Positions 1 through 64,000 of a stretch of DNA of 64,000 nucleotides are shown here, piece by piece. Position 1 is the first letter of the stretch. Each line of letters starts with the position of its first letter. Source of the stretch: Hyphococcus sp. (GTDB lineage: Bacteria; Pseudomonadota; Alphaproteobacteria; Caulobacterales; Parvularculaceae); assembly GCA_028284345.1 (NCBI GenBank), contig JANQRY010000008.1, positions 1 through 64,000 on the forward strand. Direction: 5' to 3'. The notes below the pieces were generated by a model. It was not told where the DNA came from, made no database searches, and saw only the letters and a program-made list of their open reading frames with translations. A program made the translations under genes and the position numbers.

Positions 1-9
1 AAGAGCAGT

Positions 10-99
10 TGGCGGACAGGGTGGGATTCGAACCCACGAGACGGTTGCCCGCCTACACGCGTTCCAGGCGTGCGCCTTCGACCACTCGGCCACCTGTCC
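10..99 (-). tRNA. tRNA-Ser (anticodon GGA)
   Basis: Read on the minus strand this folds as a class II tRNA with a 7-bp acceptor stem (GGACAGG pairing with CCTGTCC), an encoded CCA end, the T-loop motif GGTTCGAATCC and a long variable arm. The anticodon stem CACGC/GCGTG closes the loop CTGGAAC, giving anticodon GGA, which reads UCC and UCU serine codons. The long variable arm agrees with serine identity. No integrase lies beside it, so there is no sign of use as an attachment site. Confidence 0.97.
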
Positions 100-366
100 T
101 CTCGCGTCCGCGCATGTCGGCGCAACGCCAGTCTTTTTCCGTCGTGTTTCCGAGCCGGCGACGCGCAGCGATTTGGCGCGTTAACCATCCCGCCGACGGG
201 AAAAGAGCGCCGGTTATAGCCCTGCCGCGGGGTGGCGCAAGGCCCGAAACCGTTGGCGGCGCCGGCGTTTGCCGGCGGCGGCGCGCCCGTGATTGCCGGC
301 TTGGCCTCTGCGGGGTAAGATGGCCGCGGGTGTGATCGCATTAACGATAGTTTTGAGGGGGCCAAA

Positions 367-639
367 ATGGCGGCGTTTCGTTTTATTGCCTGGGTTCTGG
401 TGGCGCTTGCCGTGGCGCTTTTGGGCGCCGACGGCGTTTCCTCTCTCGAAAGCGGCGAGCCCGTCATGCGATCGACCGCCGACATCCTCAGTATGGTCGG
501 TCTTGACGGGACGGCGCTTGCCGAAAACGCGCCGGGCGGCGTTAGCCAGGCGTTAGGCGCGGTGCTCGGCCTTCCCCTGTGGGGCGTCCTCGGCGTCATC
601 GGCGTCGTTTTGACCCTGATCTTCCGTCCGCTCGAATAG
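367..639 (+). CDS. Small two-helix membrane protein of unknown function
   Basis: This encodes 90 residues. Residues about 5-22 form a hydrophobic helix (FRFIAWVLVALAVALLGAD) and residues about 62-86 form a second one (LGAVLGLPLWGVLGVIGVVLTLIF), separated by a polar segment that would lie on one side of the membrane. The start ATG follows a good ribosome site (GAGGGGGCC). I do not recognise a named family. It stands alone between a tRNA gene and another tiny ORF. The hydrophobic design and the ribosome site make it a likely real gene, but no role can be assigned. Confidence 0.65.
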   Translation: MAAFRFIAWVLVALAVALLGADGVSSLESGEPVMRSTADILSMVGLDGTALAENAPGGVSQALGAVLGLPLWGVLGVIGVVLTLIFRPLE

Positions 640-826
640 CGCATTCTCCATCCGCAAAACGACGGCGTACGCTAAAACGATTTCCGCCGTCGACGAGCCG
701 AAACGGTAATTTTCACAATGCGCCGGACGGGCTCGCGCGTGCGACGAAACGCGAGCTCCGGGTCTTTCCCGGCGCGCGGGAACGTTCTATCTCGCCGCCA
801 ACAGAATAAAAAAAGGAGAGACCCCA

Positions 827-916
827 ATGACCAAAGTCATTTCAGTACTGACGATCGCCGCCGTTCTCAGCGCCGCCATCGCGCCGGCCGCCTACACCTA
901 CGTCGCACTGGCGTAA
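827..916 (+). CDS. 29-residue hydrophobic peptide
   Basis: A short ORF of 29 codons with a strong ribosome site (AAAAAGGAGAGACC) seven bases before its ATG. The product starts MTKVISVLTIAAVLSAA and is a single hydrophobic helix ending with aromatic and alanine residues (YTYVALA). It resembles a signal peptide without a mature domain, or a single-pass micro-membrane protein. A perfect 12-bp terminator-like hairpin starts 15 bases after the stop, so the unit looks like a complete monocistronic transcript. The function is unknown. Confidence 0.55.
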   Translation: MTKVISVLTIAAVLSAAIAPAAYTYVALA

Positions 917-931
917 CGATTAACGCATCCC

Positions 932-975
932 GCCGGCGCAGCAAGCCTGCCCTGCTGCGCCGGCTCATTTGTTTT
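932..975 (+). terminator. Rho-independent-like terminator of the 29-codon ORF
   Basis: A perfect 12-bp stem joins 932-943 (GCCGGCGCAGCA) with 953-964, enclosing a 9-base loop. It is followed on the plus strand by TCATTTGTTTTG, a broken T tract. It lies between convergent genes and touches the stop codon of the minus-strand VanZ-like gene, so it may serve both directions. Confidence 0.65.
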
Positions 976-1369
976 GAGGAAAGACGAGACCGCTTAGCCC
1001 AGCTACTAACGCAAATCCCAGCGCCGCGCCGAAACCGTTGACCGCGGCGTCGACGATATCCGCGGTGCGGTTTGCAAGAAAATATTGAACGCCCTCGAGC
1101 CCCGCGCCGTAGAGCGCCAGCAAGGCCGGCGCCAGCCAGACCGGCCGACGCGCGACGCCGGCGATATAGGCCGCGCCCCCGAGAACAAAATACGCCAGAA
1201 AGTGACCGACCTTGTCCGCATGGGCTGCATCGCCGAGCAAGAACGCGGCGATCATCCGCGTAACCGCATTTCCCGGCGGCGCATTGGAGGGAAACGACGC
1301 AACCGAAAGAACGGTGACAAAGGCAAGCAGGAGTATAAAGGCGGCGCGTCCGAGCGCGCGCCCGCGCAT
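965..1369 (-). CDS. VanZ-like membrane protein
   Basis: The 134-residue product starting at MRGRALGR has several hydrophobic helices and the VanZ signature: an early D-K-x-x-H (ADKVGHFLAYF), then E-x-x-Q (GLEGVQYF) and a late D-x-x-x-N-x-x-G (IVDAAVNGFGA). VanZ-family proteins are small polytopic membrane proteins; VanZ itself gives low teicoplanin resistance by an unknown mechanism, and most relatives are uncharacterised. The open frame extends upstream into galE, but this ATG, 14 bases past the galE stop, avoids a 43-base overlap. Co-transcription with the upstream galE is likely. Confidence 0.75.
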   Translation of the reverse strand: MRGRALGRAAFILLLAFVTVLSVASFPSNAPPGNAVTRMIAAFLLGDAAHADKVGHFLAYFVLGGAAYIAGVARRPVWLAPALLALYGAGLEGVQYFLANRTADIVDAAVNGFGAALGFALVAGLSGLVFPQNK

Positions 1370-1383
1370 GGGGCTAGCCGTCG

Positions 1384-2379
1384 TCACGCAGACCCGGGCT
1401 TCGTCTCGCAAAGCGCCCGCTCCCACTCGATCGCCGTTTCAACAATGAAATCAAGATCGTCAAAGCGCGGGCGCCAGTCGAGAACGGTCCGGACCGCCGC
1501 ATTGTCGGCGATCAACTGGGCCGGATCGCCGGCCCGGCGGGCGGCGATTTCGTGCGGCAGCGGCGCGCCAGCGACGCGGGCAAACGCCTCCATCACTTCG
1601 TATACCGAATAGCCGCGCCCGTAGCCCACATTCAGCGTGGTCGAAGCGCCGCCTTCGCGCAGCCGTTTGAGCGCTTTTAAATGCGCCTGCGCAAGATCCG
1701 TAACATGCACATAATCGCGAATCGCCGTTCCGTCCGGGGTCGGATAATCGGCGCCGAAGACCTGTAATTTCTCCTTCCGAGCGCCGACCGCAATCTGCGC
1801 AGCGACCTTGACGAGATGCGTCGGCTTTCCGACTTCGCCCGCGCGCCCGTCCGGGTCCGCCCCGGCGACGTTGAAATAGCGCAGCGTCATATAAGAAAAG
1901 TCGTGAGCGGCGGCGGCGTCTTCGACGATGCGCTCGCTCATCGCCATGGAGGCGCCATAGGGCGTAATCGAGTGGATGGGCGCCTGTTCCGATATGGGCA
2001 CGCGGTCGGGCGTTCCGTAAACCGACGCCGTCGAAGAGAAAATGAAGCGCGGGATTTTCGCTTCGACGCAGGCGCATAACAGCATCAGCGTGTTCGCGGT
2101 GTTGTTCGTATAATAGGCGAGCGGATGGCGGATCGATTCCGGCACCAGGATCGAGCCCGCAAAATGAATGACTTCCCTGATGTCGTGCTCGGCGAAAACG
2201 CGCGCAAGGGCGGCGGCGTCCCCCACATCGGCCTCAACGAAAGTCGCGCCGTCCGGGACGAGGCTGCGCACGCCGGTGGACAGGTTATCGAGCGCAACCG
2301 CCTTCTCGCCGGCGTCCAGAAGCGCCAGCAGCATATGCGAGCCGATATACCCCGCTCCGCCGGTAACGAGCACGCTCAA
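1384..2379 (-). CDS. galE: UDP-glucose 4-epimerase-like NAD-dependent sugar epimerase
   Basis: This 331-residue extended short-chain dehydrogenase has the NAD-binding motif GGAGYIGS at residues 7-14, an FSSTASVYG strand with the conserved serines, and the GalE-type C-terminus with D-Y-x-H-V (IRDYVHVTDLAQAH). GalE interconverts UDP-glucose and UDP-galactose for surface polysaccharides. Unusually, the catalytic Tyr-x-x-x-Lys motif reads Y141-G-A-S-M145, so the lysine is replaced by methionine, and the usual L-K-A-V-G-E-S segment reads S-I-L-V-P-E-S. It starts with TTG behind GGGAG. It may be a working variant or a related epimerase with another substrate. Confidence 0.8.
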   Translation of the reverse strand: MSVLVTGGAGYIGSHMLLALLDAGEKAVALDNLSTGVRSLVPDGATFVEADVGDAAALARVFAEHDIREVIHFAGSILVPESIRHPLAYYTNNTANTLMLLCACVEAKIPRFIFSSTASVYGTPDRVPISEQAPIHSITPYGASMAMSERIVEDAAAAHDFSYMTLRYFNVAGADPDGRAGEVGKPTHLVKVAAQIAVGARKEKLQVFGADYPTPDGTAIRDYVHVTDLAQAHLKALKRLREGGASTTLNVGYGRGYSVYEVMEAFARVAGAPLPHEIAARRAGDPAQLIADNAAVRTVLDWRPRFDDLDFIVETAIEWERALCETKPGSA

Positions 2380-2509
2380 ACCCGGGACTCCCTATTTTGC
2401 ATGCCGGTCTTTCCGCGAATCACTTGCGACATTATCATAAAAATTGTGACGCGTGCGTGATTCGCCGGCCCCAATTGGCCCATAATCGGCGGCGCGACAA
2501 CTGGAGCCT

Positions 2510-3244
2510 TTGCTGGGTTTGTTTGGAAAATCGGGAAAACGCGCGAAAGCGCCGGACGGGCGGCGGCTTTACGCCATCGGCGATATTCACGGCGCGGCGG
2601 ACGCCCTCGATCGCCTGCTCGAAAAGATCGACAAGGACGCTGGCGGTCTTCATGAAGCGCAATTAATATTCCTGGGCGACTATGTGGATCGCGGACCGGA
2701 CTCCAAGCGCGTGATCGAACGGCTCGCATCGCTCAAAAAAGAACTCGCGGACGTCGTCTTCCTGAAGGGCAATCACGAAGCGGTGATGCTCGATTTCCTG
2801 TCGGACCCGGAAGAGGCCATCGAATGGCTTGAATGGGGCGGCGACCAGACGCTCAGAAGCTATGGCGTCGCCGGGGCGTTGACGAAAGCGGGCGAAGATC
2901 TTTCACGCGCCCTCGCCGACGCCCTGCCGAAAGCCCATCTCGACTTTCTGAACGGCCTTTCCCTGATGCATCGCGCCGGCGACTATCTTTTCGTTCACGC
3001 CGGGCTGCGCCCCGGCGTCGCCGTCGAAGACCAGGACGAAGAAGATCTCTTATGGATCCGCAAAAAGTTTCATGACGCGCCGGCAAGCAAACGGCCCGAC
3101 GTCACGGTTGTTCACGGGCATCACCCAACGAAGAAACCCGTCGACGCCGGCTGGCGCATCGGCGTCGACACCGGCGCCTGCTGGTCCGGCGTGCTCACCG
3201 CGGTTTGCCTTTACGGCGAAAAGCGGAAATTTATTTCGACGTAA
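2510..3244 (+). CDS. Calcineurin-like metallophosphoesterase (PPP-type protein phosphatase)
   Basis: The product of about 244 residues carries all phosphoesterase metal motifs in order: GDIHG, GDYVDRGP, GNHE, the histidine of FVHAG and the GHH of VVHGHHP. This is the bacterial PPP layout (PrpE, PphA, and related diadenosine tetraphosphatases), acting on phospho-Ser/Thr/Tyr proteins or dinucleotide polyphosphates in the cytoplasm with two Mn or Fe ions. The start is uncertain: TTG at 2510 lies only three bases after GGAG, while a second TTG at 2519 has better spacing. It is convergent with the methyltransferase downstream, 18 bases apart. Confidence 0.88.
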   Translation: MLGLFGKSGKRAKAPDGRRLYAIGDIHGAADALDRLLEKIDKDAGGLHEAQLIFLGDYVDRGPDSKRVIERLASLKKELADVVFLKGNHEAVMLDFLSDPEEAIEWLEWGGDQTLRSYGVAGALTKAGEDLSRALADALPKAHLDFLNGLSLMHRAGDYLFVHAGLRPGVAVEDQDEEDLLWIRKKFHDAPASKRPDVTVVHGHHPTKKPVDAGWRIGVDTGACWSGVLTAVCLYGEKRKFIST

Positions 3245-3262
3245 GGCGCAGCGAGACGTCTT

Positions 3263-4642
3263 CTACGCTGATTTCGCGTCTTCGTTTTCGGCGACGACGC
3301 GCAAACCTCCGGCCGCCGCCAGAATTGAGCGCAGCGATTCGGTGCCGCCCGCCGTGTCGCCGGCGGCGATCGTCTTGCCGTATTCGCTGTTATAGTTCGA
3401 CGCCGTGACAATATGCGGCGACGGCGTTGCGAACACCATTTTTGCGCCGAGCAATATGGTCTCGCGCCAGCGCTCAAGCATTTCGCGCTTATAGCGCGCC
3501 GGCGCGATGATGTAGTCCGGTTCCGCGGCGCGCGAATCCGTGTCGGAAATGATCGGCAGGCCCGTTTCCCCGAGCGTGTCGCGCTCGCGGGCGGCGTGGG
3601 TGTCGACGACGGCGACGACGGGCTTCGCGGCGGGGCCCATAAAGGCGAGCAGGGCCTCGGTCTGCGCATCGGCGCCAAGAATATGAACGTTCTCCCCGCG
3701 CCCGGCGATCTCGCCGAACATGACCGACAGGCCATGGCGGATTTCCAGCGCGCGCCGTTCAAACGACTGGAACGGCTGCAGCGCGCGCATGGCGAGCGCG
3801 TTCTCCTCGTCCCACAGTTTGGCGAGCCGTTCGCTCCAGGGATCGAAATCGAATTCGGCATTGTCCTGATGCGTGATGAACAGTCGGATCGACCCGCCTT
3901 CTTTCGGCGAGAGCGCGCCTTTAACGACTTTCATACCAGCCGAGCGGATCATCCATTCCAGCACCGAAAGGGAGTAAACGGCGCAGACGCCGGCCTGGAA
4001 GACATCAATGGCGTTGCGCGATAAAATCGTCGGCGCGTAAAGCGTTTCGAGAGCAAAGACGCCGTCATCCGCCAGCCACGCTTTTACGGCGTTCAAAAAT
4101 TCACGCGGCGCGTCGATATGTTCAAAGACAGACGCCGCGGTGATGATGTCGAATTTTTTCTCGCCGAACGCCTTGTCGAGTTCGGGGCTCGGGAACGCGG
4201 CCCGGGCCGACCACGCCCATTTGCCGACTTCGTCCACATGCTCCGACGGATCAACGCCGAAACGTTCGACCCAGCGCGGATAGTAAGACAGAAGCGAACC
4301 GTCATTGCACCCGATGTCGAGCGCCGAACAATCGCGCCCCGACAGGAGTTCGAGCGCCTCTGTCGCCAGGGCGCGCAAATTTTCGCGGTTCGATGCGTGG
4401 CGCGCCGAGGGGCCCGGCGCATGGGAGGCGTCAGGCGTCGCCGCCTGCAGCAATCCGCAGGCGCGCGCATGACGCGACGGATCGCAGAGCACGTAGCCCG
4501 TTTTCTGCGCGCGGCTGTTGAAGACACCCGCGACAGCCGGTCCGTCCATCTCAAAAACGGGCGTTAAGGTTTGCGACCCGCACGCCCGACACTGCGTAAC
4601 CTTTTTCACGGTAATGGCGCCCTGCTTCACGCAACTGATCAA
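3263..4642 (-). CDS. SAM-dependent C-methyltransferase, NDP-sugar type
   Basis: The 459-residue protein has three parts: an N-terminal zinc motif (C-x-x-C in CRACGS, with later cysteines), a central class I methyltransferase fold (ALDIGCNDGSLLSYY glycine loop near residue 110, then ITAASVFEHIDAP), and a C-terminal domain with a second nucleotide-fold-like segment (VHILGADAQTEALLAFMG). This matches the TylC3-like methyltransferase 13/11/14 architecture that methylates carbon 3 of NDP-keto-sugars. The sugar and its use are unknown; no other deoxysugar genes adjoin it. The frame begins with TTG at 4642; GTG codons at 4630 and 4609 are alternatives. Confidence 0.8.
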   Translation of the reverse strand: MISCVKQGAITVKKVTQCRACGSQTLTPVFEMDGPAVAGVFNSRAQKTGYVLCDPSRHARACGLLQAATPDASHAPGPSARHASNRENLRALATEALELLSGRDCSALDIGCNDGSLLSYYPRWVERFGVDPSEHVDEVGKWAWSARAAFPSPELDKAFGEKKFDIITAASVFEHIDAPREFLNAVKAWLADDGVFALETLYAPTILSRNAIDVFQAGVCAVYSLSVLEWMIRSAGMKVVKGALSPKEGGSIRLFITHQDNAEFDFDPWSERLAKLWDEENALAMRALQPFQSFERRALEIRHGLSVMFGEIAGRGENVHILGADAQTEALLAFMGPAAKPVVAVVDTHAARERDTLGETGLPIISDTDSRAAEPDYIIAPARYKREMLERWRETILLGAKMVFATPSPHIVTASNYNSEYGKTIAAGDTAGGTESLRSILAAAGGLRVVAENEDAKSA

Positions 4643-4686
4643 AGAGCGGCGATCCTCGCAGAGGCGAGTAAAGACGGCGTAAAGAG

Positions 4687-4710
4687 CCGTTTCGGCGATA
4701 ATCGAAACGG
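4687..4710 (-). terminator. Hairpin between argE and the methyltransferase
   Basis: An 8-bp perfect inverted repeat, CCGTTTCG at 4687-4694 and CGAAACGG at 4703-4710, has an 8-base loop. On the minus strand it is followed by CTCTTTACGCCGTCTTTAC, a weak T-rich tail, so it may partly terminate the argE transcript or protect its 3' end. The surrounding 170 bases hold no gene. Confidence 0.4.
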
Positions 4711-4814
4711 TCCGTTTACGTCCTTTACGGATGTGTTTTCGAAAGCCGCGCCTTAACGCGTTGAAGCGGAATTTTTAATCAACCGGTAAGAAACGTTACC
4801 GCAACGCGAGATCG

Positions 4815-5972
4815 TCACGCCGCCATACGCTCGATCAGCCGGCGCATGAAGTCCGTTCCAAGCTTGACTTGCTCAAGGGTGATGAACTCGTTCGGCTGGT
4901 GCGCCTGGTCAATCGAGCCGGGGCCGCAGATGACGGTCGAGAACCCGGCTTCCTGAAACTGGCCCGCTTCCGCCGCATAGGCGACAACATCCGTTGCGTT
5001 GCGTCCGGTAATTGCCTTGGCAAGATCGGCGGCGGCGTTGTCCTCCTGCGGCGCGAAAGCCGGCGCATTGGTCATCTGCTCGATGGCGATGCGGCATGAC
5101 GGCGCGCGACGGCGCATTTCCGTCTCAACGCCCTTGGCGAAATCAGAAAATTCCTCGGCGATGTCGACAACGGAGTCGCCCGGCAGAATGCGCAAATCCC
5201 AGTCGAAGGTCGCCTCCCCGGCCATGATGTTAAGCTGCGTGCCGCCGCGCACCACATTTACGGTCATGGTCGAATAAGGCGGTTCGAACGGGCTTTCCGG
5301 ATCGGCGTCGCGGGCCCGCGCGGCGCGCATGTCGGCAATCTTCGCGATCAGTCTCGCGGCGGCTTCCACGGCCGAAACGCCGCGCTCGGTCTGGCTTGAG
5401 TGGGTCGTATAACCGGTGACGTGAACACGAAACGAAGCAATGCCTTTATGCCCGTTGATGACATTCATATTGGTCGGCTCGCCGACAATGACCGCCGACG
5501 GCGCCGGCGCCTTTTGCACGATATCGGCGATCATGCGCGGCGCGCCGAGGCAGCCGACCTCTTCGTCATAGGACAATGCAAAAATCAGCGGGCGTTTGAG
5601 ATCCGCTTTCAGCATGTCCGGGACGAGGGACAGTCCGATGGCGGAGAAGCTTTTCATGTCGCAGGTTCCGCGCCCGTAAAGCTTGCCGTCTTTTTCCGTG
5701 ACAATCCAAGGGTCGGTGTCCCAGTCCTGCCCGTCGACCGGCACGACATCCGTATGCCCGGAAAGCACCACCCCGCCCGGCGTCTTCGGCCCGACAACCG
5801 CATAGAGGTTTGATTTTGTCCCGTCGTCATTCTGAACGCGAAAAGTCTCGACGCCCAGGCCGCCGAGATAGGCCTCAACATCTTCGATAAGATTGAGGTT
5901 CGATCGCGACGACGTCGTATCGTGCGCAATCAGCCGCGCGATCCAATCAAGTTGGTGGGACAGGTCTTTCAT
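4815..5972 (-). CDS. argE: Acetylornithine deacetylase
   Basis: This 385-residue M20 metallopeptidase-family enzyme shows GHTDVVPVDGQDW, with metal ligand His and catalytic Asp, then YGRGTCDMKSF with a bridging Asp, and SYDEEVGCLGA with the catalytic and ligand Glu pair. Near the end, CGPGSIDQAHQPNEF supplies the last His. The pattern, and especially the late GPGSI-x-QAHQ-x-NE motif, is typical of ArgE, which removes the acetyl group from N-acetylornithine in arginine synthesis. DapE and other M20 amidohydrolases are the alternatives. It lies 45 bases downstream of the MetH-domain gene and probably shares its transcript. Confidence 0.88.
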   Translation of the reverse strand: MKDLSHQLDWIARLIAHDTTSSRSNLNLIEDVEAYLGGLGVETFRVQNDDGTKSNLYAVVGPKTPGGVVLSGHTDVVPVDGQDWDTDPWIVTEKDGKLYGRGTCDMKSFSAIGLSLVPDMLKADLKRPLIFALSYDEEVGCLGAPRMIADIVQKAPAPSAVIVGEPTNMNVINGHKGIASFRVHVTGYTTHSSQTERGVSAVEAAARLIAKIADMRAARARDADPESPFEPPYSTMTVNVVRGGTQLNIMAGEATFDWDLRILPGDSVVDIAEEFSDFAKGVETEMRRRAPSCRIAIEQMTNAPAFAPQEDNAAADLAKAITGRNATDVVAYAAEAGQFQEAGFSTVICGPGSIDQAHQPNEFITLEQVKLGTDFMRRLIERMAA

Positions 5973-6017
5973 AGATCGACTGTGTGCGGGAAACGACGCC
6001 GGTGCAACCGCCGGCGC

Positions 6018-7085
6018 TTACGCCGCGAACGGCTCCAGACCGGAAAGGCGCATTTTTTCGTCGCGCTCGGGAAGTTTCCGGGGGCTAACGCCGTCGGCGG
6101 CCTTCGCAAACGCCGCGATATGCGCCGGCGTCGTGCCGCAGCATCCGCCGACGAGGTTCAGGAGGCCGGACTGCGCCCATTCACCCAAATGTTCGGTCAT
6201 CGATTCCGGCGTTTCATCATAGCCGCCAAACGCATTGGGCAGGCCGGCGTTCGGATAGGCGGAGACAAAACAGTCCGCGACGGTCGCAAGCTCCTCCACA
6301 TAAGGGCGCATCAGATCCGGCCCGAGGGCGCAATTGACGCCGACGGAAAGAGGCTTTGCATGACGCACGGCGTTCCAGAACGCTTCCGGCGTCTGACCCG
6401 ACAGCGTGCGGCCGGACTGATCGGTGATCGTCACGGACAGCATGATCGGCACCTCAAAACCCAGCGCGTCAAATAGGTCCTGCGCGGCGTAGATCGCCGC
6501 CTTGGCGTTCAGCGTGTCGAAGATAGTTTCGATCAACAGAGCATCGGCGCCGCCTTCGATCAGGCCGCGCGCGGCGTCGCCATAGGCCCGCGCCAGTTCG
6601 TCAAAATCCGTGTTGCGCTTGCCCGGGTCGTTGACGTCCGGCGAGATGGACGCGGTGCGGTTGGTCGGACCGACGGCGCCGGCGACAAAGCGCGGGCGGT
6701 CGTCCGTCGAAAACTCGTCGGCCGCCGCGCGCGCGAGCCGCGCGCCTTCGACGTTTAATTCATGGGCGAGGGATTCCATGGCGTAGTCGCCCTGAGCGAT
6801 CGTCGTTGCCGAAAACGTATTGGTCTCGATGACGTCGGCGCCGGCGGCGAGATACGCCCGATGCATCTCGTCGACGATATCGGGGCGCGACAGGATGAGA
6901 ATGTCGTTATTGCCCTTGATGTCCTGCGCCCAGTCGGCGAAGCGCTCGGCGCGATAGCCGGCCTCGTCCAGCTCATAGTTCTGGATAAAGGTGCCGGCGG
7001 CGCCGTCGAGCACCAGAATGCGCTGTTTCAGCGCCTCTTTTAACGCCGCGATGCGTTGCGGCCGGCCGGGAAATGGATCGCTCAT
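6018..7085 (-). CDS. metH: Homocysteine-binding domain of split cobalamin-dependent methionine synthase
   Basis: The 355 residues correspond to the N-terminal homocysteine S-methyltransferase domain of Met[11 protein letters not shown] at the start, the first zinc cysteine in [15 protein letters not shown], and the pair in [12 protein letters not shown]. The domain activates homocysteine on zinc for methyl transfer from methylcobalamin. Full MetH is about 1200 residues; many alphaproteobacteria encode this domain and the folate, B12 and reactivation domains as two adjacent genes. Here argE follows instead, so the second half must be elsewhere. A ribosome site GAGG precedes the ATG, and a perfect palindrome lies just upstream. 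A stand-alone homocysteine methyltransferase is less likely. Confidence 0.85.
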
Positions 7086-7102
7086 AGATACCTCGCGCGG
7101 GG

Positions 7103-7124
7103 CATATAAAGATATCTTTATATG
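7103..7124 (-). promoter_or_regulatory. 22-bp perfect palindrome, candidate operator for the metH gene
   Basis: Bases 7103-7124 form an uninterrupted palindrome with half-site CATATAAAGAT, ending 18 bases before the metH ATG. It is AT-rich in a GC-rich background. Its size and place fit a dimeric repressor. From memory it resembles operators of ArsR-family SAM/SAH-cycle regulators (SahR type) in Proteobacteria; I could not verify this. No ArsR gene is in the window. Confidence 0.7.
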
Positions 7125-7152
7125 CTTGGCAAGCGCTCTGGCGGGTGAAAAT

Positions 7153-7188
7153 GCAAAAAACCCCGGTCCGCCTTGGCGGGCCGGGGTT
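7153..7188 (-). terminator. Rho-independent terminator of the H1-like gene
   Basis: On the minus strand a GC-rich stem (AACCCCGGCCCGCC pairing across a tiny loop with GGCGGACCGGGGTT) is followed by six T residues. It starts 24 bases past the stop codon of the basic protein and separates that gene from metH. Confidence 0.9.
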
Positions 7189-7211
7189 CTGGACTGGATC
7201 GCCGGGACCGG

Positions 7212-7550
7212 TCAGGCCGCTTTGCGGCGGACCGTTCTGCGTTTTGCAGCCGGCTTGCGACCGACGGTTTTTTTGACCGTCGTTTTTTTTGCCGCAGTCT
7301 TTTTCGCGGTCGTCTTCTTCGCCGCTTTCTTTTTCGCCGTCTTCTTCGTCGCCGCAGGGCGCGCGACTTTCCGCGCCGCCGGCTTACGCGTTACTTTCAG
7401 TTTTTTCTTGGCGACCTTGCGTTTGGCCGGCGCTTTGCGAACCGTCTTTTTCGCAGTCTTCTTTTTTGCAGCCGTCTTTCGTCCGGCCGTCTTCCTCGCA
7501 GCCGCCTTCCGTGTAGCCGGGCGGGCCGCTTTTTTCGTCGCTTTTCTCAT
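7212..7550 (-). CDS. Histone H1-like lysine/alanine-rich DNA-binding protein
   Basis: From ATG at 7550 the product is 112 residues of near-repetitive KKTAAKK, RKPAA and KTVRK units, with no acidic residues and only scattered hydrophobic ones. Such proteins resemble the C-terminal tail of histone H1 (compare AlgP, Hc1/Hc2, BpH1) and coat DNA non-specifically to compact the nucleoid. The open frame begins 23 codons earlier, but that part is unlike the rest and the ATG here follows AGGGGA. A strong terminator follows. The repeats make the length prone to slippage between strains. Confidence 0.82.
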   Translation of the reverse strand: MRKATKKAARPATRKAAARKTAGRKTAAKKKTAKKTVRKAPAKRKVAKKKLKVTRKPAARKVARPAATKKTAKKKAAKKTTAKKTAAKKTTVKKTVGRKPAAKRRTVRRKAA

Positions 7551-7642
7551 TGCTGAAAAGTCCCCTGTTAAACTGGCCCATCGCCAGCCATGCGCCGTTA
7601 CGTCGAAATCAGTTAACAACTGTTAAACGCGCGCGAGACGCC

Positions 7643-7683
7643 GACAAACGAAAAGCGCCCCCGCGTTTTCACCGCGGGGGCGC
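7643..7683 (-). terminator. Rho-independent terminator of the FKBP gene
   Basis: An 11-bp perfect stem joins 7655-7665 (GCGCCCCCGCG) with 7673-7683, with a 7-base loop. On the minus strand it is followed by TTTTCGTTTG. It begins 25 bases past the stop of the isomerase gene. Confidence 0.85.
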
Positions 7684-7708
7684 CTTTGTCGAACATGATG
7701 CGTCGGGA

Positions 7709-8704
7709 TTACTCCGCGGACTCCGGCTCCGTTCGCTCCGTGACGTCCAGCAACTCAACTTCGAAGATGAGCGCTTCGTTCGGTCCGATGGCGTCGCTGC
7801 CGCGCACGCCATAAGCGAGGTCGGGCGGAATGAAGAAGCGGTATTTGTCGCCAACGCTCATGAGCTGAACGCCTTCCGTCCATCCGTCAATAACCCGGTT
7901 CAGGGGGAACACGGCGGGCTGTCCGCGCGCAATGGATGAGTCAAACTCGGTTCCGTTGATAAGCGTGCCCACATAGTCGACCTTTACGACGTCGTCTTCA
8001 TCGGGGCTCGCGCCGCCATCCGCGCCTTCCGTTATCACCTGATACTGCAGACCGGATTGCGTTGTCTCAACGCCGTCTTTCTCGGCGTTTTCCGCGAGGA
8101 AATCCTGCGCGGCTTTCAGGTTGCGTTCCGGGCTTTGCACTTTGATCAGTTCAACATCGAAAATTAGGGCTTCGTTCGGTCCTATCGGACCGCCCGGCGT
8201 GCCGCGTTCGCCATAGGCCAGTTCCGGCGGCAGAAAGAACCGGAACTGATCACCCTCGCTCATCAGTTGAACGCCTTCAGTCCAGCCGGGAATGACTTGA
8301 TTGAGCGGGAACGTCGCCGCTGCGCCGCGGGCGCGCGAGGAATCAAATTCAACGCCGTCTTTGAGCGTGCCGACATAGTGAACCTGTACGAGGTCGGTGG
8401 AAACTGGCGTTGCGCCGTCCTCCGGACCTTCTTCAAGAACCATGTACTGGAGACCGCTGTCTGTCGTTGATACGCCGTCGCGCTTCGCGTTCTCTTCGAG
8501 AAACGCGAGCGACGCGGCGAGATTTTCAGCGGCGATTTTTTCCGATTCAGCACCGCTTGCCGCGTCCGCGTCTGTCGCGGTTTCTTCTTCCGCCGTTTCC
8601 GACGCAGCGTCTTCATCCAGCGTCGCGTCAGCATCACGCTGCCCGCAGGATGCGACAATCGCAGCGGCGCCGGCCGCCATTAAAATCCTCGAAAGCAAAA
8701 TCAT
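7709..8704 (-). CDS. Lipoprotein peptidyl-prolyl isomerase with two FKBP domains
   Basis: The 331-residue protein begins with a lipoprotein signal whose lipobox is VASC (Cys20), then an acidic linker rich in E, A and T. Two FKBP units follow, each with a Mip-like helical lead (AxxFLxENAxxDGV), VxVxYVGTLxxGxEFDSS, the active-site segment VIPGWTEGVQLM or VIDGWTEGVQLM, and FFxPPxLAYGxRG. FKBPs speed cis-trans proline isomerisation and help fold envelope proteins; the anchor places this one facing the periplasm. Mip and FkpA carry only one FKBP domain, so the tandem copy is unusual. AGGGAG precedes the ATG and a terminator follows. Confidence 0.93.
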   Translation of the reverse strand: MILLSRILMAAGAAAIVASCGQRDADATLDEDAASETAEEETATDADAASGAESEKIAAENLAASLAFLEENAKRDGVSTTDSGLQYMVLEEGPEDGATPVSTDLVQVHYVGTLKDGVEFDSSRARGAAATFPLNQVIPGWTEGVQLMSEGDQFRFFLPPELAYGERGTPGGPIGPNEALIFDVELIKVQSPERNLKAAQDFLAENAEKDGVETTQSGLQYQVITEGADGGASPDEDDVVKVDYVGTLINGTEFDSSIARGQPAVFPLNRVIDGWTEGVQLMSVGDKYRFFIPPDLAYGVRGSDAIGPNEALIFEVELLDVTERTEPESAE

Positions 8705-9010
8705 TCTCCCTAACGGTTACGATCGCGGCGCGCACCCTAGACGAGCCCGTCCGCCAAACCAACGCCCGTTTGCGTTGTTACAACTCCGTCACATGCGGGG
8801 ACGGCACAGCGCGAGTTTCATGCAATGACCAGGCCGAATTGCGGCCGCGTCCCGCGCCGGCCCCGGTCCAGAACGGGCCGATCTGCGCCAATTCATGCGC
8901 CGCGCCATTAACCCAAAATTTGCCGCCGCCCCGGAAAATTGGCGCTCGCGGGCGCGGCGCGGCTGCGCGTCACAATATGCAAGCGCCCGCCGTCAAAGAG
9001 GTTCTCGGCA
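8705..9010. other. Divergent intergenic region without a recognised gene
   Basis: About 306 bases separate the FKBP lipoprotein (leftward) and the alpha/beta hydrolase (rightward). No convincing ORF lies here. It should hold promoters for both. A 9-bp inverted repeat, GCGCCAATT at 8885-8893 and AATTGGCGC at 8937-8945, is the only structure I see; its meaning is unknown. Confidence 0.5.
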
Positions 9011-9949
9011 ATGCCCGGATTTTTTCGGCGATCAGGCGCCGCCGTCAGCGACGGCGCAAGAAAGCGGATGGCGACGCTAAAGCCCTATCCGACGCTTGAT
9101 ATGTGGCGCAATCCAGTGACGCGCGGGTTTGCGCGCCGGCTTCACAATGAAGAGTCGCGCCGCTTGCTTGAAGAGATCGACTTTGACTACCGGCTTACCG
9201 AAGGCAGCGTCGGCGGCGTTGAAGGCGTTTTTTATGAAACGGAAAACGCGGCGAACGATGCGCCGATTATTCTTTACGTCCATGGCGGCGGGTTCGTCGC
9301 CGGCGGACCGACAGAAAACGCCGCGGGGGTCCTGCCGACCTGTTATCTGAGCGGCTGCAACGGCTTCGGCCCGGACTATTCCCTGCTGCCGGACGCCGCC
9401 TATCCGACACAGATCGAGGAAGTAAACGCCGTCTATCATGCTCTATGCGCCGATCACGCCGGCGCGCGCATCATTCTGTTCGGCGAAGCGACCGGGGCGG
9501 CGATCGCCCTGTCGGCAATGATGCAGTGGCGCGATGAAGGGGCGCCATTGCCGGTCGGGGCCGTTTTCGCGTCGCCATGCGTCGACGGTCTCGGCGCCAG
9601 CGACACGCAGATCACCCTCGACGGCCGCGATCCCGTGATCCGTTCCGTGCGCGGATCATACATGCGAAACCTGTTTCGTTTCTATGCGCCGGACGCCGCG
9701 CCGGACGACCCCGGCGTATCGCCGATCTATGGCGATTTTGAAGGGCTGCCGCCCATGCTGACCCATGCGGGCGGGCGCGAGGTCCTCCTCGGCGACGCCG
9801 CCCGTCTGACCCAGGCCGCAACCCGGGCCGGCGTCGACGCGCGCCTTCAGGTGTTCGACGGCATGTATCACCGGTTTCACGCGCACTGGTCTTTAGACGA
9901 AGCGCGCGAGGCCCATCGCGACATCGCCGAGTTTATCTGTTCTCTTTAA
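9011..9949 (+). CDS. Alpha/beta hydrolase of the HSL (GDSAG) family lacking the nucleophile
   Basis: The 312-residue product has the hormone-sensitive-lipase oxyanion motif HGGGFVAGG, the distal Asp in LLGDAARL and the His in GMYHRFH, so the esterase fold is intact. The nucleophile elbow, normally GDSAGG, reads G-E-A160-T-G-A, so the catalytic serine is an alanine (codon 9488-9490). Classical serine esterase activity is therefore unlikely; it may be a pseudoenzyme, a ligand-binding protein, or use another residue. The chosen ATG has AAGAGG nine bases upstream; the frame extends further without a ribosome site. Confidence 0.82.
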   Translation: MPGFFRRSGAAVSDGARKRMATLKPYPTLDMWRNPVTRGFARRLHNEESRRLLEEIDFDYRLTEGSVGGVEGVFYETENAANDAPIILYVHGGGFVAGGPTENAAGVLPTCYLSGCNGFGPDYSLLPDAAYPTQIEEVNAVYHALCADHAGARIILFGEATGAAIALSAMMQWRDEGAPLPVGAVFASPCVDGLGASDTQITLDGRDPVIRSVRGSYMRNLFRFYAPDAAPDDPGVSPIYGDFEGLPPMLTHAGGREVLLGDAARLTQAATRAGVDARLQVFDGMYHRFHAHWSLDEAREAHRDIAEFICSL

Positions 9950-10354
9950 AGGCGGCTTCCGCCCGGCTTCGTCGCGCGCGATGGAGAGGCTTCTTAACCC
10001 TTCAAGCTGCGCGGCGCGTGCATTAATCTTGTTGTCAGCCTCGGCAAAACCAGCGGTCTTTCTCGTAATACCCAACGATACCAACTGCTTTTTTTCCGAC
10101 CTCTTTTGGCGGTTCGAGGTCACCCTATGTGAAAATGTGGTAATAATAGATCAGCACAACTATAAGATGAATTGGCGCGAACGCCACGGGGCGTTTCCCG
10201 CATAGGGGGAAATCACGGACGCGCCGCAAAACCGGGGAGTTCCCATTGGGGCACTATGAAGATGCATACGCCGCTCGCCTTGCGCGCAACATGTGGCGCA
10301 TGGCGAAACGGCGGGCCGCCGAAATATCGTCTTTTCACGTCGCCCCGGACCGCG
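9950..10354. other. Intergenic stretch, no supported gene
   Basis: About 405 bases between the hydrolase and the HTH regulator, which converge on it. A small GC hairpin (GGCGG-CTT-CCGCC) at 9951-9963 may be a weak hydrolase terminator. An AT-rich patch near 10120-10170 could hold a plus-strand promoter. A TTG-started frame at 10246 has GGGGAG in front, but it runs antisense into the regulator and I do not accept it as a gene. Confidence 0.4.
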
Positions 10355-10927
10355 TCAGTCCCGCGGGTCGAAGCCCCATGACTGATAATACAGCTCCGTC
10401 GCCAGTTGCGCGCCGCGATCAATCGCACCCGCAGGCGGCACCGGATCCGCGCACTCTCGCAGAATTTCTTCAAGCACTGGCCGCAGAGCTTGCGTCAGAC
10501 GAGCCGGACCCTGACGGGTCGTAACCGGGCGCAAGGCGGCGTAGGTGTTCGCCGCCGCTTCCGCCGCGATCGCCACTGAGCGCTCCGGCGGATCCGGCGC
10601 GCCCTGCGCCGTCAGATGATTGAAAACAATCGCCAGCGCGAGTTTCAACCGGTGGTTGTCAAGCTCCAACTCGTTTCGTCCCGCCGGCAGCGGCAGGATC
10701 TTCCCCTGCGCCGCGTCCGGCTCAAACAGATCGCCAAGAGACACCGCGCCGCCCGTCGCTTCGACGATGCGCCGGGCGAGCGCCGGTTTCGGCGATTGCC
10801 GACCGTTGATGATGCGGTAGAGCGTCTGTCGCGACGCGCCGACGCGGGCGCTGAAATCGGCTACCGATTCCTGCAAATCCGACAGATACCGTTTCAACGG
10901 ATGCATGGGTTTTTGCGCCCTCGACAT
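10355..10927 (-). CDS. Helix-turn-helix transcriptional regulator
   Basis: The 190-residue product starting MSRAQKPMHPLK has an N-terminal XRE-like helix-turn-helix (YLSDLQESVADFSARVGASRQTLYRIINGRQSPKPALARRI, residues about 14-55), followed by a mostly helical C-terminal domain I do not recognise. XRE regulators usually bind palindromes or direct repeats near their own promoters, and such elements occur directly upstream at 10939-11015. The frame extends upstream to a GTG at 11014, but that would place the repeats inside the gene and lacks a ribosome site, so the ATG at 10927 (or 10906) is preferred. It is divergent from the ABC-F gene. Confidence 0.75.
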   Translation of the reverse strand: MSRAQKPMHPLKRYLSDLQESVADFSARVGASRQTLYRIINGRQSPKPALARRIVEATGGAVSLGDLFEPDAAQGKILPLPAGRNELELDNHRLKLALAIVFNHLTAQGAPDPPERSVAIAAEAAANTYAALRPVTTRQGPARLTQALRPVLEEILRECADPVPPAGAIDRGAQLATELYYQSWGFDPRD

Positions 10928-10938
10928 GGTGCGCTCAG

Positions 10939-11015
10939 CGCAACAGATCGGCAAATTGTCACGCCGCACGCAACAAATCGTTAAAATTTTTCGCCGGTGC
11001 AAAATATTTTGCACC
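10939..11015 (-). promoter_or_regulatory. Operator-like region between HTH regulator and ABC-F gene
   Basis: Two 30-bp-spaced direct repeats (CGCAACAGATCGGCAAATT at 10939 and CGCAACAAATCGTTAAAATT at 10969) are followed by a perfect 20-bp palindrome at 10996-11015 with half-site GGTGCAAAAT. They fill the gap between the divergent genes. Repeats spaced about three helical turns apart suggest cooperative repressor binding, possibly by the adjacent HTH protein. Confidence 0.6.
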
Positions 11016-11044
11016 AGCAGCGCGAGGCCCGGTAAAGACGGCTC

Positions 11045-12871
11045 ATGAGCGCGTTAATTTTATCTCTCACCGATATCGCCTTGACGTTTGGCGGCGCGCC
11101 TTTGTTCGACGGAGCAGCGCTTGACGTGCGGCCGGGCGCGCGCGTTGCGCTGGTCGGCCGGAACGGTTCCGGCAAATCAACCTTGCTCAAGATTGCCGCG
11201 GGGCTCGTCGCGCCTGACGCGGGCGAGCGGTTTGTTCACCCCGGCGCCGCCGCCTATTACCTGCCGCAGGAACCCGATTTCGGCGCCCATGAAACGGCGG
11301 AGGCCTATGTCGGGGCGGCGCTGAGCAACGACGGCGACGCTCATCTCGCCGCGCGAACGCTCGCGGAATTCGATATCGACGCGGGCGCGTCGCTGGCGAA
11401 CCTCTCCGGCGGCGAAGCCAAACGGATTGCGCTCGCCGCCGCCTTCGCAGCGCGGCCCGACATCGTCCTGATGGACGAGCCGACCAACCATCTCGATATC
11501 GCCGCCATTGCACAGCTCGAAGAAAAGATCGCCGCATCAAGCGCCGCCTTTGTCATCATCAGCCACGATCGTCGCTTTCTCGAAACGCTGACGACAGAAA
11601 CGGTGTGGATCGATCGCGGCGCCACCCATTATTTGCCGCGCGGCTTCGCCGCCTTTGAGGAATGGCGCGACAAAAAACTCGATGAAGAGAAAACCGCGCG
11701 CCACAAACTCGGCCGCAAGATCGCCGCGGAGGAAGACTGGGTCCGGTACGGCGTCACCGCCCGGCGCAAGCGAAACATGCGGCGCATGGCCGAATTGAAA
11801 GATATGCGAAAGGCGCTCCGCGAGGCGCCGCGCGCGACCGGCGCGGTCAAATTCGCCGCAACCGACGCGGAGCGATCGAGCAAGCGCATGATCGTCGCTG
11901 AAAACATCTCCAAGCGTTTCGGCGACCGCGTCATCGTTAAGGGCTTTTCAATGGAAATCGCGCGCGGCGACAAGATCGGCGTCGTCGCCCCGAACGGCGC
12001 CGGCAAGACGACTTTGCTAAACATGTTGACCGGCGCGCTCGCGCCCGACCAAGGCGTCGTCACGGCGAGCGACAATCTGCAACTGGCGACGCTCGACCAG
12101 CAACGCCGGCGCCTGAAACCGGACCAGCGTCTCGCCGATGCGATTACGGAAGATCGCGGCGACTGGGTGACCGTCGGCGGGGCGAAGAAACACGTCGCGA
12201 CCTATTTGCAGGATTTCCTGTTCGCGCCGGAGCAATGGCGCGCGCCCGTATCGTCCCTGTCGGGCGGCGAGCGCGGCCGCCTCGCCCTCGCCGCAGCGCT
12301 CGCCTATCCGTCGAATATCCTGGCGCTCGACGAACCGACCAACGATCTCGATCTTGAGACCCTCGATCTGTTGCAGGACTTTCTCGCCGACTATCAGGGC
12401 GCGGTTCTATTGATCAGCCATGATCGAAGTTTTCTCGACAATATCGTCGACAGCATTGTCGCGCCGGATCCGGAAACGCCCGGCGTCTGGCGGCGTTATC
12501 CCGGCGGCTATGACGACATGGTCGCGCAACGCGGACGCCCGCCCGGCGCAAAACGGGCCTCGGCAAGGCAAGCTCAACGGACGAGCGGCGCATCGCCGGA
12601 GAAAACAGCCGCGCCGAAAACAGCGCCGGCGAAACTGACGTATAAAGAACAATATGCTTTAAAGACGCTGCCCGATCAGATCGCCGCGCTGGAAAAGGAC
12701 ATCGCCGAACTGAATGAAGCGCTCGCCGATCCGGCGTTATTTGAACGGGACGCAGAAGACTTCGCCAAGCGCGCGCGCAAACTGGAAGCGGCGAAAGCGG
12801 CCCTCGACAAGGCGGAGGAGGACTGGCTCAATCTGACGATCAAGCAGGAAAGCCTGCAAACGCAAGGCTAG
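11045..12871 (+). CDS. uup: ABC-F family ATPase, Uup subgroup
   Basis: The 608 residues hold two soluble ABC cassettes: Walker A GRNGSGKST and signature LSGGEAKR with MDEPTNHLD in the first, Walker A APNGAGKTT and signature LSGGERGR with LDEPTNDLD in the second. An arginine-rich linker (residues about 205-275) and a C-terminal coiled coil (about 540-605, KTLPDQIAALEKDIAELNEAL) complete the Uup pattern. ABC-F proteins bind the ribosomal E site or, for Uup, affect transposon excision and branched DNA; there are no membrane helices. The distinction from EttA-type relatives rests on the C-terminal coil. It is divergent from an HTH regulator. Confidence 0.9.
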   Translation: MSALILSLTDIALTFGGAPLFDGAALDVRPGARVALVGRNGSGKSTLLKIAAGLVAPDAGERFVHPGAAAYYLPQEPDFGAHETAEAYVGAALSNDGDAHLAARTLAEFDIDAGASLANLSGGEAKRIALAAAFAARPDIVLMDEPTNHLDIAAIAQLEEKIAASSAAFVIISHDRRFLETLTTETVWIDRGATHYLPRGFAAFEEWRDKKLDEEKTARHKLGRKIAAEEDWVRYGVTARRKRNMRRMAELKDMRKALREAPRATGAVKFAATDAERSSKRMIVAENISKRFGDRVIVKGFSMEIARGDKIGVVAPNGAGKTTLLNMLTGALAPDQGVVTASDNLQLATLDQQRRRLKPDQRLADAITEDRGDWVTVGGAKKHVATYLQDFLFAPEQWRAPVSSLSGGERGRLALAAALAYPSNILALDEPTNDLDLETLDLLQDFLADYQGAVLLISHDRSFLDNIVDSIVAPDPETPGVWRRYPGGYDDMVAQRGRPPGAKRASARQAQRTSGASPEKTAAPKTAPAKLTYKEQYALKTLPDQIAALEKDIAELNEALADPALFERDAEDFAKRARKLEAAKAALDKAEEDWLNLTIKQESLQTQG

Positions 12872-12882
12872 CGCGGCGCCGC

Positions 12883-13671
12883 TTACAGAAAGATCGCAAC
12901 ATTCTGTCGACCGGCGACGACCAGGTCGAGATTGCTGTTCCAGATCAGCATGTCCTGACTTGAATAGCCGGCGCGCGCATGTTCGGCGCGGCTTTGCAGG
13001 AGCCACCAGCCGTCGCGGCTCGCCGGCGCATCGACGAGAAAGTTTAGATGCCACGTCATCGTGCTGATCGGCGCAAATTGCGGGAACATCGGCAACACCG
13101 CCGGCGGCGGCATATCGGCAAGCGCCAATAGCGCAACGGGACCGGTCGCATCCTTGTCGTCATGACGCACCCAGAGAAAGTGGTCGAACGCATCGGCGTT
13201 GGTGAGTGGACGCGCGCCCTTCGCCAGCCGGGTATCGAAATGGGCCGCAAATTTAGGGCCCATGCCTTTGGGGATGAAGGGCTCACACGCATCTGGGGCC
13301 GGCATGTCCGGCGGAGGCGTAAAGGTTCGGTCGAACATCGACGTCCGCCCAGCGCCGAAGACAAACACGGATCGCGTCGCAAGCCCCGCTTCGCCGGAGA
13401 GATCGGCTTCGACGAAACTCACCGACTTGCCCCGGCGCAACGCCCGCGCCCGCCCTTCAACGGCGCCGCCGGCCGGTCCGATGAAAGAGACATTGGCGCT
13501 CCTGAGCGGCGGCAGGTCGGGAAAGGCGCGCAACGCCGTTTCCAGACACAGGGCCGCGGACAAGCCGCCGTAGGTCGTGCGCCCCTGCATCCATGAGTCC
13601 GGGATAGTAAGGCGCATGGCGCCGCTGCTGATTTTGGCGGCGTTGATAAGGTCCGAATACCGTTCGGTCAT
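12883..13671 (-). CDS. Acyl-CoA thioesterase, double hot-dog fold
   Basis: The 262-residue protein matches TesB-like thioesterases: an N-terminal hot-dog with a QGRTTYGGLSAALCLETAL helix, then a basic strand region (RARALRRGKSVSFVEADLSG) typical of CoA sites, and a C-terminal hot-dog ending in SRAEHARAGYSSQDMLIWNSNLDLVV. These enzymes hydrolyse acyl-CoA to free acid and CoA in the cytoplasm. The chain length is not predictable here. It converges on the ABC-F gene with 11 bases between stops. The start ATG has no clear ribosome site. Confidence 0.82.
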   Translation of the reverse strand: MTERYSDLINAAKISSGAMRLTIPDSWMQGRTTYGGLSAALCLETALRAFPDLPPLRSANVSFIGPAGGAVEGRARALRRGKSVSFVEADLSGEAGLATRSVFVFGAGRTSMFDRTFTPPPDMPAPDACEPFIPKGMGPKFAAHFDTRLAKGARPLTNADAFDHFLWVRHDDKDATGPVALLALADMPPPAVLPMFPQFAPISTMTWHLNFLVDAPASRDGWWLLQSRAEHARAGYSSQDMLIWNSNLDLVVAGRQNVAIFL

Positions 13672-13797
13672 AAAAATGAATTTTCAACTTACGAATTGCG
13701 ATGTCATTGGGGGCTCACGGCGCCATTGACAACACAATTATGCAGCCGTGTTTCAGTCGCTGTCGACGCGGGCGTATGAGATGATGATGTCGGCCAA

Positions 13798-15609
13798 CTA
13801 TTTCTCGCCTTCCTCTTTGGAAAAACGATGACCTGCTGGAGCGGATGCATCAAACCCAGCTTTTCGCAGTCCTTCGCTAACACGTTCATGTAGCGCCGGC
13901 TGGGCGAAAAAAACCGGCTCATGAGCGTCTTTTTCAAATCTGCTCAGATCTCCAGGATAAGCGTCAATCATATCACGAAGTGCTGCTGAAGCTTCGTCCG
14001 TTCGTCCGAGTTGTCCAAGCGACATCGCGCGCGCCCACGCGTCGCGCCAGAATCCATGCGTGCGCATTCTTTCCGCATAGCCCAACGCAGCCAGATCATC
14101 GCCCTGGTTATAGGCGTCCAAGAATAGCGGCATCCAATACCAGCCCGGATGATTGGGATTGAGCGACATCGCGCGCCGTGCATGTTGGACCGCCCTGCCC
14201 CAATCTCCGATAAGCGCATAGGCAATGGCCGTGTCAGCTATGATATCGGAATCGCGCGGATTGAGTGCAATGGCATGCTCCGCGGCCGTCGCAAATCCGC
14301 CTATATTGCGGTTATAGAAATAAGCCTGCGCCAAACTGTGGTTAGCCGCCGCATTATCCGTGTCAAGATCAACAGCCTGTTGGGCCGCCCTCAGCGCACG
14401 CCCCGTTGGGTCGGGAAGGGCATTAAAGCCTTGTTTGTGTTCTTCCAGATAAATTAGTGCAAGATAGGCGTATAGGGCCGCGTTCCCTGGTTCACGCTCG
14501 ATCGCGCGTTCCAGCGCATTGCGCGCATTGAGATGATCGTCGACAGTGACCCGATTGGCGAATACGACGAAAAGCAGCAGCGTTTCATAAGATGTCAGGT
14601 GATCAGCGTCTTTTGCCTCAACGCCGGCGATTAAGTCTCGCGCAACCGAGCCGTAAGGGTCCGCCACCGCCGCTACAACGTGATCAGTCAGATCATCGTG
14701 TATTTCAAAAAGATCGCCATCTTCAAGCTCGCGATCATAAGTCTCCGCCCAAACGCGTTCGCCGTTCCTCAAATCGATGAGCTGGACCGCAAGACGCATG
14801 GCGCCATTCTCCCTGCGAAGCGATCCCGCAAGACTGTAGCGCTCATTGGCGCCCCCGGCTGGCGACGGCGCGGCCGCCACAAGCAAATAAGAAAACCGGG
14901 AAAGCCCGCTCGCGATGTCCTCCGCGAGCGAGCGCGCAACTGTAGCCAACTGCGGGTCATCGCCGTACGCATTGAATGGAGCAACGGCAATACGCGGCGT
15001 TTCATTCAAAACCGCTTCCGCATGCTTCGGCGGATCGTCGCCAACAGCAAACCACGCAATCGGACCGCCAATGGCGATAGCCGCGGTTGCGAAGATCGCC
15101 ACTGAGCGCATAGAGAGCCGCTGGGCCATTCGTCGGTTTTCTGGCGTCGGTAATGAAGCAGGATGCTCGCCTTTTCCGGCAAGAGTGGCGATGGCGCGCA
15201 GCAGATATGAAAATGCCGGCGCGTCGGCGACACTTTGCCAGCCTTCCAAATGCACGGCGTGATATTGCCGGAATCCCATGGGCGCTTGCTCGTCGTCGAG
15301 ATGAATGGGAATCATTTTTTCTTGATCGCGAGCGGCGGCGGCTTCGTCTTTCACCCAGGGCGAGGCTATGGCTTGCGCTGACCATGCAACGATCACCGCT
15401 TTCGCCGCATTCAGCTCTCGTTCAATCTCCTCAGAAAACTGTTTGCCGCCGACAATGTTGCGATCCCACCAGATCGAATAACCTTCGGCTTCCAATGCAG
15501 ACGCAAGCTTCTCGATCTTCTCCCGATCACTGCGGGCATAGGAGATGAAGATATCGGCCAGCGGTCTCTCCCCGGGGGCGGCGTCATCCGTTGATTTGCA
15601 AGGCGCCAT
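13798..15609 (-). CDS. TIR-domain membrane protein with TPR repeats
   Basis: From ATG at 15609 the 603 residues read: a TIR domain (about 18-145, opening DIFISYARSDREK and carrying W85-V-K-D-E89, where E89 aligns with the NADase glutamate of SARM1-like TIRs), one membrane helix (about 167-189), a periplasmic-type alpha/beta region as in CadC/FlgO-like proteins (PRIAVAPFNAYGDDPQ to GERVWAETYDRELED), and TPR-like repeats to the end. Many proteobacterial relatives replace the TIR with a DNA-binding or cyclase domain, so this looks like a one-component sensor with a TIR output. A GTG nine codons earlier is an alternative start. No nearby partner gene is evident. Confidence 0.85.
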   Translation of the reverse strand: MAPCKSTDDAAPGERPLADIFISYARSDREKIEKLASALEAEGYSIWWDRNIVGGKQFSEEIERELNAAKAVIVAWSAQAIASPWVKDEAAAARDQEKMIPIHLDDEQAPMGFRQYHAVHLEGWQSVADAPAFSYLLRAIATLAGKGEHPASLPTPENRRMAQRLSMRSVAIFATAAIAIGGPIAWFAVGDDPPKHAEAVLNETPRIAVAPFNAYGDDPQLATVARSLAEDIASGLSRFSYLLVAAAPSPAGGANERYSLAGSLRRENGAMRLAVQLIDLRNGERVWAETYDRELEDGDLFEIHDDLTDHVVAAVADPYGSVARDLIAGVEAKDADHLTSYETLLLFVVFANRVTVDDHLNARNALERAIEREPGNAALYAYLALIYLEEHKQGFNALPDPTGRALRAAQQAVDLDTDNAAANHSLAQAYFYNRNIGGFATAAEHAIALNPRDSDIIADTAIAYALIGDWGRAVQHARRAMSLNPNHPGWYWMPLFLDAYNQGDDLAALGYAERMRTHGFWRDAWARAMSLGQLGRTDEASAALRDMIDAYPGDLSRFEKDAHEPVFFAQPALHERVSEGLRKAGFDASAPAGHRFSKEEGEK

Positions 15610-15796
15610 CCTATCGTCGCCCGGCTTTGATTGCACCCGGCCGAACCGCCAACCGAGCCAAAAAACCCGTCGATTTCCGCCGGTTTAGACGAAATTGCCC
15701 AAGGATTAACGCGGGCGCTGTTTTGGTTTATCCTCTCTGGCAATCGGACGGAACAAATGGGGCGCGCCGTCCGGGAAACTCCGTGGGGGTCCGGTC

Positions 15797-16912
15797 GTGG
15801 CCAAAAAACGAAACAGCGGCGATTACTACGAGACCTTGCGCGCGCGCTTCGCAGGGGACGCGGACGCGCCGGAAGACGCCCGGTTTCGGCCGCCGACCGA
15901 CCCCACGGATCATTTCTTTGGCGCCGCGCCGGCGGCGGACGAAGCGCCCGCGCCGCGGCTGTTCGATCCCGCCGGCGCAAGACCGCTGGCGGACGGGCTC
16001 GGCCGGCGCATCGCCGCCCATGGCGCAGCGAAAACGACCTTGCTCGCCCATGGATTGCGGCTCCTTGTCGGCGCCGCCTGGCTGGCGCTCGCCGGATGGT
16101 ATGTGACGGGCGGGGCGAAAGCGGACGGCGGGGCGCTGGGCAATTTGTTCGCGATCATCGCCGGCGCCGGAATCGCCGCCGCCGTCATCGGCGCGCTTTT
16201 GACCCTCGCCACCGGAAAGGCGGGCCTTAGCCGCGCCCGGGAAGACGCCGTCATTCTCGGCCAGCGCCTCGCCCTTGAGACGCAGTCCCTCGATCACGCC
16301 ATTGACCGGCGCGTTGACGCCATCTCCGCCGATACCTTCCTGAAGTCGGTCTCCTTCGCCAATGGCGACGACAGTGCGACGCAAACATTCCGCGCCTATT
16401 TGAAACGCGACGGCGCGCCCGCGGCGCGCCGCGGCGGCGCCCATCTGTTCCTGATCGCCCTGGCGGCGACCGTCGCGCTCGCGGCGGCGCTTGGGTTCGG
16501 CGCCGATGCGTCAATCCTGCCGCTCGCCGACTATCCGTTTGCTCTCAGCGCCGTCCTCATCGGCGCCGGTCTTTACGCCGGCGCGGGGGTTATCGTGTCG
16601 CTCATCGGCGGCGCCTGGCGGGCAGAGCGGGAGGCCGATGCAGAGGCCGCGGCCTTCGCCGAAATGAGGTCGGCGTTTTCCACCGCCCGCGGCGTCGCGC
16701 CCGCCGATCTTTTGGCCCGGCTTCACCGGTCGGCGGCCGCCGGCAACATGGCCAATCGTTCACTGGACGAATTCCGCGAATACGAATCAGCGCCGGCGGC
16801 GGATTCGCGCAAATCCCCCGACGATTCGCGCCCGGCCTTCGTCGAAACCGGGTTTCAGGCGGCGCCGAAGGCGTTCCGAACCGACGCTTTCGAAAAAAAA
16901 TTTCGGCCCTGA
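15797..16912 (+). CDS. Hypothetical four-helix membrane protein
   Basis: The 371-residue product has an acidic, proline-rich soluble N-terminus (residues 1-75) and two pairs of membrane helices: about 84-103 with 115-138, and about 217-237 with 248-274. A helical loop of about 75 residues separates the pairs (REDAVILGQRLALETQSLD). The C-terminus is soluble and charged. I do not recognise a family. It starts with GTG after GGGGGT. It is divergent from the TIR-TPR gene, 187 bases away, and precedes the reductase region. Real gene, unknown role. Confidence 0.7.
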   Translation: MAKKRNSGDYYETLRARFAGDADAPEDARFRPPTDPTDHFFGAAPAADEAPAPRLFDPAGARPLADGLGRRIAAHGAAKTTLLAHGLRLLVGAAWLALAGWYVTGGAKADGGALGNLFAIIAGAGIAAAVIGALLTLATGKAGLSRAREDAVILGQRLALETQSLDHAIDRRVDAISADTFLKSVSFANGDDSATQTFRAYLKRDGAPAARRGGAHLFLIALAATVALAAALGFGADASILPLADYPFALSAVLIGAGLYAGAGVIVSLIGGAWRAEREADAEAAAFAEMRSAFSTARGVAPADLLARLHRSAAAGNMANRSLDEFREYESAPAADSRKSPDDSRPAFVETGFQAAPKAFRTDAFEKKFRP

Positions 16913-17001
16913 ACGCGCGAAGACCGGTTTCGAAACAAGCCTGCTTGTCGCTTGAAATCCGTCATCCTTCTTAAGACTTGAAGCGCACTTTTTGCGCCCG
17001 A

Positions 17002-17017
17002 TTAATCGCTCCTTAAC
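17002..17017 (+). promoter_or_regulatory. CtrA-type binding site upstream of the reductase gene
   Basis: TTAA at 17002-17005, seven bases, then TTAAC at 17013-17017 matches the CtrA consensus TTAA-N7-TTAAC exactly. CtrA is the cell-cycle response regulator of alphaproteobacteria. The site lies 24 bases before the first NrdR box and about 200 bases before the ATG. Confidence 0.6.
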
Positions 17018-17041
17018 CAAAAACTTTTGCCCACGCGACAA

Positions 17042-17086
17042 CTTCATATTGACGGTTGGGACAAGGTCTATCACTATATCTTGTGT
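17042..17086 (+). promoter_or_regulatory. Tandem NrdR boxes overlapping the probable reductase promoter
   Basis: Two boxes resemble the NrdR consensus core C-W-A-T-A-T-A-T-W-G: CTTCATATTG at 17042-17051 (8 of 10) and CTATATCTTG at 17074-17083 (9 of 10, in the fuller context TCACTATATCTTGTGT). Their spacing is 32 bp, the three-turn spacing usual for NrdR. A TTGACG at 17049 and a TATATC at 17075 would serve as -35 and -10, so binding would block the promoter. Confidence 0.75.
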
Positions 17087-17114
17087 TGGCGCGGGGCGCT
17101 GACAATTCATAACA

Positions 17115-17191
17115 GAGAAGCAGAACCTCGCCGGTCTGCGCGCACTGGGTGCAACCGGCGCATGAGCTTCTGCGCGCCTTTTTCGAAGGCG
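17115..17191 (+). promoter_or_regulatory. Structured 5' leader of the ribonucleotide reductase mRNA
   Basis: Three nested helices can form: GCAGAA 17120-17125 with 17168-17173, GCCGGT 17130-17135 with 17154-17159, and GCAC 17142-17145 with 17149-17152. A second hairpin, CGCCTT 17175-17180 with AAGGCG 17186-17191, follows and has a T-rich loop. The whole sits just upstream of the ribosome site. It may be an attenuator or ligand-sensing element; I cannot match it to a known riboswitch. Confidence 0.45.
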
Positions 17192-17214
17192 AAAACTGAA
17201 GGACGGGAGCTGAA

Positions 17215-19152
17215 ATGTCGTTGTCAGAAGCCGCGAAAGAGTTCGAGACCCGCGCAACCGCCGCCGACCCGGCGAATCCCCTGCCGCAAGCGGCGAAACC
17301 TGACCTCAAAGTGGTTCGCGACATCGAAATCGACCGGACCCGCGACGCTCTCCTCACCGATTTCGGCAAGAAGACCATGGAGGACCGCTATCTGCTCCCC
17401 GGCGAAAGCTTCCAGGACATGTTCGCCCGGGTGGCGCGCCATTATGGCGACGACGCCGACCACGCCCAGCGCATTTACGACTATATCTCGAAGCTCTGGT
17501 TCATGCCGGCGACGCCGGTCCTTTCCAATGGCGGCGCCGAGCGGGGCCTGCCGATCTCATGCTTCCTCAACGGCGTCGGCGACTCGCTCGACGATATTGT
17601 CGGCACCTGGAACGAAAACGTCGCCCTCGCCTCCAATGGCGGCGGCATCGGCACCTATTGGGGCGGCGTGCGTTCAATCGGCGAGAAAGTGAAACATTCC
17701 GGCGCAACCTCCGGCATCATCCCGTTCATTCGCGTCATGGATTCCCTCACCCTCGCCATCAGCCAGGGTTCCTTACGCCGCGGGTCCGCCGCCTGTTATC
17801 TCGACGTCCATCACCCGGAAATCGAGGAGTTCCTTGAAATCCGGAAACCGTCCGGCGACTTCAACCGCAAGTCCCTCAACCTCCATCACGGCATCAACAT
17901 CACCGACGCCTTCATGGAGGCCGTCGCCAAGGACGAGGAGTTCGGGCTTAAGTCGCCGAAGACCGGCGAAATCCTCCGTACCGTGAACGCCCGCAAGCTG
18001 TGGCAGAAGATCCTCGAGATCCGCCTCGCCACCGGCGAGCCCTATCTTCTCTTCACCGACACGGTGAACCGCCAGATGGCCAAGCACCAGCGCGATCTGG
18101 GGTTGAAGGTCTCGACGTCCAATCTGTGCTCGGAAATCATGCTGCACACCGGCAAGGATCATCACGGGGAAGACCGCACCGCCGTCTGCTGCCTTTCCTC
18201 GATCAACGCGGAAAAATACTGGGAGTGGAAAGACGAGCCGCAATTTGTCGAAGACGTCATGCGCTTCCTCGACAATGTGTTGCAGGACTTTATCGACAAC
18301 GCCCCGACGTCCATGGCCAAGGCGAAATACTCCGCCTACCGGGAACGCTCCGTGGGTCTCGGGCTCATGGGCTTTCATTCCTTCCTGCAAAGCCAGAACG
18401 TGCCGTTTGAAAGCGCCATGGCGAAGTCGTGGAACACGCGCCTCTTCAAGCACATCCGCATGGGCGCGGACGCGGCGTCGGTGAAGCTCGCCGAGGAGCG
18501 CGGCGCCTGCCCCGACGCGGAGGAGCAAGGCATCAAGCAGCGCTTCAGCCACAAGATGGCGATCGCCCCCACGGCCTCGATCTCCATCATCTGCGGCGGC
18601 GCAAGCCCTTGCATCGAGCCGATCCCCGCGAACGTCTACACCCACAAGACACTGTCAGGCTCGTTCACGGTGAAGAATGTCGCGCTACAGGAATTGCTGG
18701 CGCAGAAAGGCGAGGACACGGACGAAATCTGGGCCTCGATCCTCGAACATGAAGGCTCGGTCCAGCATCTGGGCTGCCTGACCGCGGATGAGAAAGACAT
18801 TTTCAAGACCGCCTTCGAAATCGACCAGCGCTGGGTCATCGAACTCGCCGCCGACCGCTCCCCTTACATCTGTCAGGGTCAGTCGGTGAACGTCTTCCTC
18901 CCCGGCGACATCGACAAATGGGACCTCCACATGCTGCACTGGTCCGCTTGGGAGAAAGGCGTCAAGTCGCTCTACTACTGCCGCTCGAAATCGATCCAGC
19001 GCGCAAGCTACGCCGGCGGCGACAAACCGGTGACGCCGGCGGAAACCGTCGAGGAAATGAAGAACGAGCCCGGCGCGGAAAACATCGGCCTCGACGCGAT
19101 GATGCAGGCCGCCGCGAAGACGGATTATGACGAGTGTTTGGCTTGTCAGTGA
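17215..19152 (+). CDS. nrdA: Ribonucleoside-diphosphate reductase, alpha (large) subunit
   Basis: The 645-residue protein has the RNR catalytic core: PATPVLSNGG, LPISCFLNGVGDSLDDI with a substrate-site Cys, SNGGGIGTYWG, STSNLCSEIML, and a C-terminal redox pair in ECLACQ. It reduces ribonucleoside diphosphates to deoxynucleotides. The short length and CLACQ end resemble the class I alpha subunits of Caulobacter and Rickettsia-type bacteria, which need a radical-generating beta subunit; no nrdB lies nearby. A B12-dependent (class II) enzyme is the alternative. Control looks elaborate, with a CtrA site, NrdR boxes and a structured leader. The ATG follows GGACGGGAG. Confidence 0.85.
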   Translation: MSLSEAAKEFETRATAADPANPLPQAAKPDLKVVRDIEIDRTRDALLTDFGKKTMEDRYLLPGESFQDMFARVARHYGDDADHAQRIYDYISKLWFMPATPVLSNGGAERGLPISCFLNGVGDSLDDIVGTWNENVALASNGGGIGTYWGGVRSIGEKVKHSGATSGIIPFIRVMDSLTLAISQGSLRRGSAACYLDVHHPEIEEFLEIRKPSGDFNRKSLNLHHGINITDAFMEAVAKDEEFGLKSPKTGEILRTVNARKLWQKILEIRLATGEPYLLFTDTVNRQMAKHQRDLGLKVSTSNLCSEIMLHTGKDHHGEDRTAVCCLSSINAEKYWEWKDEPQFVEDVMRFLDNVLQDFIDNAPTSMAKAKYSAYRERSVGLGLMGFHSFLQSQNVPFESAMAKSWNTRLFKHIRMGADAASVKLAEERGACPDAEEQGIKQRFSHKMAIAPTASISIICGGASPCIEPIPANVYTHKTLSGSFTVKNVALQELLAQKGEDTDEIWASILEHEGSVQHLGCLTADEKDIFKTAFEIDQRWVIELAADRSPYICQGQSVNVFLPGDIDKWDLHMLHWSAWEKGVKSLYYCRSKSIQRASYAGGDKPVTPAETVEEMKNEPGAENIGLDAMMQAAAKTDYDECLACQ

Positions 19153-19162
19153 GGGGAAGCGT

Positions 19163-19813
19163 TTGAATAGCATTCGTAAAACGGTTCCTAGCATAGACGA
19201 GACTATAAAAGCCGCCGAAGCTGAGCTTGCACAAAAGTTACCGACTCCTCGCATCAAAGAAATCTTTGAAAATAGTTTTGCGGCGTTAGGAGAAGACTTC
19301 TTTATTCGATCAGGTGTCGGATTTCTGCGTGAGGCGTATGTTTGTTATAATTTAGCGCTACATCTGAACGCACCCTACGCCCAGTTGTTGCTTGATCGAG
19401 AATTTCCCGACTTCCGAATCTTCGATACCGGTTCAGAACAAGACTTCGAATGTACAGAAGTTATGGATCCAAAACGGCAACGTGGCGACGAATACCGCTT
19501 GTTTAAAAAACAGCGTGCCGATGGCATACAACCCGTCGCGCTCGACATTGCTGGACATTTGTTGTCGGAAGACGATTGTGCTGACGCAATACGGAACCGT
19601 TGCGCTGAGAAAATCAAACTATACGGAAAATCCGCCCAATCAGTAGGCCTCGCGGTCTACTTAAACGATTTTTGGCCACCCTATAAAGGTCGAGCAAAGA
19701 TGTTTCATGCAGCCACCAGTGACGCACGAAAAGTTTTTCGTCGTGTTTATATTGTCACCGGCTCTCACGTCTACCGAGCTGATCAAGAGCGTGACGCACT
19801 AATATCCAACTGA
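19163..19813 (+). CDS. Hypothetical protein, possibly nuclease-like, in lower-GC DNA
   Basis: The 216-residue product starts at TTG 19163 with GAGGGG seven bases upstream, 10 bases after the reductase stop. A central segment, EFPDFRIFDTGSEQDFECTEV, followed by RQRGDEYRLFKKQ, recalls the PD-(D/E)xK nuclease pattern, but the lysine of the motif is absent, so this is only a suggestion. Codons are markedly A/T-richer than in the neighbours (TTA, ATA, AAT, TTT are frequent), and a repeat cluster abuts its stop, which suggests acquisition. I do not recognise the family. Confidence 0.65.
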   Translation: MNSIRKTVPSIDETIKAAEAELAQKLPTPRIKEIFENSFAALGEDFFIRSGVGFLREAYVCYNLALHLNAPYAQLLLDREFPDFRIFDTGSEQDFECTEVMDPKRQRGDEYRLFKKQRADGIQPVALDIAGHLLSEDDCADAIRNRCAEKIKLYGKSAQSVGLAVYLNDFWPPYKGRAKMFHAATSDARKVFRRVYIVTGSHVYRADQERDALISN

Positions 19814-19815
19814 TA

Positions 19816-19989
19816 CTGGACCCCGGCTTTCGCCGGGGACATCGGGTTGTGGGTTTCGTACGAACGTCCCCACCCGCTCTTTCCGGCGAAAGCCGGAATC
19901 CAGGGGCGTTGAACTTTTTGGCCCCTCTCAAATTTTGTATTGAATTCTGGCCTTTCTGGATCCCGACTTTCGTCGGGAACGTCGGGTTG
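19816..19989. repeat. Cluster of three REP-like palindromic repeats
   Basis: Three related units lie here. Copies at 19816-19849 and 19956-19989 are direct (CTGGAYCCCGRCTTTCG, then RYCGGGTTG), and the copy at 19869-19904 is inverted. Each has a 7-bp GC stem around a TTTC or GAAA loop (19821-19838, 19881-19898, 19961-19978). They match the general look of dispersed alphaproteobacterial palindromes. They fill the gap between the lower-GC ORF and the GIY-YIG gene. Confidence 0.85.
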
Positions 19990-20304
19990 ATAGATTGCAC
20001 CAGAGCTTCAGGGGCCGGCGCCATCTACTTCTTCACCTACATTCTCGCGAGCCAGCGCAACGGCACGCTGTATACGGGGTCTACGGACGACCTGAGAAAG
20101 CGGGTGTGGGAACACAAGAACAAGGCCCTTCCGGGCTTCACCTCAAAATACGGCGTCGACCGACTGGTCTGGTTCGAAACCCACGACACGCGCGAAGGCG
20201 CGCTTACCCGCGAGCGGCGGATCAAGGAGTGGAAACGCGCGTGGAAGATCGAGATGATTGAAAGGGAAAACCCGGACTGGGCTGACCTCTACGACGGACT
20301 CTGA
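19987..20304 (+). CDS. GIY-YIG nuclease superfamily protein
   Basis: The conserved part has the GIY-YIG core written as YFFTYILAS and LYTGSTDDLRKRVWEHK, then the arginine and glutamate of GALTRERRIKEWKRAWKIEMIE, ending in NPDWADLY. This fits small stand-alone UPF0213/YhbQ-type proteins of about 90-100 residues, which are assumed to cut DNA; real substrates are unknown. No ATG precedes the domain; the TTG at 19987 at the end of the third repeat gives 105 residues, but the open frame continues upstream through the repeats. The repeat may thus have supplied the start. Confidence 0.85.
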   Translation: MIDCTRASGAGAIYFFTYILASQRNGTLYTGSTDDLRKRVWEHKNKALPGFTSKYGVDRLVWFETHDTREGALTRERRIKEWKRAWKIEMIERENPDWADLYDGL

Positions 20305-20355
20305 CATTCTAAGGCCCCGTTTTTTGCCGGATAGGGCGCGGGAGAGCGCCGCCGT

Positions 20356-20448
20356 TCAGCGCCGGCTAAAGACCAGCCAGAACGCGGCGGCGCTGATTGC
20401 GCTATTGGCCGCGATGAAAAAGATCAGCAAAATCTCCACTAGCCCCAT
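20356..20448 (-). CDS. 30-residue single-helix membrane protein (twin A)
   Basis: This ORF of 30 codons has a good ribosome site (GGGGAGAGAACC) right before its ATG. The product begins MGLVEILLIFFIAANSA and ends with the positive FSRR, so it is one membrane helix with an outside N-terminus and inside basic tail. It shares the pattern MG-x-VE, a central F-x-x-x-N, I-x-AA and a basic end with the ORF at 21064-21162, 615 bases away on the same strand. No function is known. Confidence 0.6.
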   Translation of the reverse strand: MGLVEILLIFFIAANSAISAAAFWLVFSRR

Positions 20449-20605
20449 GGTTCTCTCCCCGACACGCAACATCGTGAGGAAACGCCGCCGGCGCGGCGGG
20501 AATAAGGCCCTTTCGGCGCGGTTTTTAGAAAACGCGTCGCGCCCTTCCCCTATGGGCGTCAAACAGGGTTATAGTCGGCTCCGTCAAAACGACAGGGGGC
20601 CAATC

Positions 20606-21025
20606 ATGAAACGCCGTCGCCACCCCTTCACCGCGCGAACGCGCAGCCTCACGCCGGCGCTGATCGCCGCGCTCGCTCTTGTCGCCTGCGGCGGCGACCC
20701 GTCGGCAAAGGAAGCGCGGAAGCTCGACGAGGCGGCGCTGTCGCCCGATGAGCGGTCGGTCGCCGAAGCGCTGATCGAGGGGTTCAAAACCGAAACCGGC
20801 GCGGCGAGCGTCAGCGAAGCGGAAATCGAACGGGCCGCCTGTTACGCCAGAGCCGTCGACATGCCCGAACAGTTTAGCGACGCGCACAAAAGTTACCTCG
20901 CCGACTACGCCGCCATCGACGAGGACTTTTATCCGTGGTTCGAGGCGCGCGGCGTTTCCATGGAAGACGCCTGGGACATCGCCGAACGGGTGAAAAAGGG
21001 TTTTGAAGCCTGCTCTGCAAGCTGA
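20606..21025 (+). CDS. Small putative lipoprotein of unknown function
   Basis: The 139-residue protein has a basic N-terminus, a hydrophobic stretch and the lipobox LVAC (ALALVACGGD, Cys about 28), so it should be lipid-anchored. The mature part is acidic and helical with two cysteines (RAACYARA and FEACSAS) that may form a disulfide in the periplasm. AGGGGGCC precedes the ATG. Two paralogous micro-membrane ORFs flank it on the opposite strand. I recognise no family. Confidence 0.7.
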   Translation: MKRRRHPFTARTRSLTPALIAALALVACGGDPSAKEARKLDEAALSPDERSVAEALIEGFKTETGAASVSEAEIERAACYARAVDMPEQFSDAHKSYLADYAAIDEDFYPWFEARGVSMEDAWDIAERVKKGFEACSAS

Positions 21026-21063
21026 ATTTATAAAGGACGCGCGCCCAAGGCGGCGTCGCTATC

Positions 21064-21162
21064 TTAGGCGTTCCGCCGCTTGCCCGTGAGGAACAGGCCC
21101 GCCGCGGCGATCACGGCGTTAAGGCCCAGAAACGCGACCAGCGTCATTTCAACAGCGCCCAT
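21064..21162 (-). CDS. 32-residue single-helix membrane protein (twin B)
   Basis: This ORF of 32 codons has GGAGAAACCTC before its ATG. The product begins MGAVEMTLVAFLGLNAV and ends GKRRNA. It is a single membrane helix with a basic C-terminus, related to the ORF at 20356-20448 by MG-x-VE, a phenylalanine and an asparagine at matching places, AA before the last hydrophobic segment, and a terminal RR. The pair flank a lipoprotein gene and are too small for standard gene callers. Confidence 0.6.
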   Translation of the reverse strand: MGAVEMTLVAFLGLNAVIAAAGLFLTGKRRNA

Positions 21163-21335
21163 GAGGTTTCTCCATTTCTTTCTTATCGTTGTCGCGAGCG
21201 CTCTCGGACGCGCTCGATTGCGGCGGAAATAAGACGCGTCTTCCCGTTTTTAAAGTCACAACCCGTTCACAACGGCGCGCGTATACGCTCACCGGACCGG
21301 CTCATGCGACAAGCCGCAATGGCGGAACCGACGGA

Positions 21336-21932
21336 TCAGGTCCGCTTGTCGTCAAAGGGCGCGGCCCCTGTCGGCGCAATTTTCGTCGGCGCGGCGGCGA
21401 CGGGCTCGCGCTCCGAACCGCGATCGGGCGTCGGCGCCGAGGCAAGCGGCGTCGTTTTGGGGCGCGCAGTCTCGCCGGCGCCCGGTTTCACTTCGATGCG
21501 GCCCATGATCTGCGCGCCCTCCGCGATGGAAAGGCTCGGCGTCTTGATGTCGCCGTCGATGAGCGCCGTCGCGCCCAGCGTCACCCGCGCCGCGGCGCTG
21601 ACATTGCCGACGACGCGGCCGCTGATCGAGGCTTCGCGAACATTGACGTCGGCGGTGACGACAGCGCCGTCATCGATGGCGACGAGGCCGTCGCCGGCAA
21701 TTTCGCCCTTGACCGACCCGGAGAGCCGGGCCGGCCCCTTGCAGACGAGCCGCCCCTCGACGCTGCACCCGGCGCCCAGAAATGTCTCGAACTGGGACGT
21801 TTCCTCAACCGGTCCGGAGGGCGCGGTTTCAACTGCAGAGTCTGATTCTTCCACCATTTCGTCGGCGGTTTTCCTTTCCTCACCGGCGGATTCGCCCTCC
21901 GCGCCGAAGATTTTGCTGAACTGCGCAGCCAT
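21336..21932 (-). CDS. Bactofilin (polymer-forming cytoskeletal protein)
   Basis: The 198-residue product has the bactofilin core at residues about 47-150: glycine- and valine-rich beta-helix rungs (GCSVEGRLVCKGPARLSGSV, KGEIAGDGLVAIDDGAVV, NVREASISGRVVGNV), flanked by flexible acidic and proline/alanine-rich tails. Bactofilins polymerise without nucleotides and organise stalks, cell shape or the chromosome at the membrane (BacA/BacB in Caulobacter). The tails differ between paralogues, so the exact role is open. It is divergent from the PilZ gene. Confidence 0.9.
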   Translation of the reverse strand: MAAQFSKIFGAEGESAGEERKTADEMVEESDSAVETAPSGPVEETSQFETFLGAGCSVEGRLVCKGPARLSGSVKGEIAGDGLVAIDDGAVVTADVNVREASISGRVVGNVSAAARVTLGATALIDGDIKTPSLSIAEGAQIMGRIEVKPGAGETARPKTTPLASAPTPDRGSEREPVAAAPTKIAPTGAAPFDDKRT

Positions 21933-22110
21933 GACACGCCCCCATTACATAGTCGTAACAATTATGCAGACACGGGCCCGTCGGTGCAATCGCCGGGCCG
22001 CCGCAACTGCTCGATTTTCGAACGCGGTTTCAGCCTTTCGAAACCGCCTTTGGGCACTATCGCCGTTTCCGGACGCGCAATGACGCTGCGTCGACAAAGG
22101 GGACGCCGCC

Positions 22111-22527
22111 ATGCCGCACGCCTTGCGCAAAAATGCGCGCCGCGAAGAAGAGGCGAAATTCGCCGACCTCCAGGCCCGCGCCGTGGCGCGGCTCGCCCGC
22201 ATCTCCGCGCCGGCCCGTCAGCCGGCGGAAGTCGCGAAAGCGCTCGATGAATTCGACAACCGGTCGCGGGCGCGCCTGGTCGCCGATTACCCGGCCCTCG
22301 TGATCTGTGAAGAAGACGAGGACACGCCGGCGACGATTGTCGATATGTCGGAGGACGGCCTGCGCCTGCGCTTCGCCCGGCCGAACTATCTGCCCGCGAG
22401 CATCCTGATCGACTCGCCGGCGTTCAAGGGCTTTGTCGTCGCTGAAGTGAAATGGCAAAGCGGCGCCGAAGCCGGCGTCGCCTTCGACCATCTCTGGACC
22501 CAACGGCTCGCCGCGCCCTTCCGGTAA
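22111..22527 (+). CDS. PilZ-domain protein
   Basis: The 138-residue protein has a helical N-terminus (residues 1-45) and a PilZ-like barrel with R-x-x-x-R (RSRAR), the D-x-S-x-x-G motif (DMSEDGLRLRF) and a typical last strand (WQSGAEAGVAFD). PilZ domains bind cyclic di-GMP and adjust motility, polysaccharide or adhesion outputs. Both key motifs are present, so binding is plausible. AAAGGGGAC precedes the ATG. It is divergent from bactofilin, 178 bases away. Confidence 0.8.
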   Translation: MPHALRKNARREEEAKFADLQARAVARLARISAPARQPAEVAKALDEFDNRSRARLVADYPALVICEEDEDTPATIVDMSEDGLRLRFARPNYLPASILIDSPAFKGFVVAEVKWQSGAEAGVAFDHLWTQRLAAPFR

Positions 22528-22709
22528 GGCGACCGGAAAGCCGCCCTTCTTACGGTGAAAGGCCTCAAGCCGGCGCGGAAACGCGGGCGGCAACGCGGCC
22601 TCGTGCGACCAGCCGGCGCCGTGATGCGGCAGGCCGCGTTTCGCGTTGTTGTATTTTTCTCCGGCGATGAGAAAATCTGAACCGAGCTGATCGAACAACG
22701 GGGAGTTCC

Positions 22710-23264
22710 ATGCCGCACATCGCTAAACACGCAACGCGCGCCGTCATCGCCGTTCTAACCCTATCACCTGTCGTCGCTTTCGCGGACGATCCGGAAACGG
22801 AAAATACAGACGCGACCGAGGCGACATGGGCGATGTCGTCAATGGAAACGGAGAACGGCGACCCCTGGGGCCACGCGTTGATCACGACAAGCGCCAACGG
22901 CAAGGATGTCGGGTTCCGATGCTGGAACGGCAATCTCCTCGCCGCCTTCGCGCTTGAGCCCGTCGACTTGATGAGCGCGTTCAAATCGGCCGGCCCACAA
23001 AAACCCGTGCGTATCCGCGTCACCCTCAACGGCCACGAACCGGAAATGCAGACCTGGTCGCTGCTCAAACGCCACCGCGTCATCGCAATGATGGATCAGA
23101 AAATGACGAGAGTCTTGTACAACACAGCAGTCAGAGGCGAGACGGTGACCATTGACCCGCGTCACCACGGCGACGGCGAGAGCGCCTATGAGCTGCCCAC
23201 GCCGGACCCGTCCGCGTTTGCCGCGTTCATGGAAGCCTGCGGGTTCTCGTCGAAGCAAAGCTGA
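22710..23264 (+). CDS. Secreted protein of unknown function
   Basis: The 184-residue product has a clear signal peptide (VIAVLTLSPVVAFA, cleavage about residue 25), then a beta-rich domain with two cysteines (FRCWNG and MEACGFS) likely joined in the periplasm. Segments such as PVRIRVTLNGHEPE, RVLYNTAVRGETVTI suggest an IalB-like or similar small periplasmic beta fold, but I cannot assign it. GGGGAG lies before the ATG. It converges on the DUF98-like gene. Confidence 0.65.
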   Translation: MPHIAKHATRAVIAVLTLSPVVAFADDPETENTDATEATWAMSSMETENGDPWGHALITTSANGKDVGFRCWNGNLLAAFALEPVDLMSAFKSAGPQKPVRIRVTLNGHEPEMQTWSLLKRHRVIAMMDQKMTRVLYNTAVRGETVTIDPRHHGDGESAYELPTPDPSAFAAFMEACGFSSKQS

Positions 23265-23301
23265 GGCGTCTCGTTAGAGCGCCTGTTATGCGTCGATAAC
23301 G

Positions 23302-23931
23302 TTATTGAAACAGATCGCGCGGCATCTTTTCGGTAATGATCATGACAGGCCGGTTCTCGAAAAAGACCCGATAGACGCGCGCCAGAAACTGAAGGTTGTT
23401 TCTTTTCGGAAACCAGGGCGCATAGGGGGCGCCGTCTTCAAAGAAATACCCGACAAGGTCTCGGTAAATCGACAGGCGATAGTCGACAAAAAGCCGGCCG
23501 ATGCCGGCGGGGGACGCCTGAAGATCGTCAGCCAGCGCCTTGGGCAGACGGCCCGCATCTACATAGCTGTGGGCAAAGACGTAAGCCTCGCCGGTCTCCG
23601 CGCCGCGCAGCAAAACCTTCCGTTCCCAGACAATATCGCCAGGGGCCGACTTCATCACTTTCGCCGCAGCGCCCGTAATCGGACGGCGCGCATAGCTCAA
23701 TATCTCAACTTCGATCAGTTCACGCACATAGGCTTCAAGCTGGAACGTAAACGTGCCGTCGCAGGCGAGCATAATGCGTTCGAGATCGGAAACGCCGGCA
23801 AGATCAAGATGCGCGCCGAGGATCGGCCTGATATCGTCGGGTAGCACGCAATCCGGCGGCGCGGGAGCGCCGCCTTCAGGGTCCGGCGTTGCAGGGGCTG
23901 GCGTTGCGGCGTTTGTCACGCCGCCCTGCAT
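23302..23931 (-). CDS. Chorismate lyase-like (DUF98) protein
   Basis: The 209 residues show a UbiC/DUF98-like core: LERIMLACDGTFTFQLEAYV, then VWERKVLLRGAETGEAYVFAHSYVD and SPAGIGRLFVDYRLS, corresponding to the R-x-V-x-L, A-x-S and LG-x-LF positions of the fold. UbiC turns chorismate into 4-hydroxybenzoate and pyruvate for ubiquinone; DUF98 relatives are less studied. The proline-rich first 28 residues may not be part of the protein, and no ribosome site is evident. Activity as a true chorismate lyase is unproven. Confidence 0.6.
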   Translation of the reverse strand: MQGGVTNAATPAPATPDPEGGAPAPPDCVLPDDIRPILGAHLDLAGVSDLERIMLACDGTFTFQLEAYVRELIEVEILSYARRPITGAAAKVMKSAPGDIVWERKVLLRGAETGEAYVFAHSYVDAGRLPKALADDLQASPAGIGRLFVDYRLSIYRDLVGYFFEDGAPYAPWFPKRNNLQFLARVYRVFFENRPVMIITEKMPRDLFQ

Positions 23932-24038
23932 ATCGTGGGCGTTTTTGACATGAAGGAGACAATAACGCGCCGCCGATCCTTCGCAACGGCCAGGATGACA
24001 CAGGCCGGGTCACGCCGGACAGGAGCGGAAACGCGGCC

Positions 24039-24431
24039 CTATTTCGTGCCGGGCTCCGACGCCTTTAAGATCACGCGTCCGAGATCGCCGAACATCACAA
24101 ACACCCCGAGGGCGACGCCGCGATGGACCTGACCGGTAAATTCATATTGCTTCCACGCCCACAGGCCGGCGCCCGCGATAATCACAATTCGAGCGATAAT
24201 TGTGGCGCTGAAGTTCACCGTCTTAGCAGCGAGACGCCGTTTTCGCTGTTCGGGGCTCTCGTCGATCTGTCGCGGTCTGATCCTCGAGGGATCCGGTCGC
24301 AGTTCGCCACGGGGGTGCGGCGCAGAAACCGCGTCCGCCGTCGCTGCTGCAGGAGACGGCGACCCGGCTACCGCGGCGAGGCGATCAACGCTCGCCGCCG
24401 GGACCCCGGCTTTTTTCGCACCAAACGCCAT
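24039..24431 (-). CDS. Hypothetical membrane protein
   Basis: From ATG at 24431 the 130-residue product has a long disordered, proline- and alanine-rich N-terminus, a basic segment (SPEQRKRRLAAK), and a membrane helix at about 72-92 (FSATIIARIVIIAGAGLWAW), with a second weak one at about 101-118. It could be an anchored scaffolding or regulatory protein. GAGAGG lies 12 bases upstream. No family recognised; its neighbours give no hint. Confidence 0.55.
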   Translation of the reverse strand: MAFGAKKAGVPAASVDRLAAVAGSPSPAAATADAVSAPHPRGELRPDPSRIRPRQIDESPEQRKRRLAAKTVNFSATIIARIVIIAGAGLWAWKQYEFTGQVHRGVALGVFVMFGDLGRVILKASEPGTK

Positions 24432-24531
24432 TGCCGATCTGCGCCTCTCGCTGACAATAGTGAAAATCAGCAAAGGATGTTTGCGATCCGCTAAAACAGA
24501 CCTCTAAAATTTTCGCCGTTGCGTTTACGCG

Positions 24532-24570
24532 CCCGCAATAAAGAACGGGCGGCCCGCAAAGGCCGCCCGC
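24532..24570 (-). terminator. Terminator of the TonB-receptor gene
   Basis: A 9-bp stem joins 24546-24554 (CGGGCGGCC) and 24561-24569 with a 6-base loop. On the minus strand it is followed by TTCTTTATTG. It starts 30 bases after the receptor stop. Confidence 0.75.
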
Positions 24571-24599
24571 GCTTCAATCCCCTCCGACGCGTCTTCGTA

Positions 24600-27413
24600 T
24601 TAGAATGACTTTCGCACAGTCACGCCGTATGTCCGCGGCTCATTCGTGTATCCCGTGAAACTGTCGACCGTGCCGCCGGCCCAATCGGGGCGCGGGTCAG
24701 ACTGAGCAACAGACGGGAAGCCGCTGAGCAAGAAGTTGTCGTTGTTGAGATTGCGTCCCCAGACGCTGATCGCAAACCCGTTCTCCATTTCGTACCCGAC
24801 GCTGGCGTTGATCAGGCTCACGCGCCGGGAAGCGATTTCCGGCGGAATATTGTCGAGGGCCTGAACATCGCTTTCATACAGATACTCGATGCGCGCGAAC
24901 CCTTGAGCGCCGGACGCGAAATCGTGCGTGTATACCGCCGACGTCGAAATGCTGATCTCGTGAATGCCGGCGGGCGTTAGCCCGGAACCGTCAAAGAAAT
25001 CGGGGACAAAACCGGTGACCGGATCCGGCGCGCAGCCGGCCGGGCGGAAGCCGGCGAAAGACGTGCACGGCGCTTGCGTGAACACGTCATACTCCGGATC
25101 GAGATAGGTAAGGCCAAACGTAACCTGCAGCGGATCGATCGGGCTGTAGGCCGACTCAATTTCAAAACCGCGCACGGATTGTTCCTCAGCGTTCGCAAGG
25201 ACAAATCCGGTGCCGATAAAGAGATTTGACTGGAAATCCTCAATCGTCTGATCGAACAGGGCGATATTGATAAAACCACCGTCGAAATTCGCCTTCAGCC
25301 CGACTTCATAAAGCGTCACGTCTTCCGGGCGGGCCGTGCGGCCGAAACCGGTAGCGTCGGGGGGACGCGAGTCCGAAGACAGGTTGAAGGCGCCGGCTTT
25401 CCAACCGGTCGCATAGGTGAAGTACACGTTGATGCTGTCCGTCACGTCGTAAGCAATGCGCGCGGAATAGGTAACCTTGTCGTCCGTCAGCCGACCATTG
25501 TCGAGCGGATCGGCAGGATTGGGAAAGTTCACCTGCGGCTGGAAGAACTGGAACGGCGCGAGGGCCAAAGCGGAATTGCAAAGCAACGCCGGGCTCGGAA
25601 GATAGCAGTCCGCCGCAGCAATGGCGTTCGCAACGCTTCCAATCGTTTGCGGATCCGTCAGGATTGCGCCGCTTTGCGGATCGATCACGAAACCGCCCAT
25701 CAGCGCCGCGAGCGGCAGTGGCGTGGCGAGCGTCGCGTCAACAACAGCCGGGGGCGCCGTTAAAATATCGACTGCGCCGCTCGTCAGCGACAGTACCGCG
25801 CCGCGAAGCCCGATCAAATTCAGATCCACGTTGGAAATCGCATCGGTCAGCGTGCTGGTTCCGGTCGCGATTTTCCTGTCGTTAATGTAGGAAACGCCGC
25901 CGGAAATCGTCAGGCGATCCGTCACGTTGAAGTCGGCCTGCCCGAAGAACGAATAGGACCGGTTATCCAGCGTATAATCGCCGAAAACCCCGCCCCCCGG
26001 CGCGAAAAACGTGCCGAACGGCAGACCGAGACCGGTCGGCGGCGGCGCGGTTTCAAATCCGGTCAGCGCGACCGGCGATCCCGTCGCCAGGAAGGCAAGC
26101 GAGTCCGCAAAGGCGCGCGTATCGGGGCCCCAGATGATATCGCGTTGGAAGTCGACATTTTCGTCGAAGAAGTATCCGCCCACCAACCAGTCGAGACGAT
26201 TGTCGCCGGTCGATGCGATGCGAATTTCCTGCGTGAACGTTCCATAGGCGCGGGTTTGCGGATTTTCAATGGCGTCCAGCGAGGTGAAGTCGGCATCCGT
26301 GTTGGTGTTGTCGTCCTGTTCGCGATAGGACGTGATCGACGTAACCGCCGCAAATCCGATGTCCCAGTCCGCCTGTAACGAAATCCCCTTGCCGGTCAGT
26401 TGATTGGTCGGATCGAGATTATAGGTGACCTGACGACCGAACGGATCGCTGGCGTCGCCGATGACGGCGCCCAGACCAGGAATCGGGACCGATACGGTTG
26501 CGGCGTCAATTTGCGCCTGCGTGTATATGGGAACGCCGCCGACCAGGCTTCCCGGCGCCATGCCGCCAAGAATGATCGGGCTTACAATATCGACCACCGT
26601 GCCGGCGCCGATGACTTCGGTCGCCGGTCCGTTGAAGAGTTGCACCGCGCCGCAACACACTTCGTCAATCTTGTTGTATTCGCCGATGGCTCTAAACGAG
26701 AGCGTGTCTGTCGGCTCCCAGAGGAGTTGCGCGCGCGCAGACCAACGCGAGCGCTCATTGACTTTCGTTCCATTGACAATGTTGTCGTAGTAGCCTTCGC
26801 GCTCATTAATGCTGCCGGAGACGCGGAACGCCAGCGTATCGCTGAGGGGGCCGGTAAGAGTGCCTTTGAAGAGAACCTGATTAAAATTGCCGTAGGAGGC
26901 CTCAACGCTGCCGCCCCAATCGAAGTCGGGCGCTTTCGTCGTAATCGAGATGGCCCCGGCGGACACGTTTTTGCCGAACAGAGTCGATTGCGGCCCGCGC
27001 AGAACCTCGACCCGTTCCAGCGTCGGGAGATCAAGAATCGCCGCGGCGGAACGGGACCGGTAGACGCCGTCAATAAAGACGCCGACCGACCCTTCAATGC
27101 CCGGATTGTTGGCGCCGTTGCCGAAACCGCGGATCAGGAAATTCGTTTGCGACGAGTTTTGAAGCTGTGTCACGCGCAGCGACGGGACGGACGCCTGCAA
27201 GTCGAAAAGATCCTGAATGAAGGCTTTTTCAACGACGTCAGCGTCAACAACGCTGACGGCGACCGGCACTTCCTGAAGCGTTTGAGGGCGCTTCGTCGCC
27301 GTCACAATAATTTGGTCGGTTTGCGCCAGCGCGCCCCCGGCGGTTAGCGCGGCAATCGCCGCGCCCGAAAGCATGCTCTTAACAATCGCCGCGTTTTTCA
27401 GTGGAAATCTCAT
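24600..27413 (-). CDS. TonB-dependent outer-membrane receptor
   Basis: The 937-residue protein has a signal peptide (residues 1-30), a TonB box region (QIIVTATKR, about 34-42), a plug domain (LFDLQASVPSLRV, IRGFG, VEVLRGPQSTLFGKN) and a 22-strand barrel ending in aromatic F (VTVRKSF). Such receptors import scarce ligands such as siderophores, B12, glycans or aromatic compounds using TonB energy. The ligand is not predictable; the family resembles the large CirA/Fe-transport-like group abundant in Sphingomonads and Caulobacters. AAGGGG precedes the ATG, and a short 5' leader can pair with it. Confidence 0.93.
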   Translation of the reverse strand: MRFPLKNAAIVKSMLSGAAIAALTAGGALAQTDQIIVTATKRPQTLQEVPVAVSVVDADVVEKAFIQDLFDLQASVPSLRVTQLQNSSQTNFLIRGFGNGANNPGIEGSVGVFIDGVYRSRSAAAILDLPTLERVEVLRGPQSTLFGKNVSAGAISITTKAPDFDWGGSVEASYGNFNQVLFKGTLTGPLSDTLAFRVSGSINEREGYYDNIVNGTKVNERSRWSARAQLLWEPTDTLSFRAIGEYNKIDEVCCGAVQLFNGPATEVIGAGTVVDIVSPIILGGMAPGSLVGGVPIYTQAQIDAATVSVPIPGLGAVIGDASDPFGRQVTYNLDPTNQLTGKGISLQADWDIGFAAVTSITSYREQDDNTNTDADFTSLDAIENPQTRAYGTFTQEIRIASTGDNRLDWLVGGYFFDENVDFQRDIIWGPDTRAFADSLAFLATGSPVALTGFETAPPPTGLGLPFGTFFAPGGGVFGDYTLDNRSYSFFGQADFNVTDRLTISGGVSYINDRKIATGTSTLTDAISNVDLNLIGLRGAVLSLTSGAVDILTAPPAVVDATLATPLPLAALMGGFVIDPQSGAILTDPQTIGSVANAIAAADCYLPSPALLCNSALALAPFQFFQPQVNFPNPADPLDNGRLTDDKVTYSARIAYDVTDSINVYFTYATGWKAGAFNLSSDSRPPDATGFGRTARPEDVTLYEVGLKANFDGGFINIALFDQTIEDFQSNLFIGTGFVLANAEEQSVRGFEIESAYSPIDPLQVTFGLTYLDPEYDVFTQAPCTSFAGFRPAGCAPDPVTGFVPDFFDGSGLTPAGIHEISISTSAVYTHDFASGAQGFARIEYLYESDVQALDNIPPEIASRRVSLINASVGYEMENGFAISVWGRNLNNDNFLLSGFPSVAQSDPRPDWAGGTVDSFTGYTNEPRTYGVTVRKSF

Positions 27414-27420
27414 GTTTTAA

Positions 27421-27446
27421 GCCCCTTGAATGCCCCTCCCAGGGGC
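27421..27446 (-). promoter_or_regulatory. Leader able to mask the receptor ribosome site
   Basis: On the minus strand GCCCCT (27446-27441) can pair with AGGGGC at 27437-27432 or with the identical AGGGGC at 27426-27421. The second copy is the Shine-Dalgarno of the TonB-receptor gene, seven bases before its ATG. The two hairpins exclude each other, a simple translational switch on paper. Confidence 0.4.
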
Positions 27447-27860
27447 GTTTTTGGCGTTTTTAACCAACTAAGACCTTTGGCCAGTTTCACGTTTCGCCGA
27501 TACCTCGTCCAGCATTGCTGGCGCCTGCATTGGCACATCCTCGTGTGGCGTTACCGGATTGCCACAATGGTCCTTCGCAAACGCAGCATCGGTTTTGTAT
27601 TTACGGTGAATGAATACAGTAAAAGTTTAATTAACTACGCTGAAGAGGACGCTGAGGGAGGCGCAGGCGCAAATACAGAACTGATGCGGCTTACGCGCGG
27701 CGGGTTTCTCGTTAACCTTTGGGAACCGGCTGGGCGGCGAAGCCCGGCGGACACGGATGGAGAAGATTCGAACCGGCGCAATCAAACGCGCGACCGCGCG
27801 TCGGCCGGTCAGGCCGCCCCCGCGGAGACATCGCGAAGCGATTTTCCGAGAGCGAAATGA
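27447..27860. other. Intergenic stretch upstream of the TonB receptor
   Basis: About 410 bases between the receptor start and tRNA-Val. No convincing ORF: the plus-strand frame running from 27426 lacks a ribosome site and recognisable sequence. It must carry the receptor promoter. A short AT-rich patch near 27590-27640 (TTTAATTAAC) is the best candidate region. Confidence 0.4.
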
Positions 27861-27935
27861 TGGTGGGCGCGGCTGGGTTCGAACCAGCGACCCCTACGGT
27901 GTGAACGTAGTGCTCTCCCACTGAGCTACGCGCCC
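27861..27935 (-). tRNA. tRNA-Val (anticodon CAC)
   Basis: On the minus strand it folds with acceptor GGGCGCG/CGCGCCC, D-arm TAGCTCAGTGGGAGAGCA, anticodon stem CTACG/CGTAG with loop TTCACAC (anticodon CAC), T-arm GGTTCGAACC and encoded CCA. It reads GUG valine codons. Confidence 0.97.
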
Positions 27936-28023
27936 GCAACGCCGGTGGAACGCCAGCGTCCGTCAGGGGCGACGTCCATACCGCCCGATGCGAAATCGCT
28001 CAAGCAAATATTTTGAAGAGTTT

Positions 28024-29187
28024 TCAGGCGGCGGATTTATCCGCCTTTTTCGCGGCGCGGACCCGTTCCGCGGGCAGGACAATGACAGCCCTTGTCCCCT
28101 CGCCGACAACCGATTGCAGTCGAAACTGCGCGTCATGCGCCGCGGCGATGGCCTTCGTCATGGGAAGGCCCAGCCCCAGGCCCTCCTTCGATCTTTTAAG
28201 CGACATATCCGATTGCGTGAAGGGCGCGCTCATTTCGTCCAGTTTGACTTTGGGAATGCCGGGACCGTCGTCCTTCACCAGCAGGGCGAGTTCGCCGGAT
28301 TTCGTAAGCGCAGCGCCGATCGTGATGTTCACGCCGTCGGAAGAGAAGCGAATTGCGTTCTCTAACAGTTTTGACAAGGCCTTCGCCATCAGCACCCGAT
28401 CGCAGCATAGTTCGAGGTCCGGATTCTGCAGCTTCACATTAATATTGGCGTCCGTTGAACTGTTCGCGATGCGCGTTTGGTTTTTTGCGTTTTCAACGAT
28501 TTCAGACACCGTCGTATCCGTCTCGTTGATGGTAATGGGGCCGGAGCGCGCATCGGACGCGAGCAGCATATCCGACACCGTGTCCAGCAGCCTTTTGCCG
28601 CTGTCGACGATATACTCTGAATATTCGCGATGAAGCGGATCATTCTGTTTTTCAAATTGCTCGCCCAGGAGCTGCCCGAACCCGATAATGGCGTTCAACG
28701 GCGTCCGCAGTTCATGACTCATCACGGACATCAGGGCGTCTTTGAACTTCGCACCCGCTTCAGCCAGATCGCGCGCGGCGATCAAATCCTTTTGCGCGTA
28801 GCTGGCGCGCAAAACGAACATGACCGCCTGGCTGAACAGGGTCCAGTTAATCGGCTTGGCCAGAAAAGACGTCGCGCCTTCGGCGAATACGCGATCAACG
28901 TCTTCTGGATTGTCGCTCGCCGTAATCACGATGATCGGCACGTCGGAAACGGCGGAGTCCCTGCGAATTTTTCGCGTCAGTTCAAAACCGTCCATGATCG
29001 GCATTTCAATGTCCGATATGACGAGATCAATTCGGTTTAAACGAATTTTCTCCAGCGCCTCCGCGCCGTTCTCGGCGACAACCGGATCGTAGCCGGCTTC
29101 GGTCAGCTTGGCGGACGCCAGCTCCCGCATCACCGGATCATCGTCAACGAGTAATATCTTTGCGCTGGTCGACACTGTATTCTGCAT
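28024..29187 (-). CDS. Response regulator/histidine kinase hybrid (REC-HisKA-HATPase)
   Basis: The 387 residues start with a receiver (about 9-125: ILLVDDDP, phosphoacceptor Asp in LVISDIEMP, K in LAKPIN), then a HisKA helix pair with MSHELRTPLNAIIG, and an HATPase domain (LLENAIRFSSDG, VKDDGPGIP, GLGLGLPMTKAI). There is no membrane helix, so it is a cytosolic kinase whose activity may be set by phosphorylation of its own N-terminal receiver. It is divergent from a membrane hybrid kinase with 163 AT-rich bases between, and they may act in one phosphorelay. The partner regulator is unknown. Confidence 0.92.
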   Translation of the reverse strand: MQNTVSTSAKILLVDDDPVMRELASAKLTEAGYDPVVAENGAEALEKIRLNRIDLVISDIEMPIMDGFELTRKIRRDSAVSDVPIIVITASDNPEDVDRVFAEGATSFLAKPINWTLFSQAVMFVLRASYAQKDLIAARDLAEAGAKFKDALMSVMSHELRTPLNAIIGFGQLLGEQFEKQNDPLHREYSEYIVDSGKRLLDTVSDMLLASDARSGPITINETDTTVSEIVENAKNQTRIANSSTDANINVKLQNPDLELCCDRVLMAKALSKLLENAIRFSSDGVNITIGAALTKSGELALLVKDDGPGIPKVKLDEMSAPFTQSDMSLKRSKEGLGLGLPMTKAIAAAHDAQFRLQSVVGEGTRAVIVLPAERVRAAKKADKSAA

Positions 29188-29320
29188 GTCCCTAATGCGT
29201 CATGATTTTCTCAGACGCGCACATTTATGAAGAAATTGTTTGCAATAAATTTGTTAAAAAGTGTTTTCGTTGCTGGTCGGTGAAATCGATTTGAAAGCAA
29301 TTTCGGGCACAATTTCGCTA

Positions 29321-29335
29321 TTAAGAATGGGTTAA
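29321..29335 (+). promoter_or_regulatory. CtrA-type site between divergent kinases
   Basis: TTAA at 29321-29324, seven bases, and TTAA at 29332-29335 match the CtrA consensus TTAA-N7-TTAA. It sits 15 bases before the TTG start of the plus-strand kinase, in an AT-rich gap, so binding there would more likely block than activate that gene. Confidence 0.45.
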
Positions 29336-29350
29336 TGCAGCGAGCGAGCT

Positions 29351-32161
29351 TTGCGGGCGTTTTCTGGAAATCACACCTCCTTGCGCAGTCGTCTGACGAC
29401 GCTCGTGATCGTCGCAATTTTCGGCGCCGTCACGATCGTCACAATTTCGTCTGTCTGGCGCGAAATCGCGCAAGATCGAGAGGGCAAGCACGCTGAACTG
29501 AATGCGACGGCGAATGTTTTCGCCTCCGCCATCGGCAGTCACGTCGCGTTGGAAAACAAGCAGGAAACCCTAAACGCGCTTCGCGGAATCGCCCGCATCC
29601 CGTCGACGGAATATATAAGGGTTGATGATTCCCAAGGCGCTTTGTTCGCAGAGCTTGGCAGCGCCGTCGTCATCCGTGACGCCGACGCCGCGCGACAGCC
29701 CCTGGATCAAATAACGCGGGCGCTCGGCGACAGATACAAGATCGCGCAAGCGCCTGTCCTTGACGGCGGCAAGCAGGTCGGCATGCTGACGATTCACGCC
29801 GACACTGGCGCCATATCCCACCGCATCGGCGTCCTGCTCTATGACGCGCTGGTCGCGGCGATCTTCGCAGCGGGCATCGGCCTGCTCATCGCCTTGAAGA
29901 TGCAGCGGGCGATTACCGATCCCATTTTAAACCTGTCCGGCGTCATGGGCCGTGTCCGCGAAACCGGGAATTTCTCCATGCGAGCCCGGGCGCCGGACAC
30001 GAACGATGAAACCGGTCAGCTCGTGCTGGCGTTCAACGAGATGCTGGACCAGTTGCAAGAACGCGACGATCGGCTTCAGGCACACCAGCGCGACCTTAAG
30101 AAAATCGTTCATCGCCGAACGCGGGAACTGCAACGAGCGAAAGAAACCGCGGAGGCGGCGAATATCGCAAAATCCGAGTTCCTGGCGACCATGAGCCATG
30201 AAATCCGCACACCGATGAACGGCATGATGGTCATGGCGGAGCTTCTCAGCAAGACACATCTTCCGCCGCGCCAGAAACGATACGCCGACGTCATTGCAAA
30301 GTCAGGGCGAAGCCTGCTTGCCATTATCAACGACATTCTCGACTTCTCAAAAATCGAGGCGGGCCGCCTGGACCTTGAAAAAATACCGGTCCGCCCGGTG
30401 GAAATTATTGACGACATTGTCAGCCTGTTCTGGGAACGCGCCGCATCGCGGGGGCTTGATCTCGCCGCCTATGTCGCGCCGGACGTTCCCGACGAAATCG
30501 AAGGCGATCCAGTGCGGATAAGCCAGATCATCTCAAATCTCGTCAACAACGCGCTGAAGTTTACCGAGGACGGGCATGTCATCGTCACCGCTACGCAAAA
30601 AAAGGGGAAGGATGGCGCGTGCACAATCGAATTTGGCGTCGCGGATACAGGCGTCGGCATCTCGGAAGAAAAACAAGCGAAAATTTTTGAAGCGTTCTCT
30701 CAGGCGGACCAAACAACAACGCGCCGCTTCGGCGGCACCGGTCTCGGGCTCGCCATCAGCCGGCGTCTGGTCGAGGCGATGGACGGCGCCATCAGCGTTT
30801 CAAGCCGCGAATCAAAGGGGTCGCAGTTCCGGTTTTCATTCCCGACGCGAGTCCTGAAACCGGCGTCCAAACCGAGGGAGACCGAACAGGAAAGACGCGC
30901 GATTATCGCCATCGACGGCACGGCGACCCCGCGCATGCTGGCGAAATATCTGTCCGAAACTGGCATTGCGCCGCAGATCGTCAACAAGGGAAGCGAGATC
31001 GGTCCGCACATTGTTTATGCGGACGTTATTTTTGCGACGCCCGAATTCCTTGATTCCATGCGAAGCGCGGTGAAGGGCGACCCAAATCAATGGACGCCCG
31101 CGCGCATATGCGTCAGCGAGCTTGGCGACGCTGCGCCGGACCGACTTCTGGAAACCGGCGTCGCGGAAGACCTCCTGATCGCGCCGCTTTCCCGCCGCGA
31201 CGTCATGGAACAGATCGGCCGCATTCTCGATGGGACTCTGCGCGGCAAGGCGGCGCTGTCTTACGCCGGCAAACCGGTCGACGAAGACGTCGGCTTTAAC
31301 GGACAACGCATTCTCGCAGCGGACGACAGCGCCGTGAACCGGGAAGTCGTGCGCGAGGCCCTAGAACGGCTAAATCTTGCGCCGACGCTGGTGGCTGACG
31401 GGAAGGAAGCCGTCAAATCCGTCCGTGACAGCGAATTCGACCTCATATTGATGGACTGCTCAATGCCGGAAATGGACGGCTTTGAAGCAACGCGCGCCAT
31501 TCGCCGCCTCGAGCAGAAGTTGAAGCGCAAACAAACGCCGGTCGTCGCGCTGACCGCACACGTTGCAGGCGACGATCATTCGTGGCGTCAGGCGGGCATG
31601 AACGATTACCTGACGAAGCCGTTCACGATCGAAGCGTTAACGCGCGTGCTTGGCCAATACCTCAACGCCGACGGTCGGTCGAAAACGGGCCGAGCCGCGC
31701 CGCCAGCCGGTGAAGAATGCGCATCGGGTAAGCCGGATGCGAGTATGTCCGACAGGGACGAAAAAGCGGACTTGCGTTCCGCGTTAAGAGACGCGGAGTT
31801 AATTGACGTCACCGTGCTGACACAACTGGCGGAGATGCAAACCGCGAATTCAAATTTGCCCGTTAAAGCGTTGACGTTGTTCCAGCAGCATTCGAAGGCG
31901 ATGCTGGCGCGCCTTGTTGAATGTTCAAAGCAAGACAATCCCGAGAACCTCGCCAAAGCTGCGCACGCCCTGAAATCGACCAGCGTCAATGTCGGCGCCG
32001 TAAAACTTGGCAAAATTAGTCATGAAATCGAAAGGCGCGCAAAGGCCGGCGCGCGCGCGGACGAACTGGAAAAACTCATTGCGATGACGGTTAAAGTTTA
32101 CAATGAGACGAAAACAGTGCTGCCGGATGTAATCCGCCGCTTTGAACAGCAAGTCGCCTAG
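29351..32161 (+). CDS. Membrane hybrid sensor histidine kinase with receiver and HPt domains
   Basis: The 936 residues follow the BarA/ArcB plan: two membrane helices (about 15-35 and 170-192) around a periplasmic sensor, a HAMP linker (about 193-245), a HisKA domain with [11 protein letters not shown], an HATPase ([23 protein letters not shown]), a degenerate receiver-like segment, a true receiver with [13 protein letters not shown] and YLTKPF, and a C-terminal HPt domain with AHALKSTS. Phosphate would flow His-Asp-His to an unknown regulator. The start is TTG at 29351, without a strong ribosome site. A CtrA-type site lies just upstream. Confidence 0.93.
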
Positions 32162-32179
32162 CCGGCCATGCGACTGAAG

Positions 32180-32851
32180 TCAGTGAAAGCGAATTGAAGC
32201 GCGGACACAGCCGATAATTTCCGTGCCTTTGTCGATATCGATGGACGCGAATTCATCCTGCTTTGACGACGCCTCAAGGCGAGAGGGGTTGCGCCGGATG
32301 CGCCGCACGATGGGCTTGCCGCCCACAGCCGCAAGGCAATAGTTCCCGTCCGCCGGCCATCGGTCCCCATAATCGATGACAACAAGCGAGCCTTTGGGAA
32401 ACGCCTGTTCGACGGCCGCGTCATCGAGGAAGAGCGCGAACAAAAGAGCGGCGCTGGCGGTGACGGAGATATAGTCTTCCGCCATCTGATGCGGGTCGGC
32501 GTTGGGATCGGCCGCAAATACCGCCGCTGAATCAAAACTGATCACCGGCACATGGCGAACCGGCCGCCGCAAATAGGCCGCCGCCGCCTGAGAATCGGCT
32601 TCGGAAGGAGACCGCGCCCCGGCCGTCAGCCATTCATGTGAAATCGACAATGCGTCCGCGAGTTTGGCCATCACGACGCGCCGCGGATCGTGGACCCCGC
32701 TTTCCCATGTGGCGATGGCCGGCTGGCTGACGCCGATCCGCTCGGCGAGGTCAGCCTGGCTTAGTCCCGCCGCTTTGCGCGCCACGCGCACGCGCTCGCC
32801 GATGGAGCCACGATTCTCGGTCTCTGACGGTCCCGCCATGACCTGCGACAA
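32180..32851 (-). CDS. CI-like XRE repressor with S24-type C-terminal domain
   Basis: The 223-residue product has an XRE helix-turn-helix (about 17-70: VRVARKAAGLSQADLAERIGVSQPAIATWE) and a C-terminal LexA/CI-like beta domain (FPKGSLVVIDYGDRWPADGNYCLAAVGGKPIVRRI). The Ser of the usual G-D-S-M cleavage motif is not seen, so RecA-stimulated self-cleavage is doubtful; it may bind a ligand or be constitutive. TTG at 32851 has AGGA upstream and ATG at 32839 has AGG close by; the start is unsure. It is divergent from a 66-residue ORF across an AT-rich gap. Confidence 0.85.
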   Translation of the reverse strand: MSQVMAGPSETENRGSIGERVRVARKAAGLSQADLAERIGVSQPAIATWESGVHDPRRVVMAKLADALSISHEWLTAGARSPSEADSQAAAAYLRRPVRHVPVISFDSAAVFAADPNADPHQMAEDYISVTASAALLFALFLDDAAVEQAFPKGSLVVIDYGDRWPADGNYCLAAVGGKPIVRRIRRNPSRLEASSKQDEFASIDIDKGTEIIGCVRASIRFH

Positions 32852-33046
32852 TATTAGTTATTCCTATAAAAGCAACCGTGAGAACGCCCCATGAGAGACA
32901 TTTTAACCACACTTTCCCAAAAATTTAGCCAATTCAGTAAACTTAGGCGTGTATTAATTCGCTATACCTGCTTGATTAAATCAGATTTTCTTATATTCTT
33001 AATACAGAAACCAACAAAGTCTAATAGTCTACGAGATGGGGTTTGT
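32852..33046. other. AT-rich divergent control region
   Basis: A 195-base AT-rich gap between a CI-like repressor and a small ORF. It contains the 11-bp palindrome TGATTAAATCA at 32973-32983 and several TTAA and TATA-like words. Probable promoters and operators for both flanking genes. Confidence 0.45.
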
Positions 33047-33247
33047 ATGGCTGATTTTTGCAACCGCGACGGCGCGGACCGCTTAGCCGCAAAAATACAG
33101 GATTTTTGGCGAAAAAAAGGGTTCGACGTCATCGTTGAAATGCGCGACGAGGGATTTGTCTCAACCATGCGATCATCGCGGACTGATGTGCGTTCCGACA
33201 TGATCAACGGCATGCCGACCAGACATTTGGCGGGCGAGCCGGGTTAA
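33047..33247 (+). CDS. Small hypothetical protein (66 residues)
   Basis: The ORF starts at ATG 33047 with GATGGGG upstream. The product is soluble and mixed-charge (AAKIQDFWRKKGFDVIVEM, then SSRTDVRSDMINGMPTR), probably a compact alpha/beta fold. No motif is recognised. It faces a CI-like repressor and may be its target. Confidence 0.55.
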   Translation: MADFCNRDGADRLAAKIQDFWRKKGFDVIVEMRDEGFVSTMRSSRTDVRSDMINGMPTRHLAGEPG

Positions 33248-33318
33248 TCCCGGCTATTGCCTTTCCCTCAACCGCGGACGGCGGCCCATAAGCGTCAAAG
33301 CGACGCCCAACAATAAGT

Positions 33319-33338
33319 CGCGCCGGCTGGCCGGCGCG
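33319..33338. repeat. GC-rich inverted repeat upstream of glmU
   Basis: CGCGCCGGC at 33319-33327 and GCCGGCGCG at 33330-33338 form a 9-bp stem with a 2-base gap. There is no T tract. It lies in the 228-base gap before glmU, which also has GATTCG/CGAATC at 33384-33402 as an inverted repeat with two GANTC methylation sites. Confidence 0.4.
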
Positions 33339-33475
33339 GGGCGCTCTGCCGGCGTCAAAAACCTGACAATACGGCGAAACCTTGATTCGGTTCCATCGAA
33401 TCGCCGCATCCTTTAAGCATCTGAAGCGGCGCATTCTGATTGCGCGACGGCGTTCGACAATTGGGGTCTGGCCGC

Positions 33476-34831
33476 ATGAGCGGTTTCGCGGTTTCAACAG
33501 TAATTTTGGCGGCGGGTTTTGGCGTGCGCATGCGATCAGCGCGCGCAAAGGTCCTGCATGAAATCGGCGGACGCGCCATGCTGGGCCATGTGATCGACGC
33601 GGCTCAGGCCCTCAATCCTGTTTCCTTGTCGATTGTCATCGGCGACCACGCGCCGGAAACCGGCGACTATGCGTCCTCGATCTGCGAAACCATAAACGTC
33701 TTTGTACAGGCGCCGCCCCGCGGCACGGGCGACGCCGTTAAACAGGCGTTGCCCGCATTGGAGAATGTCGACGGCGCCGTGCTGGCGCTGTTCGCAGACA
33801 CGCCGCTGATTACCCCTGATACGCTCAAAGCGCTGGCGGCGACGATCGAACAGGGTGCCGCGGTTGGCGTTCTTGGCTTTACGCCGTCCGATCCCGGGCA
33901 ATATGGCCGGCTCAAAACAGACGCCGCCGGCAATCTCGAAGCCATCGTCGAAGCCGCGGACGCAACGGACGCCGAACGGGCAATTTCACTATGCAATTCC
34001 GGCGTTATGGCGTTTGACGCTGAATTTCTTCGGCAGAAAATCGGCGCCGTCGGAAACGACAACGCCAAAGGCGAATACTACCTGACGGACATGGTCGCGA
34101 TGGCGCGCCAGGCCGGCCGGCGCTGCGCCATCGTCAAGGGCGAAGCCGACGAGGTGCTCGGCGTAAACTCACGCTCCGAACTTGCGGCCGCGGAAAAAAT
34201 ATTCCAGCGACGCATGCGTGAGGCGGCGATGATCAACGGCGCCACGCTACTTGATCCGGATACGGTCTATTTCTCCCACGACACCAAAATAGGAAAAGAC
34301 GTGGTTGTCGGGCAGAACGTCGTCTTCGGCATCGGCGTCTCGATCGGCGACCATGTCACTATCAAGCCGCACACGCACATAGAGGGCGCGGAGATTGCGG
34401 CGGATGCGTCGCTTGGCCCGTTCGCGCGACTAAGACCGGGCGCCGATATCGGCGACGGCGCCCATATCGGCAATTTTGTCGAGGTCAAGAACGCGCGCAT
34501 CGGCGAGAAAGCCAAGATCGGGCACCTTTCCTATATCGGCGACGCCGATGTCGGGCGGGACGCCAATATCGGCGCGGGAACCATCACCTGCAATTATGAC
34601 GGCTATAACAAACACCGAACGGTCATCGGCGAGCGCGCCTTTGTCGGATCGAACTCGGCGCTGGTCGCGCCGGTGCGCATTGGCGACGGCGCTTATGTCG
34701 GATCGGGCTCCGTCATTACCAAGGACGTCGAATCCGAAGACCTTGCCGTTGCACGCGGTCGCCAGGCGGCCATAAAGGGCTGGGCGGCCCGTTTCCGCGC
34801 CGCGCATTCTTCAAAAACCGAAGGTGAATAA
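33476..34831 (+). CDS. glmU: Bifunctional UDP-N-acetylglucosamine pyrophosphorylase/acetyltransferase
   Basis: The 451-residue enzyme has an N-terminal uridyltransferase domain (VILAAGFGVRMRS, KVLHEIGGRAML, GTGDAVKQ) and a C-terminal left-handed beta-helix acetyltransferase (hexapeptide rungs IGDHVTIKPH, GDGAHIGNFVEVKNA, with the catalytic His in YDGYNKHRTVIGE). It makes UDP-GlcNAc from glucosamine-1-phosphate, acetyl-CoA and UTP for peptidoglycan and LPS. The arginine of the usual G-x-G-T-R-M is kept, but T is V. The ATG at 33476 is preferred over a longer frame. It overlaps rpiA by 8 bases, so the two are cotranslated. Confidence 0.96.
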   Translation: MSGFAVSTVILAAGFGVRMRSARAKVLHEIGGRAMLGHVIDAAQALNPVSLSIVIGDHAPETGDYASSICETINVFVQAPPRGTGDAVKQALPALENVDGAVLALFADTPLITPDTLKALAATIEQGAAVGVLGFTPSDPGQYGRLKTDAAGNLEAIVEAADATDAERAISLCNSGVMAFDAEFLRQKIGAVGNDNAKGEYYLTDMVAMARQAGRRCAIVKGEADEVLGVNSRSELAAAEKIFQRRMREAAMINGATLLDPDTVYFSHDTKIGKDVVVGQNVVFGIGVSIGDHVTIKPHTHIEGAEIAADASLGPFARLRPGADIGDGAHIGNFVEVKNARIGEKAKIGHLSYIGDADVGRDANIGAGTITCNYDGYNKHRTVIGERAFVGSNSALVAPVRIGDGAYVGSGSVITKDVESEDLAVARGRQAAIKGWAARFRAAHSSKTEGE

Positions 34832-35525
34832 AATTTCTGAAGCCAGTAAGAAGAGCGCCGCGCAAAGGGCAGCGACTTTTGTCGAAGACGGGATGACGCT
34901 GGGGATCGGCACCGGCTCAACGGCGCGGTTTTTCATCGACGAACTCGCCGGAAAAATCGCTGCGGGCATGTCTTTTCGCGGCGTTCCGACTTCCAACGAG
35001 ACCAACGACCTCGCCCTTGCCGCGGGCGTTGAAATCATCGAGCCAGACGCCTCGACAATCATCAATCTGGCTGTCGACGGCGCGGACGAAGTCGATCCGA
35101 ACCTCAATCTCATCAAAGGCGGCGGCGGCGCCCTCCTCCGGGAAAAGATCGTCGCCAACGCATCGCAAAAGTTCATCGTGATCGCCGACAGCTCCAAGCG
35201 CGTCGCCGCGCTCGGCGCGTTCCCGCTCCCCGTCGAAATCGAGCCGTTCGCCTGGGCGCTGACCGTGCGCGCCATTCATGAGACCGTCGAAACCCTTGGC
35301 TTCCGGCCTCAAAAGATGGAACTGCGCATACGCAACGGCGTTCCCTTCAAATCCGACGGCGGCAATCTCATCGTCGACTGCGCCCTCGGCGCGATCGAGG
35401 CGCCGGCCCGACTGGAAGCAGGGCTTCTCGAAATTCCGGGCGTTGTCGAATGCGGTCTTTTTTGCGGCATGGCTGACATCGTCATTTTTGGCGACGGGGA
35501 CGAGACCTCCATCCAGCAGGCGTAA
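34824..35525 (+). CDS. rpiA: Ribose-5-phosphate isomerase A
   Basis: The 233-residue protein shows the RpiA signatures GIGTGSTARFFID, the phosphate loop SNETNDLA, DGADEVDPNLNLIKGGGGALLREKI with catalytic Asp and Glu, and GGNLIVDC. It interconverts ribose-5-phosphate and ribulose-5-phosphate in the pentose phosphate pathway. It starts with GTG inside the last codons of glmU, with AAGG near the start; such overlap implies coupled expression. Confidence 0.96.
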   Translation: MNKISEASKKSAAQRAATFVEDGMTLGIGTGSTARFFIDELAGKIAAGMSFRGVPTSNETNDLALAAGVEIIEPDASTIINLAVDGADEVDPNLNLIKGGGGALLREKIVANASQKFIVIADSSKRVAALGAFPLPVEIEPFAWALTVRAIHETVETLGFRPQKMELRIRNGVPFKSDGGNLIVDCALGAIEAPARLEAGLLEIPGVVECGLFCGMADIVIFGDGDETSIQQA

Positions 35526-35617
35526 CGTCAAAAAGCTAACCCGCGCGAACGCGCCGGCTTGGCGCCAAAGCCATTGTCGGGCTAGGTGTATCAACCGCAG
35601 ACTTGGGATCACGACGC

Positions 35618-36139
35618 ATGGCCGACGACGACCCGCGTAGCCGATTTGAGGAGCTGCAGGCGGCAATCAAGAAATACGGTTCGGCCGCCTTTGAAAACCT
35701 CATTCGCTGCAAGGGGTTTGCGGACGCCATTGTAAAGGCGTTTCCGGGCTACATGGACTGCGACGCAGACTGCGTGAAAGCCGTGCCGCCGATGGGGCCG
35801 TTTGACCCGCGCCAGGACTATGGCGATCAGGCGTTCTCCTATGCTCACCGACAAGTGATCGCGTTGGAGCCCATTCAGTTCGGGATCGCGCTGACGGTAA
35901 AAAATTTCGAGGATTCCGGCTCCCTATGGCTGCGCACCGCCATCGCCATTGAAATTACCGGCGATACATTCGATGTCTTTATCGCTCAGCAACCGGTCAT
36001 TCGCATCCCGCTTGACTATGATGATAAATTGGAACCGGTGCTTGAAGCTATTTACCAGGAATTTCTCCAGACATTCCGCGTTCAGGTCATGGCTTTTAAA
36101 GACAAGCGATTTGAAACGGGAATCGGGTTCATCCCATAA
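35618..36139 (+). CDS. Hypothetical 173-residue protein
   Basis: The soluble product has an N-terminal helical part (SRFEELQAAIKKYGSAAFENL), a segment with two cysteines (YMDCDADCVKAVPPM), and a C-terminal alpha/beta part (WLRTAIAIEITGDTFDVFIA, IPLDYDDKLEPVLEAIYQEFLQ). No family is recognised. The ATG follows GGGAT. It ends 14 bases before gor, so co-transcription and a link with redox metabolism are possible but unproven. Confidence 0.65.
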   Translation: MADDDPRSRFEELQAAIKKYGSAAFENLIRCKGFADAIVKAFPGYMDCDADCVKAVPPMGPFDPRQDYGDQAFSYAHRQVIALEPIQFGIALTVKNFEDSGSLWLRTAIAIEITGDTFDVFIAQQPVIRIPLDYDDKLEPVLEAIYQEFLQTFRVQVMAFKDKRFETGIGFIP

Positions 36140-36153
36140 AAGAGGTCTAAACA

Positions 36154-37527
36154 GTGTCCGACTTTGATTATGATCTGTTCACGATCGGCGCCGGTTCCGG
36201 CGGCGTGCGCGCGTCAAGACTGGCGGCTCAGTATGGGGCGCGGGTCGGGGTCGCCGAAGAATACCGCGTCGGCGGCACATGCGTCATTCGCGGCTGCGTG
36301 CCGAAGAAATTTCTCGTTTACGCCAGCGAGTTCGGCCACGCTTTTGACGATGCGCGCGGCTATGGCTGGTCGGCGGAAAATGTCGCCTTCGACTGGAAGA
36401 CCTTGATAGAGAACAAGGACGATGAGATTGACCGGCTGAACGGCATCTACATCCGGAACCTCAAAAACGCCGGCGCCGACATCTTTCAAAGCCGGGCGAC
36501 GCTGAAAGACAAACACACCGTTCATCTTCACGCTGAGAACCGGGATGTCACGGCGGAAAAAATCCTCGTCGCCGTCGGCGGCGCGCCATGGACCGATGAA
36601 TCGGTGCCGGGACATGATCTTGGCGTCACCTCGAACGAAGCGTTTCACCTAAAAAAATTGCCGAAACACGTCGTCGTCGCCGGCGGCGGCTATATTGCGA
36701 TTGAGTTCGCCTGCATCTTTCGCGGCCTTGGATGCGATGTGTGTCTCGTCTATCGCGGCGAAGATATTCTTCGCTATTTCGACACGGACGTCTCGGTTCA
36801 GGTCCACAGCGAGTTGAAGCGAAAAGGCGTCCGCGTGATCACGCAGGCGGTATTCGACAAAATCGAACCGCTGGATGGCGACATGAAGCGCGTGACCTTA
36901 TCGAACGGCGTCGAACTCGAAGCCGACCTCGTTTTCTGGGGCGTCGGGCGCAAACCGGTGACGGATGGGCTCGGTCTTGACGACATCGGCGTCGAACTCG
37001 ACAAAAACGGCGCGGTCGTTGTTGACGAATATTCGCGTTCGTCCGTCGACAATATTTTTGCGGTCGGCGACGTCACCAATCGCGTCAACCTGACGCCGGT
37101 CGCTATTCGCGAAGGCGCGGCGTTTGCGGAAACGGAATTTAACGACAATCCGATGAAAATGGATTATCGCTTCATTCCGAAAGCGGTGTTCTCGCAGCCG
37201 CCTGTCGGGACGGTGGGCTACGCCGAACATGAGGCCCGCGCCGAGTTCAAAAACATCGACATCTACAAGACAAACTTCCGTCCGATGAAAAATATGCTCA
37301 CCGGATCGGAAGAGCGCATGCTGATGAAGCTCGTCGTCGACGGCGACACGGATCGCGTGCTTGGCTGCCATATCGTCGGCGTCGATGCGCCGGAGATGAT
37401 TCAATGCATCGCCATCGCGGTGAAGGCCGGCGTCAAGAAAGCCGACTTCGATCAGACGGTGGCGCTGCATCCGACGGCGGCGGAAGAACTCGTTACGTTA
37501 CGCGAGAAATTCAAGCCGGCGTTCTAG
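36154..37527 (+). CDS. gor: Glutathione-disulfide reductase
   Basis: The 457-residue flavoprotein has FAD-binding GAGSGGVRASRLAA, the redox-active disulfide GGTCVIRGCVPKK, the NADPH loop VVAGGGYIAIEFACIFRGLG, FAVGDVTNRVNLTPVAIREG and the catalytic His of HPTAAEELVT. It reduces oxidised glutathione with NADPH in the cytosol. The arginine after the GxGxxG loop region (VYRGEDILRYFD) suits NADPH. It starts with GTG with AAGAGG upstream. Confidence 0.95.
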   Translation: MSDFDYDLFTIGAGSGGVRASRLAAQYGARVGVAEEYRVGGTCVIRGCVPKKFLVYASEFGHAFDDARGYGWSAENVAFDWKTLIENKDDEIDRLNGIYIRNLKNAGADIFQSRATLKDKHTVHLHAENRDVTAEKILVAVGGAPWTDESVPGHDLGVTSNEAFHLKKLPKHVVVAGGGYIAIEFACIFRGLGCDVCLVYRGEDILRYFDTDVSVQVHSELKRKGVRVITQAVFDKIEPLDGDMKRVTLSNGVELEADLVFWGVGRKPVTDGLGLDDIGVELDKNGAVVVDEYSRSSVDNIFAVGDVTNRVNLTPVAIREGAAFAETEFNDNPMKMDYRFIPKAVFSQPPVGTVGYAEHEARAEFKNIDIYKTNFRPMKNMLTGSEERMLMKLVVDGDTDRVLGCHIVGVDAPEMIQCIAIAVKAGVKKADFDQTVALHPTAAEELVTLREKFKPAF

Positions 37528-37560
37528 GGCGTTCTAAAAAACGGTTGATCGAATTCTCAA

Positions 37561-37604
37561 CCTCATCCTGAGGAGCAAGGCGAAGCCTTGCGTCTCGAAG
37601 GATC
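37561..37604. repeat. Dispersed alphaproteobacterial palindromic repeat
   Basis: The unit CTCATCCTGAGGAGC, a GC stem (GCAAGG 37575-37580 with CCTTGC 37586-37591, loop CGAAG) and GTCTCGAAGGAT closing with ATCC/GGAT pairs match the well-known dispersed element seen in many alphaproteobacteria. It lies between convergent genes and may act as a bidirectional terminator. Confidence 0.85.
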
Positions 37605-38109
37605 AGCCGCATTCGCGCTTGACGCGATCAAGGGCCGCCGTCACGCCGCGCAGACTGACAATATAGCTCGTCGCGGTTCCGCGCTTGGAGACAGCGCTGA
37701 CGCGCATATCCGCGCCGCGGCGCATCGCCCGCAACAGGCGCTGCTCTTCATCCCCGGATTCGATGAACGCCTCGTTCTCAGAGGTGTACATCTCCCATTT
37801 ATCCGATCCGATGCGGATATTGGGCTCCGGTTTCTGGTCGATGGCGTATCCGGTCATCAGGCTCGGCTGTTCGCTCGCCGCGCCGGATTTCCAGGTCGCC
37901 ACAAGGAAGAACACGTCGCCATGATTGACCGATTTCGGCGATTTGTCCGAGGCCTCGGCGGCCGCAAAGCAGATCTTGTCGCTGTCGATATCGCGGACAA
38001 AAACGCTCCAGTCCTTATAAGTCGCGACCGCCCTCGGCTCCTGTGCGAAACCGCCGCTCGGCGCCAAAACAGCGACCGTCACGGCCGCAAGCGTTGAAAT
38101 CCGGATCAT
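37603..38109 (-). CDS. IalB-like (invasion-associated locus B) periplasmic protein
   Basis: From ATG at 38109 the 168-residue product has a signal peptide (residues 1-22, cleavage near GGFAQ), then a beta-rich domain typical of IalB proteins: YKDWSVFVRDIDSDKICFAAAE, a middle GSDKWEMYTSENEAFIES and a terminal Cys in RVKRECG that can pair with the first. IalB affects red-cell invasion in Bartonella, but most relatives are general periplasmic proteins of unknown role. AGGGAG precedes the ATG. The stop codon overlaps the end of a repeat. Confidence 0.72.
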   Translation of the reverse strand: MIRISTLAAVTVAVLAPSGGFAQEPRAVATYKDWSVFVRDIDSDKICFAAAEASDKSPKSVNHGDVFFLVATWKSGAASEQPSLMTGYAIDQKPEPNIRIGSDKWEMYTSENEAFIESGDEEQRLLRAMRRGADMRVSAVSKRGTATSYIVSLRGVTAALDRVKRECG

Positions 38110-38272
38110 CGGTCGCAATCTCCCTTGATACGCCATGGCACTGAAAAACGGCCCCATATCATAATTCGAATTATGTCGCGAGCATGACCGGTCGAAGAAT
38201 TGCGCGACGCCGGCCCTTGCGCCATAAGGGCCCCGAAAATCTGATATTTACCGACCTGAATGGAGACGCCGA

Positions 38273-40948
<2,676 letters not shown>

Positions 40949-40949
40949 C

Positions 40950-41037
40950 GATCAAATATTTGATGCACTAATAATCAAATATTTGATCCATAAACAATCC
41001 AAGATTGTAGCATAGTTGCTTTGCAATCTTGGATTTG
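40950..41037. repeat. AT-rich inverted repeats after acnA
   Basis: The 14-bp palindrome ATCAAATATTTGAT occurs twice, at 40951-40964 and 40974-40987; as a pair they also form a 15-bp stem over a 9-base loop (40950-40988). A second hairpin, AATCCAAGATTG at 40996-41007 with 41024-41035, follows. They form the acnA 3' region and may act as terminator, but the repeated palindrome also resembles an operator for the next gene. Confidence 0.6.
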
Positions 41038-41099
41038 TAGCGCGTTTTAAAGTCCGCCGTTAGGCTCGCCGCCCTGATGATTGCGGGGACGAGCGAGGC

Positions 41100-41927
41100 G
41101 TGGGGACGGGCCGGGAAAAATCGCTGCTGGCGCGCCGCCCGGCCGCCGCGCCGGTTGCGATTGCAGCACTAACGATCATGCAGCCGGCCTACGCGTCGGC
41201 TTGGTCGCGAGACGCCGGCGAACTGATGATCATCAGCCGCGCCGACTATTTCACATCGGACATTGGCGAGATCAGCGTCGGCGGCGCCGATGTCGGCGGC
41301 AGCTTCGAACGCATCGAGTCAAACACTTATGTCGAATACGGGGTTACAAAAGGACTGACCCTCGGCGGCAAGGTCTTTTACGGCACAAGCTGGCTGACGC
41401 GCGGAACCGAGGTTGAAAGCGCGAGCGGATTCACCGAGTTCGAAGGCTTTGCGCAGCAACAGGTTTTTCGCAACGACCGGCACGCCGGCGCGGTTAAAAT
41501 TGCGGCCGGCGTTCCGTCCGGATTTGAAGCCGGCGCGCGCACGGCGTTGCAAAGCGAAGGCGTCGACCTTGAGTTCTCGCTGCTTTACGGCCGCAGCGTC
41601 ACCTTCAGGCCGATCAAGACATTCGCTGCAGCGGAAGTCGGCGTCAGAAAACGCTTCAGCGACTCCGCCGACCAGATACGCTTTCTGACCACTGTCGGCG
41701 TTGAACCGAGCGAGCGCTGGACATTTCTTTTCGACACCTATTCCGTGAAGTCTCTTCGAAACGACGCGACCGACGGCGCGGATTTTGACGTCGTAAAAAT
41801 CCAGCCGTCGCTTGTCTGGCGCGCCACCCGCCGCTTCTCGTTTCAGGCCGGCGTCTCCGAAGAAATCACAGGGCGCAATCTCGATCTCGGCACGACCTAT
41901 TTTCTCGGCCTGAGAACGCAATTTTAG
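41100..41927 (+). CDS. Outer-membrane beta-barrel protein
   Basis: The 275-residue product has a signal peptide (residues about 1-33, AYA-SA cleavage), then amphipathic strands with alternating residues and a C-terminal strand (NLDLGTTYFLGLRTQF) ending in F, the barrel-assembly signature. About 10-12 strands are expected. It starts with GTG behind CGGGGACGAGCG. The next gene, a glycan synthase, begins one base after its stop, so the barrel may form the exit pore for that polymer. I recognise no family with certainty. Confidence 0.72.
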   Translation: MGTGREKSLLARRPAAAPVAIAALTIMQPAYASAWSRDAGELMIISRADYFTSDIGEISVGGADVGGSFERIESNTYVEYGVTKGLTLGGKVFYGTSWLTRGTEVESASGFTEFEGFAQQQVFRNDRHAGAVKIAAGVPSGFEAGARTALQSEGVDLEFSLLYGRSVTFRPIKTFAAAEVGVRKRFSDSADQIRFLTTVGVEPSERWTFLFDTYSVKSLRNDATDGADFDVVKIQPSLVWRATRRFSFQAGVSEEITGRNLDLGTTYFLGLRTQF

Positions 41928-43424
41928 ATGTTCGACACGTCGCCGACATCGCCCGCTGCGAAGAACACGCCCGAAAATTTCAGCGCCAAAGAACGCGACT
42001 GCGCCGTCAACGATCTGAAGCGTCGAACCCCGGAGCACTCGGCCTTGGGCGTGTTGTCGCCGTCGCAGCGCGTCATCCTCGTTGCCGGCGCGATTCTCAT
42101 CGCCGCTGCAATCGTCGCCTCGCCGACCGCGATGTTCATCGCTCTAAACGCCTTTTTCGCCACGTATTTTATTGTCGCCGTCGGTTATCGCGTTTTTCTA
42201 ATGGCCGTCAGTCATCGAGAAAAAATTGCGGAACAATCTCCGCAAACGGAAAACAACGCCCGCACGCTCCCGACGATCACGATCTTGGCGCCGCTTTATC
42301 GCGACGCAGACTCGCTCGCCGGCCTCGCCGCCGCTGTCGACGCGCTCGACTACCCGCCTGAAAAGAAGGACGTAAAGCTTCTGTTGGAGGCCGACGATGC
42401 CGCCACAATCGCGGCCGCGAACCGACTGAATTTGCGCGATCAATATGACGTCATTGTCGTGCCGAATATCGGACCGCGCACGAAACCGAAAGCGTGCAAT
42501 TTCGGTCTGTTGCGCGCGCGCGGCGACCTGATTGTCATATACGACGCCGAAGATCAGCCGGAAACCGATCAGCTTTTAAAAGCCGCCGCCGCGTTTTCGG
42601 CCGGGGATGAAAACCTCGCCTGCATGCAGGCCCGGCTGAACTACTACAACGCCGATGAAAACTGGCTGACCCGTCTGTTTACGCTTGAATACGCGCTGTG
42701 GTTCGACTGGCTGCTGCCGGCGCTGCAAAACCTTCGCGCGCCGATCCCCCTCGGCGGCACGTCAAATTTTTTCAGGACCGATATCCTACGCGCCGTCGGC
42801 GGGTGGGATCCCTTCAACGTGACGGAGGACGCTGATCTGGGGCTGCGCCTGGCGAAGCTCGGTTACCGGGTCGAGATGTTGAACTCGACGACATTCGAAG
42901 AAGCCAATTGCAGATTGGGCAACTGGGTCCGCCAGCGCTCGCGCTGGATCAAGGGGCATTTGCAAACCTGGCTTGTACATATGCGCCAACCGGGCGCGTT
43001 CGTGGAACAGAACGGATGGCACGGTCTCCTCTCCATCCAGTTGTTTCTCGCCGGAAACGCTGCGGGCGCGCTCATTAATCCGGTTCTTTGGGGCGCGTTC
43101 GTTTATTTGACTGTTTTCGGCGGTTCGCCCCTTGCAACGGCGATGCCTATTGAATTGCAGATCCTCAATCTGACGGCGCTCATCTCCGGCAATTTTTGCT
43201 TTATCTTATGCGCCGCTATTGCGCCGTTGAAGCGCGGCTGGCGTCATTTATGCGTGTTCGGACTGACGGCGCCGGCTTACTGGGTGCTGACCTCCATCGC
43301 GGCCTACAAGGCGCTCTGGCAGATTGTCTTTCGACCCTACTATTGGGAAAAGACCGACCACATGATCAGCGCGATGGCGGCGGCGCGACGTTTCCCCGTG
43401 CGGAAAAGCGCGCCGGTTCAATAA
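41928..43424 (+). CDS. Membrane glycosyltransferase family 2 (cellulose-synthase-like)
   Basis: The 498-residue protein has two N-terminal membrane helices (about 45-87), a GT-A catalytic domain with the D-D (LLEADDAAT), D-x-D-like YDAEDQPET, TED and QxxRW motif (QRSRWIKGHLQTW) of processive synthases, and four or more C-terminal helices. It lacks a PilZ domain. Such enzymes polymerise beta-linked sugars such as glucan or N-acetylglucosamine from UDP-sugars and extrude them through the inner membrane. The barrel gene immediately upstream fits an export pair. The ATG has no strong ribosome site, suggesting translational coupling. Confidence 0.88.
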   Translation: MFDTSPTSPAAKNTPENFSAKERDCAVNDLKRRTPEHSALGVLSPSQRVILVAGAILIAAAIVASPTAMFIALNAFFATYFIVAVGYRVFLMAVSHREKIAEQSPQTENNARTLPTITILAPLYRDADSLAGLAAAVDALDYPPEKKDVKLLLEADDAATIAAANRLNLRDQYDVIVVPNIGPRTKPKACNFGLLRARGDLIVIYDAEDQPETDQLLKAAAAFSAGDENLACMQARLNYYNADENWLTRLFTLEYALWFDWLLPALQNLRAPIPLGGTSNFFRTDILRAVGGWDPFNVTEDADLGLRLAKLGYRVEMLNSTTFEEANCRLGNWVRQRSRWIKGHLQTWLVHMRQPGAFVEQNGWHGLLSIQLFLAGNAAGALINPVLWGAFVYLTVFGGSPLATAMPIELQILNLTALISGNFCFILCAAIAPLKRGWRHLCVFGLTAPAYWVLTSIAAYKALWQIVFRPYYWEKTDHMISAMAAARRFPVRKSAPVQ

Positions 43425-43440
43425 GGATTGCAAAGGGCAG

Positions 43441-43459
43441 CGGGCATCTTGTATGCCCG
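43441..43459. repeat. Hairpin between glycan synthase and dapF
   Basis: CGGGCAT at 43441-43447 and ATGCCCG at 43453-43459 form a 7-bp stem with a 5-base loop in the 63-base gap. There is no T tract, so a processing site or a regulatory element is as likely as termination. Confidence 0.35.
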
Positions 43460-43487
43460 TCAGCGCCGCGGTCGGATTACGGGAACA

Positions 43488-44330
43488 ATGACCACATTAG
43501 CCGGCCGGGCCTATCGTTTGATGAACGGGCTCGGCAATAATTTTGTCATCTTCGATCTTCGCGGATCTTCGATCAAGCTCAGCGAAGACGACGCCGCGCG
43601 CGTCGCCGATCCGGCGACGGGGCCCGGCTGCGACCAGGTGATTACGATCGAGGACAGAAACGGCCTTTTCATGGGCGTGTGGAACGCCGACGGCGGCGAG
43701 GTCGAGGCCTGCGGCAACGCGGCGCGATGCGTCGCCCGGCTGTTGATGGATGAAGGCGATCGCGACGACATAGAATTCTCAACGGCGGCGGATACGCTGA
43801 GGGCCTGGCGTGTCGGCGAGACGCGCATCGCCGTCGACATGGGCGAGCCGAAATTTCACTGGCGCGACATTCCTCTTGCGGAGCAAATGGACGACACGCG
43901 GTTTATCGACGTCAAACTGGGACCGATCGACAACCCGGTCCTGTGGGGTCCGTCCGCGGTCAATGTGGGCAATCCCCATTGCGTCTTCTTCGTGCCCGAC
44001 GCCGAGGCGCAGGCGATTGAACGCTTCGGGCCGCTCGTCGAAAACCATCCCCTGTTTCCGGAACGGGCGAACGTATCTGTTGCGGAAGTGCAGAGCCCCC
44101 ATGCGATCCGCTTGCGCGTCTGGGAGCGCGGCGTCGGCGTGACCAAAGCGTGCGGCACGGCGGCGTGCGCCGCGCTTGTTTGCGCCCATCGCCGGCGCCT
44201 GACGGAACGCAAAGCCACCGTCACGCTCGATGGCGGCGACCTCGCCATTGAGTGGCGCGACGACAACCGCATCATCATGACAGGACCGGTCGGGTTTGAC
44301 GGCGAAGGCGTCCTGCCGGACGACTTCTAG
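43488..44330 (+). CDS. dapF: Diaminopimelate epimerase
   Basis: The 280-residue enzyme has MNGLGNNFVIFD at its start, the first catalytic cysteine in EACGNAARC and the second in TKACGTAACAAL. It converts LL- to meso-diaminopimelate for lysine and peptidoglycan. In many relatives a methylthiotransferase gene follows; here thymidine kinase does, 3 bases after the stop. The ATG at 43488 starts the conserved protein. Confidence 0.95.
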   Translation: MTTLAGRAYRLMNGLGNNFVIFDLRGSSIKLSEDDAARVADPATGPGCDQVITIEDRNGLFMGVWNADGGEVEACGNAARCVARLLMDEGDRDDIEFSTAADTLRAWRVGETRIAVDMGEPKFHWRDIPLAEQMDDTRFIDVKLGPIDNPVLWGPSAVNVGNPHCVFFVPDAEAQAIERFGPLVENHPLFPERANVSVAEVQSPHAIRLRVWERGVGVTKACGTAACAALVCAHRRRLTERKATVTLDGGDLAIEWRDDNRIIMTGPVGFDGEGVLPDDF

Positions 44331-44333
44331 CCC

Positions 44334-44912
44334 ATGGCGAAGCTGTATTTCCAATATGCAGCGATGAACGCCGGCAAGTCGACGACGCTGTTGCAGGCGA
44401 GTTTCAATTATCGCGAACGGGGCATGGAAACGGCGCTGTTCACCGCCGCCATCGACACGCGGCGGGCGCAAGGATCGATCGCGTCGCGCATCGGGCTCAG
44501 CGCCGACGCCTTTACATTCGACGAGCACACGGACCTGTTTCACGACATAAAGACCCTGCTTCGCGAAAAGAAAATCGATTGCGTGCTCGTCGACGAAGCG
44601 CAGTTTCTTTCCGCGCAACAAGTCAGGGACCTTGCGCGCGTTGTCGACGACCTCAACCTACCGGTCATGTGTTTCGGTCTGCGCACCGATTTTCGCGGCG
44701 CGCTTTTTCCGGGAAGCGCGCAGCTTCTGGCGATCGCAGACGACATTCGCGAACTGAAAACCATATGCCATTGCGGACGCAAGGCGACCATGAATCTGCG
44801 TATTGACGAAAAAGGCGACGCCATCAGCGAAGGCGACCAGATAGAGGTTGGCGGCAACGAACGATACATCGCCCTCTGCCGAAAACACTTCTATGAAAAA
44901 TTCAAACGATAA
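44334..44912 (+). CDS. tdk: Thymidine kinase
   Basis: The 192-residue type II kinase has the Walker A loop [12 protein letters not shown], the Walker B-like VDEAQFLS, the lasso segment and zinc-binding CHCGRKAT with a later C (ALCRKHF). It phosphorylates thymidine for DNA synthesis by salvage. It follows dapF by 3 bases, so is likely in the same transcript. A weak hairpin follows before the convergent PEP carboxylase gene. Confidence 0.95.
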
Positions 44913-44926
44913 TTCCGTATAAAGAA

Positions 44927-47734
44927 TTATCCGTAAGCGCGGTAGTGATTTGCGATCGCCGCGCCGATCTTTGACAGGGTTGCGTCAATTTCCAGAAGCG
45001 GCTCGATGATCTCGGCGTGAATCTCCGGATAGGCGCCGCCATGGGCGTCGCTCTTGTCCACAGGTTCTTTCAGGTTGGCGAGCGCCGCGCCGGCGGGGCT
45101 GTCTTTCGGAAAGATCTTCTTGATAATCGCGGCGGCTTCTTTCAACCGCACTTCCAGCGCCAGTTCGATAATGTCGTTGCGGTCCACATCATGCCGCCGC
45201 GAAAACGCCGGCGCGCTCGCGGCCAACGCCGCCGCGCGTCCGATCAGCGCCTGGCGAATCGCGTGCAGGACGCCGAGATCGACGTCGATGCCGGCGCCGT
45301 TGACGCCGCGGTCGGTCTCTTTCATGTCGCGGCGCAGGGCGTCATAGGCGCGCAGATCCCGCGCGAGGAAATCGGCGAGCCCGGACAGGGAGCGCGAAAT
45401 ATTTTCCTGCTGTAAAACCTGCAACACGGATTCATAGTCGTCGGCACGCTCGGAACGGCGCGCCATGCCGGCGAGCGACGACCAGTAGGACGGCGAAAAA
45501 AGACCCGCATAAGCGCGCAGGATGGAAACGCTCGTCAGGTCCCGGGCCCGGGCCGTCAGCTTCAAAATGTCTTTCATCCGCTGCGAGCCCGCGGCGTGCT
45601 CGATAAAGCGCTCGATCTCGCGGCCGCTGGCGGCGCCGACGCCGCCGGCTACGTTCACCGGCAGGGCAAGCTGCTGCAAGATCGCATTGTGCGGGATCGC
45701 GCGGACGGACCGTATCTCCGGCGGCCCGGCGCCGCGGCTTGCGCGCTTCACCTCGCGCGAGCCGGTTTTGCAGAGCAGGTTTTGCGCAAAGGAAAAAATA
45801 ACGTCGCGATAGTCGTCGCGCCCGTAAAGCGCTTCCTGCCAGGCCTTCAGCGCGCGATAGACGTCCCAGGAAAAGTTGATGTCGTCGTAATAGCGGTCTG
45901 AAAAATCAGGCGGCGGCGGCTCGACGGAGAGCGACCAGAGGGATGCGACGGCGCCGCGCGCAAGGTCCGCCGTCTGAAAGTGGAGATAGCCCTCGCCGCC
46001 CTGAAAACTGAACTCGGCGGCAAGGTTGATCCCTTCCCGCCGGAACCGGCTGCGCACCCACGGGGTCGACAGATGCGCCATGCGCTCGCGATAGCCGCCC
46101 GGAAACGCGCCGCGGCCCATGGATTCCCCATGGGTATTAAAAATCAGCGCCTCGACATCGGGCAGGCGCGCCTTGCCCAACGCCCGCGCAAACAGCACCT
46201 GCAGCCGCTCGGCCGCGAGCGACGCTGTCGCCTGGCCCATAAACCGTCCGGAATCGGAATATCCGATCTGGATCGACATGCGGCCGCGTTTTTTGACATA
46301 GGCCTGGTATTCCGGCTCAGCGAGCAGGCGCTCGATGAAGCGGCCGCCGCCTTCGAGCGCCTGCGGCGTTTCGAACAGGGGCGAGATGTCGAGCTTTTCC
46401 TCAACGCCGTATAGACGCGCGAGATAGATTGCCCCCATCACCGTCGCCGGCGCTTCGCATTCGGCGATCAGGAAGCGGACCGGCGTATCGGAATCGATAT
46501 GTTTCAAAATCTGCGCGCACAGCATGAACTGGCGCCGCGCCGTCATCTGTTCGAGGAACACGGAGCCGAAATTCACCGCCTTGGCCGCCGTACCGCTTGC
46601 CTTGGTCGACGCGATATCGAGCGCCGAGCGTCCCTTAAAGTCCTTGTCCGGATCAAGTCCCAGATCGGACCGCAGCGCCGAGCGGACCTGTGCGGCGTTG
46701 ACGCGCAAATGAATGCGCGCAACGCCAAGTCCGAACGCCCGCATTTCCGACCGCAATAGCGACAGTTGCAGCGCCTTTGCATCATCGCGCTCGACGGCGA
46801 TCGCCGCGCTGACAATCCCGATCGCGGGCTCAAGGCTGGTCAGCCGCCCCTCGCGCTCGTCGGTCAGGGCGTTGGCGACGGCAACAACCACATCCGGGTT
46901 GGAAAGATCCTCCCGGAACATCAACGCATGGCGGCGCGTCGCAGCGGCGGCGGCGGCAAGCTCGCCGCGGAGGCGGGCAAGCGGCGAGCCCTCCGCTGCG
47001 CCGATGGCGTCGATCTGCGCAACATATCGATCAAGCTGCGCGGCTTTTTCAGCCAGGCGGATGGTGATCGTCTTGCCCCACTGAATGTCCGTGCGCCCGT
47101 CAAGATCGTAGCCGACCCAGGTGGCGACGCTGACGGGGGCGGGCGCGATCTCGCGCCATCGATCAGGGAAACGCTCCTGCGCCAGGGTCAGGATGCGCAG
47201 GTTGAGATCGGCAAGGCCGTCGCGGGCGAAGGCGATAGCCTTCAGCACCTCGTCATGTTCGTCGTCGAGCGAAATGGAAGCCGGCGCGCCGGCGGGCGTC
47301 TCCGCAACGCGGGCGCGCCAGATCTTTTTGTCGGCGCCCGGGTATTCCGCGACCAGCGCGCGCCGCACCGGCGTCAGCGCGAAGGTCGGATGGGCGGTGA
47401 AAACGACGCCGACCGGCGTCTGCTCGACGCGGGCGCGGAACGCGTCGAAATCGAGCGCCGCCAGCGCGGCGAAGGCCGCGTCGTCAGCGGCGTCGTCAAC
47501 GCGGTTGGCGTGGAAAGCCTCAGCACGCGCTTCGAAACTGTCGCGCTCGAAGTCATCAACCGCGCCAGCGAAGGCCGAAACGTCCGCCGCGCCGTTCTCA
47601 AGCGCCAGAAACAGGCGCGAGGCCAGAGACCGCACCGGGTTGACCAGCGGATCGGCGGACGCGTCGACGCCGGCGTCCTGAAACGCGGCCCGGAGGCTGT
47701 CGGCGGTCGGTTGCGCGCTGAGCGGTTTGTTCAT
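44927..47734 (-). CDS. Phosphoenolpyruvate carboxylase-family protein, divergent active site
   Basis: The 935 residues align in outline with PEP carboxylase: VVFTAHPTF (catalytic His115), GLGVARIHLRVNAAQ, GYSDSGRFMG, HGESMGRGAF, TGSREVKR and SVRAIPHN. The enzyme fixes bicarbonate onto PEP to give oxaloacetate. Several residues differ from the canonical set: HPT is followed by F not E, SGK-D becomes SGR-F, and FHGRGG-(S/T)-xGRGG becomes THGESMGRGA with the first arginine lost. It may be a distinct subfamily, still active or altered. It is convergent with tdk. Confidence 0.8.
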   Translation of the reverse strand: MNKPLSAQPTADSLRAAFQDAGVDASADPLVNPVRSLASRLFLALENGAADVSAFAGAVDDFERDSFEARAEAFHANRVDDAADDAAFAALAALDFDAFRARVEQTPVGVVFTAHPTFALTPVRRALVAEYPGADKKIWRARVAETPAGAPASISLDDEHDEVLKAIAFARDGLADLNLRILTLAQERFPDRWREIAPAPVSVATWVGYDLDGRTDIQWGKTITIRLAEKAAQLDRYVAQIDAIGAAEGSPLARLRGELAAAAAATRRHALMFREDLSNPDVVVAVANALTDEREGRLTSLEPAIGIVSAAIAVERDDAKALQLSLLRSEMRAFGLGVARIHLRVNAAQVRSALRSDLGLDPDKDFKGRSALDIASTKASGTAAKAVNFGSVFLEQMTARRQFMLCAQILKHIDSDTPVRFLIAECEAPATVMGAIYLARLYGVEEKLDISPLFETPQALEGGGRFIERLLAEPEYQAYVKKRGRMSIQIGYSDSGRFMGQATASLAAERLQVLFARALGKARLPDVEALIFNTHGESMGRGAFPGGYRERMAHLSTPWVRSRFRREGINLAAEFSFQGGEGYLHFQTADLARGAVASLWSLSVEPPPPDFSDRYYDDINFSWDVYRALKAWQEALYGRDDYRDVIFSFAQNLLCKTGSREVKRASRGAGPPEIRSVRAIPHNAILQQLALPVNVAGGVGAASGREIERFIEHAAGSQRMKDILKLTARARDLTSVSILRAYAGLFSPSYWSSLAGMARRSERADDYESVLQVLQQENISRSLSGLADFLARDLRAYDALRRDMKETDRGVNGAGIDVDLGVLHAIRQALIGRAAALAASAPAFSRRHDVDRNDIIELALEVRLKEAAAIIKKIFPKDSPAGAALANLKEPVDKSDAHGGAYPEIHAEIIEPLLEIDATLSKIGAAIANHYRAYG

Positions 47735-47969
47735 GGGGCGGTCGCCTTATGCTGCGCTGCACATAAACAATGTCGGCGCAAAAGGCCAACCGGCCCCGAA
47801 CCCCGGCCCCGTGGCCCCACATCACGGCGCGCCCGCAGGAAACGTCATTGCGGGCCATCATAGGCCGGCGCGGAAAGGGGGTTGATACCTATCGACCAAA
47901 TGCGGGTTTTATGCAGATTTTCCCGCAATAGGGGTGAAATCCCCAATGCGGCTCCCGTTAAACGGGCGC
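47735..47969. other. Intergenic region between PEPC gene and DUF3297 gene
   Basis: A 235-base stretch without a gene. On the minus strand, after the DUF3297 stop, hairpins such as TGCGGG/CCCGCA (47901-47906 with 47922-47927) and GGGG/CCCC around 47931-47944 may end its transcript. The PEPC promoter should lie at the left end. Confidence 0.45.
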
Positions 47970-48218
47970 TCAGGCGCCGTCCTTTTCCTTCACCCAGACC
48001 TCTACCGGTCCTTTGAGGAGGATCGTCAGGGGATCGCCATGGCGGTCGACGGCCTTGCCCGCGGCAACCCGTATCCACCCTTCCGAAACGCAATATTCCT
48101 CGACGTTGGTTTTTTCCACGCCGCGGAAGCGCACGCCGATTTCATGTTCAAGAAGATCCTCATCGTAAAACGGGCTTTTCGGATTGACGCTGAGACGGTC
48201 GGGAAGCTGGTCGGTCAT
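47970..48218 (-). CDS. DUF3297 family protein
   Basis: From ATG at 48218 the 82-residue product begins TDQLPDRLSVNPKSPFYDED and contains VRFRGVEKTNVEEYCVSEGW and RVAAGKAVDRHGDPLTI, the conserved DUF3297 core found in many alphaproteobacteria. Its function is unknown. AAGGAC precedes the ATG. It follows the carotenoid oxygenase by 17 bases on the same strand and should be co-transcribed. Confidence 0.9.
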   Translation of the reverse strand: MTDQLPDRLSVNPKSPFYDEDLLEHEIGVRFRGVEKTNVEEYCVSEGWIRVAAGKAVDRHGDPLTILLKGPVEVWVKEKDGA

Positions 48219-48235
48219 TGTTTCAAAGTCCTTGT

Positions 48236-49621
48236 TCAAACCCCTTGCGCCCAGACGCCGTGAAAGCCCGCCGGCACGCGCTGGGGCAGTTTGATGCGCG
48301 CCAGCGGCACCGACAGGGTCCGCGCGTCGATAATATGGGCTTCCGACGCGCCGTCGAGATCCGTCGCAAAGGTAATGAGATAGCCGTCGTCTTCGTCTTT
48401 GGCGCCGAGCCTCGGCGCAAAGGCTGGTTCCGATCCGAACACGCCTTGAGGAAAGTCGTGGCGCGTCGCGGCGCCGGTTTCGAGATCATATTTCACGAGG
48501 CCGGAAAAACGCTGTTCGATACAATCGTCAAATATGACGTGGTAGGAATATTTCGTTTTCCGCCCCGTCAGGGCGGCGTTGACCACCGGGAATTCCGACA
48601 GCGCATCGTCGATCTGTTCCTCGCGGCCCGCGCCGGTCTTCATGTTCATGCGCCACAGAAAGGGCTGCGCGCGCAAGGCAAGGACATCGGCCATGGCCGC
48701 ATAGGGACCGTATTTCGGGTCGGGCCGCAGCCCGTTCGGAACCATCTTGCAAGCCGCCATGACGACTTCGTCGCCCTCCTCCCAGGCGTTGATGACGTGA
48801 TAGACATAGCAGGCAGGGAATTCGAACCATGTGGGGGCGCCCCCCGCTCTTGGAACGACGCCGAACCGCGTCGGCTGGTCCGCCACATGGATTTGCCACA
48901 TGCGGTTGCGGATCGCCTGTTCGGTGAAGACAACGGGGAGATCGTGCAGGATGACGTAATTCTCCGTCATCCCCATGTCATGGGGCAGTCGCGGACCCGG
49001 CAGGTCGATCTCCTGAAACCGCGTCAGTTCGCCGGCCGCCGACACCGTTCCCGTCCACATTTTCGGCTCGTAGAGCGCATAGTCGAAAAAGACGAACTCG
49101 CCGGTTTCGGGGTCGACCTTGGAATGGGCGGAAACATTGTTGGGAAGCTTGCCATCAAACGTCTCGGTGCGGATGGTCTCCAGCGTCGACGCGTCCACGG
49201 CGACCGGCTGACCGGAAATATACCAGAGCGCCAGCAATCTGCCGTTGTAATAGACGAGATCGGTGTTCGCCGTGTCGCGGTAATGAACCGTGCGCCCCGG
49301 CGCGTCCTGCGACAGCTCAAAAATACCGCCCAATGTCGACGCGCCGTTCGCCTTAAAATCCTGCGTCGCCACATAGCGATTAGCGTAGCGCGCCTTGCCG
49401 TTCTCGAACCAGATCCCATGGATCATGCCGTCGCCGTCAAACCAGTGATGCATGCCCGTTGGCGGCGTTCTGGGATTGGGTCCGTTGCGGAAATAGCCGC
49501 CATGGAGATCACGGGGAATCTCGCCGATCACGTCGAGACGGTCGGCGGCGACTTCCTTTTCCACCGGCGCATAAAGGCCGTGAAGGTACGGGTTTTGATC
49601 ATTGACGGCGGCGGCGCTCAT
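48236..49621 (-). CDS. Carotenoid oxygenase (RPE65/lignostilbene dioxygenase family)
   Basis: The 461-residue protein has the seven-blade propeller layout and four iron-binding histidines in VSAHSKVD, LPHDMGMTENY, YVYHVINAWEEGDE and AGFHGVWA near the end. These non-haem iron enzymes cleave C=C bonds of carotenoids, apocarotenals or stilbenes with O2. The GYFRNGPNPRTP start fits the family. The substrate is unknown; no carotenoid genes are adjacent. It forms an operon with the DUF3297 gene and is divergent from the DUF418 gene. Confidence 0.93.
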   Translation of the reverse strand: MSAAAVNDQNPYLHGLYAPVEKEVAADRLDVIGEIPRDLHGGYFRNGPNPRTPPTGMHHWFDGDGMIHGIWFENGKARYANRYVATQDFKANGASTLGGIFELSQDAPGRTVHYRDTANTDLVYYNGRLLALWYISGQPVAVDASTLETIRTETFDGKLPNNVSAHSKVDPETGEFVFFDYALYEPKMWTGTVSAAGELTRFQEIDLPGPRLPHDMGMTENYVILHDLPVVFTEQAIRNRMWQIHVADQPTRFGVVPRAGGAPTWFEFPACYVYHVINAWEEGDEVVMAACKMVPNGLRPDPKYGPYAAMADVLALRAQPFLWRMNMKTGAGREEQIDDALSEFPVVNAALTGRKTKYSYHVIFDDCIEQRFSGLVKYDLETGAATRHDFPQGVFGSEPAFAPRLGAKDEDDGYLITFATDLDGASEAHIIDARTLSVPLARIKLPQRVPAGFHGVWAQGV

Positions 49622-49697
49622 GGCGACAATCTATCATATTCCGTCCCTTGACGACGAGCGCCGTCGACAGTCAAAACGCGCGAAAGGGGGAGGCTGG

Positions 49698-50903
49698 ATG
49701 GGCGTAGCGGGCGCGCCGGTTCGCGAAAAAGATCGGCTCGATTTTCTCGACATTCTTCGCGGTTTCGCCGTGATGGCGATATTTGTGGTGAACATTCGCG
49801 CCATGCTCGCACCGTTCCCCTTTTACAACAACGCAACGCTCTGGGCCGGCGACCATGACGTGATCGTCGCCGGATTGCAGGCGTTTCTCATAGAAGACAA
49901 ATGGCGGACGGTGTTCACCGCGCTCTTCGGCGCCGGCCTCGCCCTGATTGCCGAACGCGCATGGGTCCGCGACGCCGGTTCGCTGGGACTGATCTCACGC
50001 CGTTTGTTCTTTCTCCTGATTTTCGGCCTCATCCACCTTCTGCTGATCTGGAGCGGCGACATCCTTACCGCCTATGCGCTTACCGGCTTTCTCGCGATGT
50101 GGTTTCGCAACGCCGGCAGGCGCGTTCTGTTCTGGGTTGCGACGGTCGCGCTGTTGCTCGCATTGCCGTGGAACGCTTTGCTCTACATAAGCCCCGTCTT
50201 TATTCCCGAAGTACGAGCCGAAATAGAACCATTTCTGTGGGGAACCGACCCCGTTTATCTGAAGGAACAGGCCGCGATCGCCTTCGGACCCGTGGGCGAT
50301 CAAATCGCCGCCCGCGTTGCCAACGGACAGGAATATATCCTGCTTTACTTCTTTGCAGGCGGACATTTCCTTGGAACCTTTGCGACCATGCTGTTCGGCA
50401 TGTGGCTTTATCGCATCGGCTTTTTCGGCGGCGCCTTGCGCGCAGCCGTCTATGGGCGCGTCGCGATCATCGGGTTAAGCATCGCCTTTATCCTCGACAG
50501 CGCGCGCTGGACATGGCTGATTTCATCGGGCTGGACATTCGAGGCGTATTCGTTCGGGCAGATATTGAACCAGCTCGACGGCTATGCCGGCGCTCTCGGA
50601 TACGCCGGCCTAGTCGGACTTATCGTCCGCGCCGGCGCAAAGCTGCGTCCCGTCGCCGCTGTCGGCCGGATGGCGTTCACCAACTACATCGCCTGTTCCC
50701 TGATCGGCACGACCCTCGCCTATGGTCACGGTGGCGCGCTGTTCGGGGCGCTGACCAATCTGGAATTGATGGGCGTCGTCGCCGCTGTCTGGCTCGCCAT
50801 GCTGATCTGGTCGCCGCTCTGGCTCGCCGTCTTCCGGTTCGGCCCGCTTGAATGGCTGTGGCGGTCGCTGACCTACGGAAAAGTCCAACCCTTCCGCCGC
50901 TGA
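49698..50903 (+). CDS. DUF418 membrane protein
   Basis: The 401-residue product has 9 to 10 membrane helices and the DUF418 opening RLDFLDILRGFAVMAIFVVNI. The C-terminal region (RPVAAVGRMAFTNYIACSLIGT) is also typical. DUF418 proteins are related to acyltransferase-like and YeiB-type membrane proteins; a role in transport or lipid or sugar acylation is only suspected. The start at 49698 has AAGGGGGAGG upstream; the frame is open earlier but without such a site. Confidence 0.88.
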   Translation: MGVAGAPVREKDRLDFLDILRGFAVMAIFVVNIRAMLAPFPFYNNATLWAGDHDVIVAGLQAFLIEDKWRTVFTALFGAGLALIAERAWVRDAGSLGLISRRLFFLLIFGLIHLLLIWSGDILTAYALTGFLAMWFRNAGRRVLFWVATVALLLALPWNALLYISPVFIPEVRAEIEPFLWGTDPVYLKEQAAIAFGPVGDQIAARVANGQEYILLYFFAGGHFLGTFATMLFGMWLYRIGFFGGALRAAVYGRVAIIGLSIAFILDSARWTWLISSGWTFEAYSFGQILNQLDGYAGALGYAGLVGLIVRAGAKLRPVAAVGRMAFTNYIACSLIGTTLAYGHGGALFGALTNLELMGVVAAVWLAMLIWSPLWLAVFRFGPLEWLWRSLTYGKVQPFRR

Positions 50904-50919
50904 CGCGCCATCTCCGCGA

Positions 50920-51846
50920 TTACAACGGCCGCGGAACCCGCGGCGCGCCGAGCGGACCGTCAAGCGCGGCGCGATCCCAACCGGCGAGATCGGCCGCGGC
51001 GTCGTAGGTCGACTGCAAGAAGGCCAACAATGTTTCTTCCGGATTGTCGCTTGTTCGAACGACTTCATACGGCAAGACAAATTCGCCGAGGTCGTCGAGA
51101 TAATAGGCGCCGGTCGGTTTCACCGGCGCGTCCTTGAACCCGTCCGACGCCGGATAGGCGTAGGCATAGAACGCCGCCTCGTCGACGCCGCCGCCGCCCG
51201 GCCAGAAACCGGCGGAGCTGACTTCATGGGAATAGGCCTCCCGGGTGATTTCATCGGGCAGCGCCGGAAACCCGCCCGGATGCATTGGCGCCGGGCGGCC
51301 GGAAAACCGCGTCACGGCGAGATCGAAACTGCCCCAGAAAAAATGAACGGGACTGGCCTTACCGAGAAACCCGGTGCGGAAATGCTTGAATACGCCGTCA
51401 ACGAAAAGAAGCGCGCGCCAGAAGTCGGTCACGGCGTCCCGGTCATAACCGCCCATATCCGTTTGCTTCGCAAAGGGGACGGGATCAGGCACTTCGTTCG
51501 GCGCATGATGAATGTTGTTTGGCGCCCCGACGGATGTCAGCGCGTCGCGGAACTTTTCATAAAAGAACGAAACGGACATGGGCTCGAGGGCGAAGGACGC
51601 GGCCTTCCCGTTTGTCGCCTCGATGCGCAGCCAGTGGTCGCGCAAGTCGAACGTGATCTCATAAGCGCAATCGGCGCCGGGGATCAGCGCCGTCGTCAGG
51701 CCGCGCGCATTGACGTAGAATGTCGCCTGCCATGAATGATTGATCCAGGGCGTCTGCAAGAGCCGGAACTTGCCGACGATCTGCGTCCACATATGCAGGC
51801 TCGCGCCGCTCTCCTTGAATCGCGCATAAGGAATAGCGGGCAACAT
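50920..51846 (-). CDS. DUF5996 family protein
   Basis: The 308-residue soluble protein has the conserved family features ASLHMWTQIVGKFRL, a His-rich ATFYVNARGLTT region, HFFWGSFDLAVTRFSGRPAP and SHEVSSAGFWPGGG. The function is unknown. GGAGGAG lies before ATG 51846; the earlier in-frame ATG at 51852 abuts it too closely. It follows the P450 gene by 54 bases on the same strand, which may mean a shared pathway, but no substrate is known. Confidence 0.85.
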   Translation of the reverse strand: MLPAIPYARFKESGASLHMWTQIVGKFRLLQTPWINHSWQATFYVNARGLTTALIPGADCAYEITFDLRDHWLRIEATNGKAASFALEPMSVSFFYEKFRDALTSVGAPNNIHHAPNEVPDPVPFAKQTDMGGYDRDAVTDFWRALLFVDGVFKHFRTGFLGKASPVHFFWGSFDLAVTRFSGRPAPMHPGGFPALPDEITREAYSHEVSSAGFWPGGGGVDEAAFYAYAYPASDGFKDAPVKPTGAYYLDDLGEFVLPYEVVRTSDNPEETLLAFLQSTYDAAADLAGWDRAALDGPLGAPRVPRPL

Positions 51847-51900
51847 GATCATCTCCTCCAGATAAAAAGGTTCGCGCGGGACGCGCTTATCTTTCGACAG

Positions 51901-53289
51901 TCAGCCTCGCCTGGCAATGCGCATCGGCACATCGGTCGAGGGCTGCACGGTGATGCGCATGATCGGCTGCGGTTCTTCGCGCCCCACATGCTCGAAGCGG
52001 AGGCGCGTGAGAAACACGGCCAGCACGATCGCCATTTCCTGCATGGAGAAGCTGGCGCCGATGCAGATGCGGGGGCCGGCGCCGAAAGGCATATAGGCGT
52101 GGCGCGGAATGGCGTCCGCCGCCGCGCCCATGAAGCGGTCGGGATCGAAAACCCATGGCCGCGCCCACAATTTATCGTGCCGGTGCAGCACCCACGGGGA
52201 AGTTATGATCTCCGTTCCCGGCGCAATGTCCACATCGCCGAGTCGGTCGGGACCGAGGGCGAGGCGGGAGAAAATCGCCGCGGCGGGGTAAAGCCGCATG
52301 CTTTCTTTGATCACCGCCGTCACAAAAGGCAGACGTGCAGCCCAATCGGCCGGGTCTTCGTCGTCAAGCCCCGCGCCGTCGACTTCCGCAACGGCGCGGT
52401 CCAACGCCTCCGGCGATTTCGACAGCAGGTAGAAGGTCCAGGTCAGCGTACGCGCGGTCGTCTCGTGCCCGGCGGCGAGAAAGGTAATGAGGTTGTCGAC
52501 AATCTCCTTGTCGGAGAGCGGCGCGCCCTCATCGGCGCCGGCGTTCATGAGGAGGCTGAGGAAATCATCCGTACCCGTTTCTTTTGGGCGAGCGCGTCGC
52601 GCCGCCAGCAGCGCGTTCACCTGACTGCGCAGTTGAACGACGATGCCGGTTGCTTCTCCCCGTCCGAGGCGCGGCAGCCACGCCGGCGCCGCCATCAGGT
52701 CGAGCGGATGCGGCATGCCGGCGACATGCAGGAGCCGGTCGAGATTGCGGGAAAAGCGTTCCGTATCGATGGCCTCGTCGCCGGAGAAAAGACACGCCGT
52801 CAAAACATTCAGCGCCAGGTTGAGCATTTCCCGCGACATCAAAACCGTTTCGCCGTCGCGCTTTGCTAACGCCTCGGCTTCGCGGACCGCCACGTCGCGC
52901 ATCACCGGCGCAAAGCCGCGCACATTGCGGTGATTGAACACCGGCGTCAGGGCCTTGCGCGTGCGCTTCCAGAGATCGCCCTCGGCGATCAGCAGCCCGT
53001 CGCCGATCAGCGGTTCGAACAGCGCGCGGCGCAGGCGCGTCAGGCCGTAATTGTCGGCGTTGGTCACAAGAAACCGCCGCACCGCTTCCGGATCGTGCGT
53101 GATCACATAAGGCTGGCCGAAGACGCGAGGCGTCCAAACGAATTCGCGATAGTGCCCCTCGGTCCAGATCTCCAGCGGATTGCGCCGCATGATCTGAAAA
53201 TAGCGCAAGTATCCCTGCAGGGACGGCCGGGCGCCCGGCGGCACATAGCGGGGCGTCGGCGCCGGCGGCGTAAAGGCGGTGTCGAGCAT
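51901..53289 (-). CDS. Cytochrome P450
   Basis: The 462-residue haem protein has the I-helix AAGHETTARTL, the K-helix ExxR in IKESMRLYPAA, and the haem loop FGAGPRICIGASFSMQE with its axial Cys. It uses O2 and electrons from a redox partner to hydroxylate a substrate. The absence of a membrane anchor suggests a soluble bacterial class, and no ferredoxin gene is nearby. The ATG at 53289 is used, as the longer frame extends toward radA. It is divergent from radA. Confidence 0.93.
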   Translation of the reverse strand: MLDTAFTPPAPTPRYVPPGARPSLQGYLRYFQIMRRNPLEIWTEGHYREFVWTPRVFGQPYVITHDPEAVRRFLVTNADNYGLTRLRRALFEPLIGDGLLIAEGDLWKRTRKALTPVFNHRNVRGFAPVMRDVAVREAEALAKRDGETVLMSREMLNLALNVLTACLFSGDEAIDTERFSRNLDRLLHVAGMPHPLDLMAAPAWLPRLGRGEATGIVVQLRSQVNALLAARRARPKETGTDDFLSLLMNAGADEGAPLSDKEIVDNLITFLAAGHETTARTLTWTFYLLSKSPEALDRAVAEVDGAGLDDEDPADWAARLPFVTAVIKESMRLYPAAAIFSRLALGPDRLGDVDIAPGTEIITSPWVLHRHDKLWARPWVFDPDRFMGAAADAIPRHAYMPFGAGPRICIGASFSMQEMAIVLAVFLTRLRFEHVGREEPQPIMRITVQPSTDVPMRIARRG

Positions 53290-53407
53290 GAAGAAGAAAG
53301 CCCCGGCGTGGCTGCGCCATTGATCTATGCATGAGCGACCGTGCGGACAAGGCAAACGGGCGGCGCGGACCTTGCGCGGGACCGCGAAAAGCGGTCAACA
53401 AAGCCCC

Positions 53408-54769
53408 ATGCCCCGCAACACCGACACCTATGTCTGCCAGGCCTGCGGCAATGTCACGGCGAAATGGGCCGGGCGCTGCGAGGCCTGCGGGGCATGGAAC
53501 ACCATCGAGCAGGAAATCGCCGAAGCCGCTCCGCCCGGCGCCCTGTCAGCGGCGTCAAAAGCCAAAGCCAGCAAGATCAACTTTGCATCCCTTGAGGACG
53601 CCGGCGCGCCGGAACAACGTCTCGCCAGCGGCAATGCGGAATTCGACCGCGCCTGCGGCGGCGGGCTTGTCCCGGGCTCCGCCTTGCTCATCGGCGGCGA
53701 TCCCGGCGTCGGCAAATCCACATTGCTGTTGCAAATCGCGGCGGGGCTCGCCAGGGGCGGTCAGTCGGTCGCCTATATTTCCGGCGAGGAGGCGTCTGCG
53801 CAGATCGCCGGGCGCGCCCACCGCCTTGGCGTCAACGCCGCGCCGGTCCGTCTCGCCAGCGCTACCTCGCTACGCGATATTCTCGCCACGCTAAAGGCGG
53901 ACAAACCCGACGCAGTAATCATCGATTCCATTCAGACGCTCTGGTCCGACGCCCTTCCCGCCGCGCCCGGCACCGTGACGCAGGTGCGCGCCTGCGCCCA
54001 CGAACTCGTGCGCTTCGCGAAACAGACCAACACCATCGTCATGCTCGTCGGCCATGTGACCAAGGACGGCCAGATCGCCGGCCCTCGCGTCGTCGAACAC
54101 ATGGTCGACGCGGTCCTTTATTTCGAGGCGGAGACGGGGCGCGACTTCAGGATCCTGCGCGCGGTCAAAAACCGCTTCGGCGCGGCCCATGAAATCGGCG
54201 TCTTCGAAATGACGTCGGCGGGCCTTGCGGAAGTCTCAAACCCCTCCTCGCTTTTCTTGAGCGAAAACGAAACGCCGGTCTCGGGCGCAGCGGTCTTCGC
54301 CGGAATCGAGGGCACGCGGCCCGTCCTTGTCGAGATTCAGGCGCTCGTCTCGCCCTCGACCCTGGCCGCCCCGCGCCGGGCGGTCGTCGGCTGGGACGGG
54401 GCGCGGCTTTCCATGCTGCTCGCCGTCCTCGACGCCCGGGCGGGGTTCGATTTTGGCCGCCATGACGTCTTTTTGAACGTCGCCGGGGGCCTGCGCATTT
54501 CCGAGCCCGCCGCGGACCTCGCCGCCGCCGCCGCGCTCTGTTCGTCCCTCTTCGATGCGCCGATCGCGCCCGGCAAAGTCGTCTTCGGCGAGGTCGCCCT
54601 GTCCGGCGCGGTCCGGCCGGTTAACCAGGCGGCCGCGCGCCTTAAAGAAGCCCGAAAGCTCGGCTTTAACGGGGCCCTCGCCCCCCGCGGCGCTGGCCCC
54701 GGCGGCCTTGCCGTGGAGGAGGCGGAAACCCTCGCCGATCTCGCCGCCTTCGTGCGCGGCGATTCGTGA
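53408..54769 (+). CDS. radA: DNA repair protein RadA
   Basis: The 453-residue protein has a four-cysteine zinc finger (CQACGNVTAKWAGRCEACG), the RecA-like Walker A GGDPGVGKSTLL, the RadA motif KNRFGAAHEIGVFEM and the inactive Lon-type C-terminal domain (FGEVALSGAVRPV). RadA promotes branch migration during recombination and repair. The start is the ATG at 53408 that begins with the zinc finger. Downstream come cvpA and purF. Confidence 0.96.
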   Translation: MPRNTDTYVCQACGNVTAKWAGRCEACGAWNTIEQEIAEAAPPGALSAASKAKASKINFASLEDAGAPEQRLASGNAEFDRACGGGLVPGSALLIGGDPGVGKSTLLLQIAAGLARGGQSVAYISGEEASAQIAGRAHRLGVNAAPVRLASATSLRDILATLKADKPDAVIIDSIQTLWSDALPAAPGTVTQVRACAHELVRFAKQTNTIVMLVGHVTKDGQIAGPRVVEHMVDAVLYFEAETGRDFRILRAVKNRFGAAHEIGVFEMTSAGLAEVSNPSSLFLSENETPVSGAAVFAGIEGTRPVLVEIQALVSPSTLAAPRRAVVGWDGARLSMLLAVLDARAGFDFGRHDVFLNVAGGLRISEPAADLAAAAALCSSLFDAPIAPGKVVFGEVALSGAVRPVNQAAARLKEARKLGFNGALAPRGAGPGGLAVEEAETLADLAAFVRGDS

Positions 54770-54874
54770 GGGCGTCAGTTGAGATTGCGGGCTTTCGCGG
54801 CTAATGAGGGGCGCAAGCGATGAGCGAATCGCCAGAAGGGGCGGTTGGCGATCAAAAGCGGGCTATGCGTAGCG

Positions 54875-55525
54875 ATGTTTGACCTTCTGTTCCTTTTGGT
54901 CGTGGGGCTTTCAACGGCGTTCGCCGTGTTGCGCGGCGGTCTTCAGGAATTATCGACGCTGGTCTCTCTGGCCCTTGCGGCGGGGCTCGCCTGGCTGCTG
55001 GCGCCGCCGCTCCTCGGCGCGTTCGGCCTTTCCGGCAGCTTCTTCGGCACGATCTTCATCGCCGTGGCGCTGATCGGCGCCTTTTTCGTCGCCGCCCATA
55101 TTGGCTGTCATCTGATCCTGAAGCGCATGCCGATGACGAAACAGGCGCGTCTTTACAACCAGATCGGCGGCGGCGCCTTCGGGTTTCTGCGCGGTCTCGT
55201 GCTCATCGGCCTCGGCTATCTCGGTTACTCCTATTATCTTGACGAAGCGCGCCAGCCGGACAGCGTCAAGAACGCCGTCACGCGCCCGATCGCCGCCGGT
55301 CTCGCCGGCTGGTTTGAAAGTTTCGCGCCCGCATCCACCGAACTTGAAGGCATTGGCGCCGAACCCGCGCAAGCGGGCGGCGACCCGGCCGAGGAAGGCT
55401 ATGACCGCGCCGACCGCTCAAGCCTTAACGAAATCGTCACCACCGTCACCACCAATGACGAAGACCCGGAAGCGCCGGCAGACGAAGACGACATCGCCGA
55501 TCTTTTGACAGGGGACGAGCAGTAA
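54875..55525 (+). CDS. cvpA: CvpA family membrane protein
   Basis: The 216-residue product has four membrane helices (about 1-20, 27-50, 55-82 and 100-125), with the typical FLRGLVLIGLGYLGYSYYL, followed by an acidic soluble tail. CvpA lies upstream of purF in many bacteria and was first linked to colicin V production; newer work links it to the cell envelope and stress. It overlaps the purF start by one base (TAATG), so translation is coupled. The ATG at 54875 fits the family start. Confidence 0.9.
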   Translation: MFDLLFLLVVGLSTAFAVLRGGLQELSTLVSLALAAGLAWLLAPPLLGAFGLSGSFFGTIFIAVALIGAFFVAAHIGCHLILKRMPMTKQARLYNQIGGGAFGFLRGLVLIGLGYLGYSYYLDEARQPDSVKNAVTRPIAAGLAGWFESFAPASTELEGIGAEPAQAGGDPAEEGYDRADRSSLNEIVTTVTTNDEDPEAPADEDDIADLLTGDEQ

Positions 55526-57078
55526 TGAACCCGCATCGCGACGTCGCCAATCCCTTTTCGGCGGCGCGCGTCGCAGCCCGGCTGAAAACCCTCGGCGCGC
55601 TCTACAAACGCAACGAAGCCCAAAACATCGCCGAGCGCGCGCTGCATGAAGAATGCGGCGTGTTCGGCATTATCGGCACCGACGACGCGGCGACGATTAC
55701 CGCGCTCGGCCTGCACGCCCTCCAGCATCGCGGCCAGGAAGCGGCCGGCATCGCCACCTATGACGGCGATCATTTCCATACGGAGCGTCAGCTCGGCCTC
55801 GTCTCCGACAATTTTTCCGACGCCGATGTCTTCAAGCGTCTGAAGGGCGAGGCGGCCATCGGCCATACGCGCTACTCGACCCAGGGCGACACGGTGCTGC
55901 GCAATGTGCAGCCGCTTTACGCCGATCTCGACCAGACCGGCGTCGCCATCGCCCATAACGGCAACCTCACCAACGCCAAGACCCTGCGCGCCGATCTTGT
56001 GCGGCGGGGCTGTATCTTTCAGTCTACGTCGGATTCAGAGATCTTCCTGCAACTGACGGCGCGGTCGCAATACCTCTCCGCCACAGACAAGCTGATCGAA
56101 GCCTTGAAACAGGTCGAAGGCGCCTACGCCCTCACCGTCCTGACGCCCGAAGGGCTTATCGGCGCGCGCGACCCGGTCGGCATCCGGCCGCTTATTCTCG
56201 GCAACCTCGACGGGGCGCCGATCCTCGCATCGGAGACCTGCGCCCTCGATATCATCGGCGCGAAATTCATTCGCGACGTGAAGCCGGGCGAGGTGGTCAT
56301 CTGCCGCGCCGACGGGTCGGTCGAGAGCCGGCAGATTTCCCCGGCGCCGGCGCAGGCGCGGCCCTGCATCTTTGAGCTGATCTATTTCGCCAAGCCCAAT
56401 TCCATCGTCGACGGTCAGAGCGTCTATGAATTGCGCAAGCGCCTCGGCGAAAAACTCGCCAAGGAGGCGCCCTGCGAGGCGGACCTCGTCTCGCCGATCC
56501 CGGATTCGGGCGTCCCCGCCGCCATCGGGTACGCGCAGAAATCAAAACTGCCCTACGAGATGGCGCTGATCCGGTCGCACTTTATCGGGCGCACCTTTAT
56601 CGAGCCGGAGCAAAAGATCCGGGAAGCCGGCGTTGCGCGCAAGCACTCGGCCAATCGCGGGCTGATCAACGGCAAGCGCGTCGTCTTGGTCGACGATTCC
56701 ATCGTGCGCGGCACGACGAGCCGGAAGATCGCCGAACTCCTGCGCGACGCCGGTGCGAAGGAAGTGCATCTGCGCGTTGCCTGCCCGCCCATTCAGCATC
56801 CCGATTTCTACGGCATCAACACGCCGTCGCCGGAAGAACTGCTGGCTGTGCGCCATTCGATCGAGGAGATGCGCACGCTGATCGGCGTCGACTCCCTGGC
56901 GTTCCTGTCTCTCGACGGGCTTTACAAGGCGTTCCGCAAGGGCAAACGCGACGACGCGGCGCCGGCCTTCACCGATCACTGCTTTACCGGCGATTACCCG
57001 ACGCGCCTTACCGACCGCGATGAAACCGAGCGCAACGCCATGATCACGCAGCTTTCGTTTCTCGCCGAGTCCGGGTGA
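55525..57078 (+). CDS. purF: Amidophosphoribosyltransferase
   Basis: The 517-residue enzyme has an N-terminal leader of about 42 residues before the catalytic Cys in HEECGVFGIIG, the glutaminase GLHALQHRGQEAAG, TRYSTQG and the PRPP loop VVLVDDSIVRGTTS. It makes 5-phosphoribosylamine from PRPP and glutamine, first step of purine synthesis. The leader must be removed to expose the Cys, as in Bacillus-type enzymes. AGGGGACGAGC precedes the ATG. Confidence 0.97.
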   Translation: MNPHRDVANPFSAARVAARLKTLGALYKRNEAQNIAERALHEECGVFGIIGTDDAATITALGLHALQHRGQEAAGIATYDGDHFHTERQLGLVSDNFSDADVFKRLKGEAAIGHTRYSTQGDTVLRNVQPLYADLDQTGVAIAHNGNLTNAKTLRADLVRRGCIFQSTSDSEIFLQLTARSQYLSATDKLIEALKQVEGAYALTVLTPEGLIGARDPVGIRPLILGNLDGAPILASETCALDIIGAKFIRDVKPGEVVICRADGSVESRQISPAPAQARPCIFELIYFAKPNSIVDGQSVYELRKRLGEKLAKEAPCEADLVSPIPDSGVPAAIGYAQKSKLPYEMALIRSHFIGRTFIEPEQKIREAGVARKHSANRGLINGKRVVLVDDSIVRGTTSRKIAELLRDAGAKEVHLRVACPPIQHPDFYGINTPSPEELLAVRHSIEEMRTLIGVDSLAFLSLDGLYKAFRKGKRDDAAPAFTDHCFTGDYPTRLTDRDETERNAMITQLSFLAESG

Positions 57079-57132
57079 GCTAACGCGCCAATTGCAGTAG
57101 ACGCAAAAGTTTGCAACGATGCGGAAGCGGCG

Positions 57133-57420
57133 ATGCCGGAGCCCCGCGCAATGGCCCATGTCTCGTTTACGGACAACCTTCTGAAGCACTTGCCCTGTCC
57201 GCCGACAGAGGCGGCGGGCGACACCGTGCGCGCCGTCATGGAGGCGGTGTTCGCCGACAATCCGCCTTTGCGCTCCTATCTCGTTGATGATCAGGGCCGG
57301 CTCAGAAAACACGTCAATATTTTCGTCAACGATCAGATGATCGAGGACCGGACCGCGTTGAACGATGCGGTTTCGGACAGCGACAGGATCTTTGTCTTTC
57401 AGGCCCTCTCCGGAGGGTAG
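57133..57420 (+). CDS. MoaD/ThiS-like ubiquitin-fold protein
   Basis: The 95-residue product ends with the carrier tail SGG and has the ubiquitin-like layout: AHVSFTDNLLKHLP, GDTVRAVMEAVF, HVNIFVNDQMIEDRTALNDAV, DRIFVFQALSGG. MoaD and ThiS end in GG, which is adenylated and thiolated to carry sulfur. It lies 30 bases before a BNR-propeller gene, a pairing I recall from other genomes; no partner E1-like enzyme (MoeB or ThiF) is in the window. An internal ATG at 57151 is the alternative start. Confidence 0.85.
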   Translation: MPEPRAMAHVSFTDNLLKHLPCPPTEAAGDTVRAVMEAVFADNPPLRSYLVDDQGRLRKHVNIFVNDQMIEDRTALNDAVSDSDRIFVFQALSGG

Positions 57421-57450
57421 CCGCGGCCGCGCGCCGCCGGGAGGAATATC

Positions 57451-58533
57451 GTGACCGATACGTTTTACGTCGCAAGCCGCAAGGGCCTTTTCACCTACCG
57501 CCGCAGCCACGGCGACTGGATGGCCGGGGCGCCCGCTTTTCTTGGCGAGCCGGTGTCCGCCGTTCTCAAAGACCCGCGCGACGACGCGCTCTACGCCGCT
57601 CTTAATCTCGGCCATTTCGGCCCGAAGCTGCACCGCTCCGATGATGACGGCAATTCGTGGACGGAGCTTGCCGCCCCGGCCTTCGCCGCCGCGGACCCGG
57701 AGGACAAGGACGCCCCGTCGGTGGAACAGATCTGGACCATCGTTCCCGGCGGCGACGAAGAGGAGGGCGTTCTCTGGGCCGGCACGATCCCCGGCGCGCT
57801 CTGGCGCAGCGAAGATCGCGGCGCGAGCTGGCGGCTCATCGAGTCACTCTGGAACCGCGAGGAACGAGAAGGCTGGTTCGGCGGCGGGTATGATCACCCA
57901 GGCGTTCACTCCGTCCTGGTCGACCCGCGCGACAGCGCAAAACTGACCCTTGGCGTATCCTGCGGCGGCGTCTGGAAATCGGACGACCACGGGGAAACAT
58001 GGCGCCTGACGGGCAAGGGATTGCGGTCCGACTATACGCCGCCCGAACAGGCCGAAGACCTCAACACCCAGGATCCCCATCGCCTCGCCATGTGCCCGTC
58101 GGCGCCCGACACGATCTGGTGTCAGCACCATAACGGCGTCTTTCTTTCCCGCGACGGCGGCGAGACGTTTCACGAGATTCGCGACATCAAGCCGGCCGTG
58201 TTCGGTTTCGCCGTCGCCGTTCATCCGAGCAATCCGTATACGGCTTACCTCGTTCCCGGCGTCAAGGACGAATGCCGCGTGCCGGTCGACGCAAGGCTTG
58301 TCGTCAACAGAACCGAGAATGGCGGCAAGTCCTGGTCGGCGCAGGGCAACGGGCTGCCCAAGTCGCCAAGCTACGATCTCATTTTCCGTCATGGGCTCGA
58401 TATCGACAAGACCGGCGATCGCCTTGTCATGGGCTCGACCACCGGCAACCTCTGGATCACCGAAAACGGCGGCGACGACTGGCGCCAGCTCAGCGCCCAT
58501 CTGCCGCCGGTTGCGGCGGTGGCGTTTGCTTGA
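57451..58533 (+). CDS. BNR-repeat beta-propeller protein (exo-sialidase-like)
   Basis: The 360-residue protein contains about six Asp-box repeats (SDDDGNSW, SEDRGASW, SDDHGETW, SRDGGETF, TENGGKSW, TENGGDDW), giving a six- or seven-blade propeller like sialidases and WD40/YVTN proteins. The catalytic arginine triad and Tyr of sialidases are not evident, so the role may be binding rather than hydrolysis. No signal peptide is seen, so it is cytosolic. It follows the MoaD-like gene; the pair may cooperate. Confidence 0.82.
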   Translation: MTDTFYVASRKGLFTYRRSHGDWMAGAPAFLGEPVSAVLKDPRDDALYAALNLGHFGPKLHRSDDDGNSWTELAAPAFAAADPEDKDAPSVEQIWTIVPGGDEEEGVLWAGTIPGALWRSEDRGASWRLIESLWNREEREGWFGGGYDHPGVHSVLVDPRDSAKLTLGVSCGGVWKSDDHGETWRLTGKGLRSDYTPPEQAEDLNTQDPHRLAMCPSAPDTIWCQHHNGVFLSRDGGETFHEIRDIKPAVFGFAVAVHPSNPYTAYLVPGVKDECRVPVDARLVVNRTENGGKSWSAQGNGLPKSPSYDLIFRHGLDIDKTGDRLVMGSTTGNLWITENGGDDWRQLSAHLPPVAAVAFA

Positions 58534-58560
58534 GCGCGGGCTTACGCAATGCGCAACCGG

Positions 58561-61494
58561 TTATAGCCCTTTCAAACGCGCCAGCGCCCCGTTCAGCTTT
58601 TCAAGCTCCGCCTCATAACCGGCGCGGCGGCTTTTCTGTTCCTCGACCACCTCGGCCGGCGCCCGTTCGACAAAGTTTTTGTTGGCGAGCTTTTTGTCGA
58701 TGGTCGCGATTTCCTTTTCCGCTTTCGCCTGTTCCTTGGCGAGGCGGGCTTTCTCGGCATCGAGGTCGATAAAGTCCGCAACCGGCAGCGCCGCGACGCC
58801 GTCCCCATGGACGATCTGCACCGCGCCTTTGGGCGCAGCATCCGTCACCGAGATTTCAGAAAGCCGCGCGAGGCGTTTCAGCACGTCGTCATGGGTCTTC
58901 AAACGCGCGGCGGCGTCATCGCCGCCGCCAATAAAGACGAGCGGAATTTTCGCCGCAACGGGCACATTCATTTCCTGACGAACGGACCGAATGGACGAGA
59001 TCAAGTCAATCGCCCATTGCATTTCATCCGCCGCAGCGGCGTTCTCAAGTTTCGCCTCCGCTTGCGGCCACGCCGCCGTAATGAGCGCGCCGTCGTAGCC
59101 GAGTTTCCGCCAGAGTTCCTCGGACACAAACGGCATGAACGAATGCAGGAGCTTCAGAATCTGGCCCAACGCAAAGGCGCCCGCCGCGCGGGTCTCGACC
59201 TTCGCGGCCTCGTCGTCGCCCTGAAAGACAGGCTTTGCGAGCTCCAGAAACCAGTCGCAGAAGACGTTCCAGGTAAAACGATAGATCGCGCCCGCGGCGT
59301 CGTTGAAGCGATAGGCCTCAAGCTCGCGCGTCACCGCTTTCGCGCATTCGTTCGCTTCGTGGATGATCCAGCGATTGAGGGTCAGTTTCGCCGCCGCCGG
59401 GTCGAATGACGCATCGGGCTTCACGTCATTCATCTGCGCAAAGCGCGCAGCGTTCCACAGCTTGGTGGAGAAATTGCGGTAGCCTTCGACCCGTTGCTCG
59501 GAAAGGCGAATGTTGCGCCCCTGCGCCGCCTGCGCCGCAAGCGTAAAGCGCAGAGCGTCGGCGCCGAATTTGTCGATCAGCACCAGCGGGTCGATGACGT
59601 TGCCTTTCGACTTCGACATTTTCTGGCCCTTTTCGTCGAGGACCAGCGCATGGATGTAGACATCCCCGAACGGAACATCGTCCATGAAATGAATGCCCTG
59701 CATCATCATGCGGGCGACCCAGAAGAAGATGATGTCATGCGCCGTGACAAGGACAGAATTCGGGTAGTGGGTTCTCAGTTCGGAAGTTTCTTCCGGCCAG
59801 CCGAGCGTCGAGAATGGCCACAGACCGGAGGAGAACCAAGTGTCGAGGACATCGGGATCGCGCGCAACATCAACTTCAACGGGCTTGATCTTACCGGAAA
59901 TCTCATCACCCCGCGCCCCGGGCGCAAACTCGTCGTAAATATTAACTCGGACTTTGTCTCCATAGTAGCTAGCCGCTAGCTGCAGGAACTCTTCTTCACT
60001 TTCTGCAACAAACGTTTTGATGTCGGCGTTGTCTTTCCAACAGCCATCAGTATCTAACTCCGGACCATACCAAGCCGGGATCCGGTGCCCCCACCAGAGT
60101 TGCCGTGAGATGCACCAGGGCTGGATGTTGCGCATCCACTGGAAATAGGTCTTGGCCCAGTTCTCCGGGACGAACCGCGTCTCGCCCTTCTCCACCGCTT
60201 CTATCGCGGGCTTCGCAAGCGTTTCCGCGTCGGCGAACCACTGGTCGGTGAGCATCGGTTCGATGACGACGTTTGAGCGATCGCCGAAAGGCTGCATGAT
60301 CTTTTTGTCTTCGACCGCAATCATCAGGCCTTCGGCGTCAATGTCAGCGACGACCCGCTTCCGCGCTTCGAACCGGTCGAGGCCGCGATACTCATCCGGG
60401 ACGAGATTGATGCCGTCGACGTAATTGGCGTCGGGCGCGCCGCCCGCTTCGACCAGCGCTTTGGCTTTCGCCGCTTCCTCTGCATACGGCGCGCCGTCGG
60501 CGCGCATGGCCGCTTTCCAGTCCATCAGGCGATACATGGGAATGTTCGCGCGCTTGGCTACAGAATAGTCGTTGAAATCATGCCCGCCGGTGATTTTCAC
60601 CGCGCCGGAACCGAAATCCGGATCGGGATAATCGTCCGCGATGATCGGGATCAGGCGGCGGTGTTCTTTCGGCCCCACGGGGATCTCGCAGAGCTTGCCG
60701 ACCAGCGGCGCATAGCGCTCATCGCTGGGGTGCACCGCGACCGCGCCGTCGCCCAGCATGGTTTCCGGCCGCGTCGTAGCGATGGAAATATAGTCGCGGG
60801 TTTCGGTGAGCGTGACGGTTCCGTCTTCGTCCTTCTCAACATACTCATAGGTTTCGCCGCCGGCGAGCGGGTATTTGAAATGCCAGAAATGACCGTCGAC
60901 TTCTTCATTTTCGACCTCAAGGTCGGAAATCGCTGTTTCGAATTGCGGATCCCAGTTGACGAGACGCTTGTCGCGATAGATCAATCCCTCATTATACAGA
61001 TCAACGAACACCTTCATGACGGCCTTGACCATCTGGTCATTCGCTTCGCCATTCTCGCCCATGGTGAAGCGCTCGCGGGACCAGTCGCAGGTCGCGCCGA
61101 GACGCTTTAGCTGGTTGATGATCTGGCCGCCGCTCTCATGGCGCCATTTCCAGACTTTTTCGACAAAGGCTTCGCGGCCGATCTCGGTGCGCTTCGGCTC
61201 CTGGCGCTCCATCATCTGGCGCTCGACCACCATCTGGGTCGCGATGCCCGCATGGTCGGTCCCCGGCTGCCACAAGACGCGCCGGCCGCGCATGCGCTCG
61301 AACCGGCACAGCACGTCCTGCAACGTATTGTTGAGCGCGTGGCCCATATGGAGCGAGCCGGTAACGTTGGGCGGCGGAATAACGATGGTAAAGGGCGCGC
61401 CGTCCCCGGCCGGCTTGAACGCGCCGGCAGCCTCCCAGTCTTCGTAAATCCGCTTTTCGGCTTCCGCGAAGTCGAAATTCTTCTCAAGCATCAT
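58561..61494 (-). CDS. valS: Valyl-tRNA synthetase
   Basis: The 977-residue class I synthetase has the HIGH motif in PPNVTGSLHMGHALNNT, KMSKSKGN, a CP1 editing domain, an anticodon-binding domain and the C-terminal coiled coil (EKARLAKEQAKAEKEIATIDKKL). It charges tRNA-Val and edits misacylated threonine. A patch at about 59930-60090 has A/T-rich, rare codons (TTA, CTA, AGT, ACT, AAT), in contrast to the rest. PopZ usually lies upstream in this class; here the prolyl oligopeptidase lies between. Confidence 0.97.
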   Translation of the reverse strand: MMLEKNFDFAEAEKRIYEDWEAAGAFKPAGDGAPFTIVIPPPNVTGSLHMGHALNNTLQDVLCRFERMRGRRVLWQPGTDHAGIATQMVVERQMMERQEPKRTEIGREAFVEKVWKWRHESGGQIINQLKRLGATCDWSRERFTMGENGEANDQMVKAVMKVFVDLYNEGLIYRDKRLVNWDPQFETAISDLEVENEEVDGHFWHFKYPLAGGETYEYVEKDEDGTVTLTETRDYISIATTRPETMLGDGAVAVHPSDERYAPLVGKLCEIPVGPKEHRRLIPIIADDYPDPDFGSGAVKITGGHDFNDYSVAKRANIPMYRLMDWKAAMRADGAPYAEEAAKAKALVEAGGAPDANYVDGINLVPDEYRGLDRFEARKRVVADIDAEGLMIAVEDKKIMQPFGDRSNVVIEPMLTDQWFADAETLAKPAIEAVEKGETRFVPENWAKTYFQWMRNIQPWCISRQLWWGHRIPAWYGPELDTDGCWKDNADIKTFVAESEEEFLQLAASYYGDKVRVNIYDEFAPGARGDEISGKIKPVEVDVARDPDVLDTWFSSGLWPFSTLGWPEETSELRTHYPNSVLVTAHDIIFFWVARMMMQGIHFMDDVPFGDVYIHALVLDEKGQKMSKSKGNVIDPLVLIDKFGADALRFTLAAQAAQGRNIRLSEQRVEGYRNFSTKLWNAARFAQMNDVKPDASFDPAAAKLTLNRWIIHEANECAKAVTRELEAYRFNDAAGAIYRFTWNVFCDWFLELAKPVFQGDDEAAKVETRAAGAFALGQILKLLHSFMPFVSEELWRKLGYDGALITAAWPQAEAKLENAAAADEMQWAIDLISSIRSVRQEMNVPVAAKIPLVFIGGGDDAAARLKTHDDVLKRLARLSEISVTDAAPKGAVQIVHGDGVAALPVADFIDLDAEKARLAKEQAKAEKEIATIDKKLANKNFVERAPAEVVEEQKSRRAGYEAELEKLNGALARLKGL

Positions 61495-61556
61495 GTCTTC
61501 CCGCGCCTTGTAGAAGGCCGGGTTTATCCTCGCGCGCCGGTTTGCTCAAGCCGCGT

Positions 61557-63725
61557 TCAGGCGTCCTGATCAAACCGCGGCGCCAGCCCCGTATGGTTGA
61601 CGAGAAACGCCCACATGTCGGCGTATTCCTCGATGATCTTGTCCGTCGGCTTGCCCGAACCATGGCCGGCGCGGGTTTCGATGCGGATTAGGTGCGGTTC
61701 GTCGCCTGCATCAGCCGCCTGCAGCGCGGCGGCGTATTTGAACGAATGGCCCGGCACCACCCGGTCGTCCGTGTCCGCGGTCGTGATCAGGATCGCCGGA
61801 TAGTCGGCCCCGTCCTGAATATTGTGATAGGGCGAATAGGCGAGAAGCGTCTCAAAGTCTCCCTCGTTGGCCGGATCGCCATAATCATCGACCCAGAAGC
61901 GCCCCGCCGTAAACTGATTGAACCGCAGCATGTCCATGACCCCGACCGCCGGGATCGCCGCGGCGAAAAGGTCCGGACGCTGATTGACGACGGCGCCCAC
62001 CAGCAGCCCGCCATTGGACCCGCCGAATATGGCGAGCTGGTCCGGCGTCGTCACGCCGTTGTCGATCAGATGCTCGCCGGCGGCGATGAAATCGTCGAAC
62101 ACATTCTGCTTATTCTGAAGCCGGCCCGCATTGTGCCACGCCTTGCCGTATTCGCCGCCGCCGCGAAGATTGGCGACCGCGTAAACGCCACCCATATCGA
62201 CCCATTGCAGACGCGTGATGGAAAAGCCCGGCGTCAGCGACACGTTGAAACCGCCATAGCCGTAAAGCAGCGTCGGATGCGGCTCAGACATGTCGAGATC
62301 CTTGCGCCGGGTAATGAACATCGGGACCCGCGTTCCGTCTTTCGACTGATAGAAAACCTGTTCAACGAGGTAATCGTCGGGATTGAACGCCGTCTCAGGC
62401 TGTTTGAACACGGACTGTTCGCCGGTCGTCATGTCGAGGCGGTAAATCGTGTCCGGCTGGTTGTAACTCTCGAAATTGTAGAAGGTGACGGCGTCTTCGG
62501 GCTCGCCGCCGAAGCCCGCCACCGAACCGAGGCCCGGCAGGTCGACGGTTCCGGCGTCGGTTCCGTCGAGGTCGTAAAGCCGCACCACGGACTTCACGTC
62601 CTCCATATATTCCGCGACGATCTTGCCGCCGACAATATTGACGCCGGTGAGCACGCCTTCGGCCTCCGGCGTAATTTCCGCCCACGGGCCGCGCTCGACG
62701 GGAATGGCGACAATCCGGCCCTTTGGCGCATCATCGTCCGTACGGAAATAATGCTTGCCGTCCGCCGTGGCGATGTAGCTGTAGTCGGAATGAAATCCCT
62801 CGACCAGCGTGAAGGGTTCGGCGTCCGCGCCCGAAAGGTCGATGGTCACGACTTCGTATTTTTCGTCGGTTCCTTTCCAGACAGTGATGACAAGCGTCTC
62901 GCCGGTTGAGGAGACTTCCGCCGCGAAGCCGTGTTCCGGCTGGTCGGGGCGCGCATAGACCTGTTCGTCGGCCGCCTGGTCGTTTCCGATACGATGGAAA
63001 TTGACCGCGTGATTAACGTTGAGGCTTTGAAATTCCTCGCCCTCTTCCGGTTCCGGATAGCGCGCATAGTAAAACCCCGACCCGTCCCTGGCCCAGTCGA
63101 GGCCGGAGAACTTCACCCATTCAATGGAGTCGCCAAGGTCCGCGCCGCTGTCCACATCGATGATCTTGACCGTGCGCCAGTCCGAGCCTCCGTCCTGGAT
63201 CATATAAGCGAGCAGCCGTCCGTCCGGAGACGGATAATAAGCGGCAAGCGCCGTGGCGCCGTCCTCCGACCACTCATTGGGGTCAAGCAGAACACGCGGA
63301 GCCTCGTCGCCCTTTTGCACATACAGCACATACTGGTTCTGCAATCCGTCATTGCGGCGGAAAAACGTGTAGTCGCCCTTCTGAACGGGAAGCAGGAATT
63401 TCTCGTAATCCCACAATCGCGACAGTTGCGTCTTGATGGCGCCCCGATGATCAAGGCCGCGAAGATATTCGAAGGTGACGTCGTTCTGCGCAGCGACCCA
63501 TTGGGCCACCGCTTCGCTTTCGCGCACGTCGTCCTCAAGCCAGCGATAAGGGTCCGCGACATCGCGGCCGTGATAAGTGTCGATTTGTTCCACGGTGACG
63601 GTTTCCGGATATTGAAGGGTTGCGCCGGCGGCGGCGCCCGCGGCGTCGTTGTCCACATCGGCGTCGCCGCCGCAAGCCGCCGCGAGGAGAAAAGCGGCGC
63701 CAAAAAACATACGGGGGTTCATCAT
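61557..63725 (-). CDS. Prolyl oligopeptidase (S9A family), probable lipoprotein
   Basis: From ATG at 63725 the 722-residue product has a lipoprotein-like signal (FFGAAFLLAAACGGD), the S9 N-terminal TYHGRDVADPYRWLED, a beta-propeller, and a C-terminal hydrolase with the nucleophile GGSNGGLLVG, Asp in TADTDDRVVPG and His in RAGHGSGKP. It cleaves short peptides after proline in the envelope. The frame extends upstream through popZ-terminator DNA, so the start with GGAG before it is preferred. It interrupts the usual popZ-valS adjacency. Confidence 0.93.
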   Translation of the reverse strand: MMNPRMFFGAAFLLAAACGGDADVDNDAAGAAAGATLQYPETVTVEQIDTYHGRDVADPYRWLEDDVRESEAVAQWVAAQNDVTFEYLRGLDHRGAIKTQLSRLWDYEKFLLPVQKGDYTFFRRNDGLQNQYVLYVQKGDEAPRVLLDPNEWSEDGATALAAYYPSPDGRLLAYMIQDGGSDWRTVKIIDVDSGADLGDSIEWVKFSGLDWARDGSGFYYARYPEPEEGEEFQSLNVNHAVNFHRIGNDQAADEQVYARPDQPEHGFAAEVSSTGETLVITVWKGTDEKYEVVTIDLSGADAEPFTLVEGFHSDYSYIATADGKHYFRTDDDAPKGRIVAIPVERGPWAEITPEAEGVLTGVNIVGGKIVAEYMEDVKSVVRLYDLDGTDAGTVDLPGLGSVAGFGGEPEDAVTFYNFESYNQPDTIYRLDMTTGEQSVFKQPETAFNPDDYLVEQVFYQSKDGTRVPMFITRRKDLDMSEPHPTLLYGYGGFNVSLTPGFSITRLQWVDMGGVYAVANLRGGGEYGKAWHNAGRLQNKQNVFDDFIAAGEHLIDNGVTTPDQLAIFGGSNGGLLVGAVVNQRPDLFAAAIPAVGVMDMLRFNQFTAGRFWVDDYGDPANEGDFETLLAYSPYHNIQDGADYPAILITTADTDDRVVPGHSFKYAAALQAADAGDEPHLIRIETRAGHGSGKPTDKIIEEYADMWAFLVNHTGLAPRFDQDA

Positions 63726-63844
63726 GGGTTCACTCCAGCGTTCGCAGCCTGCCCGGCAGGTTTTGACAGGCGGATTTTGGAAGGACCCTACGCGAACCCA
63801 GCGCGGTTGCAACAAACGCGCGCGGCGCCGCGCTGAAACGGCAA

Positions 63845-63866
63845 AGCCGGCCCCGACGGGCCGGCT
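63845..63866 (-). terminator. Terminator of popZ
   Basis: AGCCGGCCC at 63845-63853 and GGGCCGGCT at 63858-63866 form a 9-bp stem with a 4-base loop. On the minus strand TTGCCGTTTC follows. It begins 35 bases past the popZ stop. Confidence 0.7.
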
Positions 63867-63900
63867 CCGCAAAACTGGGGGGTAGGAAAAGGCCGGTTCG

Positions 63901-64000
63901 CTAGCGCCGGCGACGGGCGACGCGCTGAACCTCTTCCTCGACTTTCTCCTCGACAATCGCCGGCAGATTGGCGTCGAGCCATTCCTTGACCATCGGCTTC
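63901..64000 (-). CDS. popZ: C-terminal end of PopZ (DUF2497), partial
   Basis: The frame from the window edge reads KPMVKEWLDANLPAIVEEKV followed by EEEVQRVARRRR and TAG. This is the conserved helical C-terminus of the polar organising protein PopZ (L/V-K-E-W-L-D-x-N-L-P-x-I/L-V-E), which oligomerises and anchors ParB at the pole. Only the last 32 residues are in the window; the gene continues beyond 64000. Its place near valS is typical of alphaproteobacteria. Confidence 0.85.
   Translation of the reverse strand, partial: KPMVKEWLDANLPAIVEEKVEEEVQRVARRRR

What the first reader, a model, noticed from the sequence alone, without database searches (positions are those of the whole stretch)
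20356..21162. Twin 30/32-residue paralogous membrane proteins flanking a lipoprotein gene
Two tiny ORFs on the minus strand (20356-20448 and 21064-21162) each have a good Shine-Dalgarno and encode one helix with the shared plan MG-x-VE, F, N, AA and a basic end. They are alike in size and sequence but not in flanking DNA, which argues for selected coding. They flank a plus-strand lipoprotein gene. Micro-proteins of this kind often tune membrane complexes, and these match no family I know. The coding evidence and similarity are read from the sequence; function is inferred.
Basis: partly seen in the sequence, partly recalled or inferred. Interest (0 to 1): 0.7.

Follow-up and report, generated by a model that had tools for sequence, protein, structure and literature searches.

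The report
Genus-wide family of one-helix microproteins
Two tiny genes in this alphaproteobacterium are real members of an unnamed family of roughly 30-residue membrane proteins found in nearly all its close relatives, many of which keep extra copies behind a cyclic-AMP-type control site, suggesting small membrane helices used as a regulated stress or signalling output.

Summary
Both minus-strand ORFs (A, 20356-20448, 30 aa; B, 21064-21162, 32 aa) exist with Shine-Dalgarno sites, are mutually similar (0 of 20000 shuffles) and evolve as protein (dN/dS about 0.2 against G016). They belong to a family with no Pfam match, signature MGxxE..L..FI..N..LG..S, matched in 27 of 28 genus genomes and one neighbouring genus; outside these only weak matches. 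Conservation follows one helix face (permutation p 0.0016).

Nine genus genomes and one neighbour carry one to three copies between a CHASE2-cyclase gene and a Crp-type regulator gene; all 18 copies carried forward there have a Crp-type box. Nine more genus genomes carry a related copy with a similar box. Eighteen of 19 regulator-bearing genus genomes have a boxed copy; 0 of 9 others do.

The window copies are box-free; this class has a sigma-32-like promoter, weak in A and B, and the genome lacks that regulator. Best reading: induced one-helix subunits docking on an unknown membrane partner. Flanking a lipoprotein is local. Type I toxin is the main rival.

The parts
20356..20448 (-). ORF A, 30-aa single-helix microprotein
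   Evidence: orthologues in G016 and G019; dN 0.17, dS 0.78 against G016
20453..20460 (-). Shine-Dalgarno of A (GGGGAGAG)
   Evidence: read
20493..20506 (-). promoter core of A, CTTATTCCCGCCGC
   Evidence: shared with B; family motif GCCcTATTTCCgCC
20606..21025 (+). lipoprotein-like gene between A and B (139 aa, no Pfam family); neighbour, not a demonstrated part of the system
21064..21162 (-). ORF B, 32-aa single-helix microprotein
   Evidence: orthologues in G016 and G019; dN 0.18, dS 0.90 against G016
21169..21174 (-). Shine-Dalgarno of B (TGGAGA)
   Evidence: read
21220..21233 (-). promoter core of B, CTTATTTCCGCCGC
21249..21255 (-). -35-like CTTTAAA of B; relatives mostly have CCCTTGnA here
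21256..21272 (-). direct repeat TTGTGAACGGGTTGTGA upstream of B; similar GTGA repeats seen by eye in many box-free promoters of the family; possible operator, regulator unknown
   Evidence: alignment; not tested statistically
24042..24428 (-). conserved 129-aa protein (c0), usual neighbour of the box-free class; match in 28 of 28 genus genomes
   Evidence: no Pfam family

Best explanation
A and B are genuine genes of a largely genus-restricted family of one-helix inner-membrane microproteins, each apparently made from its own short message. Shown by sequence: protein-level conservation, Shine-Dalgarno sites, a shared promoter core, one conserved helix face, and, in relatives, a Crp-type box at near-fixed spacing before the copies next to a CHASE2 cyclase and a Crp-type regulator. 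Inferred: the helix lies with N-end out and basic C-end in; it is induced from an alternative (heat-shock-like) promoter in the window class and by cyclic nucleotide plus the Crp-type regulator in the boxed classes; it works by packing its conserved face (E5, L8, F11, I12, N15, L18, G19, S22) against a membrane partner or against itself, changing that partner's activity under stress. The partner is not identified; the CHASE2 cyclase is a candidate for the boxed classes only.
For: Frames kept in G016 and G019. Window against G016: B has 2, 1, 12 changes at codon positions 1, 2, 3, with 11 of 13 changed codons synonymous; A is weaker, 9, 2, 8, with 7 of 16. All 150 finite pairs (of 171) among 19 28-aa copies have dN below dS. 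A profile of only the six A/B orthologues finds further genus members at E down to 1e-6. Conservation period 105 degrees, permutation p 0.0016. Promoter motif score 239 against 63-69 for three shuffles, in 32 copies without the strict box. The 18 copies picked out by the box are exactly the 18 carried-forward copies at the cyclase-Crp loci; box centre to -10-like hexamer is 28 bp in the 13 of 18 that the script matched. Perfect boxes genome-wide: 33 in ten such genomes, 18 directly before a family gene; 0 in five and 1 in one of six genomes without this regulator (my count). Cyclase orthologue at 66% identity or more, and regulator at 64% or more, only in the same ten of 62 genomes. A missing boxed copy in G006 was found where synteny predicted it.
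Against: No expression, localisation or binding data. The window genome lacks the Crp-type regulator (best hits 19-23% identity), so the regulatory argument concerns paralogues, not A and B. The -35 of A and B departs from the family consensus. The sigma-32 likeness rests on a consensus recalled from memory; the groES promoter of this genus is similar but also fits sigma-70. Upstream DNA of A and B is as conserved against G016 (0.80, 0.82) as the ORFs (0.77, 0.71). Helix-face conservation also fits self-association or a toxin.
Confidence: 0.6

Rival explanations
1. Type I toxin of a toxin-antitoxin pair, like Ldr or ZorO: a small hydrophobic, often duplicated peptide with a basic C-end whose translation is blocked by an antisense RNA.
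For: Size, one helix, basic C-end and tandem duplication fit the descriptions of LdrA/LdrD and of ZorO, which was found by searching for tandemly duplicated small hydrophobic proteins (passages of PMC8309996). The Shine-Dalgarno of A is less accessible than its null, 0.18 against 0.38.
Against: Over 48 of 50 copies Shine-Dalgarno accessibility averages 0.47 against 0.44 for the null, 24 of 48 below it; B is 0.60 against 0.42. With family copies masked, no complement longer than 13 nt lies within about 1 kb of any of 50 copies; 11 and 10 nt for A and B. Crp-type boxes and 18-of-19 co-occurrence with the regulator fit a regulated output better. Antisense transcripts over the gene itself cannot be seen from sequence.
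Confidence: 0.17
2. Structural small subunit of a constitutive membrane complex (as CydX or CcoQ are of oxidases, recalled), with stress-type promoters incidental.
For: One conserved helix face and near-universal presence in the genus.
Against: No large respiratory or transport complex was recognised among the recurring neighbours in the 38 loci laid out (only part of the neighbours were identified by Pfam). Matches per genome vary from 0 to 5 and promoters differ by class.
Confidence: 0.15
3. The message is the functional thing (dual-function or small RNA) and the peptide is secondary.
For: Short units with hairpin-forming leaders and, in boxed copies, strong 3' hairpins; upstream DNA of A and B is as conserved against G016 as the ORFs.
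Against: dN well below dS and, for B, a strong third-position bias; no consensus structure was predicted on the alignment of 18 boxed leaders.
Confidence: 0.05
4. Spurious ORFs in G+C-rich DNA.
For: Short length.
Against: Conservation of frame, start site and protein.
Confidence: 0.01

Closest known systems
YohP of Escherichia coli (27 aa)
   Same: Single-transmembrane microprotein associated with stress (abstracts of PMC7549839 and PMC12719787).
   Different: Sequences were not compared here; the abstracts describe no tandem copies or Crp-type box.
Ldr and ZorO type I toxins
   Same: Small hydrophobic helix, basic C-end; ZorO found as tandemly duplicated (PMC8309996 passages).
   Different: On average no hidden Shine-Dalgarno and no nearby complementary RNA gene seen; Crp-type box before the tandem class.
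Clr regulon of Sinorhizobium meliloti (adenylate cyclases, cAMP, Crp-type regulator)
   Same: cAMP-dependent Crp-family regulator controlling many proteins of unknown function (PMC5498481 passages); CHASE2 cyclases in that pathway (abstract start of PMC13001267, listing).
   Different: Clr box TGTT-N8-AACA differs from TGTGA-N6-TCACA; no tandem one-helix family in the passages seen.
VcdP of Vibrio cholerae (29 aa)
   Same: Microprotein whose gene is under Crp (abstract of PMC8672173).
   Different: Repressed by CRP; acts on citrate synthase; lies on a dual-function RNA.
Ecr small regulatory membrane protein (NF033861)
   Same: Near-match to A in NCBIfam, E 0.033.
   Different: 14 bits against a cut-off of 33; not a member.

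Membership tests
Type I toxin-antitoxin (Ldr/ZorO-like) | small hydrophobic peptide, one helix, basic end | tested here: met
   mean Kyte-Doolittle 2.1 over the core of 49 peptides; C-end net charge +1 or more in 48 of 49
Type I toxin-antitoxin (Ldr/ZorO-like) | separate nearby RNA gene with long complementarity to the toxin message | tested here: not met
   no complement above 13 nt in 50 copies with family copies masked; 11 nt for A, 10 nt for B; overlapping antisense and distant RNAs not testable
Type I toxin-antitoxin (Ldr/ZorO-like) | translation blocked by leader structure | tested here: inconclusive
   48 of 50 leaders scored, mean close to null; A alone is low
Type I toxin-antitoxin (Ldr/ZorO-like) | toxicity on overexpression | not testable with these tools
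   needs bench work
Ecr family (NF033861) | score over curated cut-off | tested here: not met
   14 bits against 33
LPXTG anchor (TIGR01167) | LPXTG motif of a sorting signal | tested here: not met
   B scores 19.1 over the 15.9 cut-off but its sequence has no LPXTG; generic helix plus basic tail
Crp-type regulated gene (boxed classes only) | TGTGA-N6-TCACA box at class II spacing (spacing rule recalled) | tested here: met
   binding not tested; the window copies do not have it

The most novel reading that the evidence does not exclude
CHASE2 cyclase, Crp-type regulator and an array of one-helix proteins form a dedicated signalling module whose main output is the array, with the helices feeding back on the membrane cyclase or remodelling the inner membrane. 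Sister genera appear to fill the same boxed slot with different small one-helix proteins, so the regulatory slot may outlive the protein that fills it; the window lineage lacks the module and keeps only box-free copies on a stress-type promoter.
Probability: 0.25. Interest if true: 0.75.

Novelty: new variant of a known kind. Interest (0 to 1): 0.57.

Why it matters
Functions of bacterial one-helix microproteins are mostly unknown. Here is a family with about 60 natural variants, a sharp helix-face signature, and in many relatives a precise regulatory address (Crp-type box, cyclase and regulator next door). That turns 'what do these tiny proteins do' into a direct genetic test: remove the array, raise cyclic nucleotide, and ask which membrane protein cross-links to the conserved face.

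Tried and rejected
Obligate partnership with the lipoprotein: rejected, since the arrangement was seen in three genomes only. c0 (the 130-aa neighbour) as obligate partner: weakened, since G031 has a family member but no c0 match at E 0.001. Crp-type control of A and B themselves: not supported in this genome. Conserved leader RNA: a hairpin is visible by eye in many of the 18 boxed leaders, but the consensus fold of their alignment predicted no pairs. Viral spread: one viral-contig scan gave 52 pattern matches and no relative. Not used: phage, plasmid and E. coli records, structure prediction, PADLOC, PDB searches, Rfam. In the first complementarity scan the null recorded anything under 9 nt as zero, so it is not a fair background; the long matches there came from the neighbouring family copy, and I repeated the scan with copies masked. 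In one search a first Fisher test used 17 of 19; G006 was then found and the count became 18 of 19.

Literature: listings (in one search, 12 of 27 papers shown, 8 of 18) gave no title or abstract describing this family; the library lacks most subscription journals.

Full report
WHAT IS THERE. They resemble one another far beyond composition: score 63, 0 of 20000 shuffles, maximum 51.

ARE THEY GENES. A search of 60 genomes (the window's own included) with the intervening lipoprotein matched, besides the window, five same-genus and two same-family genomes at E below 1e-3; three are strong (G016 70%, G019 61%, G013 49% identity). G016 and G019 carry both microproteins at the same places with Shine-Dalgarno sites; the G013 stretch does not. 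Against G016, dN and dS are 0.17 and 0.78 for A, 0.18 and 0.90 for B. By codon position B has 2, 1, 12 changes, 11 of 13 changed codons synonymous. A has 9, 2, 8, with 7 of 16 synonymous, so codon evidence from that pair is weaker for A; A against G019 has 7, 6, 14. Against G016, DNA identity is 0.77 and 0.71 in the ORFs, 0.80 and 0.82 in the 75 bases upstream, 0.44 and 0.49 in the 100 bases downstream (A and B in turn).

THE FAMILY. A profile of only the six A and B orthologues (A1) found matches at E 0.1 or better in 31 of 62 family genomes, many of them weak. A 28-row profile made from those hits (A4) gave 29 of 62 at E 0.02: 27 of 28 in the genus, G031 of a neighbouring genus (E 1.9e-11), and one weak match (G060, E 0.0019). 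As A4 was built hits, these counts are partly by construction. The missing genus genome, G001, has the neighbour gene c0, but its contig ends about 2.6 kb beyond it and no member lies there. In 299 order genomes (which include most of these) four further genomes gave only weak matches, E 0.003-0.012, three of them inside long frames; in 385 class genomes only the window genome matched at 1e-3. The number of candidates scored was capped, so weak members could be missed. Script 30 listed 57 candidate ORFs in 40 fetched stretches plus the window. Fifty were carried forward; dropped were five low-scoring ones (one of which, in L113, later looked like a true second copy of G014) and two members in L112 and L114. 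Of the 50, 46 start with ATG, 3 GTG, 1 TTG, and 48 have a motif from my Shine-Dalgarno list. Pfam gave no match; NCBIfam gave a sub-cut-off Ecr hit to A and a generic LPXTG-anchor hit to B, which has no LPXTG; PHROG hits were E 0.16 or worse. The six loci of named records come from metagenome assemblies, among them a Parvularcula sp., an uncultured Parvularculaceae bacterium and a Marinicaulis sp..

ONE FACE. Over 57 peptides (49 beginning MG, 8 of the V class described below) E5 is kept in 56, F11 in 57, L8 in 53, I12 in 52, N15 in 41, L18 in 45 and G19 in 45. Conservation has a 105-degree period, permutation p 0.0016. C-end net charge is +1 or more in 48 of 49. That pattern is expected of a helix packing on something; orientation is inferred from the positive-inside rule (recalled).

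CONTEXTS. Class S (box-free, including A and B) typically lies beside c0 and a TonB receptor: among the 38 loci laid out, c0 was recognised in 21 and the receptor in 17. c0 matches in 28 of 28 genus genomes. In the window c0 (24042-24428) and the receptor (24600-27413) are about 3 kb away, separated by bactofilin, PilZ-like and other genes. Class T lies between a CHASE2-cyclase gene and a Crp-type regulator gene (Pfam): nine genus genomes and G031, one to three copies, about 300 bp apart where tandem; in G025 the copies lie at two contig ends and in G008 and G031 there is one. Class V lies downstream of a second cyclase gene and an M48 peptidase gene, and 8-10 kb from a Crp-type gene in the six genomes where one contig spans both. 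Of two V-class cyclase stretches tested, both have the catalytic domain and one a CHASE2 match; both stretches are incomplete genes.

REGULATION. The T copies were first picked by their box; they turn out to be exactly the 18 carried-forward copies at the cyclase-Crp loci. The box is TGTGAC-N4-ATCACA in 17 and has AACACA in one, centred 79-92 bases before ATG; in the 13 where the script's pattern found the -10-like hexamer, its start is 28 bp from the box centre. That is near class II spacing for Crp (recalled). Perfect boxes are rare: 33 in ten T genomes, 18 directly before a family gene, against 0 in G000, G016, G014, G022, G002 and 1 in G015; the reversed-pattern control gave 1 in all 16 genomes (the 18 is my reading of coordinates and includes a copy cut by a contig end in G025). 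The other 15 were looked at: several precede ORFs that look like small exported proteins, others show no obvious target. V copies carry a TGTGC-N6-(T/G)CACA box in 8 of 9 genomes; G026 has a version two bases shorter. G006 first seemed to lack a V copy; the cyclase search then placed its cyclase, and the copy with its box was found at the place synteny predicted. In the genus 18 of 19 genomes with the regulator (E below 1e-30) have a T or V copy, and 0 of 9 without it; Fisher 1.4e-6, which ignores shared ancestry. G024 is the exception; its candidate has only a degenerate box.

CLASS S PROMOTERS. In the 32 copies without the strict box (two of them V copies), a motif GCCcTATTTCCgCC scores 239 against 63-69 for three mononucleotide-shuffled sets run with fewer starts. 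Anchored on it, 24 of 32 pass my threshold, with majority columns CC.TTG.A 21 to 14 bases upstream (17 to 22 of 24 each). This resembles sigma-32 promoters as I recall them. The groES promoter in seven genomes of the genus is similar and followed by what looks like a CIRCE repeat, but also fits sigma-70. A and B have weak -35 elements, so heat induction of these two is a guess.

SAME SLOT, OTHER PROTEINS. In three of seven stretches scanned from neighbouring genera with a roughly 50% identical regulator (G069, G030, G077), strict boxes stand 78-90 bases before other small ORFs with a hydrophobic stretch, two boxed ORFs each in G077 and G069. In G077 they lie about 5 kb from the regulator gene. 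They show no likeness to this family by eye; homology was not tested.

TOXIN TEST. Shine-Dalgarno accessibility averages 0.47 against 0.44 for the null, 24 of 48 below; A is low at 0.18, B is 0.60. With family copies masked, no complement longer than 13 nt lies within about 1 kb of any of 50 copies; 11 for A, 10 for B. This lowers, but does not exclude, a type I toxin.

VERDICT. A real, unnamed, largely genus-restricted family; a new variant of the known kind 'stress- or signal-induced one-helix microprotein'. The interest lies in the Crp-type boxed copies beside their cyclase and regulator, more than in the two window copies.

Noticed in passing
L134 3669-3839, 4096-4266, 4403-4579; L130 8871-9053 and about 8475-8660; L131 about 817-984: In sister genera, Crp-type boxes precede other small ORFs (about 55-61 aa) with a hydrophobic stretch, of different sequence from this family; the third L134 copy has no box at that spacing.
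   Followed up: partly
window 24042-24428 (-): 129-aa protein without Pfam family, matched in 28 of 28 genus genomes and next to a TonB receptor in many.
   Followed up: partly
L002 about 1968-2199 (-): In G016 a further hydrophobic ORF follows B and by eye appears to overlap its stop, suggesting translational coupling.
   Followed up: no
window 20020-20304 (+): GIY-YIG endonuclease-like ORF next to A, beside a stretch that looks repetitive by eye.
   Followed up: no
L164, L168, L170, L173: Crp-type boxes in four genomes precede ORFs of about 96-138 aa that look exported and, by eye, related.
   Followed up: no
L184, L186, L187: More distant relatives of the family with longer N-ends and an E-F-N signature.
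   Followed up: no
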